From Morinoia aosen (lineage: Eukaryota > Arthropoda > Malacostraca > Amphipoda > Talitridae), in contig CM059579.1 of NCBI GenBank assembly GCA_030386875.1, positions 18,634,484 to 18,698,483 on the forward strand: DNA of 64,000 nucleotides, given 5' to 3'. Positions 1-64,000 of this stretch are shown one piece after another (the stretch's first letter is position 1; each line of letters starts with the position of its first letter). The position numbers were made by a program, and so were the translations under genes. The notes below the pieces were generated by a model that was not told the DNA's origin, made no database searches, and worked only from the letters and a program-made list of their open reading frames with translations.

Positions 1-876
1 CAAATAAAGATCTTTATCCCATCGACATTTAAATTCAAGTTGCGTGCATTTTACGCGAAAATAAGTTAAGAACCGCATCACCATAGCTGTTCACAAAAAT
101 TTTCGTTCATGAAAGGTTCTTATTTCGCCAAGATTAGAATTACCATTTCAAACTTCCTGCGTTTTTTGGTGGTGCTTCTTGAGCGGATGTGAGTGGTTCC
201 TCACACACTCTCGAGGCCGCGCATCCGATGTAGTTGGTCCATGAGAAGATCCTGATTTGAAAGCAGGAGGATGTCGGGCCGTTCTTTGTTGAGGAGCGGA
301 CGGTCATTGATGCGTGTGGGGCCGGCGCACATGACCGCGCTGGGCAGCATAAATCACCACCACACGATCAGGCGTTATGTAGATTCTCGGATTTATTTTT
401 GCGCACGTATCTTCTGTATGATCTATTGCAGCATAATTTTATCAAAATCCCCCATTTCACCGGAATCTAAGTAGAGTCTGCTCTTGATGTTAGTTCGTTT
501 CTATACATAAAACATTTTAAATTCGGACCAAAAATTTAGACCTCAATACCATTCGATTCCCATTTCATAGTTCAAATAAATGACGTAAGCTATGCATGTT
601 GCTCGTTCGGTCATTCAAGGGTTTGAGCCAGAAGCCCGAGCCTTATCCTGCCATGTGCTATACTGAAGATGGATATGTTCAATTGTGAAAGCCCACAGTT
701 TTTTTCAGTTCAAAGTTTACATTCGTACCCGAGAGCTTGACGTTATTCGAGCATGTATCAGTTATACTGTGTATATATTCGTTATCCAGGAGTATATACA
801 GTGTTTCTTCGCTATTTCGAGGTTCTGTTAACTAAATTCGTGGCATTCCTATTTATAGAACCGTTCTTAATTCAAT
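1..876. other. Non-coding AT-rich sequence, no gene seen
   Basis: No ORF above about 67 codons and no recognisable motif. A modest GC-rich patch lies near 190-340. Nothing else can be supported. Confidence 0.6.
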
Positions 877-1165
877 TTCAATTCACAAACACAAAGTTAA
901 ATTCTTCACCATCGACCCATAGCAATGCATGCAACTGACAAAAAAAGAGCGAGTATTCTTGGTCACAACCTTCAATGAGATCAAAAATGTCGCAAAGTCG
1001 TTCAACAATTTCGAAATCATTTTCACGGAAGAAGACGACTGTTTAACGACTTCTGCGACATTTTTGAAAGTTGCGACCAAGAATACTCGCTCTTCTTTTG
1101 TCAATTGCATTGTAAAGGGTCGATGGTGAATAATTTAATTTCTGTTTGTGTAAAGTGAAGTTGAA
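877..1165. mobile_element. Foldback (MITE-like) element of about 290 bp
   Basis: The two halves are imperfect inverted copies. The left arm (about 877-1005) and the right arm (about 1045-1165) share CACAAACA, a TTCACCATCGACCC block and GAGCGAGTATTCTTGGTC, separated by a loop of about 40 nt. Because the arms mirror each other, similar-looking short ORFs appear on both strands; these are a by-product of the palindrome. No coding capacity and no clear target-site duplication are visible, so the superfamily is unknown. Confidence 0.65.
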
Positions 1166-2034
1166 ATATATATATTGTTAAAATAATACCATAGTTTGCA
1201 GTCGATCTCTTTATAGATATAAAAACAAGCCTAATTTTAATGATACGCAGAGTGCACATCCCTTGCTTGAACTGAAGCTTAAAGCTGTGACTTACTACAT
1301 TTCACATCATGACGATGTCAGGACAGGACTTCCGATTTTATATCATATTTTCATACATGTTCAACTATACATGTTTTTCCTTAATGAGTAACTCGGAGCT
1401 GATGCAGAATATATTAGAGCTTTAGAATGGCATGAGGAAATGGTTTGACCAGCTTTTCAAGCCGACAAGATTTGCGAATTTATGTATCTGGAATTTTTCC
1501 GAGGAATGATTGTCAAAATAAGTCTCACAGGCTCACCTAAAGAAACGAAAATTTCAACTGATTCCACAGAATGGACGTACAGCAAATTTTAGTCCAAGTT
1601 CAAGCACTCTGTTCATTCAACTAATTATAGAATTAAAATTCTACTTTGCGCTGTTTCATTCAGCAACTCTAAAGATAACGTAGAGCCACCGTCACAGTGC
1701 ACTGAGGCTCGCAAGTTAGCCCATAAGAAGACTTTGGTCCCTAAAAGGGAAGATGTCAGGACTCCGAGGACGCTTTGCAGCAAAACTTGGTCAAAATTTG
1801 CTCCCTTCACTGAAGCCCATACAGATTCAGTCGTCGCTCTTCTTCGAAAGAGCGAATTCACGAAAAGGACTCTTGAAGCCCAGTTTGTCTCCTGGCGAGA
1901 GGCAATTTGAATTTTTATGCAATTCAATTAGCAAGGCCGCTCGTTTGTAAGACACGGCGCCTCAGATGGGGCCCGCACCGCCCCTTCCGTGTCCGTAGAG
2001 CTCTCCCCCCCTGTCTTGCTGCCGCCTCCTGCGC
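1166..2034. other. Non-coding sequence, no gene seen
   Basis: A 100-codon ORF on the minus strand (1625-1927) has no recognisable domain. A GC-rich patch lies near 1950-2030. I see no convincing gene. Confidence 0.5.
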
Positions 2035-2404
2035 AAATGTTATGGACTCTCTCATTCTCTCTCGCTTTCTCTCTCTCTTATTCTGTCTAGCTGGCTCTTC
2101 ATCTAAGTCCTAGAATTTACTTCAACCCTAGCTATGTGATGCGCATCCAACATATTTTTAAATTAAGACACTTTCTACAACCGTTTATCTGCGCGTGGTT
2201 TCAATTTTCAACATCTGAAGTTACTGTGTTGCTGTACGTAAATGTTATGGACTCTCCCTTATTCTCTTTTTCTTGCTCTTCATCTAAGTCCTAGAATTTA
2301 CTACAATCCCTTAGTGATGCGCATCCAACATCTTTTTAAATTAATGGCCTTTCTATAACAGTTTATTTGCTGGTGGCTTCAGTTTTCTCCCTTTGAAGTT
2401 CCTC
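2035..2404 (+). repeat. Diverged tandem duplication, offset about 205 bp
   Basis: Copy 1 starts at 2035 and copy 2 at 2240, both with AAATGTTATGGACTCTC. Both continue through CTTCATCTAAGTCCTAGAAT, GTGATGCGCATCCAACAT and a TTTAAATTAA block. Copy 1 is longer because it carries an expanded CT-rich stretch (CTCTCTCGCTTTCTCTCTC). The unit has no coding potential. Confidence 0.7.
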
Positions 2405-2669
2405 ACTCGTCTTAGAATTTCTACTTAACTTCGTTCACATTGGTTAAAATAATTAACGCGTTAGCCAAAAGTCCACCTCTTGCACAAATCAAACTTCTGT
2501 CAGGGCTCTGGCAGGCTGAACCTCGGCCCTCGACGTGTTGCAGCAGTTATGACATCATTTCTTGTTTATTTTGCTCACAATGCACTATGAAGGAATTATT
2601 TTATGTCATGTGTTGGAATATTTTTCCCATAATGGAGAATTTCTGCAATCAAAAAGTGGTCAGCGTACG

Positions 2670-2862
2670 TAAAGCGGCCCATAGACGATCAATTTTATTG
2701 TCAATATAATTGACAATAATGAATATTGACAATTTAATTGATCGTCTGTGGGCTTGATTGACAGCCGTCAATTAATTGACTTATTGGGCAAAAAAAAAAA
2801 ATCATCAATATATTGAGTCAATGATATTGACAATTAAATTGATCGTCTATGGGCCACTAAAG
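2670..2862 (+). mobile_element. MITE copy 1 (GGCCCATAGACGATCAAT termini)
   Basis: Terminal inverted repeats: GGCCCATAGACGATCAAT at the left and its complement, ATTGATCGTCTATGGGCC, at the right. An internal copy of the terminus (ATTGATCGTCTGTGGGC near 2735-2752) makes the left 75 bp a hairpin by itself, so the element is a nested foldback. The interior is AT-rich with repeated ATTGACAAT motifs and no ORF. TAAAG occurs at both ends, but a related copy at 20.2 kb also carries part of it, so it may belong to the element instead of being a target-site duplication. Confidence 0.75.
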
Positions 2863-5800
2863 ACACTCCAAGCAACTGCCTCCAGGTACTACAGGGTGAG
2901 ATTAGTTGAATAAAAAATCACATACACTTTTGCATTAAGGGAAAGTCACTTATCAGAGAATAAAAACTATAGTGTCTTTTCTAAGAGCGGGATATTCTTA
3001 CACCTGCTCTGCTGTCACATTTGCCAAAAGTTCTACAGCAATAGGAAACCTTGTCTGCCTGCAAAATATGTATTGAAAAGCTCCGTATGACTAATAAAGT
3101 GCATTATCAAAATATATGAATCGTGTTCAATGCCTCAAATTCCGGTTTCAAATTTTTAAACAACTGTGCTAAGATTTAATTATGATTTCTACGTACATTA
3201 TGATCAGTTATATTATTGAAAATGTTGGTCATAGAAACCCTATTCAATAGTTGCAATAGTCATTTTACCTTTTTAAAGTTGATAGAAATACTCTTTTATT
3301 TGTAGAATGAGTGTGCTCGGCCCCTATGCAGTACTACGTACATCTTTTGAGGAAACTATAAACACGTAAAAGTTCAAAGCAAATTAATTTCGTAGGCAAA
3401 ATATCTTAAAAAAAATTAATCAGTGACTGAAAACAATTCTAACTGGTTTAGGAATGCTATACCTTTCACCCGTCCATCGCAGCTGAAGGCTATTGAGTTC
3501 TAACTCCTAGCTGTGCCTCGAAGCACCTGCATGCAGCGCAGGAGGCTGTTGAATTGCAGAAAGTTATTGCGTTGTTCACATCGAATACTTGCACGTACAT
3601 TAAGGAGTGTCTCCGACGTTGCACCTGGCGACACACGATGTCGATGCCCTTTATATTAATGCATGTCGTACTTTGATCGCTTCCACTGGAGCTCGACCGA
3701 AGAGTTAAATCGAAAAAGTCTACGTGTATTTTTGTGGATTAAGCGCAGTCATCAATTTGAGTTTTCTATCATTTAAATAAACAGTAACTTAAAGAGTTGA
3801 TTCAACGATATTATGTTGCGCATTTTGTAAAAGCTTGATAAACCTGCATATGTGTGTAATGGTTTGCAACGTACTTCAGAACGTACGTACACAAGAAGTA
3901 TTTAAACCAAGAAGAGTTGTGGTCAAACCGACCAAATATTAGATTGTAGTGAAAAAGTATATTCTACAGTCACCATATATAAGCACACACATGTATATCA
4001 GTTTAACCGTCAGTTTTAGCCTAACAAAATATAAGATTAAAGCAGCCTCCGTCTTGATGAAAATAAAATTTAATACACAACAGGTTTCATTTCTTGTATC
4101 ACAAATTTGTTCAACGCGAGGTCGTACTAGAACGTTAAAATACATCGATCCGTATTTTATACTATAATACTCGTCCACAACACGAATGAAGTATCATTTC
4201 TTTCACTAAAACGAGCAAGAAGAATAATTCTAAGAAATTTTGATGGGAATTTATGAGAACTTGAAAGTATAAGACACGAGTGCAGAAAAAGTCTGCAAAA
4301 GATTAAAATGAGTAGCAATATCACTGGTTAATAAGTGAACACGTAAGAAGAAATATCAATAAAATTTCGTCAAGAAAATTAATAAAATGGGGTTATTAAG
4401 GGAAAGGCTTAGTAGAAAGTAAAGATGAGCACTAAAAGAAATCTCATCAATTTAAAGAAAGGCTTGAATTTTTCTGTTTAATTTCATTCCAGGGGGTTCT
4501 ACAGGGTACACCTCGGCTTTTCAAATAAGACCTCATAGAATAAAAATTCGAGAAAGTTTACTGAAACGCTTTAGTTTTGGGGTGAAAATGACCTTTGATG
4601 AAAATCGATTCTCATCAACCGAACTGAGAAGTTCATCCAACTAAAGCCACTCAAAACCTAAGGTACGCTCGTACCCACAAAAACACTGAATTCGTAACTT
4701 CAGTGTTAGAGAGGGCAAGTAGATTACAGTATTAACTCATTAAACGTTTCACGACACGCGCCTTGGACAATTTCTTGGCGGCCTTTGAAGCTCAGAAGCA
4801 GCAAATTACGGCCCTTCGGATACCATGCGTGAGGTGACGCTCCGCCGGCCGCGCAGGAAAAAAGTTTGAGTTCGCGTGTCCGTCTCATCAACGCATCAGG
4901 CGATCTAATCGGAATATGAGAATAATCATGTTAATGTCAGTCCCACCGTGTCTGAATTAATCAGCAGCTCCAATATTGAATATGAGAACAGGCTCTTAAA
5001 GGACCTGCTCATCCTTATATAGTAAAAAGATCATCAAGATTCGTTCATTTTAAATTGGTGAAAAATGTGGCAATCAGTTTCTGAATATGATTTGAAACTC
5101 TCTCAAGTTCGCACGAATGTAATTCGTTATCTCATGGGAGAACATGAACGCAAGAAAACCTTCTAGTCTTACGATTTGAATCCAAGCTACAATCTTGATC
5201 TGATTGTTCATTTTCAAGACAGTACCAAATTAATTTCGATGACAAAGCATCGACCCATGCACACGAAATGCAAACCAACACGCGTTATCACATTTTACTA
5301 GGTGCAGGTAAAATCTAGGGCTAATCTCCTGCGTCAAAAAATCCCATTAAAATAATTCCGCTATGCAGATAAAGGTCCAAAAATATCAAGGGACGTAGTT
5401 TGTATTTCAGGGAAAAAATTTGTTCAGAAATATTTGGTTTCTTAGTAAATTGGGTAAAATGTGTGACAAACGTGCAGCTCTTTCAAGCAGAAAACAGGAA
5501 AATAAATCTTAGTTTTTCAAATAAATGAAGGCCTCGAAATATATGAGGCTTACCTCACACTGCGCCGTTTTGGAGAACTTGCAGCTAGCGAGGATTGTAA
5601 TTCTTCGATGCATGTGGTCGCTCTCAAACTTCTCGCACTCCAAAGATTATGTACCGACTCCACTATAGCTTAGGACTGAACCCAAGACAGTCAAAGCGGA
5701 AGTTAACCAGTGAAATGAAAGCAAGCTAAGCAATGAAAGCAAAGACAAGAAAAACTTGATTTTGTGCATATCAAAATGCAAAAGTGTCAGTAAAACACAG

Positions 5801-6570
5801 GCCTGCTAAATAAAAAAAGACTGACGAAGGTGACTATTTTTCTGGAAAATTTCAAGAAGAGTACGCTGACTGATGACTTCATTGGAGACACAGTATTCAG
5901 GCAAATATCGACTTCCGAATCACAGAGAGTTGGGAAAACACGGAAATTATCTCTCATGAATGTTCAACAAAATCACTGCAACTACGAACAAATTTTGACT
6001 GCTGCACATGTGGTAAGAAAACTAAAAAGCATTTCGGACTAAGCCGTTCATTTTTAAACAGGGAAACGAACCCTCCCGTAGATCAACCAATACTACAGTG
6101 GTGCGAAAACCATGACGTAAGGTTTTAGAGTAAAGCAACGTGGAGAGCAGGCGATTAACGCCTGATTTCAATCCTAAAGATTTTTCTGCTTGACCCAAGT
6201 TCGTGTTTTTTCTCTCCCAAAAAACTGAAGCTCTTTCACAGACAGAAAAAGTAGAATTTTTTTCAAAACTTGTACAAAGCGGCTGCGAGTTTTCGACGTT
6301 GGCGTATTCGAGCTTGTAAATCGACACAGATATAGGGAGATTTTGAATTATAGTTATTATGATACATCTGAAATTCAAGTTTAAGAATCAATATAAACAT
6401 TTCAAAATCCAATTAAGGTTTCTATTCATATTGCGATCAGTTTTTACATTGATGGTATTGTGCATAAAGACACTTATTAAATGTTGCAACAGCTACTTTA
6501 CCTTTGTAAATAAATTAAGAACACATTTAGCATATTCACTATTTCAATTGTGAGAGGATTTTAACGGCAC
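2863..6570. other. Long AT-rich non-coding stretch
   Basis: No ORF longer than about 118 codons (minus strand, 6022-6378) and none with a recognisable domain. No internal repeat or RNA gene was seen. Confidence 0.5.
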
Positions 6571-7233
6571 CTACCCTATTAAAAATTAAGGGGGTAGCAT
6601 GGTTGATTAAAGGAGACAGCGGTGAATTAAAGGAGTATTAAGCGAACCGAGGCCTCTTCCCTTCTGACACTTCCAGCTAGGGCGCGACTCATAAGCGCGA
6701 TGCGAGCAAGTTCTCCCATGTTGCTACCAGAGGCCACCTGTGCAGATGGCCTCTAGGTGAGATGCCTGCCATCTTTCTCGAGAGAAATGACGGTTGCCAT
6801 CTTTCGCGTCAGTTTTGAAGTTGGTGTTGTGCGTGACAGATGTCTGGATCGTGTCTCTATTATTTAAAAAGTTTCAAGTAGTGTTAGAGTGTATATCAGT
6901 GCGAGCGTGTATTACGTGAGGGTGTATAGTACGTGAGGGTGTCAGAAGAAACAAGAGATGGAAGAGACGTAGAATGCTGGTCTGGAGAGGCATTATTTCA
7001 AGAGCATGAACGGAGCAAGGACCCCACTGCTAGTTTCACCACCTCGGTCAATTGATATTTTAGACGATTCATCGTTGTGGTGGGGCTGGTAGTGAAGGCA
7101 AAACCTCAATGTGAGCAATGTAAAAACAATAAAATGTGGAAACCAAACCTGAATTTTCCCTCGTCAGTCTTCAGCAACCTTTGAATTGAAGGACGTTCTT
7201 GAAGGTAATCAACGATGTGTTCAGATACATATT

Positions 7234-7370
7234 TGTGTGTGTGTGCGTGTGTGTGTAGGGGGGGGGGTTGTGTGTGGGTGTGGGGGTAGGTGTGTGGGAG
7301 GGGGGGTGTGGGGGTAGGTGTGTGGGAGGGGGGTGTGGGGAGGGTTTGTGTGTGGGGATAGGTTGGGGAG
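7234..7370 (+). repeat. G/T-rich low-complexity tract
   Basis: Alternating GTGT stretches and runs of four to nine G, approximating a degenerate repeat of GGGGGTAGGTGTGTGGGAGG. It is almost free of C on the plus strand and could form G-quadruplexes. The proline/histidine-rich readings on the minus strand are artefacts of composition. Confidence 0.8.
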
Positions 7371-7591
7371 TGTGTGTATATGAATAGCCGGTGTAATTAA
7401 GCTCGCGCAAGGTAAAGTCAATTTATTTTCCTTTCTAATTTTAGGAATGAAAGATGAAAAATCTGCTTGACGATTGTTTTTGTTATATATATATATAGCT
7501 ACGAGTACATTCTTCTAACGACCCTAGGGTATTGTTGCTATATTCTTTTCAAGGTACATTTATATTGTTCCCTGCAGGCTTTCGCCTCCAA

Positions 7592-7968
7592 GGCTGCGTA
7601 CAGCTGATTTCCCATTATTGCACATTCAACCGTTGACGCTTCTCAACCAAATATAGCCAGTTGCCCATTAATTACCTAAGTTATTGCGTTGCGAAAACCT
7701 CAAGCATAAGTTATACGTCACAAACATGTCCCATTAATGTCAGCTTAATAATGAACACGCACCCTTGAAATTTTCTGCAAGTGAGTAGGGATGTATTTAA
7801 TTTACATACTCTGGTACATTTTTATTGTGCTATCAACCGTGTTTGCTTATGATGAATTGATTAATCGCGCAAGAACTAAGGTAATTCAAGGGCAAACTGG
7901 TTATAATCGGTTTGAGCAGTGTGACGGTTGGAAAGTGTGACTAATGGGAAATCAGCTGTGCGCAGCCG
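7592..7968. mobile_element. Foldback element nested inside the 6571-8240 element
   Basis: The left arm from 7592 and the right arm ending at 7968 are inverted copies over roughly 110 bp. They share GGCTGCG(T/C)ACAGCTGA, TTTCCCATTA, a CCAACCGT-type block and AATTACCT(A/T)AGTT. The remaining ~150 bp is the loop. There is no ORF. Its position within the larger element suggests a later insertion, although long inner inverted repeats of the host element are an alternative. Confidence 0.6.
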
Positions 7969-8240
7969 TTTTTTTTAAATTAAATTAAGAGGTGGCCATC
8001 CTGGGCCTCTCATGATTCTCCGATGGTGAATAGGAGAAACTGGTCGCGCCTTGGGAGCGCGACGGTAGTGCTCCATGCTGAGCCATGCGTGGCCACTGGT
8101 TGGGACAGAGGCGCAGGCGCGCCTATAAAGTGGACACTTCGAAGTTGCCTCATAGGAGACGCATGGATGAAACAACCATGCATATTTGGGAGCGCTCCCA
8201 AGAATCACCGATGCCACTCCTATAATTTTTAATAGGGTAG

Positions 8241-10612
8241 TGCATCGTATAGTGAGTGCTTAGTACTTCTGTTAAAAAATTACTATAAAGTAAAGGTTAA
8301 AGCAAGTACGTTTCTTGTGAAAAATTATCAAGCTACAAAAATATCACGAGCAGTAGGCGAGGCATGAAATAATTCGTTTCAACAAGAGTCGAGGCATCGT
8401 TTCCACTCATAATGCGTTTGAGGGCAGTTAACATGTACATGCACTGGGAAACAGATCAACATGGAGCAAGCAAGCGCGAGCTAAGGAAGCACGATGCGCC
8501 TGATACGCATGCTTAGCTGCACGCCAAAAATCTCACGCATGAGAAATTTGTGAGAAAACTTGAGACACGCTCATGTTGATGCAGTGCAGCCTCAGATGCG
8601 ACGGCGAAACAAACGGCACCGAATTCTCCAGATAAAAATGAATGCAGTGGGTGCCTTGATCTCAAAAGATCTTAAAGAACAGCTCAGCACCGAAAAATTC
8701 AAAGTAAATATCGTGCTCTATCGGACCACGATAGATGAGAGAGCAGAGCGTTTCATGGAGATCAGCCGATCTAAAACTTCCACGTTCTGTAAATAAAAAT
8801 TTGTTCCAGCACGGAAGAATCGAAATGGCAGCTGCCGTCGTGCTCTTTCGCTCTTGCTTGGAACTGCTGCAAAAATGCACATTAAAGGAATTATTCCATC
8901 ATCATGAATTTCTGACGATCACATGACACGATTGAAGAAGCTCAAAATCACGAGAGTTTCAAGTGGAATTTCTATTTTTTTCAGTGATTTTAGTATTTTC
9001 TTTTCCTCTGGATTGTGCACACCACTGTACTGTTTTTGCGCATCAAGTGTCGTAAAAATTAATATATTAGAAATGTCCCACGACAATCCAAGGAACTTCT
9101 TCTTTTAGGGAGAGGGAGTTAAATATAGAATTAAATTACGCATCATTCGTTCTAACCCAAATGAAGGCTTGAACAAATGTGCTCCGAGCTTATGAGATAA
9201 TAATATTGAGGAGTCCCATCAAACAATCAAAGAGGATTTTCGTGGCAACCTTCAAGATGAGCACCTCTATTGACCATTAAATTTGTACGATAATCACGAC
9301 AAAAAGATGATTTCAGCGGCGAAACGAAGCGTGCTTCTCCGTGTCGATATTTCTACATAAATTTGTCATCAAGACCTATGACTTAAAAATATATCTAGCT
9401 GAATTTTTAATTAATAAATTGGCTTCGAGGGACCAACCACTTTTCTTGACGGAACACATGCCACTCTCACCTGCTCAAATCTCTGTGTCCTGATTCTAAA
9501 GATGATCGAGCACCCATTGCGGGAACCCGAGATGTAAAATGAAATAATACAAGTAAATTGAAACATACAATTATATATATATAGCACATCAATTCGATCG
9601 AGGTAACCATTCGAGGATATCAGCATCAATCCCTCATCCATTGTGTATTGATAAGAGTCGTAGTTTAAAGAAGTGGAACTATATTGCACAGGTGGACAGG
9701 TAACGCGACAAACTTGAACTGAAACATAATTGAGCAGATCAAATGCGTGGGAAAATTTTAATTAGCGCGAACCAGATACGACATAAAGAACGAAGAAAAC
9801 TAACAGAATTTTGTGATTGACGGGCGTGCACATATGTGCATATATGCACATATGAGGCGCATTTTAGTTCACGTTGTGTGAGTGCAGCCGGTGGGTCTGA
9901 GCAAATTGATGCACATGCTGCGTAAAATACTTGCTTCAAGTGAAAATGAGTTCAACTGAGTTGGAATGCCACGTTTGAAATATTTCCAAGAAAAAATGAA
10001 CAATAGCTGAAAGATTTTCCACATCAATTATAATCATTCGAGTTAAGTTGTCATTAATTGAGTATACTGGATCTCTGACGTCACTATATCGTCTGGGATC
10101 GTGGCTATAGTTTAGTTTTAGTAATGTTCTGATTTACGAGGAGCAGACATGCTGAAAGCGTTACACTATAGTGGCGCTGTAGGTAATGTTGCCAGTAATG
10201 TTGCTATGAGGACAGCGCAAGAACATTACCGCACGGAACACAACACAAGCTTAAAATTCCTAATTACTCCCTCGACCAACTCGATAGAATTAAATTAAAT
10301 AGAATCCAGGCTTTCGATGCCAAAACGGCTTTGATTTACGATTGGCTGTCTTAAATGTAGCCGCAGAATATTACCTATATGTCTATATTCCTGAAACTCC
10401 TATAATCTTCTGGGTTCCTTGGCTGGTTGATAGGTTATCACTGTCAATGCTTTGCTGTCAATAATTACACGTGGCAAAATTCAACACCCTAGTTGCTTTT
10501 AAACGTAAAATAGGGAAAGTTAAAAAATTTCCACAATTTATGTTGTGGATCCGGTTTCTTACAAATACCATTTATGGAAGACTATTTACCAAAAATCAGT
10601 TTTAAAAGGAAG
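8241..10612. other. Non-coding sequence, no gene seen
   Basis: Short ORFs only (92 codons or fewer), none recognisable. It contains one perfect TGACGTCA (CRE-type) octamer at 10076-10083, and copies of GTAATGTTGC near 10192-10212. Neither is enough to call a promoter. Confidence 0.5.
9831..9854. repeat. Perfect 24-bp palindrome
   Basis: A perfectly self-complementary stretch that starts with CATATGTGCATA and reads the same on the other strand. It alternates purine and pyrimidine throughout, so cruciform or Z-like DNA is possible. No function is implied. Confidence 0.85.
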
Positions 10613-10726
10613 TTACCCAGTCTAACCTTTTCGCTAGAGCATGCATGTTTTTCGCCGCCCAAGCGATTAAAAAACATGGACGGCGAAAAACATGCATGCA
10701 GACGGCGAAGAAGTTAGACTGGGTAA
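10613..10726. mobile_element. 114-bp hairpin MITE (TTACCCAGTCTAAC termini)
   Basis: Arms of about 45 bp pair almost perfectly. The left arm starts TTACCCAGTCTAAC and the right arm ends GTTAGACTGGGTAA. Inside, CATGCATGTTTTTCGCCG faces its complement, CGGCGAAAAACATGCATG, around a loop of about 23 nt. A related but degraded copy lies at 35166-35247. No target-site duplication is evident. Confidence 0.75.
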
Positions 10727-13000
10727 GCACGAGAGTTAAATACGTATGTATGGTACATGCATGTATGTATGCGTGTAAGCGGATGAAACCCTCGGATAAC
10801 ATTAAGTGAGGTTAAACAATTTTGTATACACACATCCCCTATATATACTCACTCGTGTAGACTTACACAAACTCGTTGAAGGTTTAATTGGCACTGACCG
10901 AGGACTGCCCGAGTGTTGCGAGAGCAGGGAAGATTACGGCAGAAGGCGGTCACTGTAGAGCCGCACAAGTTCATTGGATTCAACGAGATTACAGACATTT
11001 TCGTCTGCGCATCGCCAATTCCTTGAGATTGCAATCATTCGCTCGCATTGTTCATACCTCTTCCACTTTATTTCTGAACCAACGCTGTATGACATTAAAT
11101 GCAAAAAAATTACGAACGAAAGCGGAAGTTCAGGTTGGCTGCAGAGAGTCCAAGTGAGACAAGGGCTGCTGGCGAGCAGATCGCCAAACATCTTCATTAT
11201 TTGGGAGTGATGCAGCACCCGGCGCTCTCATACAATTCAATAAGGAGCAGAAGTCGTAAATCAGACTTCAGAGAATATGTTGCCCGCTCCTCATGGCGCT
11301 CCAGCGAACCACACTGGGCAGCTCTGCCGCTCCAACGAGACAACATACCGTTTGACACATAAAAATGCACGTTTTATTCCTTCATTAACATAAATATTTA
11401 AACTTGTAGAAAGTTTAATTGTTGTGAGGAATGCTTCCTGCGGTGCGCTATACAGATGAGGCCGCCGCCGGCGTACACACAAGCCTCTCGGCCGGACGAT
11501 GCAGATTTTGTTGACGTGTTGAACTTACCTCTTTACTGCCGTATGTGTTCTTGAAGATTTGTCCCTTTATTTAAGATAGAGAGACACTTAATTGCCAGAA
11601 ATTTCTTATGTCTGGGGCCGTTTTTCGAGCTCACTTGGGGAGTTGGAACGTTCAAGAAAGAAGAGCGATGTTTTTTTCCTGAACTTGTCAGCACAAAACT
11701 TCCTGAATTCATTAGCTCTCGCTTTCTGTTAATTATATCAAACCAGTTTCCTCAATTGTGCTCGTAAATTAATTCACCGTAATTCACCTATATAGTACAT
11801 TCATTTGAGCATCACGCTCCTCGGCATTAGCCTATACGGAAACTGTATACGTACACGCACAAGTATACATAGCACTCAATTTTGCTACTAGACGTTAGAG
11901 TTTCTATTTGCGTAAGATAAAATTTTCGTTAGCCTGCGTCGTGTTTGGTGACTTATGGACTTTTTTGTACGCTTATACTTGGCTAACAATAATTCAACGT
12001 AGATATTTATTGGTGTTCTTCGTTTTTCAATCAATATATTGTTTAGCGTTCGCGGTGAACTTGAATTTCAAATATTGCAAGTTCCCGCTCAACTTTTTTC
12101 GTTCGTGGTTGCCAATTTGATGTCGTGAGTGCAAAAATCATACCGAAGTCCCAAACATTATTTCATCAGATTCTTTTTTCATTCTTACAATACTGAAATA
12201 AATATGCAAAGAATAAAACTGGTTTATCATTTATGAAAGATTCAACATTATCAAATGTTTCAAAATCGCCGGAAGTTATCGTATTGCTGAATGCGAAAAC
12301 ACGGAGAAACTCGTGCGTTTGCACTATAGGTTTATACTGCGTAACTTTTCAAGGCCTGATAAATATGAACTTTCACTTATGGGCGTTCGAATTGAAAGAA
12401 AAAGACACTTTAACAGCGCGAAAGGGCTTTTCCTTCGCGAAACAAGAATGTCTTTGCTGCTTCATTGAACATTTTTATTTCTCTCAAATACTTCCTCTCA
12501 ACCGTCACGTGTCGAAATGTAACTACACATGTTACACGTGTAACACGTTACATTCACGTGTCGAAATAAAACAACAATGACAGCGAAGCGTGAGCTGGTC
12601 ACTGTCGCCAATTCAGTCTAGTTGAACAAATTAAAGAAATTGCAGGTGTGAATTTGAGGCTGACTGTAGGTGCGAGTTTATAAGGCGATGAAATTAAGTG
12701 AATGCCTCATCTTACCAAGAATTTGAGCAAGATTCGCATGGTTCTGACGTATGTGCAATGATCAATATAGAACGACATATTTGGTACCGACCTGGCTCTT
12801 AACATTACCGTGTATTAATCGTCACAATCGGAACAAATCTTTAAAATTAGGTTTCAAGAGCCGGGGCAAAAGGAAAATTGGGTGAAAATGGAGCCTTAAC
12901 CATATCCTTGTGTGCTCATCGTGAGCACATGATGCTTCCTCTGTTTGTGTCTTGTTGACGAGTGAGCGCTGCCTCTGGCACCATAGTGTGGAGACAGCGT
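10727..13000. other. Non-coding sequence, no gene seen
   Basis: Several overlapping short ORFs on both strands around 10850-11360 (up to 94 codons) and one of 115 codons at 12233-12580. None has a recognisable domain. A small CACGTG cluster at 12505-12567 is listed separately. Confidence 0.5.
12505..12567. promoter_or_regulatory. Cluster of three CACGTG E-boxes within a small repeat
   Basis: CACGTG occurs at 12506, 12535 and 12555. The first and third sit in a direct repeat (TCACGTGTCGAAAT) 49 bp apart. The middle one is the centre of a perfect 14-bp palindrome, GTTACACGTGTAAC. CACGTG is the canonical site for bHLH factors of the Myc/Max and Clock/Cycle types. The spacing may simply reflect a local duplication, and there is no gene next to it. 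Confidence 0.25.
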
Positions 13001-13445
13001 TGTGTCAGCAGCAGGCTGGTGTGTCAGCAGCAGACTGGTGTGTCAGCAGCAGACTGGTGTGTCAGCAGCAGACTGGTGTGTCAGCAGCAGACTGGTGTGT
13101 CAGCAGCAGACTGGTGTGTCAGCAGCAGACTGGTGTGTCAGCAGCAGGCTGGTGTGTCAGCAGCAGACTGGTGTGTCAGCAGCAGACTGGTGTGTCAGCA
13201 GCAGACTGGTGTGTCAGCAGCAGATTGGTGTGTCAGCAGCAGACTGGTGTGTCAGCAGCAGACTGGTGTGTTAGCAGCAGACTGGTGTGTCAGCAGCAGA
13301 CTGGTGTGTCAGCAGCAGACTGGTGTGTCAGCAGCAGACTGGTGTGTCAGCAGCAGACTGGTGTGTCAGCAGCAGACTGGTGTATCAGCAGCAGACTGGT
13401 GTATCAGCACCAGACTGGTGTGTCAGCAGCAGACTGGTGTGTCAC
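13001..13445 (+). repeat. 19-bp minisatellite, about 23 copies
   Basis: The unit is GGTGTGTCAGCAGCAGACT (19 bp), very homogeneous with few substitutions (for example GGCTGG and TTAGCAGC variants). It degenerates over the last copies before 13445. Since 19 is not a multiple of three and the unit lacks stops, all three forward frames stay open and read a 19-residue super-repeat containing SAADWCVSSRLVC. I regard these readings as artefacts of the repeat. Confidence 0.95.
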
Positions 13446-13599
13446 TAGCAAAGAAGTTTGGACAAACGGAAGAATATTTTCTTACCTCTTTAAAGAATTA
13501 ACCTATTGCTTCAAAATCAAATATTTTAAACCTTCAGTCAGTTCAAATATTGCCATTTCACCTCGTAAATACGACCAGCGTCGTCCTAAATTTACATTC

Positions 13600-14895
13600 T
13601 CACAGAAATTTCACGCAACAAAATATCACACAGAAGTTTTACTCGACAAATGTTACACAAAAATTTGCGGAACCAATATCACGCAGGAATCTTACACAAC
13701 ATATATCTTACAGAAGTTTAAGACACAAAAGTCTTACTCGGCAAATATTATACAGAAATTTATTCAGCAAATATTACGCGGAAGTCTCACTGAGTAAACA
13801 TCACACAGAAGTCTCACTGAGTAAACATCACTCAGAAATCACACTCAGCAAACATCACACAGAAGTCTCACTCAACAAACATCACACAGAAGTCTCACTC
13901 AACAAACATCACACAGAAGTCTCACTCAGCAAACATCACACAGAAGTCTCACTCAACAAACATCACACAGAAGTCTCACTCAGCAAACATCACACAGAAT
14001 TCTCACTCAACAAACATCACACAGAAGTCTCACTCAACAAACATCACACAGAAGTCTCACTCAGCAAACATCACACAGAAGTCTCACTCAATAAACATCA
14101 CACAGAAGTCTCACTCAACAAACATCACACAGAAGTCTTACTCAGCAAACATCACACAGAAGTCTCACTCAACAAACATCACACAGAAGTCTCACTCAGC
14201 AAACATCACACAGAATTCTCACTCAACAAACATCACACAGAAGTCTCACTCAACAAACATCACACAGAAGTCTCACTCAATAAACATCACACAGAAGTCT
14301 CACTCAGCAAACATCACACAGAAGTCTCACTCAACAAACCTCACACAGAAGTCTCACTCAACAAACATCACACTGAAGTCTCACTCAACAAACATCACAC
14401 AGAAGTCTCACTCAACAAACATCACACAGAAGTCTCACTCAAAAAACATCACCCAGAAGTCTCACTCAACAAACATCACACAGAAGTCTCACTCAACAAA
14501 CATCACACAGAAGTCTCACTCAACAAACATCACACAGAAGTCTCACTCAGCAAACATCACACAGAAGTCTCACTCAACAAACATCACACACAATTCTCAC
14601 TCAACAAACATCACACAGAAGTCTCACTCAGCAAACATCACACAGAAGTCTCACTCAACAAACATCACACAGAAGTCTCACTCAACAATCATCACACAGA
14701 AGTCTCACTCAACAAACATCACACAGAAGTCTCACTCAACAAACATCACACAGAAGTCTCACTCAACAAACATCACACAGAAGTCTCACTCAACAAACAT
14801 CACACAGAAGTCTCACTCAACAAACATGACACAGAAGTCTCACTCAGCAAACATCACACACAATTCTCACTCAACAAACATCACACAAAAATCTT
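13600..14895 (+). repeat. 27-bp minisatellite, about 41 regular copies plus a decayed left edge
   Basis: The regular part (13782-14895) repeats ACTCAACAAACATCACACAG followed by AAGTCTC. The two common versions differ at one base (CAACAAA or CAGCAAA). Because 27 is a multiple of three, one frame reads a continuous 457-codon ORF (13550-14923) of the nonapeptide HHTEVSLNK or HHTEVSLSK. From about 13600 to 13780 the units are heavily diverged but still recognisable. There is no signal peptide and no non-repetitive domain, so a protein product is doubtful. Confidence 0.92.
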
Positions 14896-16479
14896 GCAGG
14901 GCAAATATCCACCGATAAACTGACCAGCAATATCAGGCCAAGAGCGGCGGGTCCGCCAGGAGGGACACGGAGATAACACGGCCGTCGGGGCCCGTTGTAT
15001 TCCATACTTCTCGCTGTGGTGTGTGTGCCCGCCGCACTCAGCCGCCGCTCGCATGATTCAGACAGACAAAGGAGAGCATAGCAATTAGCAAAATCCACCG
15101 TGGCATTCCAATTGATATAACTAATTTATCCGGTGAGGGCCGCCGAGGCCCAAGCCAGCCTCTGTGTGAAAGCTAACGACTTCGGTTTTTTGTGACATTC
15201 GCTGACGTCTGGATTGTACGTTGAGTTAGCAGAGCAATTATGCGAGTATTTGGAGGAAAAGATGGCGGTGAACTTGTCTCATGCGATGTAATTGTAATTA
15301 TTATGGCTATTATAATAGGAGTGTCTATTGTTTTGATGCATGGAACCAACACGGCACTGGCGATCCATTTATCATGCCGCCATGAAGACATCTGAAGCGC
15401 GCTAGCTGCGGGCAACCGCGCGTTCGGATAGCTTCACCTGGCAGCGGCTTCGATCTCGAGTTTAAAACGTGAAGCAAACCGACCAAAGTTTTTCAAATGT
15501 ATAATTTCATATGTTTTGCAAATTAGTCAAGAACTAAATCTTCGTATATTTTCATCATTTTATTAAACTCATTAACTGAAAAGAGAGCGAATTATCAGTC
15601 ATTTAGATTGTGATGCTGCAATGAGAGCACACAACGTTCTTAAAGTATGAGAAGCTAATGTCGAAACGTAGACTATTAGTTAATTTTCAACGTCAGTGAA
15701 GCTTGAAATCACACGCACTTCTTTGCTCTCCTGTAATTAGATTGCAAGCGTCAGTCCAAAAAACACAACCCGGCAAGTCCGGCTTAGACGTGGGCCGGCG
15801 CGCGAGGTTCGAGACGAGCGCATAAAGTGGCCAGCTTGTCGAGCCTGGCGCTCAGTGTTTGTTTTTCTCATTATAACACTACAAGTCGGACCATAATTAT
15901 TACCAGTAAAGCCAACAAACTGCCCGTCTCGAGTTCTACCTCCCGCCGGTCCGGCCGCAGTCGGTAAAAAACTTCCAAGTATTGGAGATGTTGCCGTTGC
16001 CGGAGGTACGACAAACTTCAAAGATGACACACGCATTCTTAACAGGTGTATAACAGCGGTACTAAATGCCGGCGTGTTCTATACATCACTGCTATGGGTA
16101 AATTATGCTCGAATTTCAATTAAAGAAACCATGTTGCGCGCTGAGCAAAACTTGCTGTAACAATTATCTACAAATTAGGCGTTCACGTCGTTAATTTAGT
16201 ACTTGATTGCTTCACGTGCCGTGAGGCGATGGGTAAAAAGTGTTGAAAATTTTTACGGCATAACTCGGAAAAACAAACGTCACTTCCTTGAGAGAAAATA
16301 GTTCATAACTTAGGTAGTTTATTTACTGATCATTAGCCGTATTTTTTTAGTATGTCTCTCAATTGCGGTATCAATGCGAATAAAATATAAAATTAAGATG
16401 GTTCCGACAATTTTATATCATTAATTTTCAACATGACTTAAATATTGATCGAACCAATTTTTGGGCGGGATTAAGGTTT
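14896..16479. other. Non-coding sequence with GC-rich patches
   Basis: CpG-rich patches lie at about 14935-15060 and 15770-15970. Short ORFs of up to 99 codons (minus strand, 15737-16036) have no recognisable domain. An enhancer-like patch at 15259-15383 is listed separately. Confidence 0.45.
15259..15383. promoter_or_regulatory. Enhancer- or PRE-like motif cluster
   Basis: AAGATGGCGG (15259-15268) and GCCGCCAT (15376-15383) are inverted YY1/Pho-type sites flanking about 105 bp. The interior has homeodomain-type AATTGTAATTATTATGG and TCTATTGTTTTGATGCATGG, which resembles a Sox (ATTGTT) site next to a POU (ATGCAT) site. This density of developmental-factor motifs resembles conserved non-coding elements, but all these motifs are short and could be chance. 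Confidence 0.25.
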
Positions 16480-16757
16480 GTTGTTAATAACACTCTGACG
16501 GCAATTGACGGCACTGAAGTTCAATATTCAACTAAACAATAATAATGAAGGCATCTACGGATGCTTTAAAATTTAACGTCAATTGATGCGAGCAATTTTG
16601 AAAATAGTGAACCTGAACTGGACCGTGCCTTCATTTAACTTTGATTAAGTATTTATTAAAATTAAGTTCTGACTACTGCATGGTCGGTGAGCAGCATTAT
16701 GAAAATTGCCTCCGCGGTCACTGGTGGCTCACATTAGTTGCGGTCGATGTATTAGGA
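16480..16757 (+). repeat. Dispersed repeat family, copy A
   Basis: Shares with copies at 42961-43160 and 58405-58655 an ordered series of blocks: AAGTTCAATATTCAACT, GCAATTTTGAAAAT, CGTGCCTTCATTTA, a TTAAGTATT..AAAATT(G/A)AGTT block, and CACTGGTGGCTCACATT near the 3' end. Identity is moderate, so the family is old. No ORF, terminal repeat or tRNA-like head is visible, so its class is unknown. Confidence 0.65.
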
Positions 16758-19700
16758 AATGTCTGACTTTGGGCAATTAATTAATTTCAATTATTTTAAT
16801 ACTATTTTATACGGCATATTTAGCAAAATGAGCAAAAATTGCATAGCAGTTAGCTTTATCAAGTAAGTAAAACAAAATGAGAGCTAAATAAGCAACTGAA
16901 GGCGTTGAAGTCTCATTCCGCTCCGGTCTGACTAGCTGAGTGTCATCGAATTGGTCGTTCTCGATCGCATCATACTACGAAAGTTATCTGAACCGTCAAA
17001 ATAAAGGTCTAACGATCTCAAGTCAATGCGAAAGTTTTCAAAAGAAATGAATGCAAGCTAAATGGTATCACGAATGGTTTAAAAATAAGAAACGTATCAT
17101 CGTTCAAGACGCAAAAGCACGTAAGCAGCAGGTTTCCAAAGAAAAACCGACTATCAAAGGGCAGAGGTTCATCTGGACAATTTCAAAGTGCCCCGTAAAT
17201 GACACCGTGCGTGTTCTCAGATGTGAAACTTTTACAGTTGAAGTAACGTTGAACTGCAGGAATGTCGGTGCGTCAGGAAAATACTTAGTATACATTCCAG
17301 ACTCTCGAATAAGAACAATATTTCACACGAGAAAAACTAATGTTTGTTATTTTGTAGTTTAACGTTCCGAAAAATAAAAATCTTCGCTCAATTACGTTCA
17401 ACAACTGCAAGTGACTCCAAATTCTTTCTCTGAACAAATTTTAACTTCTCGGCCGTCGGCAGGAGTTAACTTTAACTCCAGTAAAAATGAGCTTCTAGCT
17501 TCCAATAGGATACTTTAGTATTTCGCACTTCAAACAGCTAGGACATGTATATATATATGTGGTATCACGACATTTTTTAACGCCTATCTAGCAGAAAAAT
17601 AAGGCATCCTATGTCGCCTGGTCTCGAAAATATCACGTCTGATATTTTTGTTTCGTCCATTCTGAAGGCAGGCTCGTACTTCCTTTCATATCAGCATCTG
17701 ATTTTCTGAAAGACATTTGCAAAAATTTTCTGGAAAATGAAAAAAATGAAATACAAGACATCCTGCGAAATGCAGCACAGAGCAGACTCGACCTTGTGTG
17801 CAGTGAAGTATGTATATTTCCATAATCTAGTTGTAGGATCCAGTTAAATTCTTAAAATTGATTTGGTTTCTTTCTCTGAAGTGAAAATAATTTCTTTATT
17901 CTGTCTAAAAAGTTTGCCCGCACTTTATAAATCTAATAAGTTGAACATGCCCTGCAATATAGGTGTGCTGATATTCTAGATAATCTAATTATTTGACAGT
18001 AAACGTCCACGGTTTGTGAAGTACTTTAAAAGTCATTTTAATTTCTGTGACCTTGTTTGAATAAACTGTTTGGCACTACAATGGGACAATGTTTAAGGTA
18101 GCAGTGACAAGTTTAATACTTTTAATTTGTCGGTGTGAATTCATCACTAGACGTACGATTTGCTTATCGCATTTTACATGGCTATAAATAATAGCGAATT
18201 AATCAAAAGACGTCAGTGATTTCTTATCTTAAATTCAGTATCATACGTGAGGTATATCCCCGATGGATTTCTTCTTTTTTCTGAATGAAATCAGAAAAAA
18301 AACAAATAATTGAGGTATGCGTGAGTTTCTGAATTGCGTTAGCAATAAACCTATATTTCAAAACCGAATACATCTATTAGAACGAATATAAACACCATAA
18401 AATTTTTGTACATTCCTTCAGATATATGTATCACAAATGCCACCAAACGAAACTCAAATGGAAATCGATATTTTTTTCAACGCCCATGAAAGCTGAGCTG
18501 CGGATGTGCACGTCCGCACGCAGGACACACCAGGCAGTTTAAACGGTCCGGGGTTAATGCTGACATTCTTCAATTAGCGGCGCGAGTTTTTTAAATAATG
18601 TATTTTGGCAGCGGACTGTATTGCCTGGTGTTGAAGGAAGCAATATATTTCGTGGCATTTTTGCAGCGTGGCGTGATCTAAGGAGCAGATTAGGGCCGCG
18701 AGGCGCGCTGTTTGCGCAAGTCTGCCTGCCTGCACCCACTTTAACCCAGCAATGCAAACAAGGCTCGCGTCGAGCAATAATTTACACGTAATTACTGCCC
18801 ATAAAGCAGGGGCGATGGTGAAGAAAAGACGTCGCTTGAGACCAAGAAAGGCGTAATCGCTACACCTCATCTTTGGCTACACAAAATTAACATTTTCACG
18901 GAAGAGCGTCCTGATGATCTCTCTCCCGCTCGCTCCTCGATCCTACACCGCCGGGCGCGGCTTGTGGAGCACCTAAAGGCATGGGCAGTACTCCTGTACT
19001 CCTCCGTGCCTGCCAGGCACGAGCTATACGCTCAGTAGTAGATAATTAGATAATTTAGTGATGTACAATAGTAGATAATTAACCGCTCAAAATATTCTTG
19101 TCCGGCACAGACGTGATATCGACCGTCAGGTTCGACGCGAACTTCGTATCTGGGCTTACGTTTCCGGTGTAAATGATATAGCGTTTGTTCAATCCTCTTT
19201 CGCCCAAGTCCAAATTTTTTTATATATGAGTTTTTCGCGATAAATTTTTGTCTAGTTTTTTTCTACGATTTTGATCCCCGGTTCCAACTATTGGGCTCAA
19301 GGAATTTTAAATTTACCCCAAACCCAGCATTGAGTTTTTGGAAGGTATTTTACTCTGTAATTCACACGATGTTGTGCTTTTATCTACGTTGAAAACTTAT
19401 TCCATTTCAAATATTTGATTGGTGAGACTGAGCTCATGTTCATGGGTGCAATAGCTTCTAAAAAGTGGCAAATTTTCATTTAGATCTGGCAGATTATTTG
19501 AATGATATCATGTCTAAGAAAAATAATTTGAGTCATTTCGAGAGAAACTGCTGCTTACATTCTTTAATTTAAATCCGTAAAAATGAACAGAAAATACCAC
19601 ACCACAACCATTTCTCCGCGCAATATTCGTGAATGAACTTGGCTATCATCTTCATGTACGCAGGCATAGATTGATAATAAACTTCAACAATATAGGTGCG

Positions 19701-20116
19701 TCAATTTTTTACTTCTCAGACCTTACCCAAGCAAGCAGATGGTAACATCGAATCTTAACTTCGGACGAGGGAAATTAACCCTAAAATGAAGCTGCAATAA
19801 CGGATCCAGTTCAAGTTCCAAAGACCGTATGCATGTGAAAGAAAGTGTCTGTCAGATACGCATAACATCTCGACCTTCTCTCGATCAAATCATTAATGCA
19901 AGAGCCTATTGAACTGAACCCTATGTAATCGTAAAAAGTTCTGAAATACCGAGAACATTAAACCAAAACTAGATATTCAACCCATTAACGCGAGGATTTT
20001 TGCACGCATATTACCGTTACCACAACCACCGTCATTCAGCTGACACTGGCATCAGGTTGTCGCCGATGTCAGAATAAGGAAGTAACTGTCACCCAACAGT
20101 GAATTGCGAGGAATAA
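16758..20116. other. Long non-coding stretch
   Basis: A 103-codon ORF at 17051-17362 (plus strand) begins MQAKWYHEWFKNKKR and has no recognisable domain; it could be chance. The rest holds only short ORFs. A GC-rich patch at 18550-18850 is described separately, and another lies at 18915-19030. Confidence 0.45.
18550..18850. promoter_or_regulatory. GC-rich patch with homeodomain and Fox/POU-like motifs
   Basis: Contains CAATTAGCGGCGCGAG, GAGGCGCGCTGTTTGCGC, AATGCAAACAA (Fox- and POU-like on the minus strand) and TACACGTAATTACTGCCC, in a CpG-rich context between AT-rich flanks. This mix is typical of insect conserved regulatory elements, but no promoter or transcript can be shown. Confidence 0.18.
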
Positions 20117-20310
20117 ATTAAGCGACCCATATATAAACGATCAATTTAATTGTCAATATCATTAACTCTATATATTGATGAATTTTTTTGCCCACTGAGT
20201 CAAATAATTGACGGTCGTCAATCAAGCCCACAGACGATCAATTAGATTGTCAATATTCATCATTGTCAATTATATTGACAATAAACTTGATCGTCCATGA
20301 GCTGCTTTAG
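20117..20310 (-). mobile_element. MITE copy 2, inverted relative to the copy at 2.7 kb
   Basis: Read on the minus strand it matches the 2670-2862 element block by block: a CATGGACGATCAA terminus, ATTGTCAATATAATTGACAA, GATCGTCTGTGGGCTTGATT, a GGGCAAAAAAAT stretch and a final ATTGATCGTTTATA. It is more diverged at both termini, including a TATA-type expansion near 20128. It has no ORF. Confidence 0.72.
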
Positions 20311-22274
20311 AAAAAGAAATACAATATAAAGGATGTTTTCCAATTTTAAAGAGAACCGCACGGTCCTGTGGAACGTTTAAGATTTTAAGTAAGAAGTGCT
20401 ACTAGAATGTTTCAAACAAATCTGAAAATTTGTTTACGGCGATCGAGCACAGTTTTCTGTAGATTTTATTCAATGTACAAAACGCTTAACTCGCGTAAAT
20501 AATTTTTCTGGTATTTAAATTATTTTATTTATTTTAGTGGAGTCTTCTATTTTTTCAAAAATTATTCGCATCAAAAAGTATTCAACATTTTCATATTTAA
20601 ACTATTCGTTCATTTTGATGCGACGCCATTTCGTGGGGTCAATCTATTTATCAACTATAACTATCAAACTATCAATTGGAACAAAATAGGAATTTCGGTA
20701 TTCTTAAAAAACAAAAGCAACAGACTACGTGACTGTTTTAAAGAATGTATATTTATTTACATTATGATAAAACTATTCAATATCAATGCCCGCAGTTATG
20801 TGAAGGCTATAACTTTAAGATAAATATTTCACATTCCCGTTAGAATTTACAAAGCCCTACATCAAAACCTGACCAAAACATAAGATAGTTTATCTTTTTT
20901 TTCACTTCATTCAACAGAAGACGTCCTTAATTAAGTTAGATCACTGTCGCAATTACACAGTCGATGAAATTATCTGTTGTACGCGCCAACTTTCTCGAAG
21001 AGTCTGCTAGCTGAGCTGTCAGTTGGCCATCGAGTGTTGAGGTGACAGTGAATCGTTGTGCTCCGAGTGTGATTTACAGTCTAGAAGTGCACTTGCAAAA
21101 CTTGAAAATAAATGTTGTTGTGAACAATATTTAATAAGTCATAATATTCAAGGCCCTGAGCATTTTTTTTCGTGCAAACATTTTGAGAGGAAAAAAATGT
21201 CCCCGTCAAAACGGCTGCCCGAGTCCTAACGGAACCAGTATAGGTATATATTCAGAGTACCGTTACGTATAAAACTTCATTCTTACGATTGAAAGTCTTC
21301 CGCAAAGTTTTATTTTTGAAACAGCTAATTTTTGCAATCTTTAATCAAAATTTACTCATAATTGCAAGTCTTAACAAACCCTTGACATTTTTTGGGGCGA
21401 GCTCTAAAGCTGTAAAAACTATACAATCTCAAAACTCGTAATCCTTATCAACCTGTCGGTATTTAATATTTTTAAACAAGTCAAAAGTGTAACAGATTTT
21501 TTTAAAAACCCATTGAAATGCTTGAAATGGATTAAAAAACAGCGATTTCGCTGATTCACAATTACCATTTACAAACAAACCTTATTTTCTTACATAAAAG
21601 AGTGTTACATTTGAGCATTGCCACTTCCGCTTATTTCTCAGCGCTCTATCAAAAAAACAACTTGAAACACCCAAAAACATCGATGTGATGAAGTGAACCG
21701 CGAGTATCGTCTGCTGCACGCCAGCGCGCGTTCACGAAGTGCGCCACAACCACGAGACGGGTGCTCACGTGGACGTGACCTCAGCACGCATCTCCGGCCC
21801 TGGCGCATCAGCGAGCTGATGTCCTGCCTACAGGTACGTCATCAAGCCTTTTTTTTACGCTTTAATTCTATAATTATTTATAATATAAATTCTTGGGCAG
21901 ATCTGGAGCAAAACGAGGTATTGACGACATGGTGAGTATTTGTGAATGTCAACTGCAGCTAGCTCTACTTAATTACCTATGTACTCATGTACTCTCTCTT
22001 ACCCTTGCTCAACATTGATATATATGTATTTATTTGCTGCTTTTATTGCTATCTTTTTGCCACGATGATTAGTGTCGCCTACAGCAAACATTCGATAAAA
22101 ACTTACTCTCGTAGGTTATTTTTGCTTATTTTTGTTGAATCTAAATTCAATTTACTTCCGTGCAAACTTTACTACGTGTGTAATTCTCTGCTAAGTTTCT
22201 GAATTTTTGTTTTCGTATTATTTATAAGAGATATTCAGACAGTCACACATCTGACCTCGACTCTGATTCTGACA
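20311..22274. other. Non-coding sequence with a possible small intron
   Basis: Mostly AT-rich. A GC-rich patch at 21700-21830 is followed by a candidate short intron (21834-21900, listed separately). The longest ORF here (21693-21935, 80 codons) overlaps it and is unrecognised. Confidence 0.4.
21834..21900 (+). other. Candidate 67-nt intron (GTACGT...GGGCAG)
   Basis: CTACAG|GTACGT at 21831-21839 fits a 5' splice site, and TTCTTGGGCAG|A ending at 21900 fits a 3' splice site. A second good donor (ACATG|GTGAGT) follows at 21931, which would define a 31-nt exon. A length near 65 nt is typical of short insect introns, and the intron is AT-rich while the upstream exon side is GC-rich. No frame stays open convincingly across the junction, so it would more likely belong to a non-coding transcript, or be chance. 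Confidence 0.2.
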
Positions 22275-22375
22275 CTGAATCCCGGATCCATCTTGAAATC
22301 CCGGATTCCTTCACTTAATCCAGGATTTCGTCAATATATCTCGGATTCCACCTTTATATCGTGGATTCCTCTACT
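22275..22375 (+). repeat. Short degenerate minisatellite, about 20-bp unit, five copies
   Basis: Variants of ATCCCGGATTCC recur every 19-22 bp (ATCCCGGATCCA, ATCCCGGATTCC, ATCCAGGATTTC, ATCTCGGATTCC, ATCGTGGATTCC). Divergence between copies is high. Confidence 0.7.
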
Positions 22376-23722
22376 AAACATTTTAAAGTTGAGGATTTTT
22401 ATCCTCCCTTTAGTTCTCAAATGATTTTGAAAAAATGGGGTTTTAATATACCGTTTAAATTTCTCTAAAAATCTCTCGAAGAAAAAATGGTGCATGAAAT
22501 AGTCATCAGGAGTCACACTCACAGCATATGTGATGTCATCTTGCCAAAAAAAAGCTCTGTACAAATTTGCATCTCTTAATTGCGTTAAGTACATTAGACA
22601 GACACCTATTTGTTGCACCTGAGGACATATTATATATTGCAGCGTGAGGGAGCTGCTCAAAAGTAGAGAATATTTTTCTGGCCATCATTTCCTTTAACAA
22701 ATAATGTGGAAACTCTTTCGACTGGTCAGCACTTATTTCAGTTTGGTGCTTGTGCTGTGTGGGCAGTGGCAGATCACACCCAGAAACTTGTAGGGCGCTG
22801 CTCCCGGTCTTCTAGGGGACCGTCACCTCTAGCAACTCTTACAGAAGCTTCTTGGTGATTATCATTGCTATTTAACCACCACGGACGCCACAACAGCGAC
22901 TCCATTGCAAATACTTATACAACACTTTTGTTTTTTAGTAGAGTTTGAGATATTCGGAGAAGCTTCTTTTTATCCCTTGTGTGCAGAATGACATTAAAAA
23001 GCAGTTTATAAGTTAATTAAATGCCAAGTTGACAATGCTGAAGTTGTGATAAAAAGCCATGTACAACTTGGTTGATATTTCAAGGTACGCCATTAATATA
23101 TGGCATGCATATGAGTCTGTTTATGGAAGAAGCTAGCACGTTGCAGGTGTGATGGTATTAGTTAATTCTTCCTGATAACCAGCGAACTCGGAATGCAACG
23201 TTCAATTTTAAACAGAAAGCCTTCGTTTAGAATGACCTGCACTGTAACATTTATCTTCTTATTAGTAGTACTAACACACTTATTTCTCAAATGAGTATAC
23301 GCTTTATCCAACTCCGCAAGCATTCAAGCCATTCCGAAAGTCAATCATCATTTGCCTACGTTGAATCAACAATCCGAAGTTCACGCAGCACAGCACGAAC
23401 AATGCAGCCACAACTCCGCACCACAGAGGCAATTACGGCCCGACGCAGACGACGCGCCGCTCGGCACAAGCAGCAGCAGGAGATGATGCACGTTTGCGTA
23501 CGCCGGCTGATATCCCGGCTTGTTTACCCACGGCCGGCCCCGCAGTCTTCCATCCTCTGTTCCATTCCTTAGCATTTCTTGAGGCTCTCGCTGGCGTCTT
23601 TGTCGGTCGCGTTTTACGAGGGCTTCCCTCGCGCGCAAACAGCGAGGGACGCTGGCCGGCCGGAGCGCCTGAGGGCATCGCGTATCCCTTACACGCCGCG
23701 CGGTGCTGGTGTGGGGCTGATG
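22376..23722. other. Non-coding sequence, GC-rich before the satellite
   Basis: A 109-codon minus-strand ORF (22331-22660) is unrecognised. From about 23380 to 23720 the sequence becomes strongly CpG-rich with overlapping short ORFs on both strands. This could be a CpG-rich promoter-like region, but no TATA box, splice site or coding similarity supports a gene. Confidence 0.4.
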
Positions 23723-26700
23723 AGGGTCATCTCATGGGGGAGGGTAACGAGGGTCACTGTGGTGATGGGGAAGGACAGACGAGGGTCACTGTGGTGATGG
23801 GGAAGGGAAACGAGGGTCACTGTGGTGATGGTGGAGAGAAACGAGGGTCACTGTGGTGATGGTGGAGGGAAACGAGGGTCACTGTGGTGATGGTGGAGAG
23901 AAACGAGGGTCACTGTGGTGATGGGGAAGGGAAACGAGGGTCACTGTGGTGATGGTGGAGGGAAACGAGGGTCGCTGTGGTGATGGTGGAGGGAAACGAG
24001 GGTCACTGTGGGGATGGTGGAGGGAAACGAGGGTCGCTGTGGTGATGGTGGAGGGAAACGAGGGTCACTGTGGGGATGGTGGAGGGAAACGAGGGTCACT
24101 GTGGGGATGGTGGAGGGAAACGAGGGTCACTGTGGTGATGGTGGAGAGAAACGCGGGTCACTGTGGTGATGGTGGAGGGAAACGAGGGTCGCTGTGGTGA
24201 TGGTGGAGAGAAACGAGGGTCACTGTGGTGATGGTGGAGAGAAACAAGGGTCACTGTGGTGATGGTGGAGGGAAACGAGGGTCGCTGTGGTGATGGTGGA
24301 GAGAAACGAGGGTCACTGTGGTGATGGTGGAGGGAAACGAGGGTCACTGTGGTGATGGTGGAGAGAAACGAGGGTCACTGTGGTGATGGTGGAGGGAAAC
24401 GAGGGTCACTGTGGTGATGGTGGAGGGAAACGAGGGTCACTGTGGTGATGGTGGAGGGAAACGAGGGTCACTGTGGGGATGGTGGAGGGAAACGAGGGTC
24501 ACTGTGGGGATGGTGGAGGGAAACGAGGGTCACTGTGGTGATGGTGGAGAGAAACGAGGGTCACTGTGGTGATGGTGGAGGGAAACGAGGGTCGCTGTGG
24601 TGATGGTGGAGAGAAACGAGGGTCACTGTGGTGATGGTGGAGGGAAACGAGGGTCACTGTGGTGATGGTGGAGGGAAACGAGGGTCGCTGTAGTGATGGT
24701 GGTGGGAAACGAGGGTCGCTGTGGTGATGGTGGAGGGAAACGAGGGTCGCTGTGGTGATGGTGGAGAGAAACGAGGGTCACTGTGGTGATGGTGGAGGGA
24801 AACGAGGGTCACTGTGGGGATGGTGGAGGGAAACGAGGGTCGCTGTGGTGATGGTGGAGGGAAACGAGGGTCACTGTGGGGATGGTGGAGAGAAACGAGG
24901 GTCACTGTGGGGATGGTGGAGGGAAACGAGGGTCACTGTGGGGATGGTGGAGGGAAACGAGGGTCACTGTGGTGATGGTGGAGAGAAACGAGGGTCACTG
25001 TGGTGATGGTGGAGAGAAACGAGGGTCACTGTGGGGATGGTGGAGGGAAACGAGGGTCACTGTGGGGATGGTGGAGGGAAACGAGGGTCACTGTGGGGAT
25101 GGTGGAGGGAAACGAGGGTCACTGTGGGGATGGTGGAGGGAAACGAGGGTCACTGTGGTGATGGTGGAGAGAAACGAGGGTCACTGTGGTGATGGTGGAG
25201 GGAAACGAGGGTCGCTGTGGTGATGGTGGAGAGAAACGAGGGTCACTGTGGTGATGGTGGAGAGAAACGAGGGTCACTGTGGTGATGGTGGAGGGAAACG
25301 AGGGTCGCTGTGGTGATGGTGGAGAGAAACGAGGATCACTGTGGTGATGGTGGAGGGAAATGAGGGTCACTGTGGTGATGGTGGAGAGAAACGAGGGTCA
25401 CTGTGGTGATGGTGGAGGGAAACGAGGGTCGCTGTGGTGATGGTGGAGAGAAACGAGGGTCACTGTGGTGATGGTGGAGGGAAACGAGGGTCGCTGTGGT
25501 GATGGTGGAGGGAAACGAGGGTCGCTGTGGTGATGGTGGAGAGAAACGAGGGTCACTGTGGTGATGGTGGAGGGAAACGAGGGTCACTGTGGGGATGGTG
25601 GAGGGAAACGAGGGTCGCTGTGGTGATGGTGGAGGGAAACGAGGGTCACTGTGGGGATGGTGGAGGGAAACGAGGGTCACTGTGGGGATGGTGGAGGGAA
25701 ACGAGGGTCACTGTGGTGATGGTGGAGGGAAACGAGGGTCACTGTGGTGATGGTGGAGGGAAACGAGGGTCACTGTGGTGATGGTGGAGGGAGACGAGGG
25801 TCACTGTGGTGATGGTGGAGGGAAACGAGGGTCGCTGTGGTGATGGTGGAGGGAAACGAGGGTCACTGTGGTGATGGTGGAGGGAAACGAGGGTCACTGT
25901 GGTGATGGTGGAGGGAGACGAGGGTCACTGTGGTGATGGTGGAGGGAAACGAGGGTCACTGTGGTGATGGTGGAGGGAAACGAGGGTCACTGTGGTGATG
26001 GTGGCGGGAAACGAGGGTCACTGTGGTGATGGTGGAGAGAAACGAGGGTCACTGTGGTGATGGGGTAAACGAGGGCCACTGTGGTGATGGGGAAGGACAG
26101 ACGAGGGTCACTGTGGTGATGGGGAAGGGAAACGAGGGTCACTGTGGTGATGGTGGAGAGAAACGAGGGTCACTGTGGTGATGGTGGAGGGAAACGAGGG
26201 TCACTGTGGGGATGGTGGAGGGAAACGAGGGTCACTGTGGTGATGGTGGAGGGAAACGTGGGTCACTGTGGTGATGGTGGAGGGAAACGAGGGTCGCTGT
26301 GGTGATGGTGGCGGGAAACGAGGGTCGCTGTGGTGATGGTGGCGGGAAACGAGGGTCACTGTGGTGATGGTGGAGGGAAACGAGGGTCACTGTGGTGATG
26401 GTGGAGGGAAACGAGGGTCACTGTGGTGATGGTGGAGGGAAACGAGGGTCACTGTGGTGATGGTGGAGGGAAACGAGGGTCACGGTGGTGATGGTGGAGG
26501 GAAACGAGGGTCACTGTGGTGATGGTGGCGGGAAACGAGGGTCACTGTGGTGATGGTGGAGAGAAACGAGGGTCACTGTGGTGATGGGGTAAACGAGGGC
26601 CACTGTGGTGATGGGGAAGGACAGACGAGGGTCACTGTGGTGATGGGGAAGGGAAACGAGGGTCACTGTGGTGATGGTGGAGAGAAACGAGGGTCACTGT

Positions 26701-27134
26701 GGTGATGGTGGAGGGAAACGAGGGTCACTGTGGGGATGGTGGAGGGAAACGAGGGTCACTGTGGTGATGGTGGAGGGAAACGAGGGTCACTGTGGTGATG
26801 GTGGAGGGAAACGAGGGTCGCTGTGGTGATGGTGGCGGGAAACGAGGGTCGCTGTGGTGATGGTGGCGGGAAACGAGGGTCACTGTGGTGATGGTGGAGG
26901 GAAACGAGGGTCACTGTGGTGATGGTGGAGGGAAACGAGGGTCACTGTGGTGATGGTGGAGGGAAACGAGGGTCACTGTGGTGATGGTGGAGGGAAACGA
27001 GGGTCACGGTGGTGATGGTGGAGGGAAACGAGGGTCACTGTGGTGATGGTGGAGGGAAACGAGGGTCACTGTGGTGATGGTGGAGGGTAAACGAGGGTCA
27101 CTGTGGTGATGGTGGAGGGAAACGAGGGTCGCTG
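23723..27134 (+). repeat. 31-bp minisatellite, about 110 copies (3.4 kb)
   Basis: The unit is GAGGGTCACTGTGGTGATGG followed by TGGAGGGAAAC (31 bp). Frequent variants are CGCTG for CACTG, GGGGATGG for GGTGATGG, GAGAGAAAC for GAGGGAAAC, and a GGGGAAGGACAGAC form near both ends. The plus strand is G-rich. With a period of 31 nt, several frames on both strands stay open and give glycine-rich or histidine/proline-rich readings; these are not credible proteins. The first copies (23723-23800) are irregular, and the right end stops abruptly at a putative LTR. Confidence 0.97.
26061..27108 (+). repeat. Near-identical 524-bp duplication inside the 31-bp array
   Basis: The distinctive sequence TGGGGTAAACGAGGGCCACT occurs at 26061 and again at 26585. 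It is followed by the same order of variant units (GGACAGAC, GGGAAGGG, GAGAGAAAC, two GGCGGGAAAC units, then a CACGGTGG unit). One difference is evident (CGTGGG against CGAGGG). It is a recent higher-order duplication or an assembly duplication. Confidence 0.85.
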
Positions 27135-28746
27135 TGTTGCGATACAGAGAAGAGGGTGGGTTTAGGACCCCCTTTCCATACGCTGAGGGAATTGCAACCC
27201 CCACACATGTTATAGTATTATCCTTTATGCTTGCGTACACCTGCATACCAGACATGGAGAATAAAAGAGTTATTAAGATTTACATTAATTTATTGGGAAA
27301 CACGTTTATAAACACACAAGGCATGGGAACGAAATGATTTGAAAGGGCACTGACATAAATGTGATGCTTACCGAAAATTCGAATTACACATACTCCTTCG
27401 CTGACAACGATTTACGCGTACACAAAACAGCCGGCTCCACAGTAACACAAATCATAATATTTGCGAGAATAACACATCACGATTTAACCTGGAATTGTGA
27501 CACGGTGTCGAATCATACAACGGGAAGTCGATTCTCGACTTAATAAACACAGGAAATCGATTGCCTATAAATTAGATGATTCTTCACGATACTTTGAAAA
27601 ACACTTTTCTGTGTGCTGATCTACATCCGAAATTGAACTTCAATCACCACCTAAAAGAGCTCTCACAACTATAACACTCGCCAAGTGCTAACACTTTTCT
27701 GTGTGTAACTCTCCATTTTCAATTTGCACTTAAGAGCTCTCGTTTTCCGAATTCTCCCTGCCGACAACTATACACTTTCCCCTCTGCTGTGACGTGCGGC
27801 TGCAGCTGACCTAATTCCATTCCATGGATGCTGGATTCCTCTTCAATTCTGAAGCCTATACGCGGACTAAGTCGTCTCTTCTCGTTCGGCGATGCTGCGG
27901 CCGGCCGGCCTGGCTGTGCTTGCGCTCGGGTTGAGAAATGCGACGCCACGCCTGCCCGCCACTGCAGAGCTCTCAGCGCCCGACATTACTGCTGGCTTGA
28001 AGATAAACGTGGACAATTGTCTTGCTGGAGAAGGCGGAGTTGTTGCGAATTCGGAGTTGATATAGGAGCAAATGGAATGCTTTCTGTAGAATTGTTGACA
28101 CCTTGACGCTTGTCGATTAATACCGCGCAGCTGAGGTGCTTCGAACGACTCCGGGTGCACGTTAGTACTTTGAAGTTTGCTGATACACTGGACGCCTCCT
28201 CTCGAAACTTCGATGGTTAACTTTCGCTTTGGATGTTGGATTTTAGCTGCTCATGTCGAAAGTTTGCAGTCAACACCAGACTTGGTATTATGCCGGGTAA
28301 TACCGGCATCTGCCGGTATTCCGGCTGCAAAACACCTCCTTGATTATGCGTCTCTCTCTCGTAGCGTCACCGAGCCGAAAATCCCTCACGAGTCTCCATC
28401 TACCCTCCTTATATATGCGCGTCTCGTATCCTTCTCGAATGTTCACGAATATTCGCAGTTACAATGACAGCATTTTACAGCTGATTGGAGGAATTCTTCC
28501 TTGTCCTGACGTCTCGAAATTTCATTGGCTAGGTGCCCGCTTTCTTGTGCCACACCTTCTCGCGTGATCGCTTGGCAAGCGTTCATTGGTGTAGATGTTG
28601 CGGCTTTTGTTTAAGGCCAACCCTCGTATCGCGCCTTCGTGCGAGGCCTGTTCCCATGCCCAAGCGACGGCCGGCTTAACGGCTTATACATTCCAACGTC
28701 TATCGCAGTTTTTCTCGCGCTTTTACCTATAACTGGCCCCGCAACA
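27135..28746 (+). mobile_element. Putative solo LTR of an LTR retrotransposon, about 1.6 kb
   Basis: The segment starts TGTTGCG and ends CGCAACA, a perfect 7-bp terminal inverted repeat of the TG...CA type seen in LTRs. It sits between two blocks of the same 31-bp satellite. Inside are an AATAAA at about 27261, a TATA-type TTATATATG at 28409-28417 about 340 bp before the end, and a strong hairpin at 28292-28325. No primer-binding site, gag/pol ORF or partner LTR is present, which would make it a solo LTR. No clean target-site duplication is seen. Alternatively it is unique sequence whose ends match by chance. A Bel/Pao or Gypsy assignment cannot be made here. Confidence 0.4.
28292..28325. repeat. 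GC-rich perfect-stem hairpin
   Basis: GCCGGGTAATACCGGC and GCCGGTATTCCGGC face each other around a 4-nt loop (ATCT). The stem is complete except for a 2-nt bulge. It lies inside the putative LTR, about 85 bp upstream of its TATA-like motif. Confidence 0.8.
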
Positions 28747-29091
28747 CATCGTATTATATAAGATATAAAATGTTTCACTACTAGTATATAAGATATTTCA
28801 CTGCAGGTTTTTGACTTTTCTTAAAGTGAAGCATTTTCCCAAAAATCTTAATAATTCCCAAAAATCTTAATATGAGAGTAGTATCTCTGGACAATACAGT
28901 TAGAGTTGTGTGTACAATATGGAAAGTGAAATGTTTCATTCTTTCATTTGAGAGTAATTTGAAGTCGTTGGGTGCATTCTTTCAAAAGTTAAAACCGGGT
29001 CAACTTAAGTTTTTACTGAGCGGAGTCGGAAAGGCTTTTTGATGAATTTCTGTAGTTCCCAGAAAACAGTTAGAGTCGTATTTCTGGACAG
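28747..29091. other. Spacer between putative LTR and second satellite block
   Basis: AT-rich, no ORF of note. Contains two copies of TTCCCAAAAATCTTAATA (near 28836 and 28855), and similar stretches reading TCTCTGGACA and TTTCTGGACA next to CAGTTAGAGT. Confidence 0.6.
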
Positions 29092-29773
29092 CTGTGGTGA
29101 TGGTGGAGGGAAACGAGGGTCACTGTGGTGATGGTGGAGGGAAACGAGGGTCACTGTGGTGATGGTGGGGGGAAACGAGGGTCACTGTGGTGATGGTGGA
29201 GGGTAAACGAGGGTCACTGTGGTGATGGTGGAGGGAAACGAGGGTCGCTGTGGTGATGGTGGAGGGAAACGAGGGTCACTGTGGTGATGGTGAAGGGAAA
29301 CGAGGGTCACTGTGGTGATGGTGGAGGGAAACGAGAGTCACTGTGGTGATGGGGAAGGGAAACGAGGGTCACTGTGGTGATGGTGGAGGGAAACGAGGGT
29401 CACTGTGGTGATGGGGAAGGGAAACGAGGGTCACTGTGGGGATGGTGGAGAGAAACGAGGGTCACTTTGGGGATGGGGAAGGGAAACGAGGGTCACTTTG
29501 GGGATGGGGAAGGGAAACGAGGGTCACTGTGGTGATGGGGAAGGGAAACGAGAGTCACTGTGGTGATGGTGGAGGGAAACGAGGGTCACTGTGGTGATGG
29601 TGGAGGGAAACGAGGGTCACTGTGGTGATGGTGGAGGGAAACGAGGGTCACTGGGGTGATGGTGGAGGGAAACGAGGGTCACTGTGGTGATGGTGGAGGG
29701 AAACGAGGGTCACTGTGGTGATGGTGGCGGGAAACGAGGGTCACTGTGGTGATGGGGAAAACGAGGGTCACTG
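29092..29773 (+). repeat. 31-bp minisatellite, second block, about 22 copies
   Basis: Same unit as the 23.7-27.1 kb array, starting mid-unit at CTGTGGTGATGG. It is richer in the GGGGAAGGGAAAC variant and includes a CACTTTGGGGATGGGG form absent from most of the first block. The right edge decays within one unit (CACTGCTGTAAT). Confidence 0.95.
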
Positions 29774-31570
29774 CTGTAATTGGGAGGAGTGGTAGGCAAA
29801 GGCTACTTCTGCTCCGGGGAGGTAAAGGTGAGTGTGGGTCACCACAGCCCTGAAGAAGAGAAGAGATGCTTAAACTGTGGAATGAGTCAAAATTTCCACA
29901 AATCCTATGAAAAACTGCATAAATGGACAGGTGATAGAAAGACGAGATATCAAACAGTCCACTTGCCGGTTTAAAAAACAACGGGACCAAATTAAGGTGA
30001 TTAAAGAAACAGAGTACATGTGTAGCACAATGGAACGATCAGAACATCTATTGAGTAATCATTCGCTTTGCTGACATGAAATAGTTGAACGAAAGTGAAA
30101 CTACTTTGAGTTAACATTGCATATAAAGCTGTTATAAAGGTTTTTTGTTAAGATTGGACATAACGTTGAGCTAAAATACAGGTTACTGGAAAATCGGTGA
30201 TCGAAATATGTGGCTGTGAGTCGCTATAGGGAAGGTGAAGTACTTGCCCTCAGATGGCGTTAGCTGAAGCACATCTTTTTTTATATTCGTGAAGAATTGA
30301 ACGAATTTCAAGATACGCTTGAGAGGATAACATATAAACCTTCTTTAAGTGCCATAACTTCCTTAATATTGCTGTTTTCAGCAATTCGTGCTTGGTTCCA
30401 AGCCATGTTGAATTTTTGTCTCCATTGACAAAACAGTTCTTCAGATCTAAAAATGAATGGATCAACAGGCAATAGCCTGTTCATAAGACGACCCTATGCT
30501 CTGAGCAGCAAAAGGAGCTCAGTATCATGCTAGAGAGGATTCATTTCCGAAATAATGACAAGTACACAAATATAATTGAAGTATATAAGCCCTCACGTAA
30601 GTATATTCCTTTTCACGATATCTGAGGTAGAAATTTAAAGAGAATTAAAAGAAGCCCTCCAGAAATAGAAGACAACAGCACGCGCATCGCGCATATCACC
30701 GCTCCTTGGAGAAGAAACAATGAAGGAAGCGATCGAAATTCCTGCGTGAGGGGAGCATGAGGGAGACCGACTGGTCAGCCTGGATCCAGGTTTTCAAACA
30801 ATTCACGTCGTCGTTGCGGTCTAGCCTGCAGCGAAAGTTCTTTTGTTGATTTGGCTACGCTACGTGTTTTTTTTTATTCTCTAACTAAATTTGGTTTTTA
30901 TCAACATTAAGTTGGAGGAATTTGGCAAAAAACAGCTAGTAGTATATATAAACGAGTTGATAGAAGGACTTTCGCTGCCGGCTGTATCTCTAAGAGTACA
31001 TACCTTGATTAAAAAACTAAAATAACTAAAGGGGATGAGCATCAGGGAGGAAGTGGAGGGAGAGATTTAATGAAAATTAAAGCTTGAATGAAATAACGAA
31101 GGGAAAAATAATCTGAAAGGTGAAAACCGCAGAAAGAGCAATCAAAAGTAGTTCAGAAGCGGATCACACCATAGGGAGGAACCACTGAAGTGATAGAAGA
31201 CATGAGAAGTAGCTACATAGAGAGATTGGTGGCAATGAGAGGGGTGTGAGAAAGAGAGAGCAGACTATGGCATCACAGGTCAGGGAAGATACATTAATCA
31301 GTGAGCTGACTTGAGGGGCGAACATATGGTGCGCCTACTCACCACCTAGCTTAAAGAACATGTATCTCGTAATTTTTATTATAGAAGCACTCATGAGCGA
31401 AAAATAACAAAGCTTCGCAAAAAAAATGCTTGAACTAATAGAAAAATGCACTTTGAACTGAAAAATCTTTAAAACTGAGCGTTGTGAGCACAAATACTTC
31501 ATAGGAAGTTCCTGGCACAAGCGGTGCCACGCGTCTCTGTCTCGTGAGACTGTGTCTCTTTACTTGAAGA
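29774..31570. other. Non-coding sequence, no gene seen
   Basis: Short ORFs only. CTCAGATGGCGTTA at 30250-30263 weakly resembles a CTCF-type core but is isolated. Purine-rich stretches lie around 31040-31260. Confidence 0.5.
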
Positions 31571-34094
31571 GACCAGAGCAGCGTGTTACAGTGACCAGAG
31601 TAGCGGGATACACTGACCAGAGCAGCGTGTTACAGTGACCAGAGTAGCGGGATATAGTGATCAGAGCAGCGGGATACAGTGACCTGAGCAGCGGGATATA
31701 GTGACCTGAGCAGCAGGTTACAGTGACCAGAGCAGCGGGATGTAGTGATCAGAGCAGCGGGATACAGCGACCAGAGCAGCGGGATATAGTGATCAGAGCA
31801 GCAGGTTACAGTGACCAGAGCAGCGGGATGTAGTGATCAGAGCAGCGTGTTACAGTGACCAGAGCAGCGGGATACAGTGACCAGAGCAGCGTGTTACAGT
31901 GACCAGAGCAGCGGGATATAGTGATCAGAGCAGCGGGATACAGTGACCTGAGCAGCGGGATACAGTGACCAGAGCAGCGGGATATAGTGACCAGAGCAGC
32001 GGGATATAGTGACCAGAGCAGCGGAAGATAGTGATCAGAGCAGTGGGTCACGGTGACCGGAGCAGCGGAATATAGCGATCAGAGCAGCGGGTTACAGTGA
32101 CCGGAGCAGCGGGATATAGTGACCAGAGGAGCGGGTTACAGTGACCAGAGAAGCGGAATATAGTGACCAGAGCAGCGGGATATAGTGACCAGAGCAGCGG
32201 GATATAGTGACCATGCAGAGCAGCGGGATATAGTGATCAGAGCAGCGGGTTACAGTGACCACAGCAGAGGAATATAGTGACCAGAGCATCGGGGTATAGT
32301 GATCAGAGCAGCGGGTTACAGTGACCAGAGCAGCGGGATATAGTGACCAGAGCAGCGGGTTACAGTGACCAGAGCAGCGGGATATAGTGACCTGAGCAGC
32401 GGGTTACAGTGACCAGAGCAGCGGGATATAGTGACCAGAGCAGCGGGTTACAGTGACCAGAGCAGCGGGATATAGTGACCAGAGCAGCGGGTTACAGTGA
32501 CCAGATCAGCGGGATATAGTGACCAGAGCAGCGGGATACAGTGACCAGAGCAGCGGGATACAGCTGACCAGAGCAGCGGGATATAGTGACCAGAGGAGCG
32601 GGTTACAGTGACCACAGCAGCGGGTTACAGTGACCACAGCAGCGGAATATATAGTGACCAGAGCATCGGGGTATAGTGATCAGAGCAGCGGGTTACAGTG
32701 ATCAGAGCATCGGGGTATAGTGACCAGAGCAGCGGGACCGGATACAGTGACCAGAGCAGCAGGATATAGTGACCAGAGCAGCGGGATGTAGTGACCAGAG
32801 CAGCGGGATGCAGTGACCAGAGCAGCGGGATACAGTGACCAGAGCAGCGGGATACAGTGACCAGAGCAGCAGGATACAGTGACCAGAGCACCGGGATACA
32901 GTGACCAGAGCAGCGGGATATAGTGACCAGAGCAGCAGGATACAGTGACCAGAGCAGCAGGATACAGTGACCAGAGCAGCGGGATACAGTGACCAGAGCA
33001 GCGGGATATAGTGACCAGAGCAGCGGGATACAGTGACCAGAGCAGCGGGATATAGTGACCAGAGCAGCAGGATATAGTGACCAGAGCAGCAGGATACAGT
33101 GACCAGAGCAGCGAGATATAGTGACCAGAGCAGCGGGATACAGTGACCAGAGCAGCGGGATACAGTGACCAGAGCAGCGGGATATAGTGACCAGAGCAGC
33201 AGGATATAGTGACCAGAGCAGCAGGATACAGTGACCAGAGCAGCGGGATACAGTGACCAGAGCAGCGGGATATAGTGACCAGAGCAGCAGGATATAGTGA
33301 CCAGAGCAGCAGGATACAGTGACCAGAACAGCGGGATACAGTGACCAGAGCAGCGGGATACAGTGACCAGAGCGGCGGGATACAGTGACCAGAGCAGCGG
33401 GATACAGTGACCAGAGCAGCAGGATACAGTGACCAGAGCAGCGGAATACAGTGACCAGAGCAGCGGGATATAGTGACCAGAGCAGCGGGATACAGTGACC
33501 AGAGCAGCGGGATACAGTGACCAGAGCAGCAGGATACAGTGACCAGAGCAGCAGGATACAGTGACCAGAGCAGCGGGATACAGTGACCAGAGCAGCAGGA
33601 TACAGTGACCAGAGCAGCAGGATATAGTGACCAGAGCAGCAGGATACAGTGGCCAGAGCAGCAGGATACAGTGACCAGAGCAGCGGGATACAGTGACCAG
33701 AGCAGCAGGATACAGTGACCAGAGCAGCGGAATACAGTGACCAGAGCAGCGGGATATAGTGACCAGAGCAGCGGGATACAGTGACCAGAGCAGCGGAATA
33801 CAGTGACCAGAGCAGCGGGATATAGTGACCAGAGCAGCGGGATATAGTGACCAGAGCAGCGGGATACAGTGACCAGAGCAGCAGGATACAGTGACCAGAG
33901 CAGCAGGATACAGTGACCAGAGCAGCAGGATACAGTGACCAGAGCAGCGGGATACAGTGACCAGAGCAGCAGGATACAGTGACCAGAGCAGCGGGATACA
34001 ATGACCAGAGCAGCGGGATACAGTGACCAGAGCAGCGGAATACAGTGACCAGAGCAGCGGGATATAGTGACCAGAGCAGCGGGATATAGTGACC
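31571..34094 (+). repeat. 22-bp minisatellite, about 115 copies (2.5 kb)
   Basis: The unit is GTGACCAGAGCAGCGGGATA plus TA or CA. The left part (31571-32700) is more variable, with GATCAG and GGTTACA variants. From about 32310 to 32520 GGATATA and GGTTACA units alternate as a 44-bp dimer. The right part (32740-34094) is homogeneous. Overlapping minus-strand ORFs of 537 and 470 codons (32625-34238 and 32702-34114) read a 22-residue super-period containing CSGHCIPLLWSLYPAALVTV. The second frame reads the same period because 22 is not a multiple of three. I treat them as artefacts. Confidence 0.97.
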
Positions 34095-34181
34095 AAGCCA
34101 GCCGATCGATACAACTCGAGAGCCGTGTCGCCTGCCTCTCCTACGACACTCCGCAGTCCTTAGCATTACAGCACTAGATAC

Positions 34182-34230
34182 TTCTCTCGCCTCTCTCGCC
34201 TCTCTCGCCTCTCTCGGCTCCTCGGCTCCT
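34182..34230 (+). repeat. 10-bp CTCTCTCGCC repeat
   Basis: Four near-perfect CTCTCTCGCC units, then two CTCCTCGG variants. It lies just after the 22-bp array. Confidence 0.85.
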
Positions 34231-34321
34231 CTTTCCACACGTTCTCCTGAGCAACATTATTGACCTTCTTTCTTCATCCGACCTCACGGTGTTGTGATGT
34301 TGGTTTTCCTGTGATTTGTAC

Positions 34322-34925
34322 TTCGTGCCAACCTTGTTGTGTGTGTGCATTGTGTACAACTTGTTACGTCTGTATAATGTTTACTCCGTGTTGTGTGTGT
34401 ACATTGTGTACACCTTGTTACGTCTGTATAGTGTTTACTCCGTGTTGTGTGTGTACATTGTGTACACCTTGTTACGTCTGTATAGTGTTTACACCTTTTT
34501 GTGTGTGTATATTGTGCACACCTTGTTACGCCTGTATAGTGTTTACACCGTGTTGTGTGTGTACATTGTGCACACTGTGTTACGTCTGTATAGTGTTTAC
34601 ACCTTGTTGTGTGTGTATATTGTGTACACCTTGTTACGTCTGTATGTCATGCATGTACAGCTTGTGTCTGTACATAGTGTACAAATTTTCTGTACATCGT
34701 GCACAGCTTGTGTCTGTACATTGTGTACACCTCCTTACGTCTATACGTCGAGTACAGCTTATTTTCTGTACATTTTGTACACCTTATTACGTCTAATTAC
34801 TCTTCTCAACTCGTGTCTGTACATCGTGTACACCTTATTACGTCAGTATATTGTGTATCCCTTGCATATGTACGTTGTGTACATCATGTTATGTTTGCAC
34901 ATTGTGTACGTCTTGTTATATATGA
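34322..34925 (+). repeat. 54-bp minisatellite built on a 27-bp half-unit
   Basis: The first six copies repeat every 54 bp: GTGTGTACATTGTGTACACC, TTGTTACGTCTGTATAGTG and TTTAC blocks. Right of about 34640 the period drops to about 27 bp (TCTGTACATTGTGTACACC-type units), and the copies diverge strongly towards 34925. Since 54 and 27 are multiples of three, one frame reads a 204-codon tyrosine/valine/leucine-rich sequence and another a cysteine-rich one. No known family is recognised. Confidence 0.9.
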
Positions 34926-35165
34926 GTTAGATAACTGATTTCATCTTGTTTGAGCAACCCTGGGCTGTCGCATGTAAATCCCCGAACTTTTATTTTTAAA
35001 GACATTCCTTTCAGTCATATTTCCTTTCCTCCAGACATTCCTGTTTTACATCGGAAAACAAATTCCATGATATACCAGTTTTAACGTTTGTAAGATATCC
35101 AGCACTTCGCATTCAATCAAGGTTACGCTTTTTACACTTAAATCTGATTGGTTTCTCTGAAGTCG

Positions 35166-35247
35166 TAACCCAGTCTAACTTTTTCGCCGTTGCGTCTATA
35201 ATTTTGACCGGTCTATACTTATACTTGGACGGCTAAAATCATAGATG
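35166..35247 (+). mobile_element. Degraded copy of the TTACCCAGTCTAAC hairpin family
   Basis: Starts TAACCCAGTCTAACTTTTTC then GCCG, matching the terminus of the 10613-10726 element. The following TCTATAATTTTGACCG pairs with CGGCTAAAATCATAGA near its end, so it is still a hairpin, but the second CCCAGTC terminus is missing. Confidence 0.5.
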
Positions 35248-37479
35248 CCCCAGGGAAAAATTCAAACAGTGAAAGCTTCAGGCTCGTTCTCCTTGATGTT
35301 CAGATTTAACCTCTCATGTTATAGAGTCTCGCTATGCAGTAGGTGTCACAGGGCGCAGCACTGGCGCTGTTATTTCTTTCTGCGTGTCGGACAACTCTCT
35401 AACACTGATCAAATTGATGAGGAGCAAGAGGAAGGAGCACCACAAAACACATTTCAAAGATATTCAAATGCACTCAAGTTTTAGTTCTTCTCTCTGTCGT
35501 AACTTAAGGCCGACCAAAATTTGCTCTAACTTCTTAAAGTCTCATACGAGAACGAAGATCCGAATGGAATTTAAAAGGTGGCGACTAATCATGCAGGGCT
35601 TTGTTTGATACGTCTAAAATTATGAATTTAATTTTAATCTCCACACGGGCACTGAAAAAGCCGCTGTCAGGCTGATGACATTACAAGAGAATTAAAATCG
35701 ATGCACGTCGATGTATACTTCATGAAGGGAGCTTGAAATGAATAAGGAAAGTTTTGTCCCGAGGTCAGTCTCGTCCCAATTTATAAATATACTCAAAGAA
35801 AATGAAAATATTTTAATTTCAAGATCTTGAAATGCTTCATAAATGCACGCCAGGCACATATTTACTGACAGACACATTAATTTTGTGAATTCTTCTCACC
35901 CGGACGAGTAGTTTTGCAAAGGTGTTGTCAATTTTATTTTTCCTGTTAAACACTGCAACCCGTGAAAAATCGGATCTTCATTTCATGGTTGATGTCTTGA
36001 AAAATTTACTCTTGCAAATGAGGTTATTTACTGTGAGCAACGTTCGATATACCTAGAAAAAATCGACCAGGGCTGTCAAAAGTTGCTCAGTTACTGAGAT
36101 TCTAGAAGGATTCACTCGACCTTCGAGTGGGATTTGAAATCCCCTTTGTAGGCTATTCACGTGGCCGAACAGAATTTACTGGTTCCGGTCTCCTATTGTA
36201 TGACCTAAAGCATAAGGATATGTTCATCTTGAAAGTATAGCGCTGACTGGTACATTCTTCCGAGAGAGACCTAAGGCTTAATATTAATGCCACTTGGTCA
36301 CTAGGGACACTTAAAGGTAGATTACAAACTTCAGGTATTGAAAACTTCAAGAAAACATTATATCACTGTTCAAAAATTATCAAGCGATTGAGGGGTGATA
36401 GAATTCGCGATAATTTACATTTGAAGAAAGAGTAGACAGCTTGTATCCTGACTCCATATTGTACATAAAAAATAGATGACGCCCGAAAAAGTAAGACGCC
36501 GACCGACTCCATGCAAATCTCCTCGTGAAATTATTGAAGCAATTGGACGGTGAGGACTTGCGCAGCTGAGTCACCGCACGAGCCTCTGTTCATCCATGGT
36601 CTTGCAGTGAACCGTTGCAAGAACGTCTATCACAACGCGGAGAAAGCACAAACACATTCAATCTTACAGTTTTCAAAAAGAAAGATAGCATATACAAGTT
36701 TACCCAGACACAATTACATAATTTTTATGCAGCTGATTTTTTAATATTTGGCTACCATCCAAGCACTAATTTAGCAGAATGCATAAACGGTAAAAAATCG
36801 GCTTCGTGATCGGAGCGTGCACGTTGTCCACAATGCACTTGGCTGGCAGAGCCGGCATTGTGAAATGGCTGTGCAAAAATGTCCTCTTGACCGAAATAGC
36901 TTCGTTTAGCACAAACATGTTGCGTGAAGCAGCACAGATCTGTACAGCCACACGGTAACCATCTGAGATGCTGCGGCGAACTGCCCTGATGCGAACGTTG
37001 CTGGCTTTACTGCGCTAACCTGCCCAGATGCCGGCAGCGATTTCGTACTGGGTGTGATTTTACGATCATAAACAGAAAAATATTTATATATAAAAGTTTA
37101 GGAGTCTTGTAATGAACTCTATTCGTTATTATTTCAATACTGATGATGTACATATATATTGAATAATGAGGAATAAATCGGCGTGAGGAAGTGAAAAAAA
37201 CTCTACGCGATGATTGCAGTTGGTACAGCTTGAGCCGCGTGCTTGAAAGGGAAGCAGTTTATCGCACACAGCTGAACATTGAGAAATCTAGATAAATATA
37301 TACATACTTGGAATTACTGCGAAATACATAAGGACATCAATTCTGAAAAAAAAATTAAATCAGGTTTTAAATTAAATTCTGCTTGTATTTGTAATATCAG
37401 AGTTGAACTTTTGATGCGTATTTTGTTTCATCTGATAGGGAAACTTATTTATATTTTTATTTATCTAAAAACTAACTAC

Positions 37480-37990
37480 CCATTGAGCTCCTCGTTCTCT
37501 TCTATTATAGCTGGAACATGCAGTTATTCCTCTGCCCTCATATATGAACCCTGCCTATAGCCCCTTAACCTGCGCCTACTTCTTTTGCTCCTATATTTTC
37601 TGGAACCGTCTCTCATTGCTCGGTTTCGTTCCCCTCACTCTTAGCTCATGCCCGCATCTCTTCCTCTGGAACTGACTCGCTGCTTTGTCCAACTTCACGA
37701 AAAAATTCCCCGGCCTCATCCTCTATATTTATCATACAGTTCTCTCAGACTGCTCAAGTTGGTCTCAAACTTCTGTCGCTCTTTCTAAAGTCCTTCGTCT
37801 TTTTGCATGATCTCTTAAAGTACTCCTTGTTACTTTCACCCTCCTGAATAATTTCTTCTTCATTTTTTGCTCTTCTCGCCTTTTATTTTCCCCTTTCTGT
37901 GTTCCTACGCTTATTTTCCCTGCTGCTTCTGTCTTCCTCTTGTTGCACACCTTCCGTCGCTACTTCTCTTGGTATCCACCTTCTGTTCAC
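37480..37990 (+). repeat. Pyrimidine-rich tract of about 500 bp
   Basis: The plus strand is dominated by C and T with very few A or G runs (many CTTCTTCTTC-, CCTCTT- and TTCCCT-type words), and it changes to CpG-rich sequence after about 38030. It is low-complexity, not a strict tandem repeat. Confidence 0.6.
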
Positions 37991-39311
37991 GCCACAAAGC
38001 TGTCCTTGAGCTCCCCAGCTCGCCCCAAAGTACTCCCCGACTCCTCACGCTCGCCTCCAGCTTCTCCCTGGCGACATCAGGAGTGCGTGTTGTTTTCCAG
38101 CGGAGATTTTTGTGCCGCCGTTGCCGGGCTGCGCGCGCTGTTGAGTGCAGCACCTGCGGCCGCGTGTGCTGCGAGTAGTACGTACTCACTCTCCTTACGT
38201 GCAGGTATTTGCAAGATTTGCGCCAGTAATTTCTCTGCATGCAGTGTATGTGCGTACAGTCATTCTTCGTCAGGTGAATTCTGATGATTTGAAACGGATA
38301 GTACGCTGATTCTTGAATCAATTTGGAGGGCTTGAGGGAGACAACCGCACGTTCATGATATGCTATGAATCCACTCTCTCAATTAACGAAGTGTTTCACA
38401 AGATTACCACGAGATTCCAACAGAAATTGATGATTTATTTCTAACGCAACATACCTTCCCGGCGTGCTAGCCGTAATGTAATGAGTGCGATTATTTTTAG
38501 GTTTGGTAAAAGTCCCCTCTAGTTGAGACGAGCTTACATTTCAGAGTGTATGTTACGCATCAACTTGCCGCTTCATAATACTCATATTTCCTCCCGAGTA
38601 ATTATTAGGTCCATCTTTATTTTACGTGCATGCACTTAAAAAATATGCTAATGAAATATTAAAGAAGGTTTCTACTAGTGAAGAAATTGGCTTATGTGGA
38701 GAAAGGCTGCAGTAAACTTATTGATATTTCATAAACGACGTCCGCTTCACAGATGCTCAAAGTCGTCGTTCAGTGAAACAAAAAACAAAAAAATTTATTT
38801 GTTCACGGCTAAATGCGTACTGAAACCGTCCAATATCATTTATCAAATTGGGTCATAATTAACCCGACTCATGGCTTTGAAAGTGCGCAATTCGTGTAAT
38901 CCCCATTTCGAACGCATCCAGAATTTTTTATGAATTCAAGATGTTTACTGTATGTAAATATTTCCCTTCATATCAAATTCTCGAAAGACAGATGATTTTT
39001 TTAAATAAAAAACTCTGGCAGAAGAACACCATGACTTATTTTCTTGTTCCTATGTTTAAACTGCCCGACGGACTATCATAGAAGCACTATAATTAATATC
39101 AAAGCTTGTTTTGAGCACTCCATGGTTTATTCTCACCCCTAAATATTCTATACAGTATCAGTACTTGCATGCAGTAGTTTGTACGATAGTACACGCTTTG
39201 GCACTTTAATGTATTTACAAACCATGCACACGCCTGTACATTTGGCGTTCGAACTTTCAACGCTCGGTACTGCAGCACACGCTGGTCTGCCCTACACGCC
39301 TTGATCACTAC

Positions 39312-39827
39312 TTAATTCCGCTCTGAATGAGTACTGCAGCCTAGCAGAACCATAGGCGTACCTGCAGTAGATATAGAAACGATAACAAACGTAACCTTCT
39401 TATGAAAGTAACTCTTCCTATTCCTACACCAGTCTTTTAAAATTCTCACAGAAAGAGCAATAGGCGCGGAGCGCCTATTTGAAACCCGCAAAATTTCCGT
39501 ATCACTCTTCCTCCTCGTACACTGGTCCTTAAGAATTCTCATAGGAGGACTGTGCGTGCAGCGCGTATTTGAGAACCACAAAACCTGCGTAATACTCTTC
39601 CTCCTCGTATACAGGTCTTTTAGAATTCTCACATGAGGTGCAGCATGCGTGGAGCGCCTATTTGATACCACGAATCTCCACCGCGCCAATCGCATCCACC
39701 GCCGGCAGCTCGTCCGTCCGAGGCCCGGACGTCTTTCAGGGCGCGGAAGTGACGACGTCGCCGCTGCACTCGCCGCTGACGGTGGCACGTGGCGCGGCGA
39801 GAGGGAGGCGAGGTCTGACGATGTCAT
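39312..39827 (-). CDS. Uncertain 171-codon ORF with three internal 30-31 residue repeats
   Basis: I do not recognise this protein. Residues 1-50 are alanine/arginine/serine-rich and come from a CpG-rich patch. Then follow three repeats of about 31, 30 and 30 residues, each with a RILKD block followed by a basic TRRKS- or RNRKS-type block. The DNA offsets are 93 and 90 bp, both multiples of three. In the RILKD block the leucine codons are CTA, CTT and TTA and the lysine codons AAA, AAG and AAA, so all visible changes there are synonymous. That hints at selection in this frame, although other positions change residues freely. There is no signal peptide, membrane segment or clear initiator context. 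It could be an exon, a pseudogene, or a short minisatellite that happens to be in frame. Confidence 0.15.
   Translation of the reverse strand: MTSSDLASLSPRHVPPSAASAAATSSLPRPERRPGLGRTSCRRWMRLARWRFVVSNRRSTHAAPHVRILKDLYTRRKSITQVLWFSNTRCTHSPPMRILKDQCTRRKSDTEILRVSNRRSAPIALSVRILKDWCRNRKSYFHKKVTFVIVSISTAGTPMVLLGCSTHSERN
39412..39690 (-). repeat. Three-copy tandem repeat of about 93 bp
   Basis: CTCTTCCT occurs at 39412, 39505 and 39595. Each is followed by TACAC/TATAC, a TCTTTTA/TCCTTAA-type block, (A)GAATTCTC or AAATTCTC, then a GGAGCGCCTATTTGA-type block. The copies differ at roughly a fifth to a quarter of positions. Confidence 0.8.
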
Positions 39828-41188
39828 TATGCTGAAGCTGAGGGTTGTTCTTACTTACGCAGCGCGCATACAAATGATTCTCTTGGTTACCGTGCGCATT
39901 GAAAACCAGTCGAAAATGATCACTCTTCAACGTGCTGTGCTGTAGGAGGTTATCACGGCCCGAATACGAGCCAGTGGAGTCTTATGACCGGCTGGCAATT
40001 CGCAGCAAGAGCAGGCCGCGCTTCTAAAGGGTACATGTCGCTCTTCCGAGTCATTTGAAGTGAACTGCATTAGAGAGCGACACCCGCAATTACGTAATGC
40101 GAACACTGAAGGGGAATGCTGACGACAAGGACAAAGACGCCACGTCCAGTTATGGAATAGCAAAGGGTGACTCGGATGAACTACTTGAATTATGAAAGAC
40201 GCTTATATCACCATGCATACCAAGACACTTTGTGGCGGGGGGTGCAGAAGTATTTACTTTTCGGCGGTGTGAATTAAGTTTGTAGAGTTAACGTGAGGGA
40301 GAAAAATGGCCTTTTGGTTCCGTACATTGTTTTACCGATGTAGTTCTTGGAGCTCTGGACAACCGGATGTAAGTGCATGCAGGTAGGGAGAGTTAGTGGA
40401 CGAGTAATGGGGAAGCTGAAAACTCGTAATTATGTATCACTAATGTATTTAATTTCATTGGATTTATTCTTTTAATTAGATTAATTTAAACTTAAATAGG
40501 GAGGAAAATATTTACTGGATCAATTTAATTCAACTTTAACGAATTAAATCGCTATACATTTTGTTTTAACAAAATTCCATCAACGCTTATAAAGTCAAAA
40601 ATATTAAAGAGGATTTCAGAAGTAATCATTTTGCTTTAATGGGAAAGTCATTTATTCCATTTATTCTACGTCCATTGACATGCTCCAAAACCATGACTTT
40701 TAGTCGAAATATATATAACAACTGGAGATTATGTGAAGTAAACGCGTGGTTTTCAAGTCACAACCGTCTTCCGAGTTTTCAGTTTGAGCTTTCCTCGATC
40801 AAGTGGTATGAATAAAAAATAGATCGTCAGAGTACGTAGGTAGCCAAGCCATGCTCGACGGCGTTATGCTGCACGTACTGCCAGAAGTAAATTAATGTCA
40901 GCTAGATGAGTAATTTTCCACACGTGCGATTGAATTATTTCTGAATACTTCAACTTGAAGCTTTGTAACATGATAGGAACACATGTTAGTATAACATTCA
41001 ATTAGAACTAAATTGTGCGCTTGAGAATGAAGTTATTCATTGCAATAAACTCATAATATCACATAGAACTCGAATAAGTCAAGTAAAAGCTACTTGATTG
41101 ATAAGATTTCCATCAGGACTTACCCAGTCAATCGAGTAAGTTTTGGCGCAGCCAAATATCTGACACGGACGGGTAATTCACCCTTTTC
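39828..41188. other. Non-coding sequence, no gene seen
   Basis: AT-rich after about 40150 with only short ORFs. No repeat or motif cluster was found. Confidence 0.5.
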
Positions 41189-41314
41189 GATGTCTCAGTG
41201 TAGTTTTCTTTGATGTCTCTGTATAGTTTCATTTGATGTCCCAGATGTCTCAGTGTAGTATGATTCGATGTCTCAGTGTAATTTAATTTGTCGTCTCAGT
41301 GTAGTTTCCACTGT
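41189..41314 (+). repeat. 23-bp minisatellite, five copies and one truncated copy
   Basis: The unit is GATGTCTCAGTGTAGTTT plus about five bases. The third copy is cut after GATGTCCCA, and later copies vary at the 3' end (ATGATTC, TTAATTT). Confidence 0.9.
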
Positions 41315-42103
41315 TGATTTATCTATGGATGCATGACGGCGGCATGATGGAGCCGCAAGTCCGTTGGAGTGGCAAGAATACGGCTTCATTGAAGGTCGTT
41401 CGCGACGTCAGGATGGATTCGTACGTGTGCACAGGCTACGTAAAATTTAGAAGCGCCACGTGCCGACGTGCGTATGCTAAATGCACGTGACAAATATACG
41501 TGACAGCTCATCCGTCGTGAGCGACTCGCACAAAGAGAGACACGCAGGAAGGACGTGCTCCACTTACGCTGTCACGTGTAATACACAGCTTCTGATTTAC
41601 ACGTTGTGCCATTGCTGGACTACTTCCTATTCTGCTCGTGTGTGTGTCACATGATGCTTCACACGCAAATGATAGAGCAATTAAATGGAAAGTAGTAGAT
41701 GAGGAAATTTTGAATGCATTTTAAAACTATGATAATGATTGGGACAATAAATTCTTGCAAATTACTAACGTCCCAGTGGTAATTAACGCTAGTCAGATAG
41801 TGTTGCAATGTGCATACAAAATTATAACATGGCAGATTCTAGCCAAAATTTTCGCTAATGGGGAATTTATTGATTCATTGGCATAAGTTCGTTGCAATGT
41901 GATTTACAAGTGTGCACATTTTTGGTTATCCATCGTGTGTGAAATCGCACAAATTTATTCAACCATTTTTTTACGTATGGCAATGCACACAACTAATGGT
42001 TAAGCAATCTAAGCAAATTACTATTAATTCGATGTTAAGTTAATTCTCTTCCGTACGAGTCCCATCAGTTCAGTGCTCGCTAGGTATTGCGACTCGCGTA
42101 GTG
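41315..42103. other. Non-coding sequence, no gene seen
   Basis: Contains a CpG-containing patch with several CACGTG/CACGTGA words around 41455-41580, otherwise AT-rich. No gene is supported. Confidence 0.5.
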
Positions 42104-42250
42104 CATGCCAGACCCGGTGCGTGTGTTGGCACATGCCATACCCGGTGCGTGTGTTGGCACATACCAGACCCGATGCGTGTATTGGCACATGCCAGACCCG
42201 GTGCGTGTGTTGGCACATGCCAGACCCGGTGTGTGTGTTGGCACATGCCA
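42104..42250 (+). repeat. 28-bp minisatellite, five exact-length copies
   Basis: The unit is CATGCCAGACCCGGTGCGTG followed by TGTTGGCA. Copies start at 42104, 42132, 42160, 42188 and 42216, with single-base variants only (for example CATACC and GATGCG). Confidence 0.95.
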
Positions 42251-42496
42251 TGAAAACTTGATTCACTCCCAGCACATACGTACTAGTGAATTACTCGAAT
42301 CATCTTTAATAAGAAAAATCGAACTTGAATTTCCTCGATGTTATTAGGAGGTGTGGGCTTTATAATTTTCTCTTATTTTCTTCCTGAAAGCAGAAGGCGC
42401 GTTGAATTTTGCCTGCCGCGGGAGATTTTTGCAAGCAGAGTTTGGACACGTTGACCTGTCAGCAACTCAATATAAGACTGTATATCCGTTTTCATT

Positions 42497-42876
42497 ATAG
42501 TATAGATACCCCTCAGGGGGATACAGCTATTGTATCTATGGGAATTAGCGCTCCCAGGGGGATAATGTGAGGGCCCAAGCTAAAGGTTAGGTAGGCTTTC
42601 TTTTTGTTAAAATAGAATCGGTTTTTGTTTTGTTACTGACCATCTTTTTTCATTTCACTGCTGTCCTGTTTTTCAGCACCTACTACTTTCTTCTTCAACT
42701 TTGGTCTTGTTTCATGAACTTCTTTCTCATCTTACTGTTTCTATGCCATTACTGCATAGATTCCGCGTTCCCTTAACTCCATACTAAATGGTGCCTTCTT
42801 CCTTCTTTCTTTGGATTTCATTTGTTGAGGATAGGGAGGCTTAAACTAACTGATAATCTAATCCATAGTATCGATA
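42497..42876 (+). mobile_element. Short retroposon copy 1 with target-site duplication
   Basis: The body is 42509-42864 (356 bp), from CCCCTCAGGGGGATACA to a decayed TAA-type tail (AACTGATAATCTAATCC). It is flanked by ATAGTATAGATA (42497-42508) and ATAGTATCGATA (42865-42876), a 12-bp target-site duplication with one mismatch. It is close to 90 percent identical by eye to the copy at 48495-48859. No ORF and no tRNA-type A or B box were found. The target-site duplication plus A/T-rich simple tail indicate mobilisation by a non-LTR retrotransposon. Confidence 0.8.
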
Positions 42877-42960
42877 ACCCGTGACACGTTAGCTCAGGGT
42901 ACATATATTCAGGGTGAGGCAAGCAGATTTATTTTGGTTTTGGCTGCGGCGGGCTAACCT

Positions 42961-43160
42961 AAATTTATATTTTTTTTCTAAAAAAGTAAATTTCAGTAAG
43001 TAATTTTGAAAATAACAAACATTTAATTGTCTGAATTCCATTTTGATTAGGAATTCATGAAAATTGAGTATGTGCAGTCAGTCAACGGTATCTCAAAAAT
43101 CCCTTCTGCGACTACGGTGCCTCACGTCGCGGTCAAAGAGTTTAAGGTTCAAAAATGAGA
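42961..43160 (+). repeat. Dispersed repeat family, copy B
   Basis: Matches copies A (16.5 kb) and C (58.4 kb) through CAGTAAGTAATTTTGAAAAT, TTTTGATTAGGAATTC, ATGAAAATTGAGTATGTG, GTCAGTCAACGGTATC and a CCTTCTGCGACTACGGTG..CTCAC block followed by GCGGTCAAA. It lacks the CGTGCCTTCATTTA block of the other two. Confidence 0.55.
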
Positions 43161-46100
43161 AAGTAATCCTGCCGCGATAAAACTATTACATCACTGTTAA
43201 GTACATTAAATTCCATTGGATGTGTGAAAAATGCACGAGTCAGGAAACTCGCCCAACTTTGTGTCGGAAAAATATATAGCGCATGCTCCGAACAGCTGTT
43301 TTAATCTGCAGATACATATTAGGCCTCCTTCTTTTTATCGGGAATGTTTGCGCTACTATAATTTTCGATTCTAGTGGGGGAATAACCCTTGTGAATTGCA
43401 CCATCGACCACTGCCCTGTTTGAAGATTACTGCATGTCTTTGTCGCAGGAGATTTCTGCATGCATGCGGGTCCCTAAAATTTCTGATGAAGAGAACTTCA
43501 CTGCGACTGGTTTTGATCCTTCACTGTAAAATACTTGCGATTATGCTCTCTTCACGAGTCGCCAAATTTATCACCGATCGCCATGCAGTCTGACTTATCG
43601 CCAGAGCACCTATGATATTGGCCGCCTGTACAGTACAGAAGCTATATTTGGGCCACTGAAGTCTTAGATGCTACTGCAAACAAGTTTAGCTGCATGGATA
43701 CTGATGATCTACGTTTTTCAATAAGGTGGTACAACATTGTTAGCTTCTCGATATTCACTCGGAATCCTATACCGGCATGTTTTCAGTTCGACTGTTGAAG
43801 ATCTAAAGGCAGTAATAACTCACGAAATTAATTTCCCACGAGACTTTTTTCAAATGACACTGTATAGCGAACTTCCGAAATAAATTTTTCGACTACGTCG
43901 CCTATACACATTGTATACAGCGTATATGTATATGCACTACCGTAGTCGTATACAGCGCTCTCACTTTAAGAGCTAAGATGTTAAAAATCTTTCTAACAAA
44001 ATTGAATTAAAGGTACATTTTAGAGCTGTTTAAAGTTTTTTGTATTATTATGAGTTTCTCCTTCATTAACTTTCAAAGTCGCTCCATAATTTTCTCAGGT
44101 TCTTCTTGTCTAATTTTTCAGGAAGCTGCAATTTATAACGGATTGTATCTACAATACCGCTTGCGAGAAGGTTAAATTTTGTTCTTTATTATAGTACCGG
44201 GATGAAGCTGGGAAACTTAGCCCCATGTTGTTACTCGGCCAGGGTAGGGTGCTAAATTTTGCCCAATGATTACTGAGTGCAGAACGTACGTGGGCTGCGA
44301 CAACCATACAAATACACAGAAATACAAACGAACAAAACTATCAGATTTTTCAAAGTATATAGTGTAACAGTGTAATGTTTGTAATCTTTATAACTGATCG
44401 CTTGCTCTATTTCAGCGTAAGGAAAGCTTCAATTGATAGGCAAATCGATTTGTTTGAGGAATTTCTTATTTATTCGTCGTATGAGCAGCAATTCATTAAA
44501 GGATATCCCATTCACTGATAGATTCTCGACCTCGCTATGGAAACAAGTGCACTATACCGCACCTTAATCATGCTTTCATTCATTTTGAAATCTTTCCTTC
44601 CGTTGCGATTGAATCGAAATGAGAGGCGCGTAATGATGCCCCACCTCTGTACCTGCGGCCTGCTATACCTGCCTCATGCGATTATGCACACGAATTCATG
44701 CGCCCGATTGAGGGCTTTTATCAATGCCCTGCTTGATGACCGTGGGACTGGAAAAGGGATCGCTTTCTGCAAATGAGCTCGTCCACACATACGGGGACGC
44801 TTCACCGGTCTTATTTAAAGCAGCACCCCATAGATGTGGCGGTGCATGCAAAGCTGGGTATCAGCAAACCCAGTCTATATCGTCCAACTTTATGACACTC
44901 ATCCATGGTTGTGGTGTTACAGGAATACTTCTCTCATGCACCATGCAATGTGCCCCTATACTCAGGAAAAGGGATCGGTACAAGTGTACTTGGGAACATG
45001 AAAAAATATAATAAAGACTCATATGTTCGTTGCTGTGAACATATGATACTTTATATTTTGTTCACAGTACGTGCTCGACGAATGATAATCCAGTGAGCGT
45101 ACTGTACTTTTCAGCTCAAGCACTCTGCATGTCTATCATGGGGAAATGTATGACGATTTTCCTTGCTGGCAATGTTGTATACCGTCACTGGACATTTTTG
45201 CTTCAGTCCTCATTCCTTTCCTTGCACATTTCTTGCTTCAGTCAACGATGATTTAACTTTTGGTTCTTCAAATTAGTAACTAACATCATTTGCCAGCCAA
45301 GTGCACAGAATGACGATTTTGCAAAATGAACAGAATAGGCGACATCAACTTTGTTCGTAATCTTCAACACTTAATTATGAGGAAATATGTTATGAGGAAA
45401 TTACAAAAAGGAAATGAGGAAATTACAGGGTGTCCTATGAAAATGAACTCATCTTTTGACTGTCGATTATATACTAGGGAATTTTTGTTTTTGTTTCAGG
45501 GAAAAGTAAGTTTTCCTTTACGTCGTTTAGTTTTCTTGAATTTTATATTTTTCTTTTACTCATGTCGTCACACTTTTTCTATGTTATGTCAATAAACACC
45601 TACAATAAAACAAAATACATGATTACTGGGCAGCTAAACAATAAGCACATTTCTTAAGATACCTTGTATAAGAAGAAATTCAATTTATTATCAATCCATT
45701 TGAGTTCACATGGGGGCAACAGAAAATATACGATTGGAAATATCAGTGACATGCTTCTAGGAGGCGTAAAATATCCCATGCGGTAATCTATTTTCGAATC
45801 CAATTTCAATATGTTAAACTTCACTATTCTGAGGCAATTCACCTAGTGTACTACATCAAAATGAGCATCGCATTTTATTTCAGAAAACGCTGTTTTTCCC
45901 TGTAACGTGGCAGCTACCATCACACAAGCCAGAAATGCTGCAGTGGCTGCACTATAACACACCGCTGCGCCGCGCACGCGGTGGCGGGAAGGAGTAATAA
46001 GTTTTTTAGCGGCCATTAGAGGGCTGGGGAACGCCATATACTAGGGTTGTGCCTGCGTCCCCAGGTAGTTGTTTCTCCTCCCCCTGCCCGGCCTGACATC

Positions 46101-46221
46101 GTTCCGGACCACCTGGCCGCTCGCGTAATTAACTAATTGTCATAAATCAGATGACGCCATCGGCCTTATGATGCCGGGACACGATGCCGGCTGCGCGCCA
46201 TCAGGGCTGCTTGCTCGTCTT
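43161..46221. other. Non-coding sequence with a GC-rich patch near 46 kb
   Basis: ORFs of up to 95 codons, none recognised. From 45950 to 46220 the sequence is CpG-rich and includes GCGTAATTAACTAATTGTCA and GATGACGCCATCGGCC, again reminiscent of conserved developmental regulatory DNA but not provable here. Confidence 0.4.
45019..45046. repeat. Perfect 10-bp inverted repeat, hairpin
   Basis: TCATATGTTC and GAACATATGA flank an 8-nt loop. It lies in AT-rich sequence. A T-rich stretch follows some 10 bp later, but no terminator function is claimed. Confidence 0.7.
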
Positions 46222-46457
46222 GTGCGCTCATTACATTATAATGTAGAGCTACGAGTCTGTAGTACGCGCTTGGGCCTCTTGTCATGCACTCGCATTTCGA
46301 GTTATTCCTGATGGAAACGCCTTCAGTTCCACAGTAAACGTGCGCTCATTACATTATAATGTAGAGCTACGAGTCTGTAGTACGCGCTTGTGCCTCTTGT
46401 CATGCACGCGCATTTCGAGCTATTCCTGATGGAAACGTCTTCAGTTCCACGTTACAC
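46222..46457 (+). repeat. Recent 118-bp tandem duplication
   Basis: Copies at 46222-46339 and 46340-46457 share GTGCGCTCATTACATTATAA, GAGTCTGTAGTACGCGCTTG, CATTTCGAG and TTCCTGATGGAAACG. They differ at only a few positions until the last ten or so bases. Confidence 0.9.
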
Positions 46458-47224
46458 GTAAAAAGAATGCGCGTATCGTAAGTTTTTTGAATAGCTAAGT
46501 CGGTGAAAGTGCTTTCACGTTTAGGCTTTGTCATATCAGTCAACCTGCAGGGAGTACCTGTCTTTTACTTAACCGGCTCTCAACATAACGCCTTCCTGAA
46601 CTGAGGTGTGAGCTGTGTGATCTCGAGATGACAGATTGCAAGTTTCCTGTCGTACCTCTCATGAAGATGTCATGACTGTTCTTGCCTGCATAAATAGTTC
46701 GCCAAACTGATCATGGATTGCCAACCAGATTTCGAAGTGCTCGGGACTGACACAACTATATGGGTTTGACTTCATATTAATAATAAAGCTCTCGATCTAA
46801 TCAAACACAGTAAGCCAATGCCGTTTTAAAGGGAGTTCCTGCATGATACATCTTAGGAAAGCTGCAACCTGTTGACGAACATTGCATGAGATTAGGAAAT
46901 TAGAGCAAACATCGCAGACCATCTTGTTAAAAAAACACTTAAGTAAGTGAAATTCTGAAAGCAAGTGTTCTTCGGCAATGAAGTACAAAAAAGTGTCGCG
47001 TAACCTGATAAACACTTTCAATTAAACGGTGTTAGTTTTAAACTTTTAGCTTTCGCCTCAGCAACTCAAAGCTCAAATAATTTAAAGACGAAAACTTTCA
47101 TTTGTCTACCCAATATGCAATTAATTGTAACCTAGTGAAATTTAAGCTAAATCTAAGCTTTTCCTAAGCAATTTTGATGCCTCAGGTGGTTTTGCAAAAC
47201 TTAATTTCAGGTTTTATTTTTGGA
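46458..47224. other. Non-coding sequence, no gene seen
   Basis: Only short ORFs (74 codons or fewer). No motif or repeat stands out. Confidence 0.55.
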
Positions 47225-47635
47225 AACGGCAACTCATGGATAATGAAATTTCCATTTCTATAGTTCGCAGTTTACATGTAACTGCTTTTGTTCCATGGTT
47301 TACATCTTAAAACGGCTTTTTGTTTCCTAGTTTACGTTTTGTAACGGTTTTTGTGCCATATTATTCATTTGAAAACGGCCATATAGTTTCGTAGTTTAAA
47401 TTTGAAAACAGCATTTGTCTCATGGTTTGCATGTTCAGATAACTTCTGATTTATAGTTTTCATTTCGAGAAAGCTTATTGTATAATTGCGTGTTAAGAAA
47501 ACTTTTGTTTCGTAGTTTACATTGTCAACGATTTTGTTGTATTGTTTATTTTGAAGGTGTATTTTTTATTTCGAAATATTCATTTTGACGTAGTTTTTAT
47601 TTCAAAGTTAGCATTTTAGAATGGCTTGTATAGAC
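47225..47635 (+). repeat. Old, decayed tandem repeat of about 31 bp, roughly 12-13 copies
   Basis: Diverged versions of TTTCGTAGTTTACATTTTGA plus AAACGGCTTTTG recur every 27-34 bp (for example TTCCATGGTTTACATC, TTTCCTAGTTTACGTT, TTTCGTAGTTTAAATT, TTTCGTAGTTTACATTG). Identity between units is low and lengths vary, unlike the homogeneous arrays elsewhere. Confidence 0.65.
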
Positions 47636-48480
47636 AATATTTTTTTCAAAAAAGCGTCCGGAAAGCTTGGAGTAAAAGCAGCAAGCGATTAAAGTCGACG
47701 GGTATCCTGCAGCGTCGTATTAATCGATTAACGAGCTAAAAAAAATTCAATAGGCCCCAAATGAGAAGAGATGTATTGAATAAAATAAATTTTGGATGAA
47801 ATTTCCCATGCAGTTGTCAAAGCAATCATGAGATGGACGGGAAATTTTTACTGAAATCGATTGAGAATTTCAACCGCGACGGAATTTATGCTGTTTCTGC
47901 ACAGGTCAATTTGAACAGTATGTAGTCTAATCAAAGCACGAAAATTCGGCTGCAGTTATGGTATGAGTATCATATATACTCTAAAAATATGCGAACAATA
48001 ATGTTCACGAATGAAGGTACATAAACCAATTATATATATCTATTGATGCTCTGGACAAAATATTGCCTCTCTAAATTGAAACCTTAAAAGATTAATTTAT
48101 ATTGACAAGATAAGCTCAGATGAAGTCTCTGATGGACTCTAATGAGATTCTCACGCGGAGACTTCATTGAGTTAAAAACTGCCGTAGTCTGACAATATGT
48201 AAAGGAAGTATTCTACATTCATGCTCTCCCTCCACCGCCGCGGTATATATATGCAGCCTCCCAGCACATGCTTGTGCCCTGTGTTGAGCAATTAACTACA
48301 GGTATAATTGTCAGCATATTTCGTGCACTGAGACGTATTATATAGCACGTTGAAAAATACCACTCTTCGCTCGATCTTAACAATTCATATTTTGTTAAGA
48401 CTGTCTTAAAATTCATGCAAGTAATTCACCAAGCTAGTCGGTTTTTAAATAGATTGCTATATATGTTTCAAGTAGTGTTT
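47636..48480. other. AT-rich non-coding sequence
   Basis: No ORF above 65 codons, and no repeat or RNA gene recognised. Confidence 0.55.
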
Positions 48481-48873
48481 ATGTAAACTTCTGTCCCCTC
48501 AGGGGGATACAACTATTGTATCTATGGGAACTAGCGCTCCCAGGGGGACTATGTGAGGGCCTGAGCTAAAGGTTAGGTAGGCTTCCTTTTTGTTGTAATA
48601 AAATAGGTTTTTGTTTTGTTACGGACCATCTTTTTTCGGTTCACTGCTGTCCTGTTTTTCAGCACCTACTACTTTCTTCTTCAACTTTTTTCTTGTTTCA
48701 TGAACTTCTTTCCTAGCTTACTGTTTCTGTGCACCTTGTGCATAGATTCCGCATTCCCCCAACTCCATACTAAATGGTGCCTTCCTCTTTCCTCTCTTGG
48801 AACATCTTTGTCGTGGTTAAGGGAAGCTAAAACTTTCTTATATAATAATAATAATAATAATGTAAACTTCCGT
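48481..48873 (+). mobile_element. Short retroposon copy 2 with target-site duplication and (TAA)n tail
   Basis: The body is 48495-48859 (365 bp), beginning CCCCTCAGGGGGATACAAC and ending in a run of TAA triplets. The flanks ATGTAAACTTCTGT (48481-48494) and ATGTAAACTTCCGT (48860-48873) form a 14-bp target-site duplication with one mismatch. The 5' end coincides exactly with that of copy 1 at 42509, so this is a defined short unit and not a random 5' truncation. The first 60 bp contain the inverted words CCCCT..AGGGGG and GCTCCC..GGGGG, which could fold. A (TAA)n tail is known for I-clade and some other non-LTR retrotransposons; the partner LINE is not in this window. Confidence 0.85.
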
Positions 48874-48973
48874 AATATACTCATACTCTCATTATTACCA
48901 AAGTTCTTTTTTACAATTCTTGGATTTGTTTATTTCCTACTAAAAATGTTGCTATAACACCTTACAGTATTGA

Positions 48974-49925
48974 CGCATATCCCCCAGCACTACCCAACAT
49001 CCCCACACATCCCCAGCACCACCCAACATCCCCACACATCCCCAGCACCACCCAACACCCCCACACATCCCCAGCACCACCCAACATCCCCACACATCCC
49101 CAGCACCACCCAACATCCCCACACATCCCCCAGCACCACCCAACATCCCCACACATCCCCAGCACCACCCAACATCCCCACACATCCCCCAGCACCACCC
49201 AACACCACCACACATCCCCAGCACCACCCAACATCCCCACACATCCCCCAGCACCACCCAACATCCCCACACATCCCCCAGCACCACCCAACATCCCCAC
49301 ACATCCCCAGCACCACCCAACACCACCACACATCCCCAGCACCACCCAACACCCCCACACATCCCCAGCACCACCCAACATCCCCACACATCCCCCAGCA
49401 CCACCCAACATCCCCACACATCCCCAGCACCACCCAACATCCCCACACATCCCCAGCACCACCCAACATCCCCACACATCCCCAGCACCACCCAACACCC
49501 CCACACATCCCCAGCACCACCCAACACCCCCACACATCCCCAGCACCACCCAACATCCCCACACATCCCCCAGCACCACCCAACATCCCCACACATCCCC
49601 AGCACCACCCAACATCCCCACACATCCCCCAGCACCACCCAACATCCCCACACATCCCCAGCACCACCCAACACCACCACACATCCCCAGCACCACCCAA
49701 CACCCCCACACATCCCCAGCACCACCCAACATCCCCACACATCCCCCAGCACCATCCAACATCCCCACACATCCCCCAGCACCACCCAACATCCCCACAC
49801 ATCCCCAGCACCACCCAACATCCCCACACATCCCCCAGCACCACCCAACATCCCCACACATCCCCAGCACCACCCAACACCCCCACACATCCTCAGCACC
49901 ACCCAATATCCCCACACATCCCCAT
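48974..49925 (+). repeat. C-rich 29/30-bp minisatellite, about 32 copies
   Basis: The unit is CAGCACCACCCAACATCCCC followed by ACACATCCC(C), with a 4C or 5C run making it 29 or 30 bp. A few units carry CACC for CATC. The plus strand is nearly free of G. The mixed unit length shifts frame along the array, yet no frame contains stops, so long threonine/proline/histidine-rich (plus) and glycine/tryptophan/cysteine-rich (minus) readings of 300 codons or more appear in several frames at once. The minus strand has three or four G-runs per unit. Confidence 0.97.
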
Positions 49926-51360
49926 CTCCACTCAATATTCCACGCGGCTCCCAGTCTCCTGACAAGCGACGGTGGGGCAAGAAATTCCGCTCACGCATCA
50001 CTTCCGAATGCATTCCAAAGGGCTTCTTAAAATTCAGAAAATTCGGCGCCGGTGTTTTTTTGGCGGACGTAAAAAGGCTTCTTTACGGCTGCGGCGCGCG
50101 GCTCTCATTGGCCACGGCTCTCTACGGCTGCAGTTCATGGCTCATTAATGCAATCATTCATCAAATGCTCCGAGCATCCGAATTTCATGTCTCGAGAGAT
50201 CGATTCTGAGTTGAAGTCGCACGGCCTCTGCATACGTTTGTCTCTCTCTCTGTGTATAGTTATCACTTGAGGTCTTTCAACATTTTTTTTAAAGTGTGAA
50301 ATGTTGTGTTTAGGCTCATTTCTGTCATTAGTGCTGTGCATTAAAGACCCTTCGCCTGCAGGTATTTTATCTTGCATTTCTACACTGCATTGCTTCATTT
50401 TTTCTCATGCTGGAGCTTAAATTTATGTAATTCATAAAGTAATCTAGAATATTAATCGAAAACTTTTCCATCACTGTAACTCGATACATTAGTGATACAT
50501 TCCTACTCGATTCCTACTACTCGATACATTAGTGACCGTAAACTATTTGCAATGTTAGTAAAAAGTTCATCATTAATATCCCATCGGTGCACTTGGAATA
50601 GACATTTCTGTATAGAAGCACTCCCATTTTGGCTTAAACACCGAGAGCACAACGCTGCCATGGGTATTCATCTCAGGTGACCTATAAGATGCGCATGCTT
50701 CAGTTGTCCCAGCTGTTATGATACGCTCAAGTACAGAATCTCTACGCGTTTACATGCTTTAGGAAGTATATGAACGGAAATGCTAAGTTAGCGATTTTAT
50801 CCCATTGGACACATTAAAAAATCCAAAGCTGCTCTTATCCAATCAATATCTTCTATACATGATGGTTATCAGAATGACAGCGCTTGCATCAAACACTATT
50901 CGAAATGATCGCCCTCGCGAATATGAAACAAATATCATATTTAAATCCCCACCCTTTTTTTGTACGTACACAAAGTGCTCTCCAAAATACATACTCCACC
51001 CAAAGGACTTAGCCACAAAAGTTCACTTCGCCCTGCAAGACACTCACTCATTAGACGGACAAAGAGCAAGCACTAGCGAGGCGATGGTGGCGGTGCATCA
51101 TGACCACCATCACACAATCGAGTCTTGTATCTGTCGCCAAGTGATCGCTGCCTCGTCCATCCCCTTCAGAGTATTTGCCTTTTCTTTCTGTCCCTCGCGA
51201 CCGCACCTCTTCTCTCCTCACACGCCCCACCTCCTCGTTTCATCTCCCTCAAGGAACCCTCACAACAAAACCCTCGTTTTTTGTCCCCCGCCCCGCCCCC
51301 CGCGACCCCCTCGGCTCTCATCCCCTCCCCAAAATCGATGCGTTGACCAGACCTCCTATC
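49926..51360. other. Non-coding sequence, pyrimidine-rich on the right
   Basis: A 215-codon plus-strand ORF (50805-51452) runs from unique sequence through a C/T-rich tract (51170-51350) into the next array. It shows no domain and its C-terminal part is repeat, so I do not call a gene. CpG-rich sequence lies at 50040-50120. Confidence 0.45.
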
Positions 51361-52852
51361 GCGACACTGACGCCTCTACACTGACGCCTGCACACGACGC
51401 CTCTACACTGACGCCTCTACACGACGCCTCTACACTGACGCCTCTACACTGACGCCTCTACACGACGCCTCTACACTGACGCCTCTACACTGACGCCTGC
51501 ACACGACGCCTCTACACTGACGCCTCTACACGACGCCTCTACACTGACGCCTCTACACTGACGCCTGCACACGACGCCTCTACACTTACGCCTCTACACG
51601 ACGCCTCTACACTGACGCCTCTACACTGACGCCTCTACACGACGCCTCTACACTGACGCCTCTACACGACGCCTCTACACTGACGCCTCTACACGACGCC
51701 TCTACACTGACGCCTCTACACTGACGCCTCTACACTGACGCCTCCACACGACGCCTGTACACTAACGCCTCCACACGACGTCTCTACACTGACGCCTCTA
51801 CACTGACGCCTCCACACACGCCTCTACACTGACGCCTCTACACTGACGCCTCTACACGACGCCTCTACACTGACGCCTCTACACTGACGCCTCCACACGA
51901 CGCCTCCACACGACGCCTCCACACGACGTCTCTACACTGACGCCTCTACACTGACGCCTCCACACGACGCCTCTACACTGACGCCTCTACACTGACGCCT
52001 CCACACGACGCCTCTACACTGACGCCTCTACATGTTGCCTCCATATGACGCCTCTACACTGGCGCCTCTACACTGACGCCTCCACACGACGCCTCCACAC
52101 GATGCCTCCACACGACGCCTCCACACGACGCCTCTACACTGACGCCTCCACACGACGCATCTACACTGACGCCTCTACACTGACGCCTCCACACGACGCC
52201 CCCACACGACGCCTCTACACTGACGCCTCCACTCGACGCCTCCACACGACACCTCCACGCACACGACACCTCCACACGACGTCTTTACACTGACGCCTCC
52301 ACACTGACGCCTCCACACGACGCCTCCACACTGACGCCTTTACACTGATGCCTCTACACTGACGCCTCCACACGACGCCTCTTCACTGACGGCTCCACAC
52401 GACGCCTCTACACTGACGCCTCCACACTGACGCCTCTACACTGACGCCTCCACACGACGCCTCTTCACTGACGGCGCCACACGACGCCTCTACACTGACG
52501 CCTCTACACTGACGCCTCTACACTGACGCCTCCACACTGACGCCTCCACACTGACGCCTCTACACTGACGCCTCTACACTGACGCTTTTACACTGACGCC
52601 TCTACACTGACGCCTCCACACGACGCCTCCACACTGACGCCTCCACACGACGCCTCCACACTGACGCCTCTACACTGACGTCTCTACACTGACGCCTCTA
52701 CACTGACGCCTCTACACTGACGCCTCTACACTGACGCCTCTACACTGACCTCTCTACACTGACGCCTCTATACCGACGCACCTAGACTGACGCCTCTACA
52801 CTGACGCCTGTACACTGACGCCTCTACACTGACGCCTCTACACTGACGTCAC
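51361..52852 (+). repeat. 13/14-bp minisatellite, about 108 copies (1.5 kb)
   Basis: GACGCCTCTACACT (14 bp) alternates irregularly with GACGCCTCTACAC or GACGCCTCCACAC (13 bp). Left of about 51720 the CTCTAC form dominates. In the middle CTCCAC forms cluster, and at the right (52640-52850) the 14-bp CTCTACACT form dominates again. Most units carry one CpG. Confidence 0.96.
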
Positions 52853-53396
52853 TGAACACGGACACCGGCATCATTTTACTGGAACTTTTACACTGCAGAG
52901 CTCCAACACTGACGTGCATGCTCTGTAAGAACTGTGCCGCTCCGCAATATCAAACGTCAGTATATGTAAACTTGATGTCGAGTTACTTTGCCCTGACTTC
53001 CTCATTTCTGCAAGTTCAATGAGAGGCTGGTAGTTGGGGAAAACATATACGTACAAATTCATACATACATATATATATCAGACACTTGAGATAACTAATT
53101 CAAGGACGGATAACTTATATATACATATATGTTATACGCCTTTGAGCCTTTGAATTATTTTGCCATACAGTCCCGATGTTAGTCCGGGCCAAATCAGGCA
53201 AGTGTCAAAACGGCGCGGTTACGAAGACGGACACCCTGCACACACACTGCACACCCCTCGGTCGCATATCTCGAGTTGCTGCTCCAGAAATCATCTAGTG
53301 TTCTCAATCTTTTGAACAGCTTTGAGGACTGACTGTTGCTCACGCTCCACATCAGTGACGTACGTAGTGTGTCGCTGATTTAAAGTGAATTTACAC
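52853..53396. other. Unique spacer between two minisatellites
   Basis: AT-rich with a palindromic stretch around 53056-53135 (ATATATATC...ACATATATGTTA). No gene seen. Confidence 0.55.
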
Positions 53397-54582
53397 GTTG
53401 CTATTGTGGTGATGTTGTGGTGTTTTTTTGGTGATGCTCTGATGATGTTGTGGTGATGTTGTGGTGATGTTGTGGTGATGTGGTGTTTTTTGGTGATGCT
53501 CTGATGATGTTGTGGTGATGTTGGGACTATGTTGTGGTGATGTTGTGGTGATGTGGTGATGATGTTGTGGTGATGTTGTGGTGTTTTTTTGGTGATGCTC
53601 TGATGATGTTGTGGTGATGTTGTGGTGTTTTTTTGGTGATGCTCTGATGATGTTGTGGTGATGTTGTGGTGATGTTGTGGTGATGTGGTGTTTTTTGGTG
53701 ATGCTCTGATGATGTTGTGGTGATGTTGTGGTGATGTGGTGATGATGTTGTGGTGATGTTGTGGTGTTTTTTTGGTGATGCTCTGATGATGTTGTGGTGA
53801 TGTTGTGACTATGTTGTGGTGATGTTGTGACTATGTTGTGGTGATGTTGTGCTGATGATGTGATGACGGTTGTGGTGATGTTGCGGTGATGTTTTGGTGA
53901 TGTTGTGGTGATGTTGTAGTGATGTGGTGATGTTGTGGTAATGTTGCTGTGATGTTGTAGTGATGTTGCGGTGATGTTGTGGTGATGTTGTGGTGATGTT
54001 GTGATGATGTTGTGGTGATGTTGTGGTGATGTTGTGGTGATGTTGCGGTGATGTTGTGGTGATGTTGTGATGATGTTGTGGTGATGTTGCTGTGATGTTG
54101 TAGTGATGTTGCGGTGATGTTGTGGTGATGTTGTGGTGATGTTGTGATGATGTTGGGGTGATGTTGTGATGATGTTGTAATGATGTTGTGGTGATGTTGT
54201 AGTGATGTTGTGGTGATGTTGTGATGATGTTGCTGTGATGTTGTAGTGATGTTGCGGTGATGTTGTGGTGATGTTGTGATGATGGTGTGATGATGTTGTG
54301 GTGATGATGTGGTGATGTTGTGGGGATGTTGTGCTGATGATGTGATAACGGTTGTGGTGATGTTGTGGGGACGTTGTGCTGATGGTGTGACGATGTTGCA
54401 ATGGTGTTCTGGTGATGTTGTGATGATGTTGTGCTTATGTTGTGACGATATGTTGTGGTGGAGTTATGGTGATGTGCTGATGTTTTGGTGATGTTGCAGT
54501 GTTGTGATGATATTGTGCTGATGTTGTACTAATGTTGTACTAATGTTGGCTGATGTGCTGATGTTGTGGTGATGTTGTAGGG
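53397..54582 (+). repeat. 11-bp minisatellite (GGTGATGTTGT), about 1.2 kb, with a higher-order left part
   Basis: The basic unit GGTGATGTTGT is repeated with substitutions such as GCGGTG, GTAGTG and GTGATGATG. From 53415 to 53790 a longer block (GGTGTTTTTTTGGTGATGC, then TCTGATGATGTTG) recurs about six times at varying spacing, forming a higher-order repeat. The right part (after 54290) decays. The 336-codon minus-strand reading rich in histidine/threonine (period 11 residues) is an artefact. Confidence 0.94.
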
Positions 54583-55015
54583 AAGTCAGGGTGCAGTCGT
54601 CAGAGGTGATGCCGATGTTACTGTCTGCCGTTCGTCACGACGCCCTGCAGCGGCAGACACGCAGCACCACACGCACTGCTGCAGCTGATCAGTTCCGTCA
54701 ATTTTACTCGTGTACTTAGCAATTATTTATGCATGTTACAGTAGCAATTACAGTCGCAACAAACGTTATCATACATTAGGTATGTATGTATATGTATGTG
54801 TAAGAAAGGCAACTTCTGTGCGATTTGTGTAGTTGGCCGAATTCTGTACCTGCTTCCGATGTCGTGCACGTGTGAAGTAATCCATCTGAGTGTCTTTTGT
54901 AACGAGAGTTTCTCTTTTTTGAGTCAAATTCTGGTCATGGCTGTCTAATCACCTTGTTTGTGATTAAATTTCACTTCGTTTTCAAAATTTCTTCGCTAAC
55001 AAGCGAAGTACTCAC
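54583..55015. other. Unique sequence between satellite and candidate promoter
   Basis: No ORF of note except the intron side of the candidate exon described next. The stretch around 54630-54690 is rich in CTGCAG/CAGC words. Confidence 0.5.
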
Positions 55016-55066
55016 CTTTTTACGAACCCATTTAGGGAAGGAATAGATTGTGTTTTGAGGTGCCAT
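55016..55066 (-). CDS. Candidate first coding exon, 17 codons, with a strong 5' splice site
   Basis: On the minus strand an ATG at 55066 opens MAPQNTIYSFPKWVRKK and reaches AAAAAG|GTGAGTACTT at 55016/55015, a near-consensus 5' splice donor in phase 0. The exon is 51 nt. Directly upstream on the same strand lies the CCAAT-box array (55072-55477), as expected for a promoter plus a short leader. However, one CCAAT box is only a few bases before the ATG, so transcription would have to start farther upstream. No downstream exon was identified left of 55015 and the peptide is not recognised. An upstream in-frame ATG at 55225 would lengthen it through the CpG-rich promoter sequence and seems less likely. 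Confidence 0.22.
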
Positions 55067-55071
55067 GTCAT

Positions 55072-55477
55072 CCAATAGGAGAGGCGCGGCGGTGACCTGC
55101 GGCACTCGTTTGCACCGCCTGATGAATGTAGCCAATGGGCGTCCAGGACTGGCACTCGAGGAGAGAAATTTCTCACCTTGCCTCGCGCGCCGCCAATGAA
55201 CGCGCTCCCTGCGTCTGACTTTCACACATTGGGTGTGAAAACTTGCACCTCGCTCCCATCTACCAATAGGAAGCGCGCGACTTATCAGCTTTCACACATT
55301 GGGTGTGAAAATTATCACTTTACAGTCTCAACCAATACGCACAGAGTATTTGATGAGCTCTTACGCAATGGGTGTGAAACGACGCACCTCGTGAGACTGA
55401 ACCAATGGCCTAGCTAGTGCGAAGATTTGATCACGCAGGTGTCGTGCGTATAGGCGCGCCAAACGCCAATGACCAAT
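55072..55477. promoter_or_regulatory. Phased array of CCAAT boxes in alternating orientation
   Basis: CCAAT or ATTGG pentamers begin at 55072, 55132, 55193, 55228 (ATTGG), 55263, 55298 (ATTGG), 55332, 55402, 55466 and 55473. A one-base variant (AATGG) at 55367 fills the remaining gap. From 55193 to 55402 the steps are 35, 35, 35, 34, 35 and 35 bp and orientation alternates. The outer steps are 60, 61 and 64 bp. The context is CpG-rich, with GCGCGCC, GAGGCGCGGCGG and similar words. CCAAT is bound by the trimer NF-Y, and multiple CCAAT boxes about 31-35 bp apart are a known feature of several cell-cycle gene promoters. The array is a strong candidate promoter or enhancer, possibly bidirectional. 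Confidence 0.6.
55220..55427 (+). repeat. Three 70-bp modules with a T-box-like palindrome around each inverted CCAAT
   Basis: Modules start at 55220, 55290 and about 55359. Modules 1 and 2 open with TTTCACAC, then ATTGG, then GTGTGAAA, a perfect inverted repeat with the inverted CCAAT box as spacer. Module 3 keeps GGGTGTGAAA but has TCTTACGC on the left. The second CCAAT box of each module lies 35 bp downstream. Outside these boxes the modules differ considerably, which suggests the boxes are retained while the rest drifts. The half-site GGTGTGAAA equals the T-box core; the Brachyury palindrome uses a 4-nt centre, this one a 5-nt centre. Confidence 0.7.
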
Positions 55478-55523
55478 CACGTAGAATATATGAGATGCTT
55501 AAGCTCTTAATAGATTTGGAACA

Positions 55524-55637
55524 ATGGCCTCTTGTAATGTAACTAACGGATGCCAGAGGAATGGAAACGTTTCTGAACCTTTAAATAATGGTTTCCAAAT
55601 TTTTTTGGCGTCAAGTATTGTAACGCCGCTCAGCTGA
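55524..55637 (+). CDS. Possible 37-codon small ORF downstream of the CCAAT array
   Basis: Opens at AACAATGG (A at -3, G at +4, a favourable start context) about 45 bp after the last CCAAT box and a TATA-like GAATATATGAG (55483-55493). It reads MASCNVTNGCQRNGNVSEPL and stops at 55637. It has no known domain, signal peptide or splice donor that I can defend. If the array is a bidirectional promoter this could be the first ORF of a plus-strand transcript, but chance is quite possible. Confidence 0.12.
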   Translation: MASCNVTNGCQRNGNVSEPLNNGFQIFLASSIVTPLS

Positions 55638-57968
55638 GAAGAAACTAGCATATGTTCACACTAAAGTAAGGCCGACAGTGCATCCAAATGTTTCAACTCA
55701 TGTGATTTTAAATCATGGCTTTAATTGTGGTTTTAATTCATAAGAGCAAGCCTTTCCGTGGTATGAATGCTTACGACCGCAGAATTTAAGGCTAGTTGCT
55801 TAATACCTCTGTTATTTTGGCTTTGCTTCTAGGTCCTCTTCGTGCAGTTTCGTTTTGCAACACTTGTGTATCTATTGGTGGGTCTTATTCTGTTGTCGCT
55901 GTGCAGCTTGTCTTCCTGTATCGCTCTTCTGCAGTTTTTTTTGCCTTTCTCGATCCTAGGAAAGGTCACATATTCTTAAGTGAGAATTGGCAAAAACAAC
56001 ATGTAATGAGAAGTAAACGTGATGTATACGAACTATGTTTTTTAATGTGAATCTTGTCTATGATTCCAAAATACTTCAGCTTAACGGGAGTAAAAAATTA
56101 ACTTGTGTAACCCCGTGGCCAAAAATAAAGTTTTTTTTTTATTGGAGAGATAATTCAGTCGCTATATATAGAATAGGATCAGGATGAAATGTTCAACTCT
56201 GCATTCTTTTCCTTATCATTTCTTCAATGCAATACGAGTATAAAGGTAACTTTCGATTGAATTTCACTCATTTAAATTATTGTGTTCATGCCGTTATAAT
56301 TAAAAACGGCTGTATTATTCCTAAGTTGGTTTTATGGTTCATGTATGAGAACCTCTTTTAAATGAACTGTTTAAACGCGTATCCTTTCTTCGTTTGGTTC
56401 CTCTACTGGTACGTAATGATATCATTCGAATAAATTTCAGTGTACTTAGCAAAACTGCAATTCAAAAGCAGAAAATATTATATGAGTCATTAGGATAAAG
56501 AAAGTTATAATTAAAATAACACGCACGGCGGCCGGCCTTCGTTGAACAAACGTATATAACGGAAGGTTGACACCGTTAACATTAAAACTTTTGACTAAAT
56601 ATCAGTGTGATGAAAAATTTTTCGTTGTAAAGAGCTGCAAGCTCTTGAAATGTTTTCCCGGTTTTCTGAGTGCTCCATTACATCATGAATAAAAATCGTT
56701 TCTTTATACGTTGAACATTTTACCGGCTTCTGAGGAGTTAACGACAATCGAGCGAGTATCCAATGCTAAATTAGCAGATATTCACCTTAGCTTATAATAT
56801 AAAACTTGATAAAAATGCTAGATACATTCAAAAAATAATTAAATTAAATTATCGAAATCGAATTCATAAACTTTAAACCAACTTACGGTGTCTTCCTCCA
56901 TTGTGTCTTCGATCGCGTCCGGAAATCATAATTGCCCCAGCATTTTATTGTACGCCTAGATATATATATAGCTAGGCTGCATCGCAACAAATATTGGCGT
57001 CATGTTGAACATCTTTTGTGAATGCTTAATTAACCCAATGTAAAAGACAGTTCTTTGTTGTCATAATATTTAAGGCTCTTATATTCTGTTTTTTGTTGCA
57101 AACATGCTTTCCTACCTTCTACAGACATATTCCATTTTTTTGCCACTTTCGTAGTGTGACTTTTTCCCCGTGTATATTTCAAACTTCGAGTCCTCGTAAC
57201 TATATTTAACAAGCATTTTCGACCACATTGTTATCAACACTGTAATAAAACGCCATGCATGGGACTCAATAAATTTATAAACATATTTTTTTGTGCATAA
57301 TTAATCCCTCCTATATGTTATAACGATGAGGATCTGCTTGCTTTGTCGGTCTCATTCAAATGATATGAAAAACCTGGCATCTGCTCACTTTTGTCTATAT
57401 AAGTCAAAAGCGTTGCTTTAAAACTTAGTCTATTGTTAAGAATATGTAGCTCATGATCGCGATGAAAAAGATACAGCAAATTTTTCAAAAATTTCTTGGC
57501 TAATAATAATTCAATATAGTAATATCAATTATACTGCTTGCTTGCCATGCGTGGTAGGTGCGTGTGTCTGTGGCGTTCTGCAGGGTGCTTATATATAACG
57601 ACCGTATATCTGTGATACGAGTTTCACCAGTGCACAAGTGCATGGAATATTTTAATCGCGGGTACTATATAGGATGGATATATTTGTTTTTCATCTATAT
57701 CTTAATTGAGACTTATTTTAGGAAACAGTTTTGATGGGTCGTGTACTTGCACTATAGTAGAGTATAAAGTGTAAACATATAAACACTTGAATATCAACGG
57801 TAAAGTTTGTCCAACAATTAAATAAACTGCCGGGCTGCGTGCATGAGGATTATACAGAATCTAATTGGAGCTCAATAGATGATTTACTATTCACTTCAAT
57901 TAAAAAATCTATTTTGTGCACATTGCTTTACCTCATATGTCTCACGCGCCATGCCTTATCGTTGTCCA
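55638..57968. other. AT-rich non-coding sequence
   Basis: Only short ORFs (84 codons or fewer), none recognised. Contains ordinary (TA)n runs. No repeat family member found. Confidence 0.5.
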
Positions 57969-58110
57969 TTTTTTGTTCCGTATATCATTGTCCTCTACTT
58001 TTTGTTCCGTACCGTTTTCCTCTATTTTTGTTCCTTATCTTTGTACGTCCTCTATTTTTTGTTCCTTATCGTTTTCCTGTATTTTTTGTTCCTTATCGTT
58101 GTTCTTGAGG
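57969..58110 (+). repeat. T-rich tandem repeat of 26-30 bp, five copies
   Basis: TTTTTGTTCCGTAT or TTTTTGTTCCTTAT recurs five times, each followed by TCGTTTTCCTCTA-type sequence. Confidence 0.85.
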
Positions 58111-58222
58111 TTAAAAGCGAAGGAAGGCGCTGTAGCAGCAGGCATGTAGAGTGTACAAAAGGCAGGGTGTTGCCGCCGTCGTTATCGCGTCTCCGACAAG
58201 GGGGCCGTGTTGTCGGCACTTA

Positions 58223-58259
58223 GCGCCCCCTCATATCTTAACTGCGGACAGGGGGCGCC
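58223..58259. promoter_or_regulatory. Divergent pair of CTCF-like cores
   Basis: GCGCCCCCT (58223-58231) and AGGGGGCGCC (58250-58259) are the same AGGGGGCGC core in opposite orientations, 18 bp apart. The core fits the conserved AG(R)(K)GGC part of the CTCF motif as known from vertebrates and Drosophila. The surrounding 58150-58320 segment is CpG-rich. Zinc-finger sites of this length also occur by chance in CpG-rich DNA. Confidence 0.3.
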
Positions 58260-58404
58260 GGGCCGCTCGATCTCGAGCTCAGCTCTCGCCTCTCGTCTCA
58301 TGCGAGATGCGTACACACGCAGCGGTCTACATGTGCACCGTCTCTGATAATATGGACGCGATAAATTACCAAGTATTATCTCTGTACAATTCCCTTCAAA
58401 ATTA

Positions 58405-58655
58405 GCAAATTAACTCTTTCACCGCAATTAGTTAAACTTAAGTTCAATATTCAACTCAAATTTGAAGTCAATTGCAGTAAGCAATTCTGAAAATCGCAAG
58501 CATTATCTGGATCGTGCCTTCATTTAGCATTAAGTATTCATGAAAATTGAGTTTGTGACAAATAGTAAGTCAGTAGCATTATTAAAATACCCTCCGTGAC
58601 CACCGGTGGCTCACATTGCGGCCAAACTGTGTAGATGTTGGTTTAGGCTAAACAA
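58405..58655 (+). repeat. Dispersed repeat family, copy C
   Basis: Shares TTAAGTTCAATATTCAACT, GCAATTCTGAAAAT, CGTGCCTTCATTTAGC, ATTAAGTATTCATGAAAATT, GTCAGTAGCATTATTAAAAT and ACCGGTGGCTCACATTGCGG with copies A and B. It carries the most complete set of blocks and is probably closest to the family consensus. Confidence 0.65.
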
Positions 58656-58956
58656 GCATGATGCAGGTGTAAATCTTAAGGAGTGTTTAAGCCTATTCCA
58701 TAACGAGATCGCCGTAAATTTTACCTACCTATAATTACCAACGACATATATCGCAGCTTTTCGGTTGTATTAAATTTGCCCCCGGTGACAGGAGTGACAG
58801 ATGTCACGTAATTCAAAGTGCCGCGCATCGATATAGCTCATGCCTTATTATGTGCAGCTTCGAACCTTGTGTTTGGACGCATCTTTTTGCTCTTCAATTC
58901 TGCTCTAAAATGATTAGCGCTGGCATTGTTGCCGTCGCGAGTCATTTGGCGCGCCA

Positions 58957-58993
58957 TTCCCGCTAGGTGGCGCCGCGCTGTCATAGCGGGAAA
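58957..58993. promoter_or_regulatory. CTCF-like site inside an inverted repeat of E2F-like sites
   Basis: TTCCCGCTA and TAGCGGGAA are perfect 9-bp inverted arms (58958-58992, spacer 17-18 bp). GCGGGAAA matches the E2F consensus exactly, and TTCCCGC is its near-match on the other side. Overlapping the left arm, CCGCTAGGTGGCGCC (58960-58974) matches the CTCF core except at one position. The neighbourhood (58900-59050) is CpG-rich. A 98-codon minus-strand ORF across it (58838-59134) is not recognised. Confidence 0.35.
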
Positions 58994-59491
58994 GCCGCTG
59001 GCTGACAACTCCCAACTTAATCGCCTCGCTGCCTTTGTCTCGATCTCGCGAGAAAGAAGATACTCATCGGTCTCGCTTTGAGGCTGCAATTCACGATGAA
59101 AACCTGTGAAAGCGCTCTCTCTGGTATGCCACATGTACGTGTTCCCAGATGCCGCTAATGCGCTTTAAATTTGTTATTGTACAGAAATTCGTACGTTCTA
59201 GAATTTGTAACGCGTTTTTTTCCTATGTTTTTTGTAGAGCAGGCACCCACGCTTGCTGTGTTTGTAGTGAGCACACGACGCGTTGGATCGAGTATACCGA
59301 TATTACACCGATAAGACTCGTATATATATGTGTTTTAATTTATACGGTTATGGTCAGGTAATTCCTTAACGTTAGTCAAACATTGTGTATTATTTCCGTT
59401 CTCTTGCCTTCCTATTTAAAAATATATTTATATAAGTAGATGTGAGAAGCTTCCCTAAATTGATTGTTTGGGAAGGAAAATTATTTTCGGT
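58994..59491. other. Non-coding sequence, no gene seen
   Basis: CpG-rich to about 59060, AT-rich after. Short ORFs only. Confidence 0.5.
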
Positions 59492-60839
59492 GTAAATATG
59501 TATGGTAAATGTGTAGCGTTGGTCAGTAATCGATTTTCCACTTTTCGGTGCCTGAACCTAGTATATTAATAGAATCAAAATAAACAAGTTTTCTTCTATG
59601 CACTTTCCGTCTCAAATGAGTATTTTACGATTTATAGCGGTAAGTTTAGTTTCGTCTTTGATTACGATCGAATGCGCTCGAATAAACAGCTACTCATCGA
59701 TTTTCGAATTTTTGTTGGTTGAATCATGGTAATTACATCGAAATGAATAACTTTTCTTCTATACACTTTTTTCGTCAAATGAGTATTTAACGAGGTATAG
59801 CTGTGGGTTTGGTTTCGTCTGTGATGACGATCGCGCTGGAAGCGAGTGCGCATTGCAGTGTTGCGGTCCGACGTGCTCCTTGAACTACTTGCCGCTTCAA
59901 ACACTGGAGTTGCGGTAAGTTATTTACCGCTATAGCGAAAAAGAAAGAAGAAAAAAGAAAGAAAAATGTGTACTCGTATTTCCAAGTCGTCACATGTGAT
60001 ACATGCCAACATATTGGCTTTTAAAAGTTTCTTAATATAGGACATCCTAAAACAAATGTTCCATACGAGGAGTACTAATTGACAAACCATCCGAGGTGTA
60101 CAAGTAGATAAGCCATACGAGGCATAATAATAGACAAAATATACGAGGCCCACTAATAGACAAACCATTCGTGGTGTGCTAGTTGTCTAACAAAAGTTCT
60201 ATACTATATAGGAGTACTATATTGACAAACCATCCGAGGTGTACAAATATAGATAAGCCATACGAGGCATAATAATAGGCAAACTATACGAGGTGTACTA
60301 AGACAATTAAGCTATCAGAGGTGTACAAATAGATAGACCATACGAGGCAGATTAATAGACAAAATATACGAGGCATACTAATAGACAAACCATACGTGGC
60401 GTGCCAATAGTCTATCTCTGTCTAGGGTAGTTGAATGAGAAATGAAAAATATGCCCTAAAAATATGCAAAGCCCTATCACAACCAAAAACATATTTCATA
60501 TCTTCTCGATATTCACCACATCATATGCGGACATAGGTACATGGGATAAAATAGAGATACAGTGTAAGCCGGTTACCACTCATGATTGACAAATATCTAC
60601 AAAATATTGGTAGAAATGGGTAAACAAATATATACTCAATATCAAAATTCATAGCTTATACAACATACGGACAGAAAGATAATTTTACTACGATTCACAT
60701 GCGAATAAAATACTCATTTGAGACGGAAAGTGCATAGAAGAAAACTTGTTTATTTCGATCTAATTAACTACGATTAGACACCGAAAAGTGGAAAATCGAT
60801 TACTGACCAACGCTACACACTTACCATACGTATATTTAC
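59492..60839. mobile_element. Element of about 1.35 kb with long terminal inverted repeats
   Basis: The left arm (59492-59627) and the complement of the right arm (60700-60839) match closely. They share GTAAATAT..GTATGGTAA, GTGTAGCGTTGGTCAGTAAT, CGATTTTCCACTTTTCGGTG and TTCTTCTATGCACTTTCCGT followed by CTCAAATGAGTATTTTA. The left arm is followed by a second, diverged direct copy of its inner part (about 59693-59833), offset by about 163 bp. The interior has a purine run (59937-59966) and a 26-bp minisatellite. No transposase ORF is present. No clear target-site duplication was found. Confidence 0.7.
60053..60412 (+). repeat. 26-bp minisatellite in two blocks inside the inverted-repeat element
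   Basis: The unit is approximately GACAAACCATACGAGGTGTA plus CTAATA. GACAAACCATCCGAGGTGTA starts at 60081 and again at 60224, so a block of about 143 bp has itself been duplicated. Later units vary (CAGATTAATA, GCATACTAATA). Confidence 0.88.
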
Positions 60840-61495
60840 GGATTCGAGTACTGTTCATGTATATGTGCTCCTTAATCTACATGGACAATTACTCCTATGC
60901 ACGTACGTTAAAAATATACGAGCATTGTTTCCTTTTCATACGAAGGGATGGCGATTGTTTTCTTTTCATTTAAATTTGAAGTGATGCATTGTTTTCTTCT
61001 TAAATGAAGTGAAGTGACCAGCATGGTTCCTAAGAGGAAAATAGAGTTAATTATTAAATGGCGTGGGCTAAAACGAAGCCATCAGCATTAGTTTATAAAT
61101 GGATAGAGCAATCAACGCGATTTAGAAAACAAATGACAAGGCTGCTGGGTGACTCATCAGTGAAAGCAATGCACACGTGTAGGATAGCCCGTCAGAAATA
61201 GATAGCAGCCTTGCACTTCTTGCAATGGCGAGTGTCAAAATTGTTTCGAAATTTAAAAGAGAAGGAACAGGGAATTTACTCATTGTGTAATTGTTGAACC
61301 TTTACATACACCCATCTGTACATAAATGAGGAAGGGATTATGAGATTGTTTCATTTCGTGTTTGAAATGTGTACTGGCAACGTCTATTGTCGTATTTGAA
61401 CAATCGCGTAAAGATTTGTGGGTAAAGTCTATATTAATTTATTTGACACACCTTTTTTGCAAACTTGTTTGAAGCAATGATGTGATGTTTGGTGT
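60840..61495. other. Non-coding sequence, no gene seen
   Basis: Short ORFs only. Three similar TTGTTT(C/T)CTTTTCAT-type words occur at 60920-61000. Confidence 0.5.
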
Positions 61496-61822
61496 CGAAA
61501 TTAGTGTAGTGGTATATGTAAGCCGAAATTAAATGCACTCATATAGACGCTAAAAATAGTGCAGCTGCAATATACATACAAGCCGAAATCAGAGCAGTCA
61601 TATACAAGCAAGCCAATATTAATGCAACCATGTTTGCGAACCGAAATTAATGGAATACACAGATTCCGCAATTGGTGTAGCTAGTGGTACACTGCATCCA
61701 AACTGAAACATGGAGTGGTGTGAGCTTGCTGAAAATAGTGCAGCGATACATACAAATTGAAATTAGTGCGTTAATTAATATACTGTACGCTGGCTGAAAT
61801 AAATGCAGTACGCGATGCATTT
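61496..61822 (+). repeat. Old, decayed tandem repeat of about 26-37 bp, about 11 copies
   Basis: Variants of CCGAAATTAATGCA followed by a CATATACATACAAG-type stretch recur (CGAAATTAGTGTAG, CCGAAATTAAATGCAC, CCGAAATCAGAGCAG, CCGAAATTAATGGA, CTGAAAATAGTGCAG, TTGAAATTAGTGCG, CTGAAATAAATGCAG). Units are diverged in sequence and length. Confidence 0.65.
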
Positions 61823-61915
61823 TTTGAAAGCTAGAAACAGGGCTTGTAGTAATGCATGTATATATGCAAGCACAAAATGCATTCGTAGTGCGCGCGCGCA
61901 CTGCTCGATCACCCA

Positions 61916-61941
61916 TATATGTATATATATATATATATATT
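61916..61941 (+). repeat. (TA)n microsatellite
   Basis: Alternating T and A with one G interruption. Confidence 0.9.
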
Positions 61942-62445
61942 GTCAGGCCGCACAGGGGTTGTCGAGCCTTTTTGTGTTAGTTACCCATAATCTTAAGTAT
62001 TTTCTTCATGTGTCCAGCTCTCTGAACGCCGACTTATCTATTTCCCCGCGCTGATGTTGCGTTTGTGCATTTACTTTAGTTAGCCCTTAAATATCATTTG
62101 TATTACATGTCGATATTCCAATGTTTCTTGTGTTATCTAGCTAAATACGACTAATATTTTAAATGCAATTTTGAGTGTTGTACCCTGTTATGCAGTAGCT
62201 CACGTCTGTACGCACTATTTTTGCAATAGAAAATAAATCACTGTCTTTGTTAAAATATATCAGTGTATGTGATAGGGACTTCAAAGAGATTCAGCAATTA
62301 GGAAGTCACACCCTGAGGTGAAAAGAGTTTCCTTTCTCCTTGTTGACACAGGCTTTAGTCGTATTTGACACCTAGCCTAATAAGGGGTTTAAGGAGTCAC
62401 CACGGAAGGACGAACTATTTCGCATAGTTGATCGATAGGAATACG

Positions 62446-62806
62446 CTGTCGCAGTTCGGCACTAACAGAATTCACTTCTGTTGCCCTAGCGGTCTTATAC
62501 GGCGCAGACAGTTGCTCGTCTTCCTAACGGTACCACCGTAGTTCGGCACTAACAGAATTTACTTCTGATGCCCTAGCGGACTTATTACGGCGTAGGTGGT
62601 ACCCACACACACACCTCACCCTAGCGGTACCACCGTAGTTCGGCACATAACAGAATTTACTTCTGTTGCCCTAGCGGACTGAATACGGCGCAGGTGGTAC
62701 CCACACTAACCTCACCCCCCACACACACAACGGTACCGCCGTAGTTCGGCACTAACAGAATTTACTTCTGTTGCCCTAGCGGACTGATTACGGCGTAGGC
62801 GGTACC
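62446..62806 (+). repeat. Four-unit array of stem-forming repeats with paired changes in the stems
   Basis: Units at 62446-62511, 62529-62603, 62626-62702 and 62732-62806 (66, 75, 77, 75 nt) are separated by different C/A-rich spacers of 17, 22 and 29 nt. All contain GTTCGGCAC(A)TAACAGAAT, a TTCTG(T/A)TGCCCTAGCGG block and TACGGCG. The ends of each unit are complementary: CTGTC with GACAG in unit 1, GGTACCACC with GGTGGTACC in units 2 and 3, GGTACCGCC with GGCGGTACC in unit 4. Inside, AACAGAA and TTCTGTT form a 7-bp stem (last pair lost in unit 2). Different but still paired outer stems suggest selection on structure, or palindrome-driven conversion. Unit length is tRNA-like but no T-loop is present. 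Function unknown. Confidence 0.75.
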
Positions 62807-62921
62807 CACACGAACCTCAGGAAGGGCAGCTGCGAAGAAAAGCTAGCGCCCCGGAAAAGGTAGCTGTACAGAAGGCAGCCCCTTTTCCACGAACCCTCAC
62901 GTCGACCGCACGACGGTATCG

Positions 62922-62923
<2 letters not shown>

Positions 62924-62967
<44 letters not shown>
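62924..62967 (+). repeat. (AT)n microsatellite, about 22 repeats
   Basis: Uninterrupted alternation of A and T, flanked by unique sequence. Confidence 0.95.
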
Positions 62968-62968
<1 letters not shown>

Positions 62969-64000
62969 CTGCCTTCCTTGGAGGGGAAGATTTGTACACA
63001 ATTGGGAATCAAAAAACGAGATCAGAATGAAGCAAATTCAACGTCTGAATTTCACTTCTTTTTGAAGAGACTGACGATCTTTATTGAGGTTTATTATTCG
63101 AGAACATTTCATGAGCTGAATAATCTTTAACTTGAACATGTCGAGGTAAACAATTTTCAACTCATACGCTAAATTATCATATCTGAAATCAATCGAGATT
63201 TGATGGATTCACTGATTAATTTTAATCAATTCATCCACCTAGTGATGAATCATCTATAATTTATCAACGTGTTTTCCAATTCACTTACATTCTCAATGAT
63301 TTTTTAATTATTAATATACGTAATAATCAATCACCAAATTCATCAACATATCGATCTATTAATTATTCAGTTAATCCACGTGATGGCAAATGGAACAATT
63401 CACCCACGTGATCAGCAGTAATATAAATCATCCACGTGTTGATCAGTCATCCAGTTCAAGAAAAGGGCATGCAAAATTCACCGTTGATACAGCCAGTTTT
63501 TCCAATGCGTAGTGTATATATATTCTCTCCTTGTGCGACTTTGAGGGATTTTTGCTACAGTAATACAGATGTCATCCGACAGTAAGGTGAAGGCTGCAGC
63601 TACTTCGCTGCGCAGTAGGGTTATCGAATGCACACAAAGCCTTAATTCACATCACTTAATTCTGCATTTCTTGGTTCTATTCTATATATTGAACATCGAT
63701 CGTTATAAACCAGAACATTATGAGTGCAAATATAGGTTGTTACTGTTCTGCTCAGATCCTTTCTACTCTCACTGATACAGACTGACAGTTGCTCGATTAA
63801 TTCGGCATAAGTGATATATATTACTGTTGCGAACTGGTCATGACTTGACTGAAAAAAAAAACAGAGTGAGTGTTCGTGTAACTTCCAGCAAGGTTTCCTG
63901 AAATATACTAATCGTTATTTAATTGACTTACTAAAAAAAAGCAGAGTATCACTGTGACGTATAATCATCGTAATTATAATTGGGCTCTAAGCAATTTAAG
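62968..64000. other. AT-rich non-coding sequence to window end
   Basis: The stretch 63180-63460 is repetitive in feel, with many AATTCATC and AATCAT words. Three copies of a 28-bp-spaced CACGTG motif are listed separately. No gene is seen; the longest ORF is 68 codons (63569-63775), unrecognised. Confidence 0.5.
63372..63440 (+). repeat. Three 28-bp-spaced CCACGTG motifs in a decayed repeat
   Basis: CACGTG begins at 63377, 63405 and 63433, exactly 28 bp apart, each preceded by AATCC, CACC or CATC and followed by TGAT- or TTGATC-type sequence. This is probably the better-preserved end of an old tandem repeat that extends left to about 63200. CACGTG is also a bHLH E-box. Confidence 0.55.

Follow-up and report, generated by a model that had tools for sequence, protein, structure and literature searches.

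Introduction

In a stretch of 64,000 nucleotides from the talitrid amphipod Morinoia aosen, ten CCAAT boxes crowd into about 400 bp, and the locus raises the question of what such an array is and which gene, if any, it serves. The whole stretch, referred to here as the window, was placed at C24:18634484-18698483 by a search of the 1.99-Gb genome (C24 stands for contig CM059579.1) and was studied together with flanks of 100 kb on each side, giving a locus of 264 kb in total. An earlier note on this DNA had taken the array, here called A1, for a strictly phased run of NF-Y sites in alternating orientation, reminiscent of G2/M and histone-type promoters. In what follows we describe the anatomy of A1, its gene surroundings and its recurrence, and we weigh the readings that these suggest. 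Comparisons with published work draw on parts of the papers cited.

A local cluster of CCAAT boxes

Ten exact CCAAT/ATTGG pentamers are indeed present in 406 bp at the positions first reported (55072+, 55132+, 55193+, 55228-, 55263+, 55298-, 55332+, 55402+, 55466+ and 55473+), eight of them forward and two reverse. The 34-35 bp stepping between 55193 and 55402 is equally real, the steps being 35, 35, 35, 34, 35 and 35 bp, and the box said to carry a single substitution is the AATGG at 55367. When 60 windows of 64 kb were simulated with a first-order Markov model and the maximum was taken over any 406 bp, the top counts were 4 to 7 boxes against the 10 observed; simulating the local 521 bp 5000 times never produced more than 6. 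By the measure of exact CCAAT pentamers above chance, A1 qualifies as an NF-Y-type cluster. Taken over its full length, the window has few CCAAT (85 occurrences versus a mean of 158 in shuffles), so the cluster is a local one.

The forward boxes follow one another at 60, 61, 70, 69, 70, 64 and 7 bp, thus mostly at 60-70 bp. A purine stands at -1 in seven of the eight forward boxes and in neither reverse box (both have C), compared with 35 of 75 elsewhere in the window; over the boxes of A1 and its two sister arrays, A2 and A3 (see below), the count is 15 of 19. NF-Y prefers a purine at -1, and mammalian NF-Y is selective about flanks (PMC6843132, in part). The minimum distance between two NF-Y is 24 bp (PMC4982600, in part), so the boxes at 55466 and 55473, 7 bp apart, are too close for two NF-Y together; judged by spacing, the forward boxes of A1 could otherwise be occupied jointly.

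Tandem units and an inverted dyad

The array and its parts are as follows.

55072..55477 (C24:18689555-18689960), no strand: array A1, the whole CCAAT/T-box-like array; ten exact pentamers, cluster of RCCAAT and GGYGTSA
55072..55131, plus: module U-1, 60 bp; forward CCAAT at 55072, a weak one under NF-Y rules (T at -1); T-like sites not significant (P 0.58)
55132..55192, plus: module U0, 61 bp; forward AGCCAATGGG; similar to module V2 of A2
55159..55178, no strand: degenerate everted T-box-like dyad AGGAGAGAAATTTCTCACCT, 27 bp past CCAAT; 17/20 to the consensus palindrome
55193..55262, plus: module U1, 70 bp; forward CCAAT at 55193
55220..55240, no strand: inverted dyad TTTCACAC-ATTGG-GTGTGAAA of U1; contains the reverse box 55228-55232, C at -1
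55231..55250, no strand: everted T-box-like dyad GGGTGTGAAAACTTGCACCT of U1; 15/20
55263..55331, plus: module U2, 69 bp; forward CCAAT at 55263
55290..55310, no strand: inverted dyad of U2, same as that of U1; contains the reverse box 55298-55302, C at -1
55301..55320, no strand: everted dyad GGGTGTGAAAATTATCACTT of U2; 15/20
55332..55401, plus: module U3, 70 bp; forward CCAAT at 55332
55359..55379, no strand: degenerate inverted dyad of U3, three arm mismatches; AATGG at 55367 for ATTGG, GGGTGTGAAA kept
55370..55389, no strand: everted dyad GGGTGTGAAACGACGCACCT of U3; 15/20
55402..55465, plus: module U4, 64 bp; forward AACCAATGGC; weak AGGTGT remnant at 55437, no significant T-like site (P 0.63)
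55456..55463, minus: TTTGGCGC, which we take to be an E2F-type consensus; 12 matches in the window versus 6.0 expected, weak alone
55466..55477, plus: pair of forward boxes at a distance of 7 bp, CGCCAATGACCAATCAC

The 34-35 bp steps arise because positions 55193-55401 are made of three tandem units, of 70, 69 and 70 bp, each having one forward CCAAT and, 35 bp on, an ATTGG that is degenerate in unit 3. This ATTGG is the centre of the dyad TTTCACAC-ATTGG-GTGTGAAA, and both reverse boxes lie inside such dyads. When units 1 and 2 are compared without gaps, the core around ATTGG is identical at 23 of 24 positions, the stretch before it at 1 of 21 and the stretch after it at 7 of 19 (core versus rest, Fisher p = 1.2e-9, with 24-bp core limits drawn post hoc on an alignment already inspected). 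Core identity with unit 3 is 18/24 in either pair (Fisher p = 0.005 and 0.002). A uniformly decaying tandem repeat would not be expected to produce such a contrast between core and spacer. The earlier observation that box positions are kept while the intervening sequence is not holds for the spacer, where units 1 and 2 share 1 of 21 positions; the 24-bp cores around ATTGG, however, are kept too. Unit 3 has lost ATTGG and retained GGGTGTGAAA, indicating that the T-box-like half-site is better preserved there than the reverse CCAAT.

That the array is organised by strictly alternating, phased NF-Y sites is not supported, for three reasons: the reverse boxes lie in a T-box-like dyad with the disfavoured C at -1, unit 3 dropped ATTGG yet retained GGGTGTGAAA, and A2 and A3 differ from A1 in CCAAT spacing and orientation. 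A more fitting description of A1 is a series in which forward CCAAT boxes take turns with T-box-like dyads. The wider suggestion of a dense regulatory element fares better: the CCAAT cluster is non-random, mostly has the -1 purine and bears signs of constraint, which makes a regulatory element likely.

The exact 21-mer dyad occurs twice in the 1.99-Gb genome, both times inside A1. GGTGTGAAA, which provides the GGTGT-core half-site of a T-box palindrome, is found three times in the window, always in A1, a count that 5 of 100 shuffles also reach. A head-to-head pair with a 4-bp centre was not found in A1, the centre being 5 bp in units 1 and 2 and the consensus shared among the arrays being everted.

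Gene content around the array

Against Pfam, the 256 non-repeat stop-to-stop open reading frames (ORFs; 130 + 126) of at least 55 aa in the window yielded nothing convincing (best E 0.0075). From a pool of 672 non-repeat flank ORFs of at least 60 aa, 279 were scanned, namely all 211 of at least 85 aa and 68 of the 127 right-flank ORFs of 68-84 aa. Besides the T-box, they returned transposon domains and weak matches, the best being eIF3h_C at E 0.00099, below its cut-off. The T-box domain was hit by two ORFs (best E 3.9e-12), and a joined fragment of 238 aa best matches the TBX3-like proteins of the decapods Penaeus monodon (67%) and Palaemon carinicauda (78%). A reading frame and tblastn hits mark exons of this gene, tbx2/3 (optomotor-blind), on the minus strand; its start codon lies at C24:18588961, and the exons run leftward. 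It is the nearest recognised gene, about 100.6 kb to the left of A1 and transcribed away from it, a call that short exons may have escaped.

The proposal of a G2/M or histone-type promoter found no support, since no such gene was seen adjacent to A1 among the 256 window ORFs, where short exons could escape. As for a neighbouring cell-cycle gene, window matches to Pfam were at chance level, and a match to the replication factor Sld5 (E 0.012) was absent when 20 ORFs were rescanned singly. Three further candidates were rejected: a protein-coding array (the ORF at 55079-55414, plus strand, is without homologue), a structured RNA or tRNA (none found, and no Rfam match at gathering score), and a bacterial-type promoter (scan at chance level).

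A1 might still be a promoter, perhaps a bidirectional one, from which NF-Y drives a transcript that is non-coding or has escaped recognition, its T-box likeness being secondary. CCAAT boxes favour promoters; GC content rises up to 0.51 over 400 bp versus 0.31-0.46 around A1; an E2F-type site stands at one end of the array; and ATGs flank it, one on the minus strand (55066-55064, 17 codons from an AG/GTGAGT donor-like site at 55015) and one on the plus strand at 55524, both putative and picked by eye. Such a promoter would, however, leave the two sister arrays and the tbx2/3 dyad unexplained, and neither a convincing Pfam match among the window ORFs nor an Rfam match at gathering score accompanies it, so that we hold this reading to be unlikely. 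The short ATG-initiated readings themselves (55010-55066, minus; 55524, plus; by eye) may have arisen by chance, or may mark the first exons of divergently transcribed RNAs.

Minisatellite arrays, mostly of 11-59 bp units, make up about one-fifth of the window (13001-14894, 23734-27136, 29092-29773, 31571-34918, 48982-49935, 51364-52848 and 53404-54578). A 300-bp repeat is present in two copies, 89% identical (42509-42808 and 48495-48794), and is at a guess SINE-like; positions 59487-60842 hold inverted repeats of 62-93 bp, 75-94% complementary and about 1 kb apart, around 26-bp tandem repeats, perhaps a non-autonomous DNA transposon. The domains found in the flanks include RVT_1, RNase_H and endonuclease, and two retrotransposon-like reading frames were assigned there by reading (pieces L012:3661-5835 and L022:5683-7295, both minus).

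Two sister arrays

With A1 masked, the best blastn match to it in the 264 kb is A2 (C24:18612819-18612772; 75% over 48 bp, E 1.8e-4). The match joins U0 of A1 to V2 of A2 with a score of 24; the highest of 200 shuffles scored 11. In A2, three units, each about 60 bp long, carry CCAAT, and two of them also contain AGGTGTCACATTTCACRCC. A3, at C24:18745890-18746003, was detected by a seven-module profile (E 0.005 and 0.007). When the 264 kb are searched for at least two RCCAAT and at least two GGYGTSA per 200 bp, motifs and limit that were picked after the arrays had been seen, exactly three clusters appear, namely A2, A1 and A3, lying 24, 101 and 157 kb upstream of tbx2/3 and separated by 77 and 56 kb in a region poor in recognised genes.

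Controls rarely gave as many clusters. Reversed motifs gave none despite more sites (240 versus 179), a Markov null gave a mean of 0.33 and a maximum of 1 in 40 runs, and letter-permuted motif pairs gave at least three clusters in 3 of 400 cases. With CCAAT kept and the T motif reordered, 2 of 300 orderings gave at least three: the true motif and AGGTGYS, which overlaps the T core and yields four. Over A1-A3, GCCAATGG is found 5 times versus 0.006 expected and GTGTGAAA 7 times versus 0.06 expected, each of them in all three arrays. The three arrays could be non-functional local duplicates, a reading taken up below.

A shared everted palindrome and the tbx2/3 upstream region

Eight modules from the three arrays (U0-U3, three A2 units and one A3 stretch, with U-1, U4 and the other A3 sequence left out) align to AGGTGTGAAATTTCACACC, an everted pair of AGGTGTGAAA half-sites. 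A scan of the 264 kb with AGGTGTGAAATTTCACACCT returns nine sites at 15/20 or better, four in A1, two in A2, two in A3 and one at C24:18589622, which is 661 bp upstream of the tbx2/3 start codon. Circularity affects seven of these sites, which belong to the modules chosen to build the consensus, while one A3 site and the tbx2/3 site come from outside the alignment. Permuted half-sites (n = 100), a lenient control in that they are unfitted to the sequence, gave a mean of 1.15 and a maximum of 5 sites versus 9.

Outside A1, the top match to a profile built from U1-U3 only is the site upstream of tbx2/3 (E 0.015). There, GGGTGTGAAAATTATCA of U2 is matched at 16 of 17 positions (blastn E 3.2 for that match alone), and GGGTGTGAAA occurs four times in the 264 kb, three times in A1 and once at this site, the single one at 15/20 or better that links the upstream region to the arrays. 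A weaker everted dyad, 14/20, lies at C24:18589172, 211 bp above the start codon (14 such dyads exist in the 264 kb), and the upstream region has one CCAAT-type box (ATTGG) at -541. In a profile scan of 49 sequences (348 kb, with L001, L002 and L030-L032 left out), the eight modules and a copy of A3 score 26-42 bits and all else below 18, eight of these nine high scorers having built the model.

The half-sites resemble those of T-box proteins, which prefer a GGTGT core (PMC3485041, in part). Drosophila Midline selects CAAGGTGTCAAGGCG and AGGTGTCA-like sites (PMC3485041, in part), in agreement with the GGTGTCA half-sites of A2 and A3, and T-box specificities are alike in fly and human (PMC4362205, in part). 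The everted dyad might nevertheless be bound by another factor, such as a nuclear receptor of NR1J/Hr96 type or an insulator protein, in which case the arrays would be tethering or boundary elements and not autoregulatory enhancers. Fly Hr96 binds tail-to-tail half-sites of GT(G/T)CA type (PMC4362205, in part), and the wide separation of the arrays among few recognised genes would suit such elements, but GGTGTGAAA and GGTGTCA are closer to T-box sites (PMC3485041 and PMC4010391, in part), and we give this possibility a rather small weight. The insulator-related words examined around A1 were of the GAGA and PHO types only.

Genome-wide occurrence and the minisatellite question

The core pattern with at most one mismatch is not enriched genome-wide (303 places versus 641 for the reversed control). 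Perfect matches number 12, three in A2/A3, one in the copy of A3 and eight elsewhere. Among 30 of the 303 places, 4-5 CCAAT stand within 200 bp at the four A2, A3 and A3-copy loci, compared with 0-2 at the remaining 26. The A3 copy, at C24:20513902, is a recent segmental duplication on the same contig at a distance of 1.77 Mb (96.6% over 2.57 kb); its array, 91-98% identical per 100-bp stretch, has been preserved no better than the flanks. One border of this duplication is a repeat seen three times in the 264-kb locus. A duplication of the whole locus was rejected as the origin of the copy, the position expected for A1 by simple offset (2.4 kb) having short repeat matches only, where insertions could shift it. 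A dispersed repeat or LTR was likewise rejected, the exact 21-mer core being found in the genome only at the A1 locus, and so was a viral origin, the exact core being absent from viral contigs.

A function-free, locally duplicated and diverging minisatellite-like repeat, with CCAAT present by chance, would account for the tandem units of A1 in a locus full of minisatellites. A repeat near C24:18782287, in which CCAAT recurs every 15 bp, packs 19 boxes into about 400 bp, which makes CCAAT density alone a poor guide and such a repeat a source of spurious CCAAT arrays, and A3 itself was copied by segmental duplication. What speaks against such a repeat is the contrast between cores (23/24) and spacers (1/21; Fisher p 1.2e-9), together with the recurrence of both motifs at three places tens of kb apart, and we regard it as quite improbable.

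Comparison with known systems

Among the 25 bilaterian-conserved segments described by Frith and Ni (2023) are a Tbx3 enhancer and a promoter segment of Tbx2/3 in which an ATTGG is conserved (PMC10735318, in part). CCAAT boxes recur in deeply conserved developmental control DNA. Compared by description, A1 resembles the Tbx2/3 segment as tbx2/3-associated DNA with CCAAT; it differs in lying about 100 kb upstream, not at the transcription start, and in having multiple units with T-box-like dyads.

Like NF-Y CCAAT-dimer promoters, A1 has several CCAAT boxes at compatible distances, but those promoters have direct repeats with a peak at 31 bp and harmonics of 10-11 bp (PMC4982600, in part), whereas the forward boxes of A1 stand mostly 60-70 bp apart, with the 34-35 bp partners reverse and preceded by C. 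None of the forward spacings listed above places A1 in the 31-bp class. The arms TTTCACAC and GTGTGAAA, identical in units 1 and 2, recall the palindromic T-site of Brachyury, which has a 4-bp centre, CTAG (PMC4010391, in part), unlike the 5-bp ATTGG centre of A1 and the everted form of the three arrays. Tandem CCAAT boxes are also known from human LTR12-type repeats (PMC4982600, in part); these are dispersed, unlike the exact core dyad of A1. Our literature search, to which subscription papers were largely closed, found no description of CCAAT/T-box arrays at tbx2/3 or of alternating CCAAT arrays.

Proposed explanation and significance

Taking motif content, anatomy and position together, we see about an even chance that A1 belongs to a set of three or more distal cis-regulatory modules that serve crustacean tbx2/3, of an NF-Y/T-box kind and probably auto- or cross-regulated by T-box proteins. 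The arrays would repeat a composite of about 60-70 bp, in which a CCAAT suited to NF-Y is followed downstream by an everted (tail-to-tail) pair of T-box half-sites, and the 70-bp units of A1 would have an extra head-to-head T-box arm overlapping the reverse ATTGG. NF-Y on the strong boxes may keep the segment nucleosome-free. The dyads may be bound by T-box proteins, the simplest candidate being Tbx2/3 itself, or another member of the family, and such binding could feed back on tbx2/3, whose upstream region has the same dyad. The binding proteins, the direction of effect and the target are inferred from the sequence, tbx2/3 being assigned as target by proximity only.

More tentatively, and with appreciably less confidence, we suggest that CCAAT plus the everted T-box dyad AGGTGTGAAATTTCACACCT, in units of 60-70 bp, is a previously undescribed composite that forms a shared code, present upstream of tbx2/3 and in three or more arrays spread across more than 150 kb, by which a T-box protein and NF-Y might autoregulate tbx2/3 or join distal elements to its promoter.

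The regulatory logic of developmental genes can seldom be read from sequence alone. In the present case a code appears to be shared by three arrays and the region upstream of tbx2/3, and half of it would be recognised by the protein family of that very gene. If true, this would provide a directly testable autoregulatory grammar for crustacean tbx2/3, and it would point to tandem unit duplication as a way to build a distal element.
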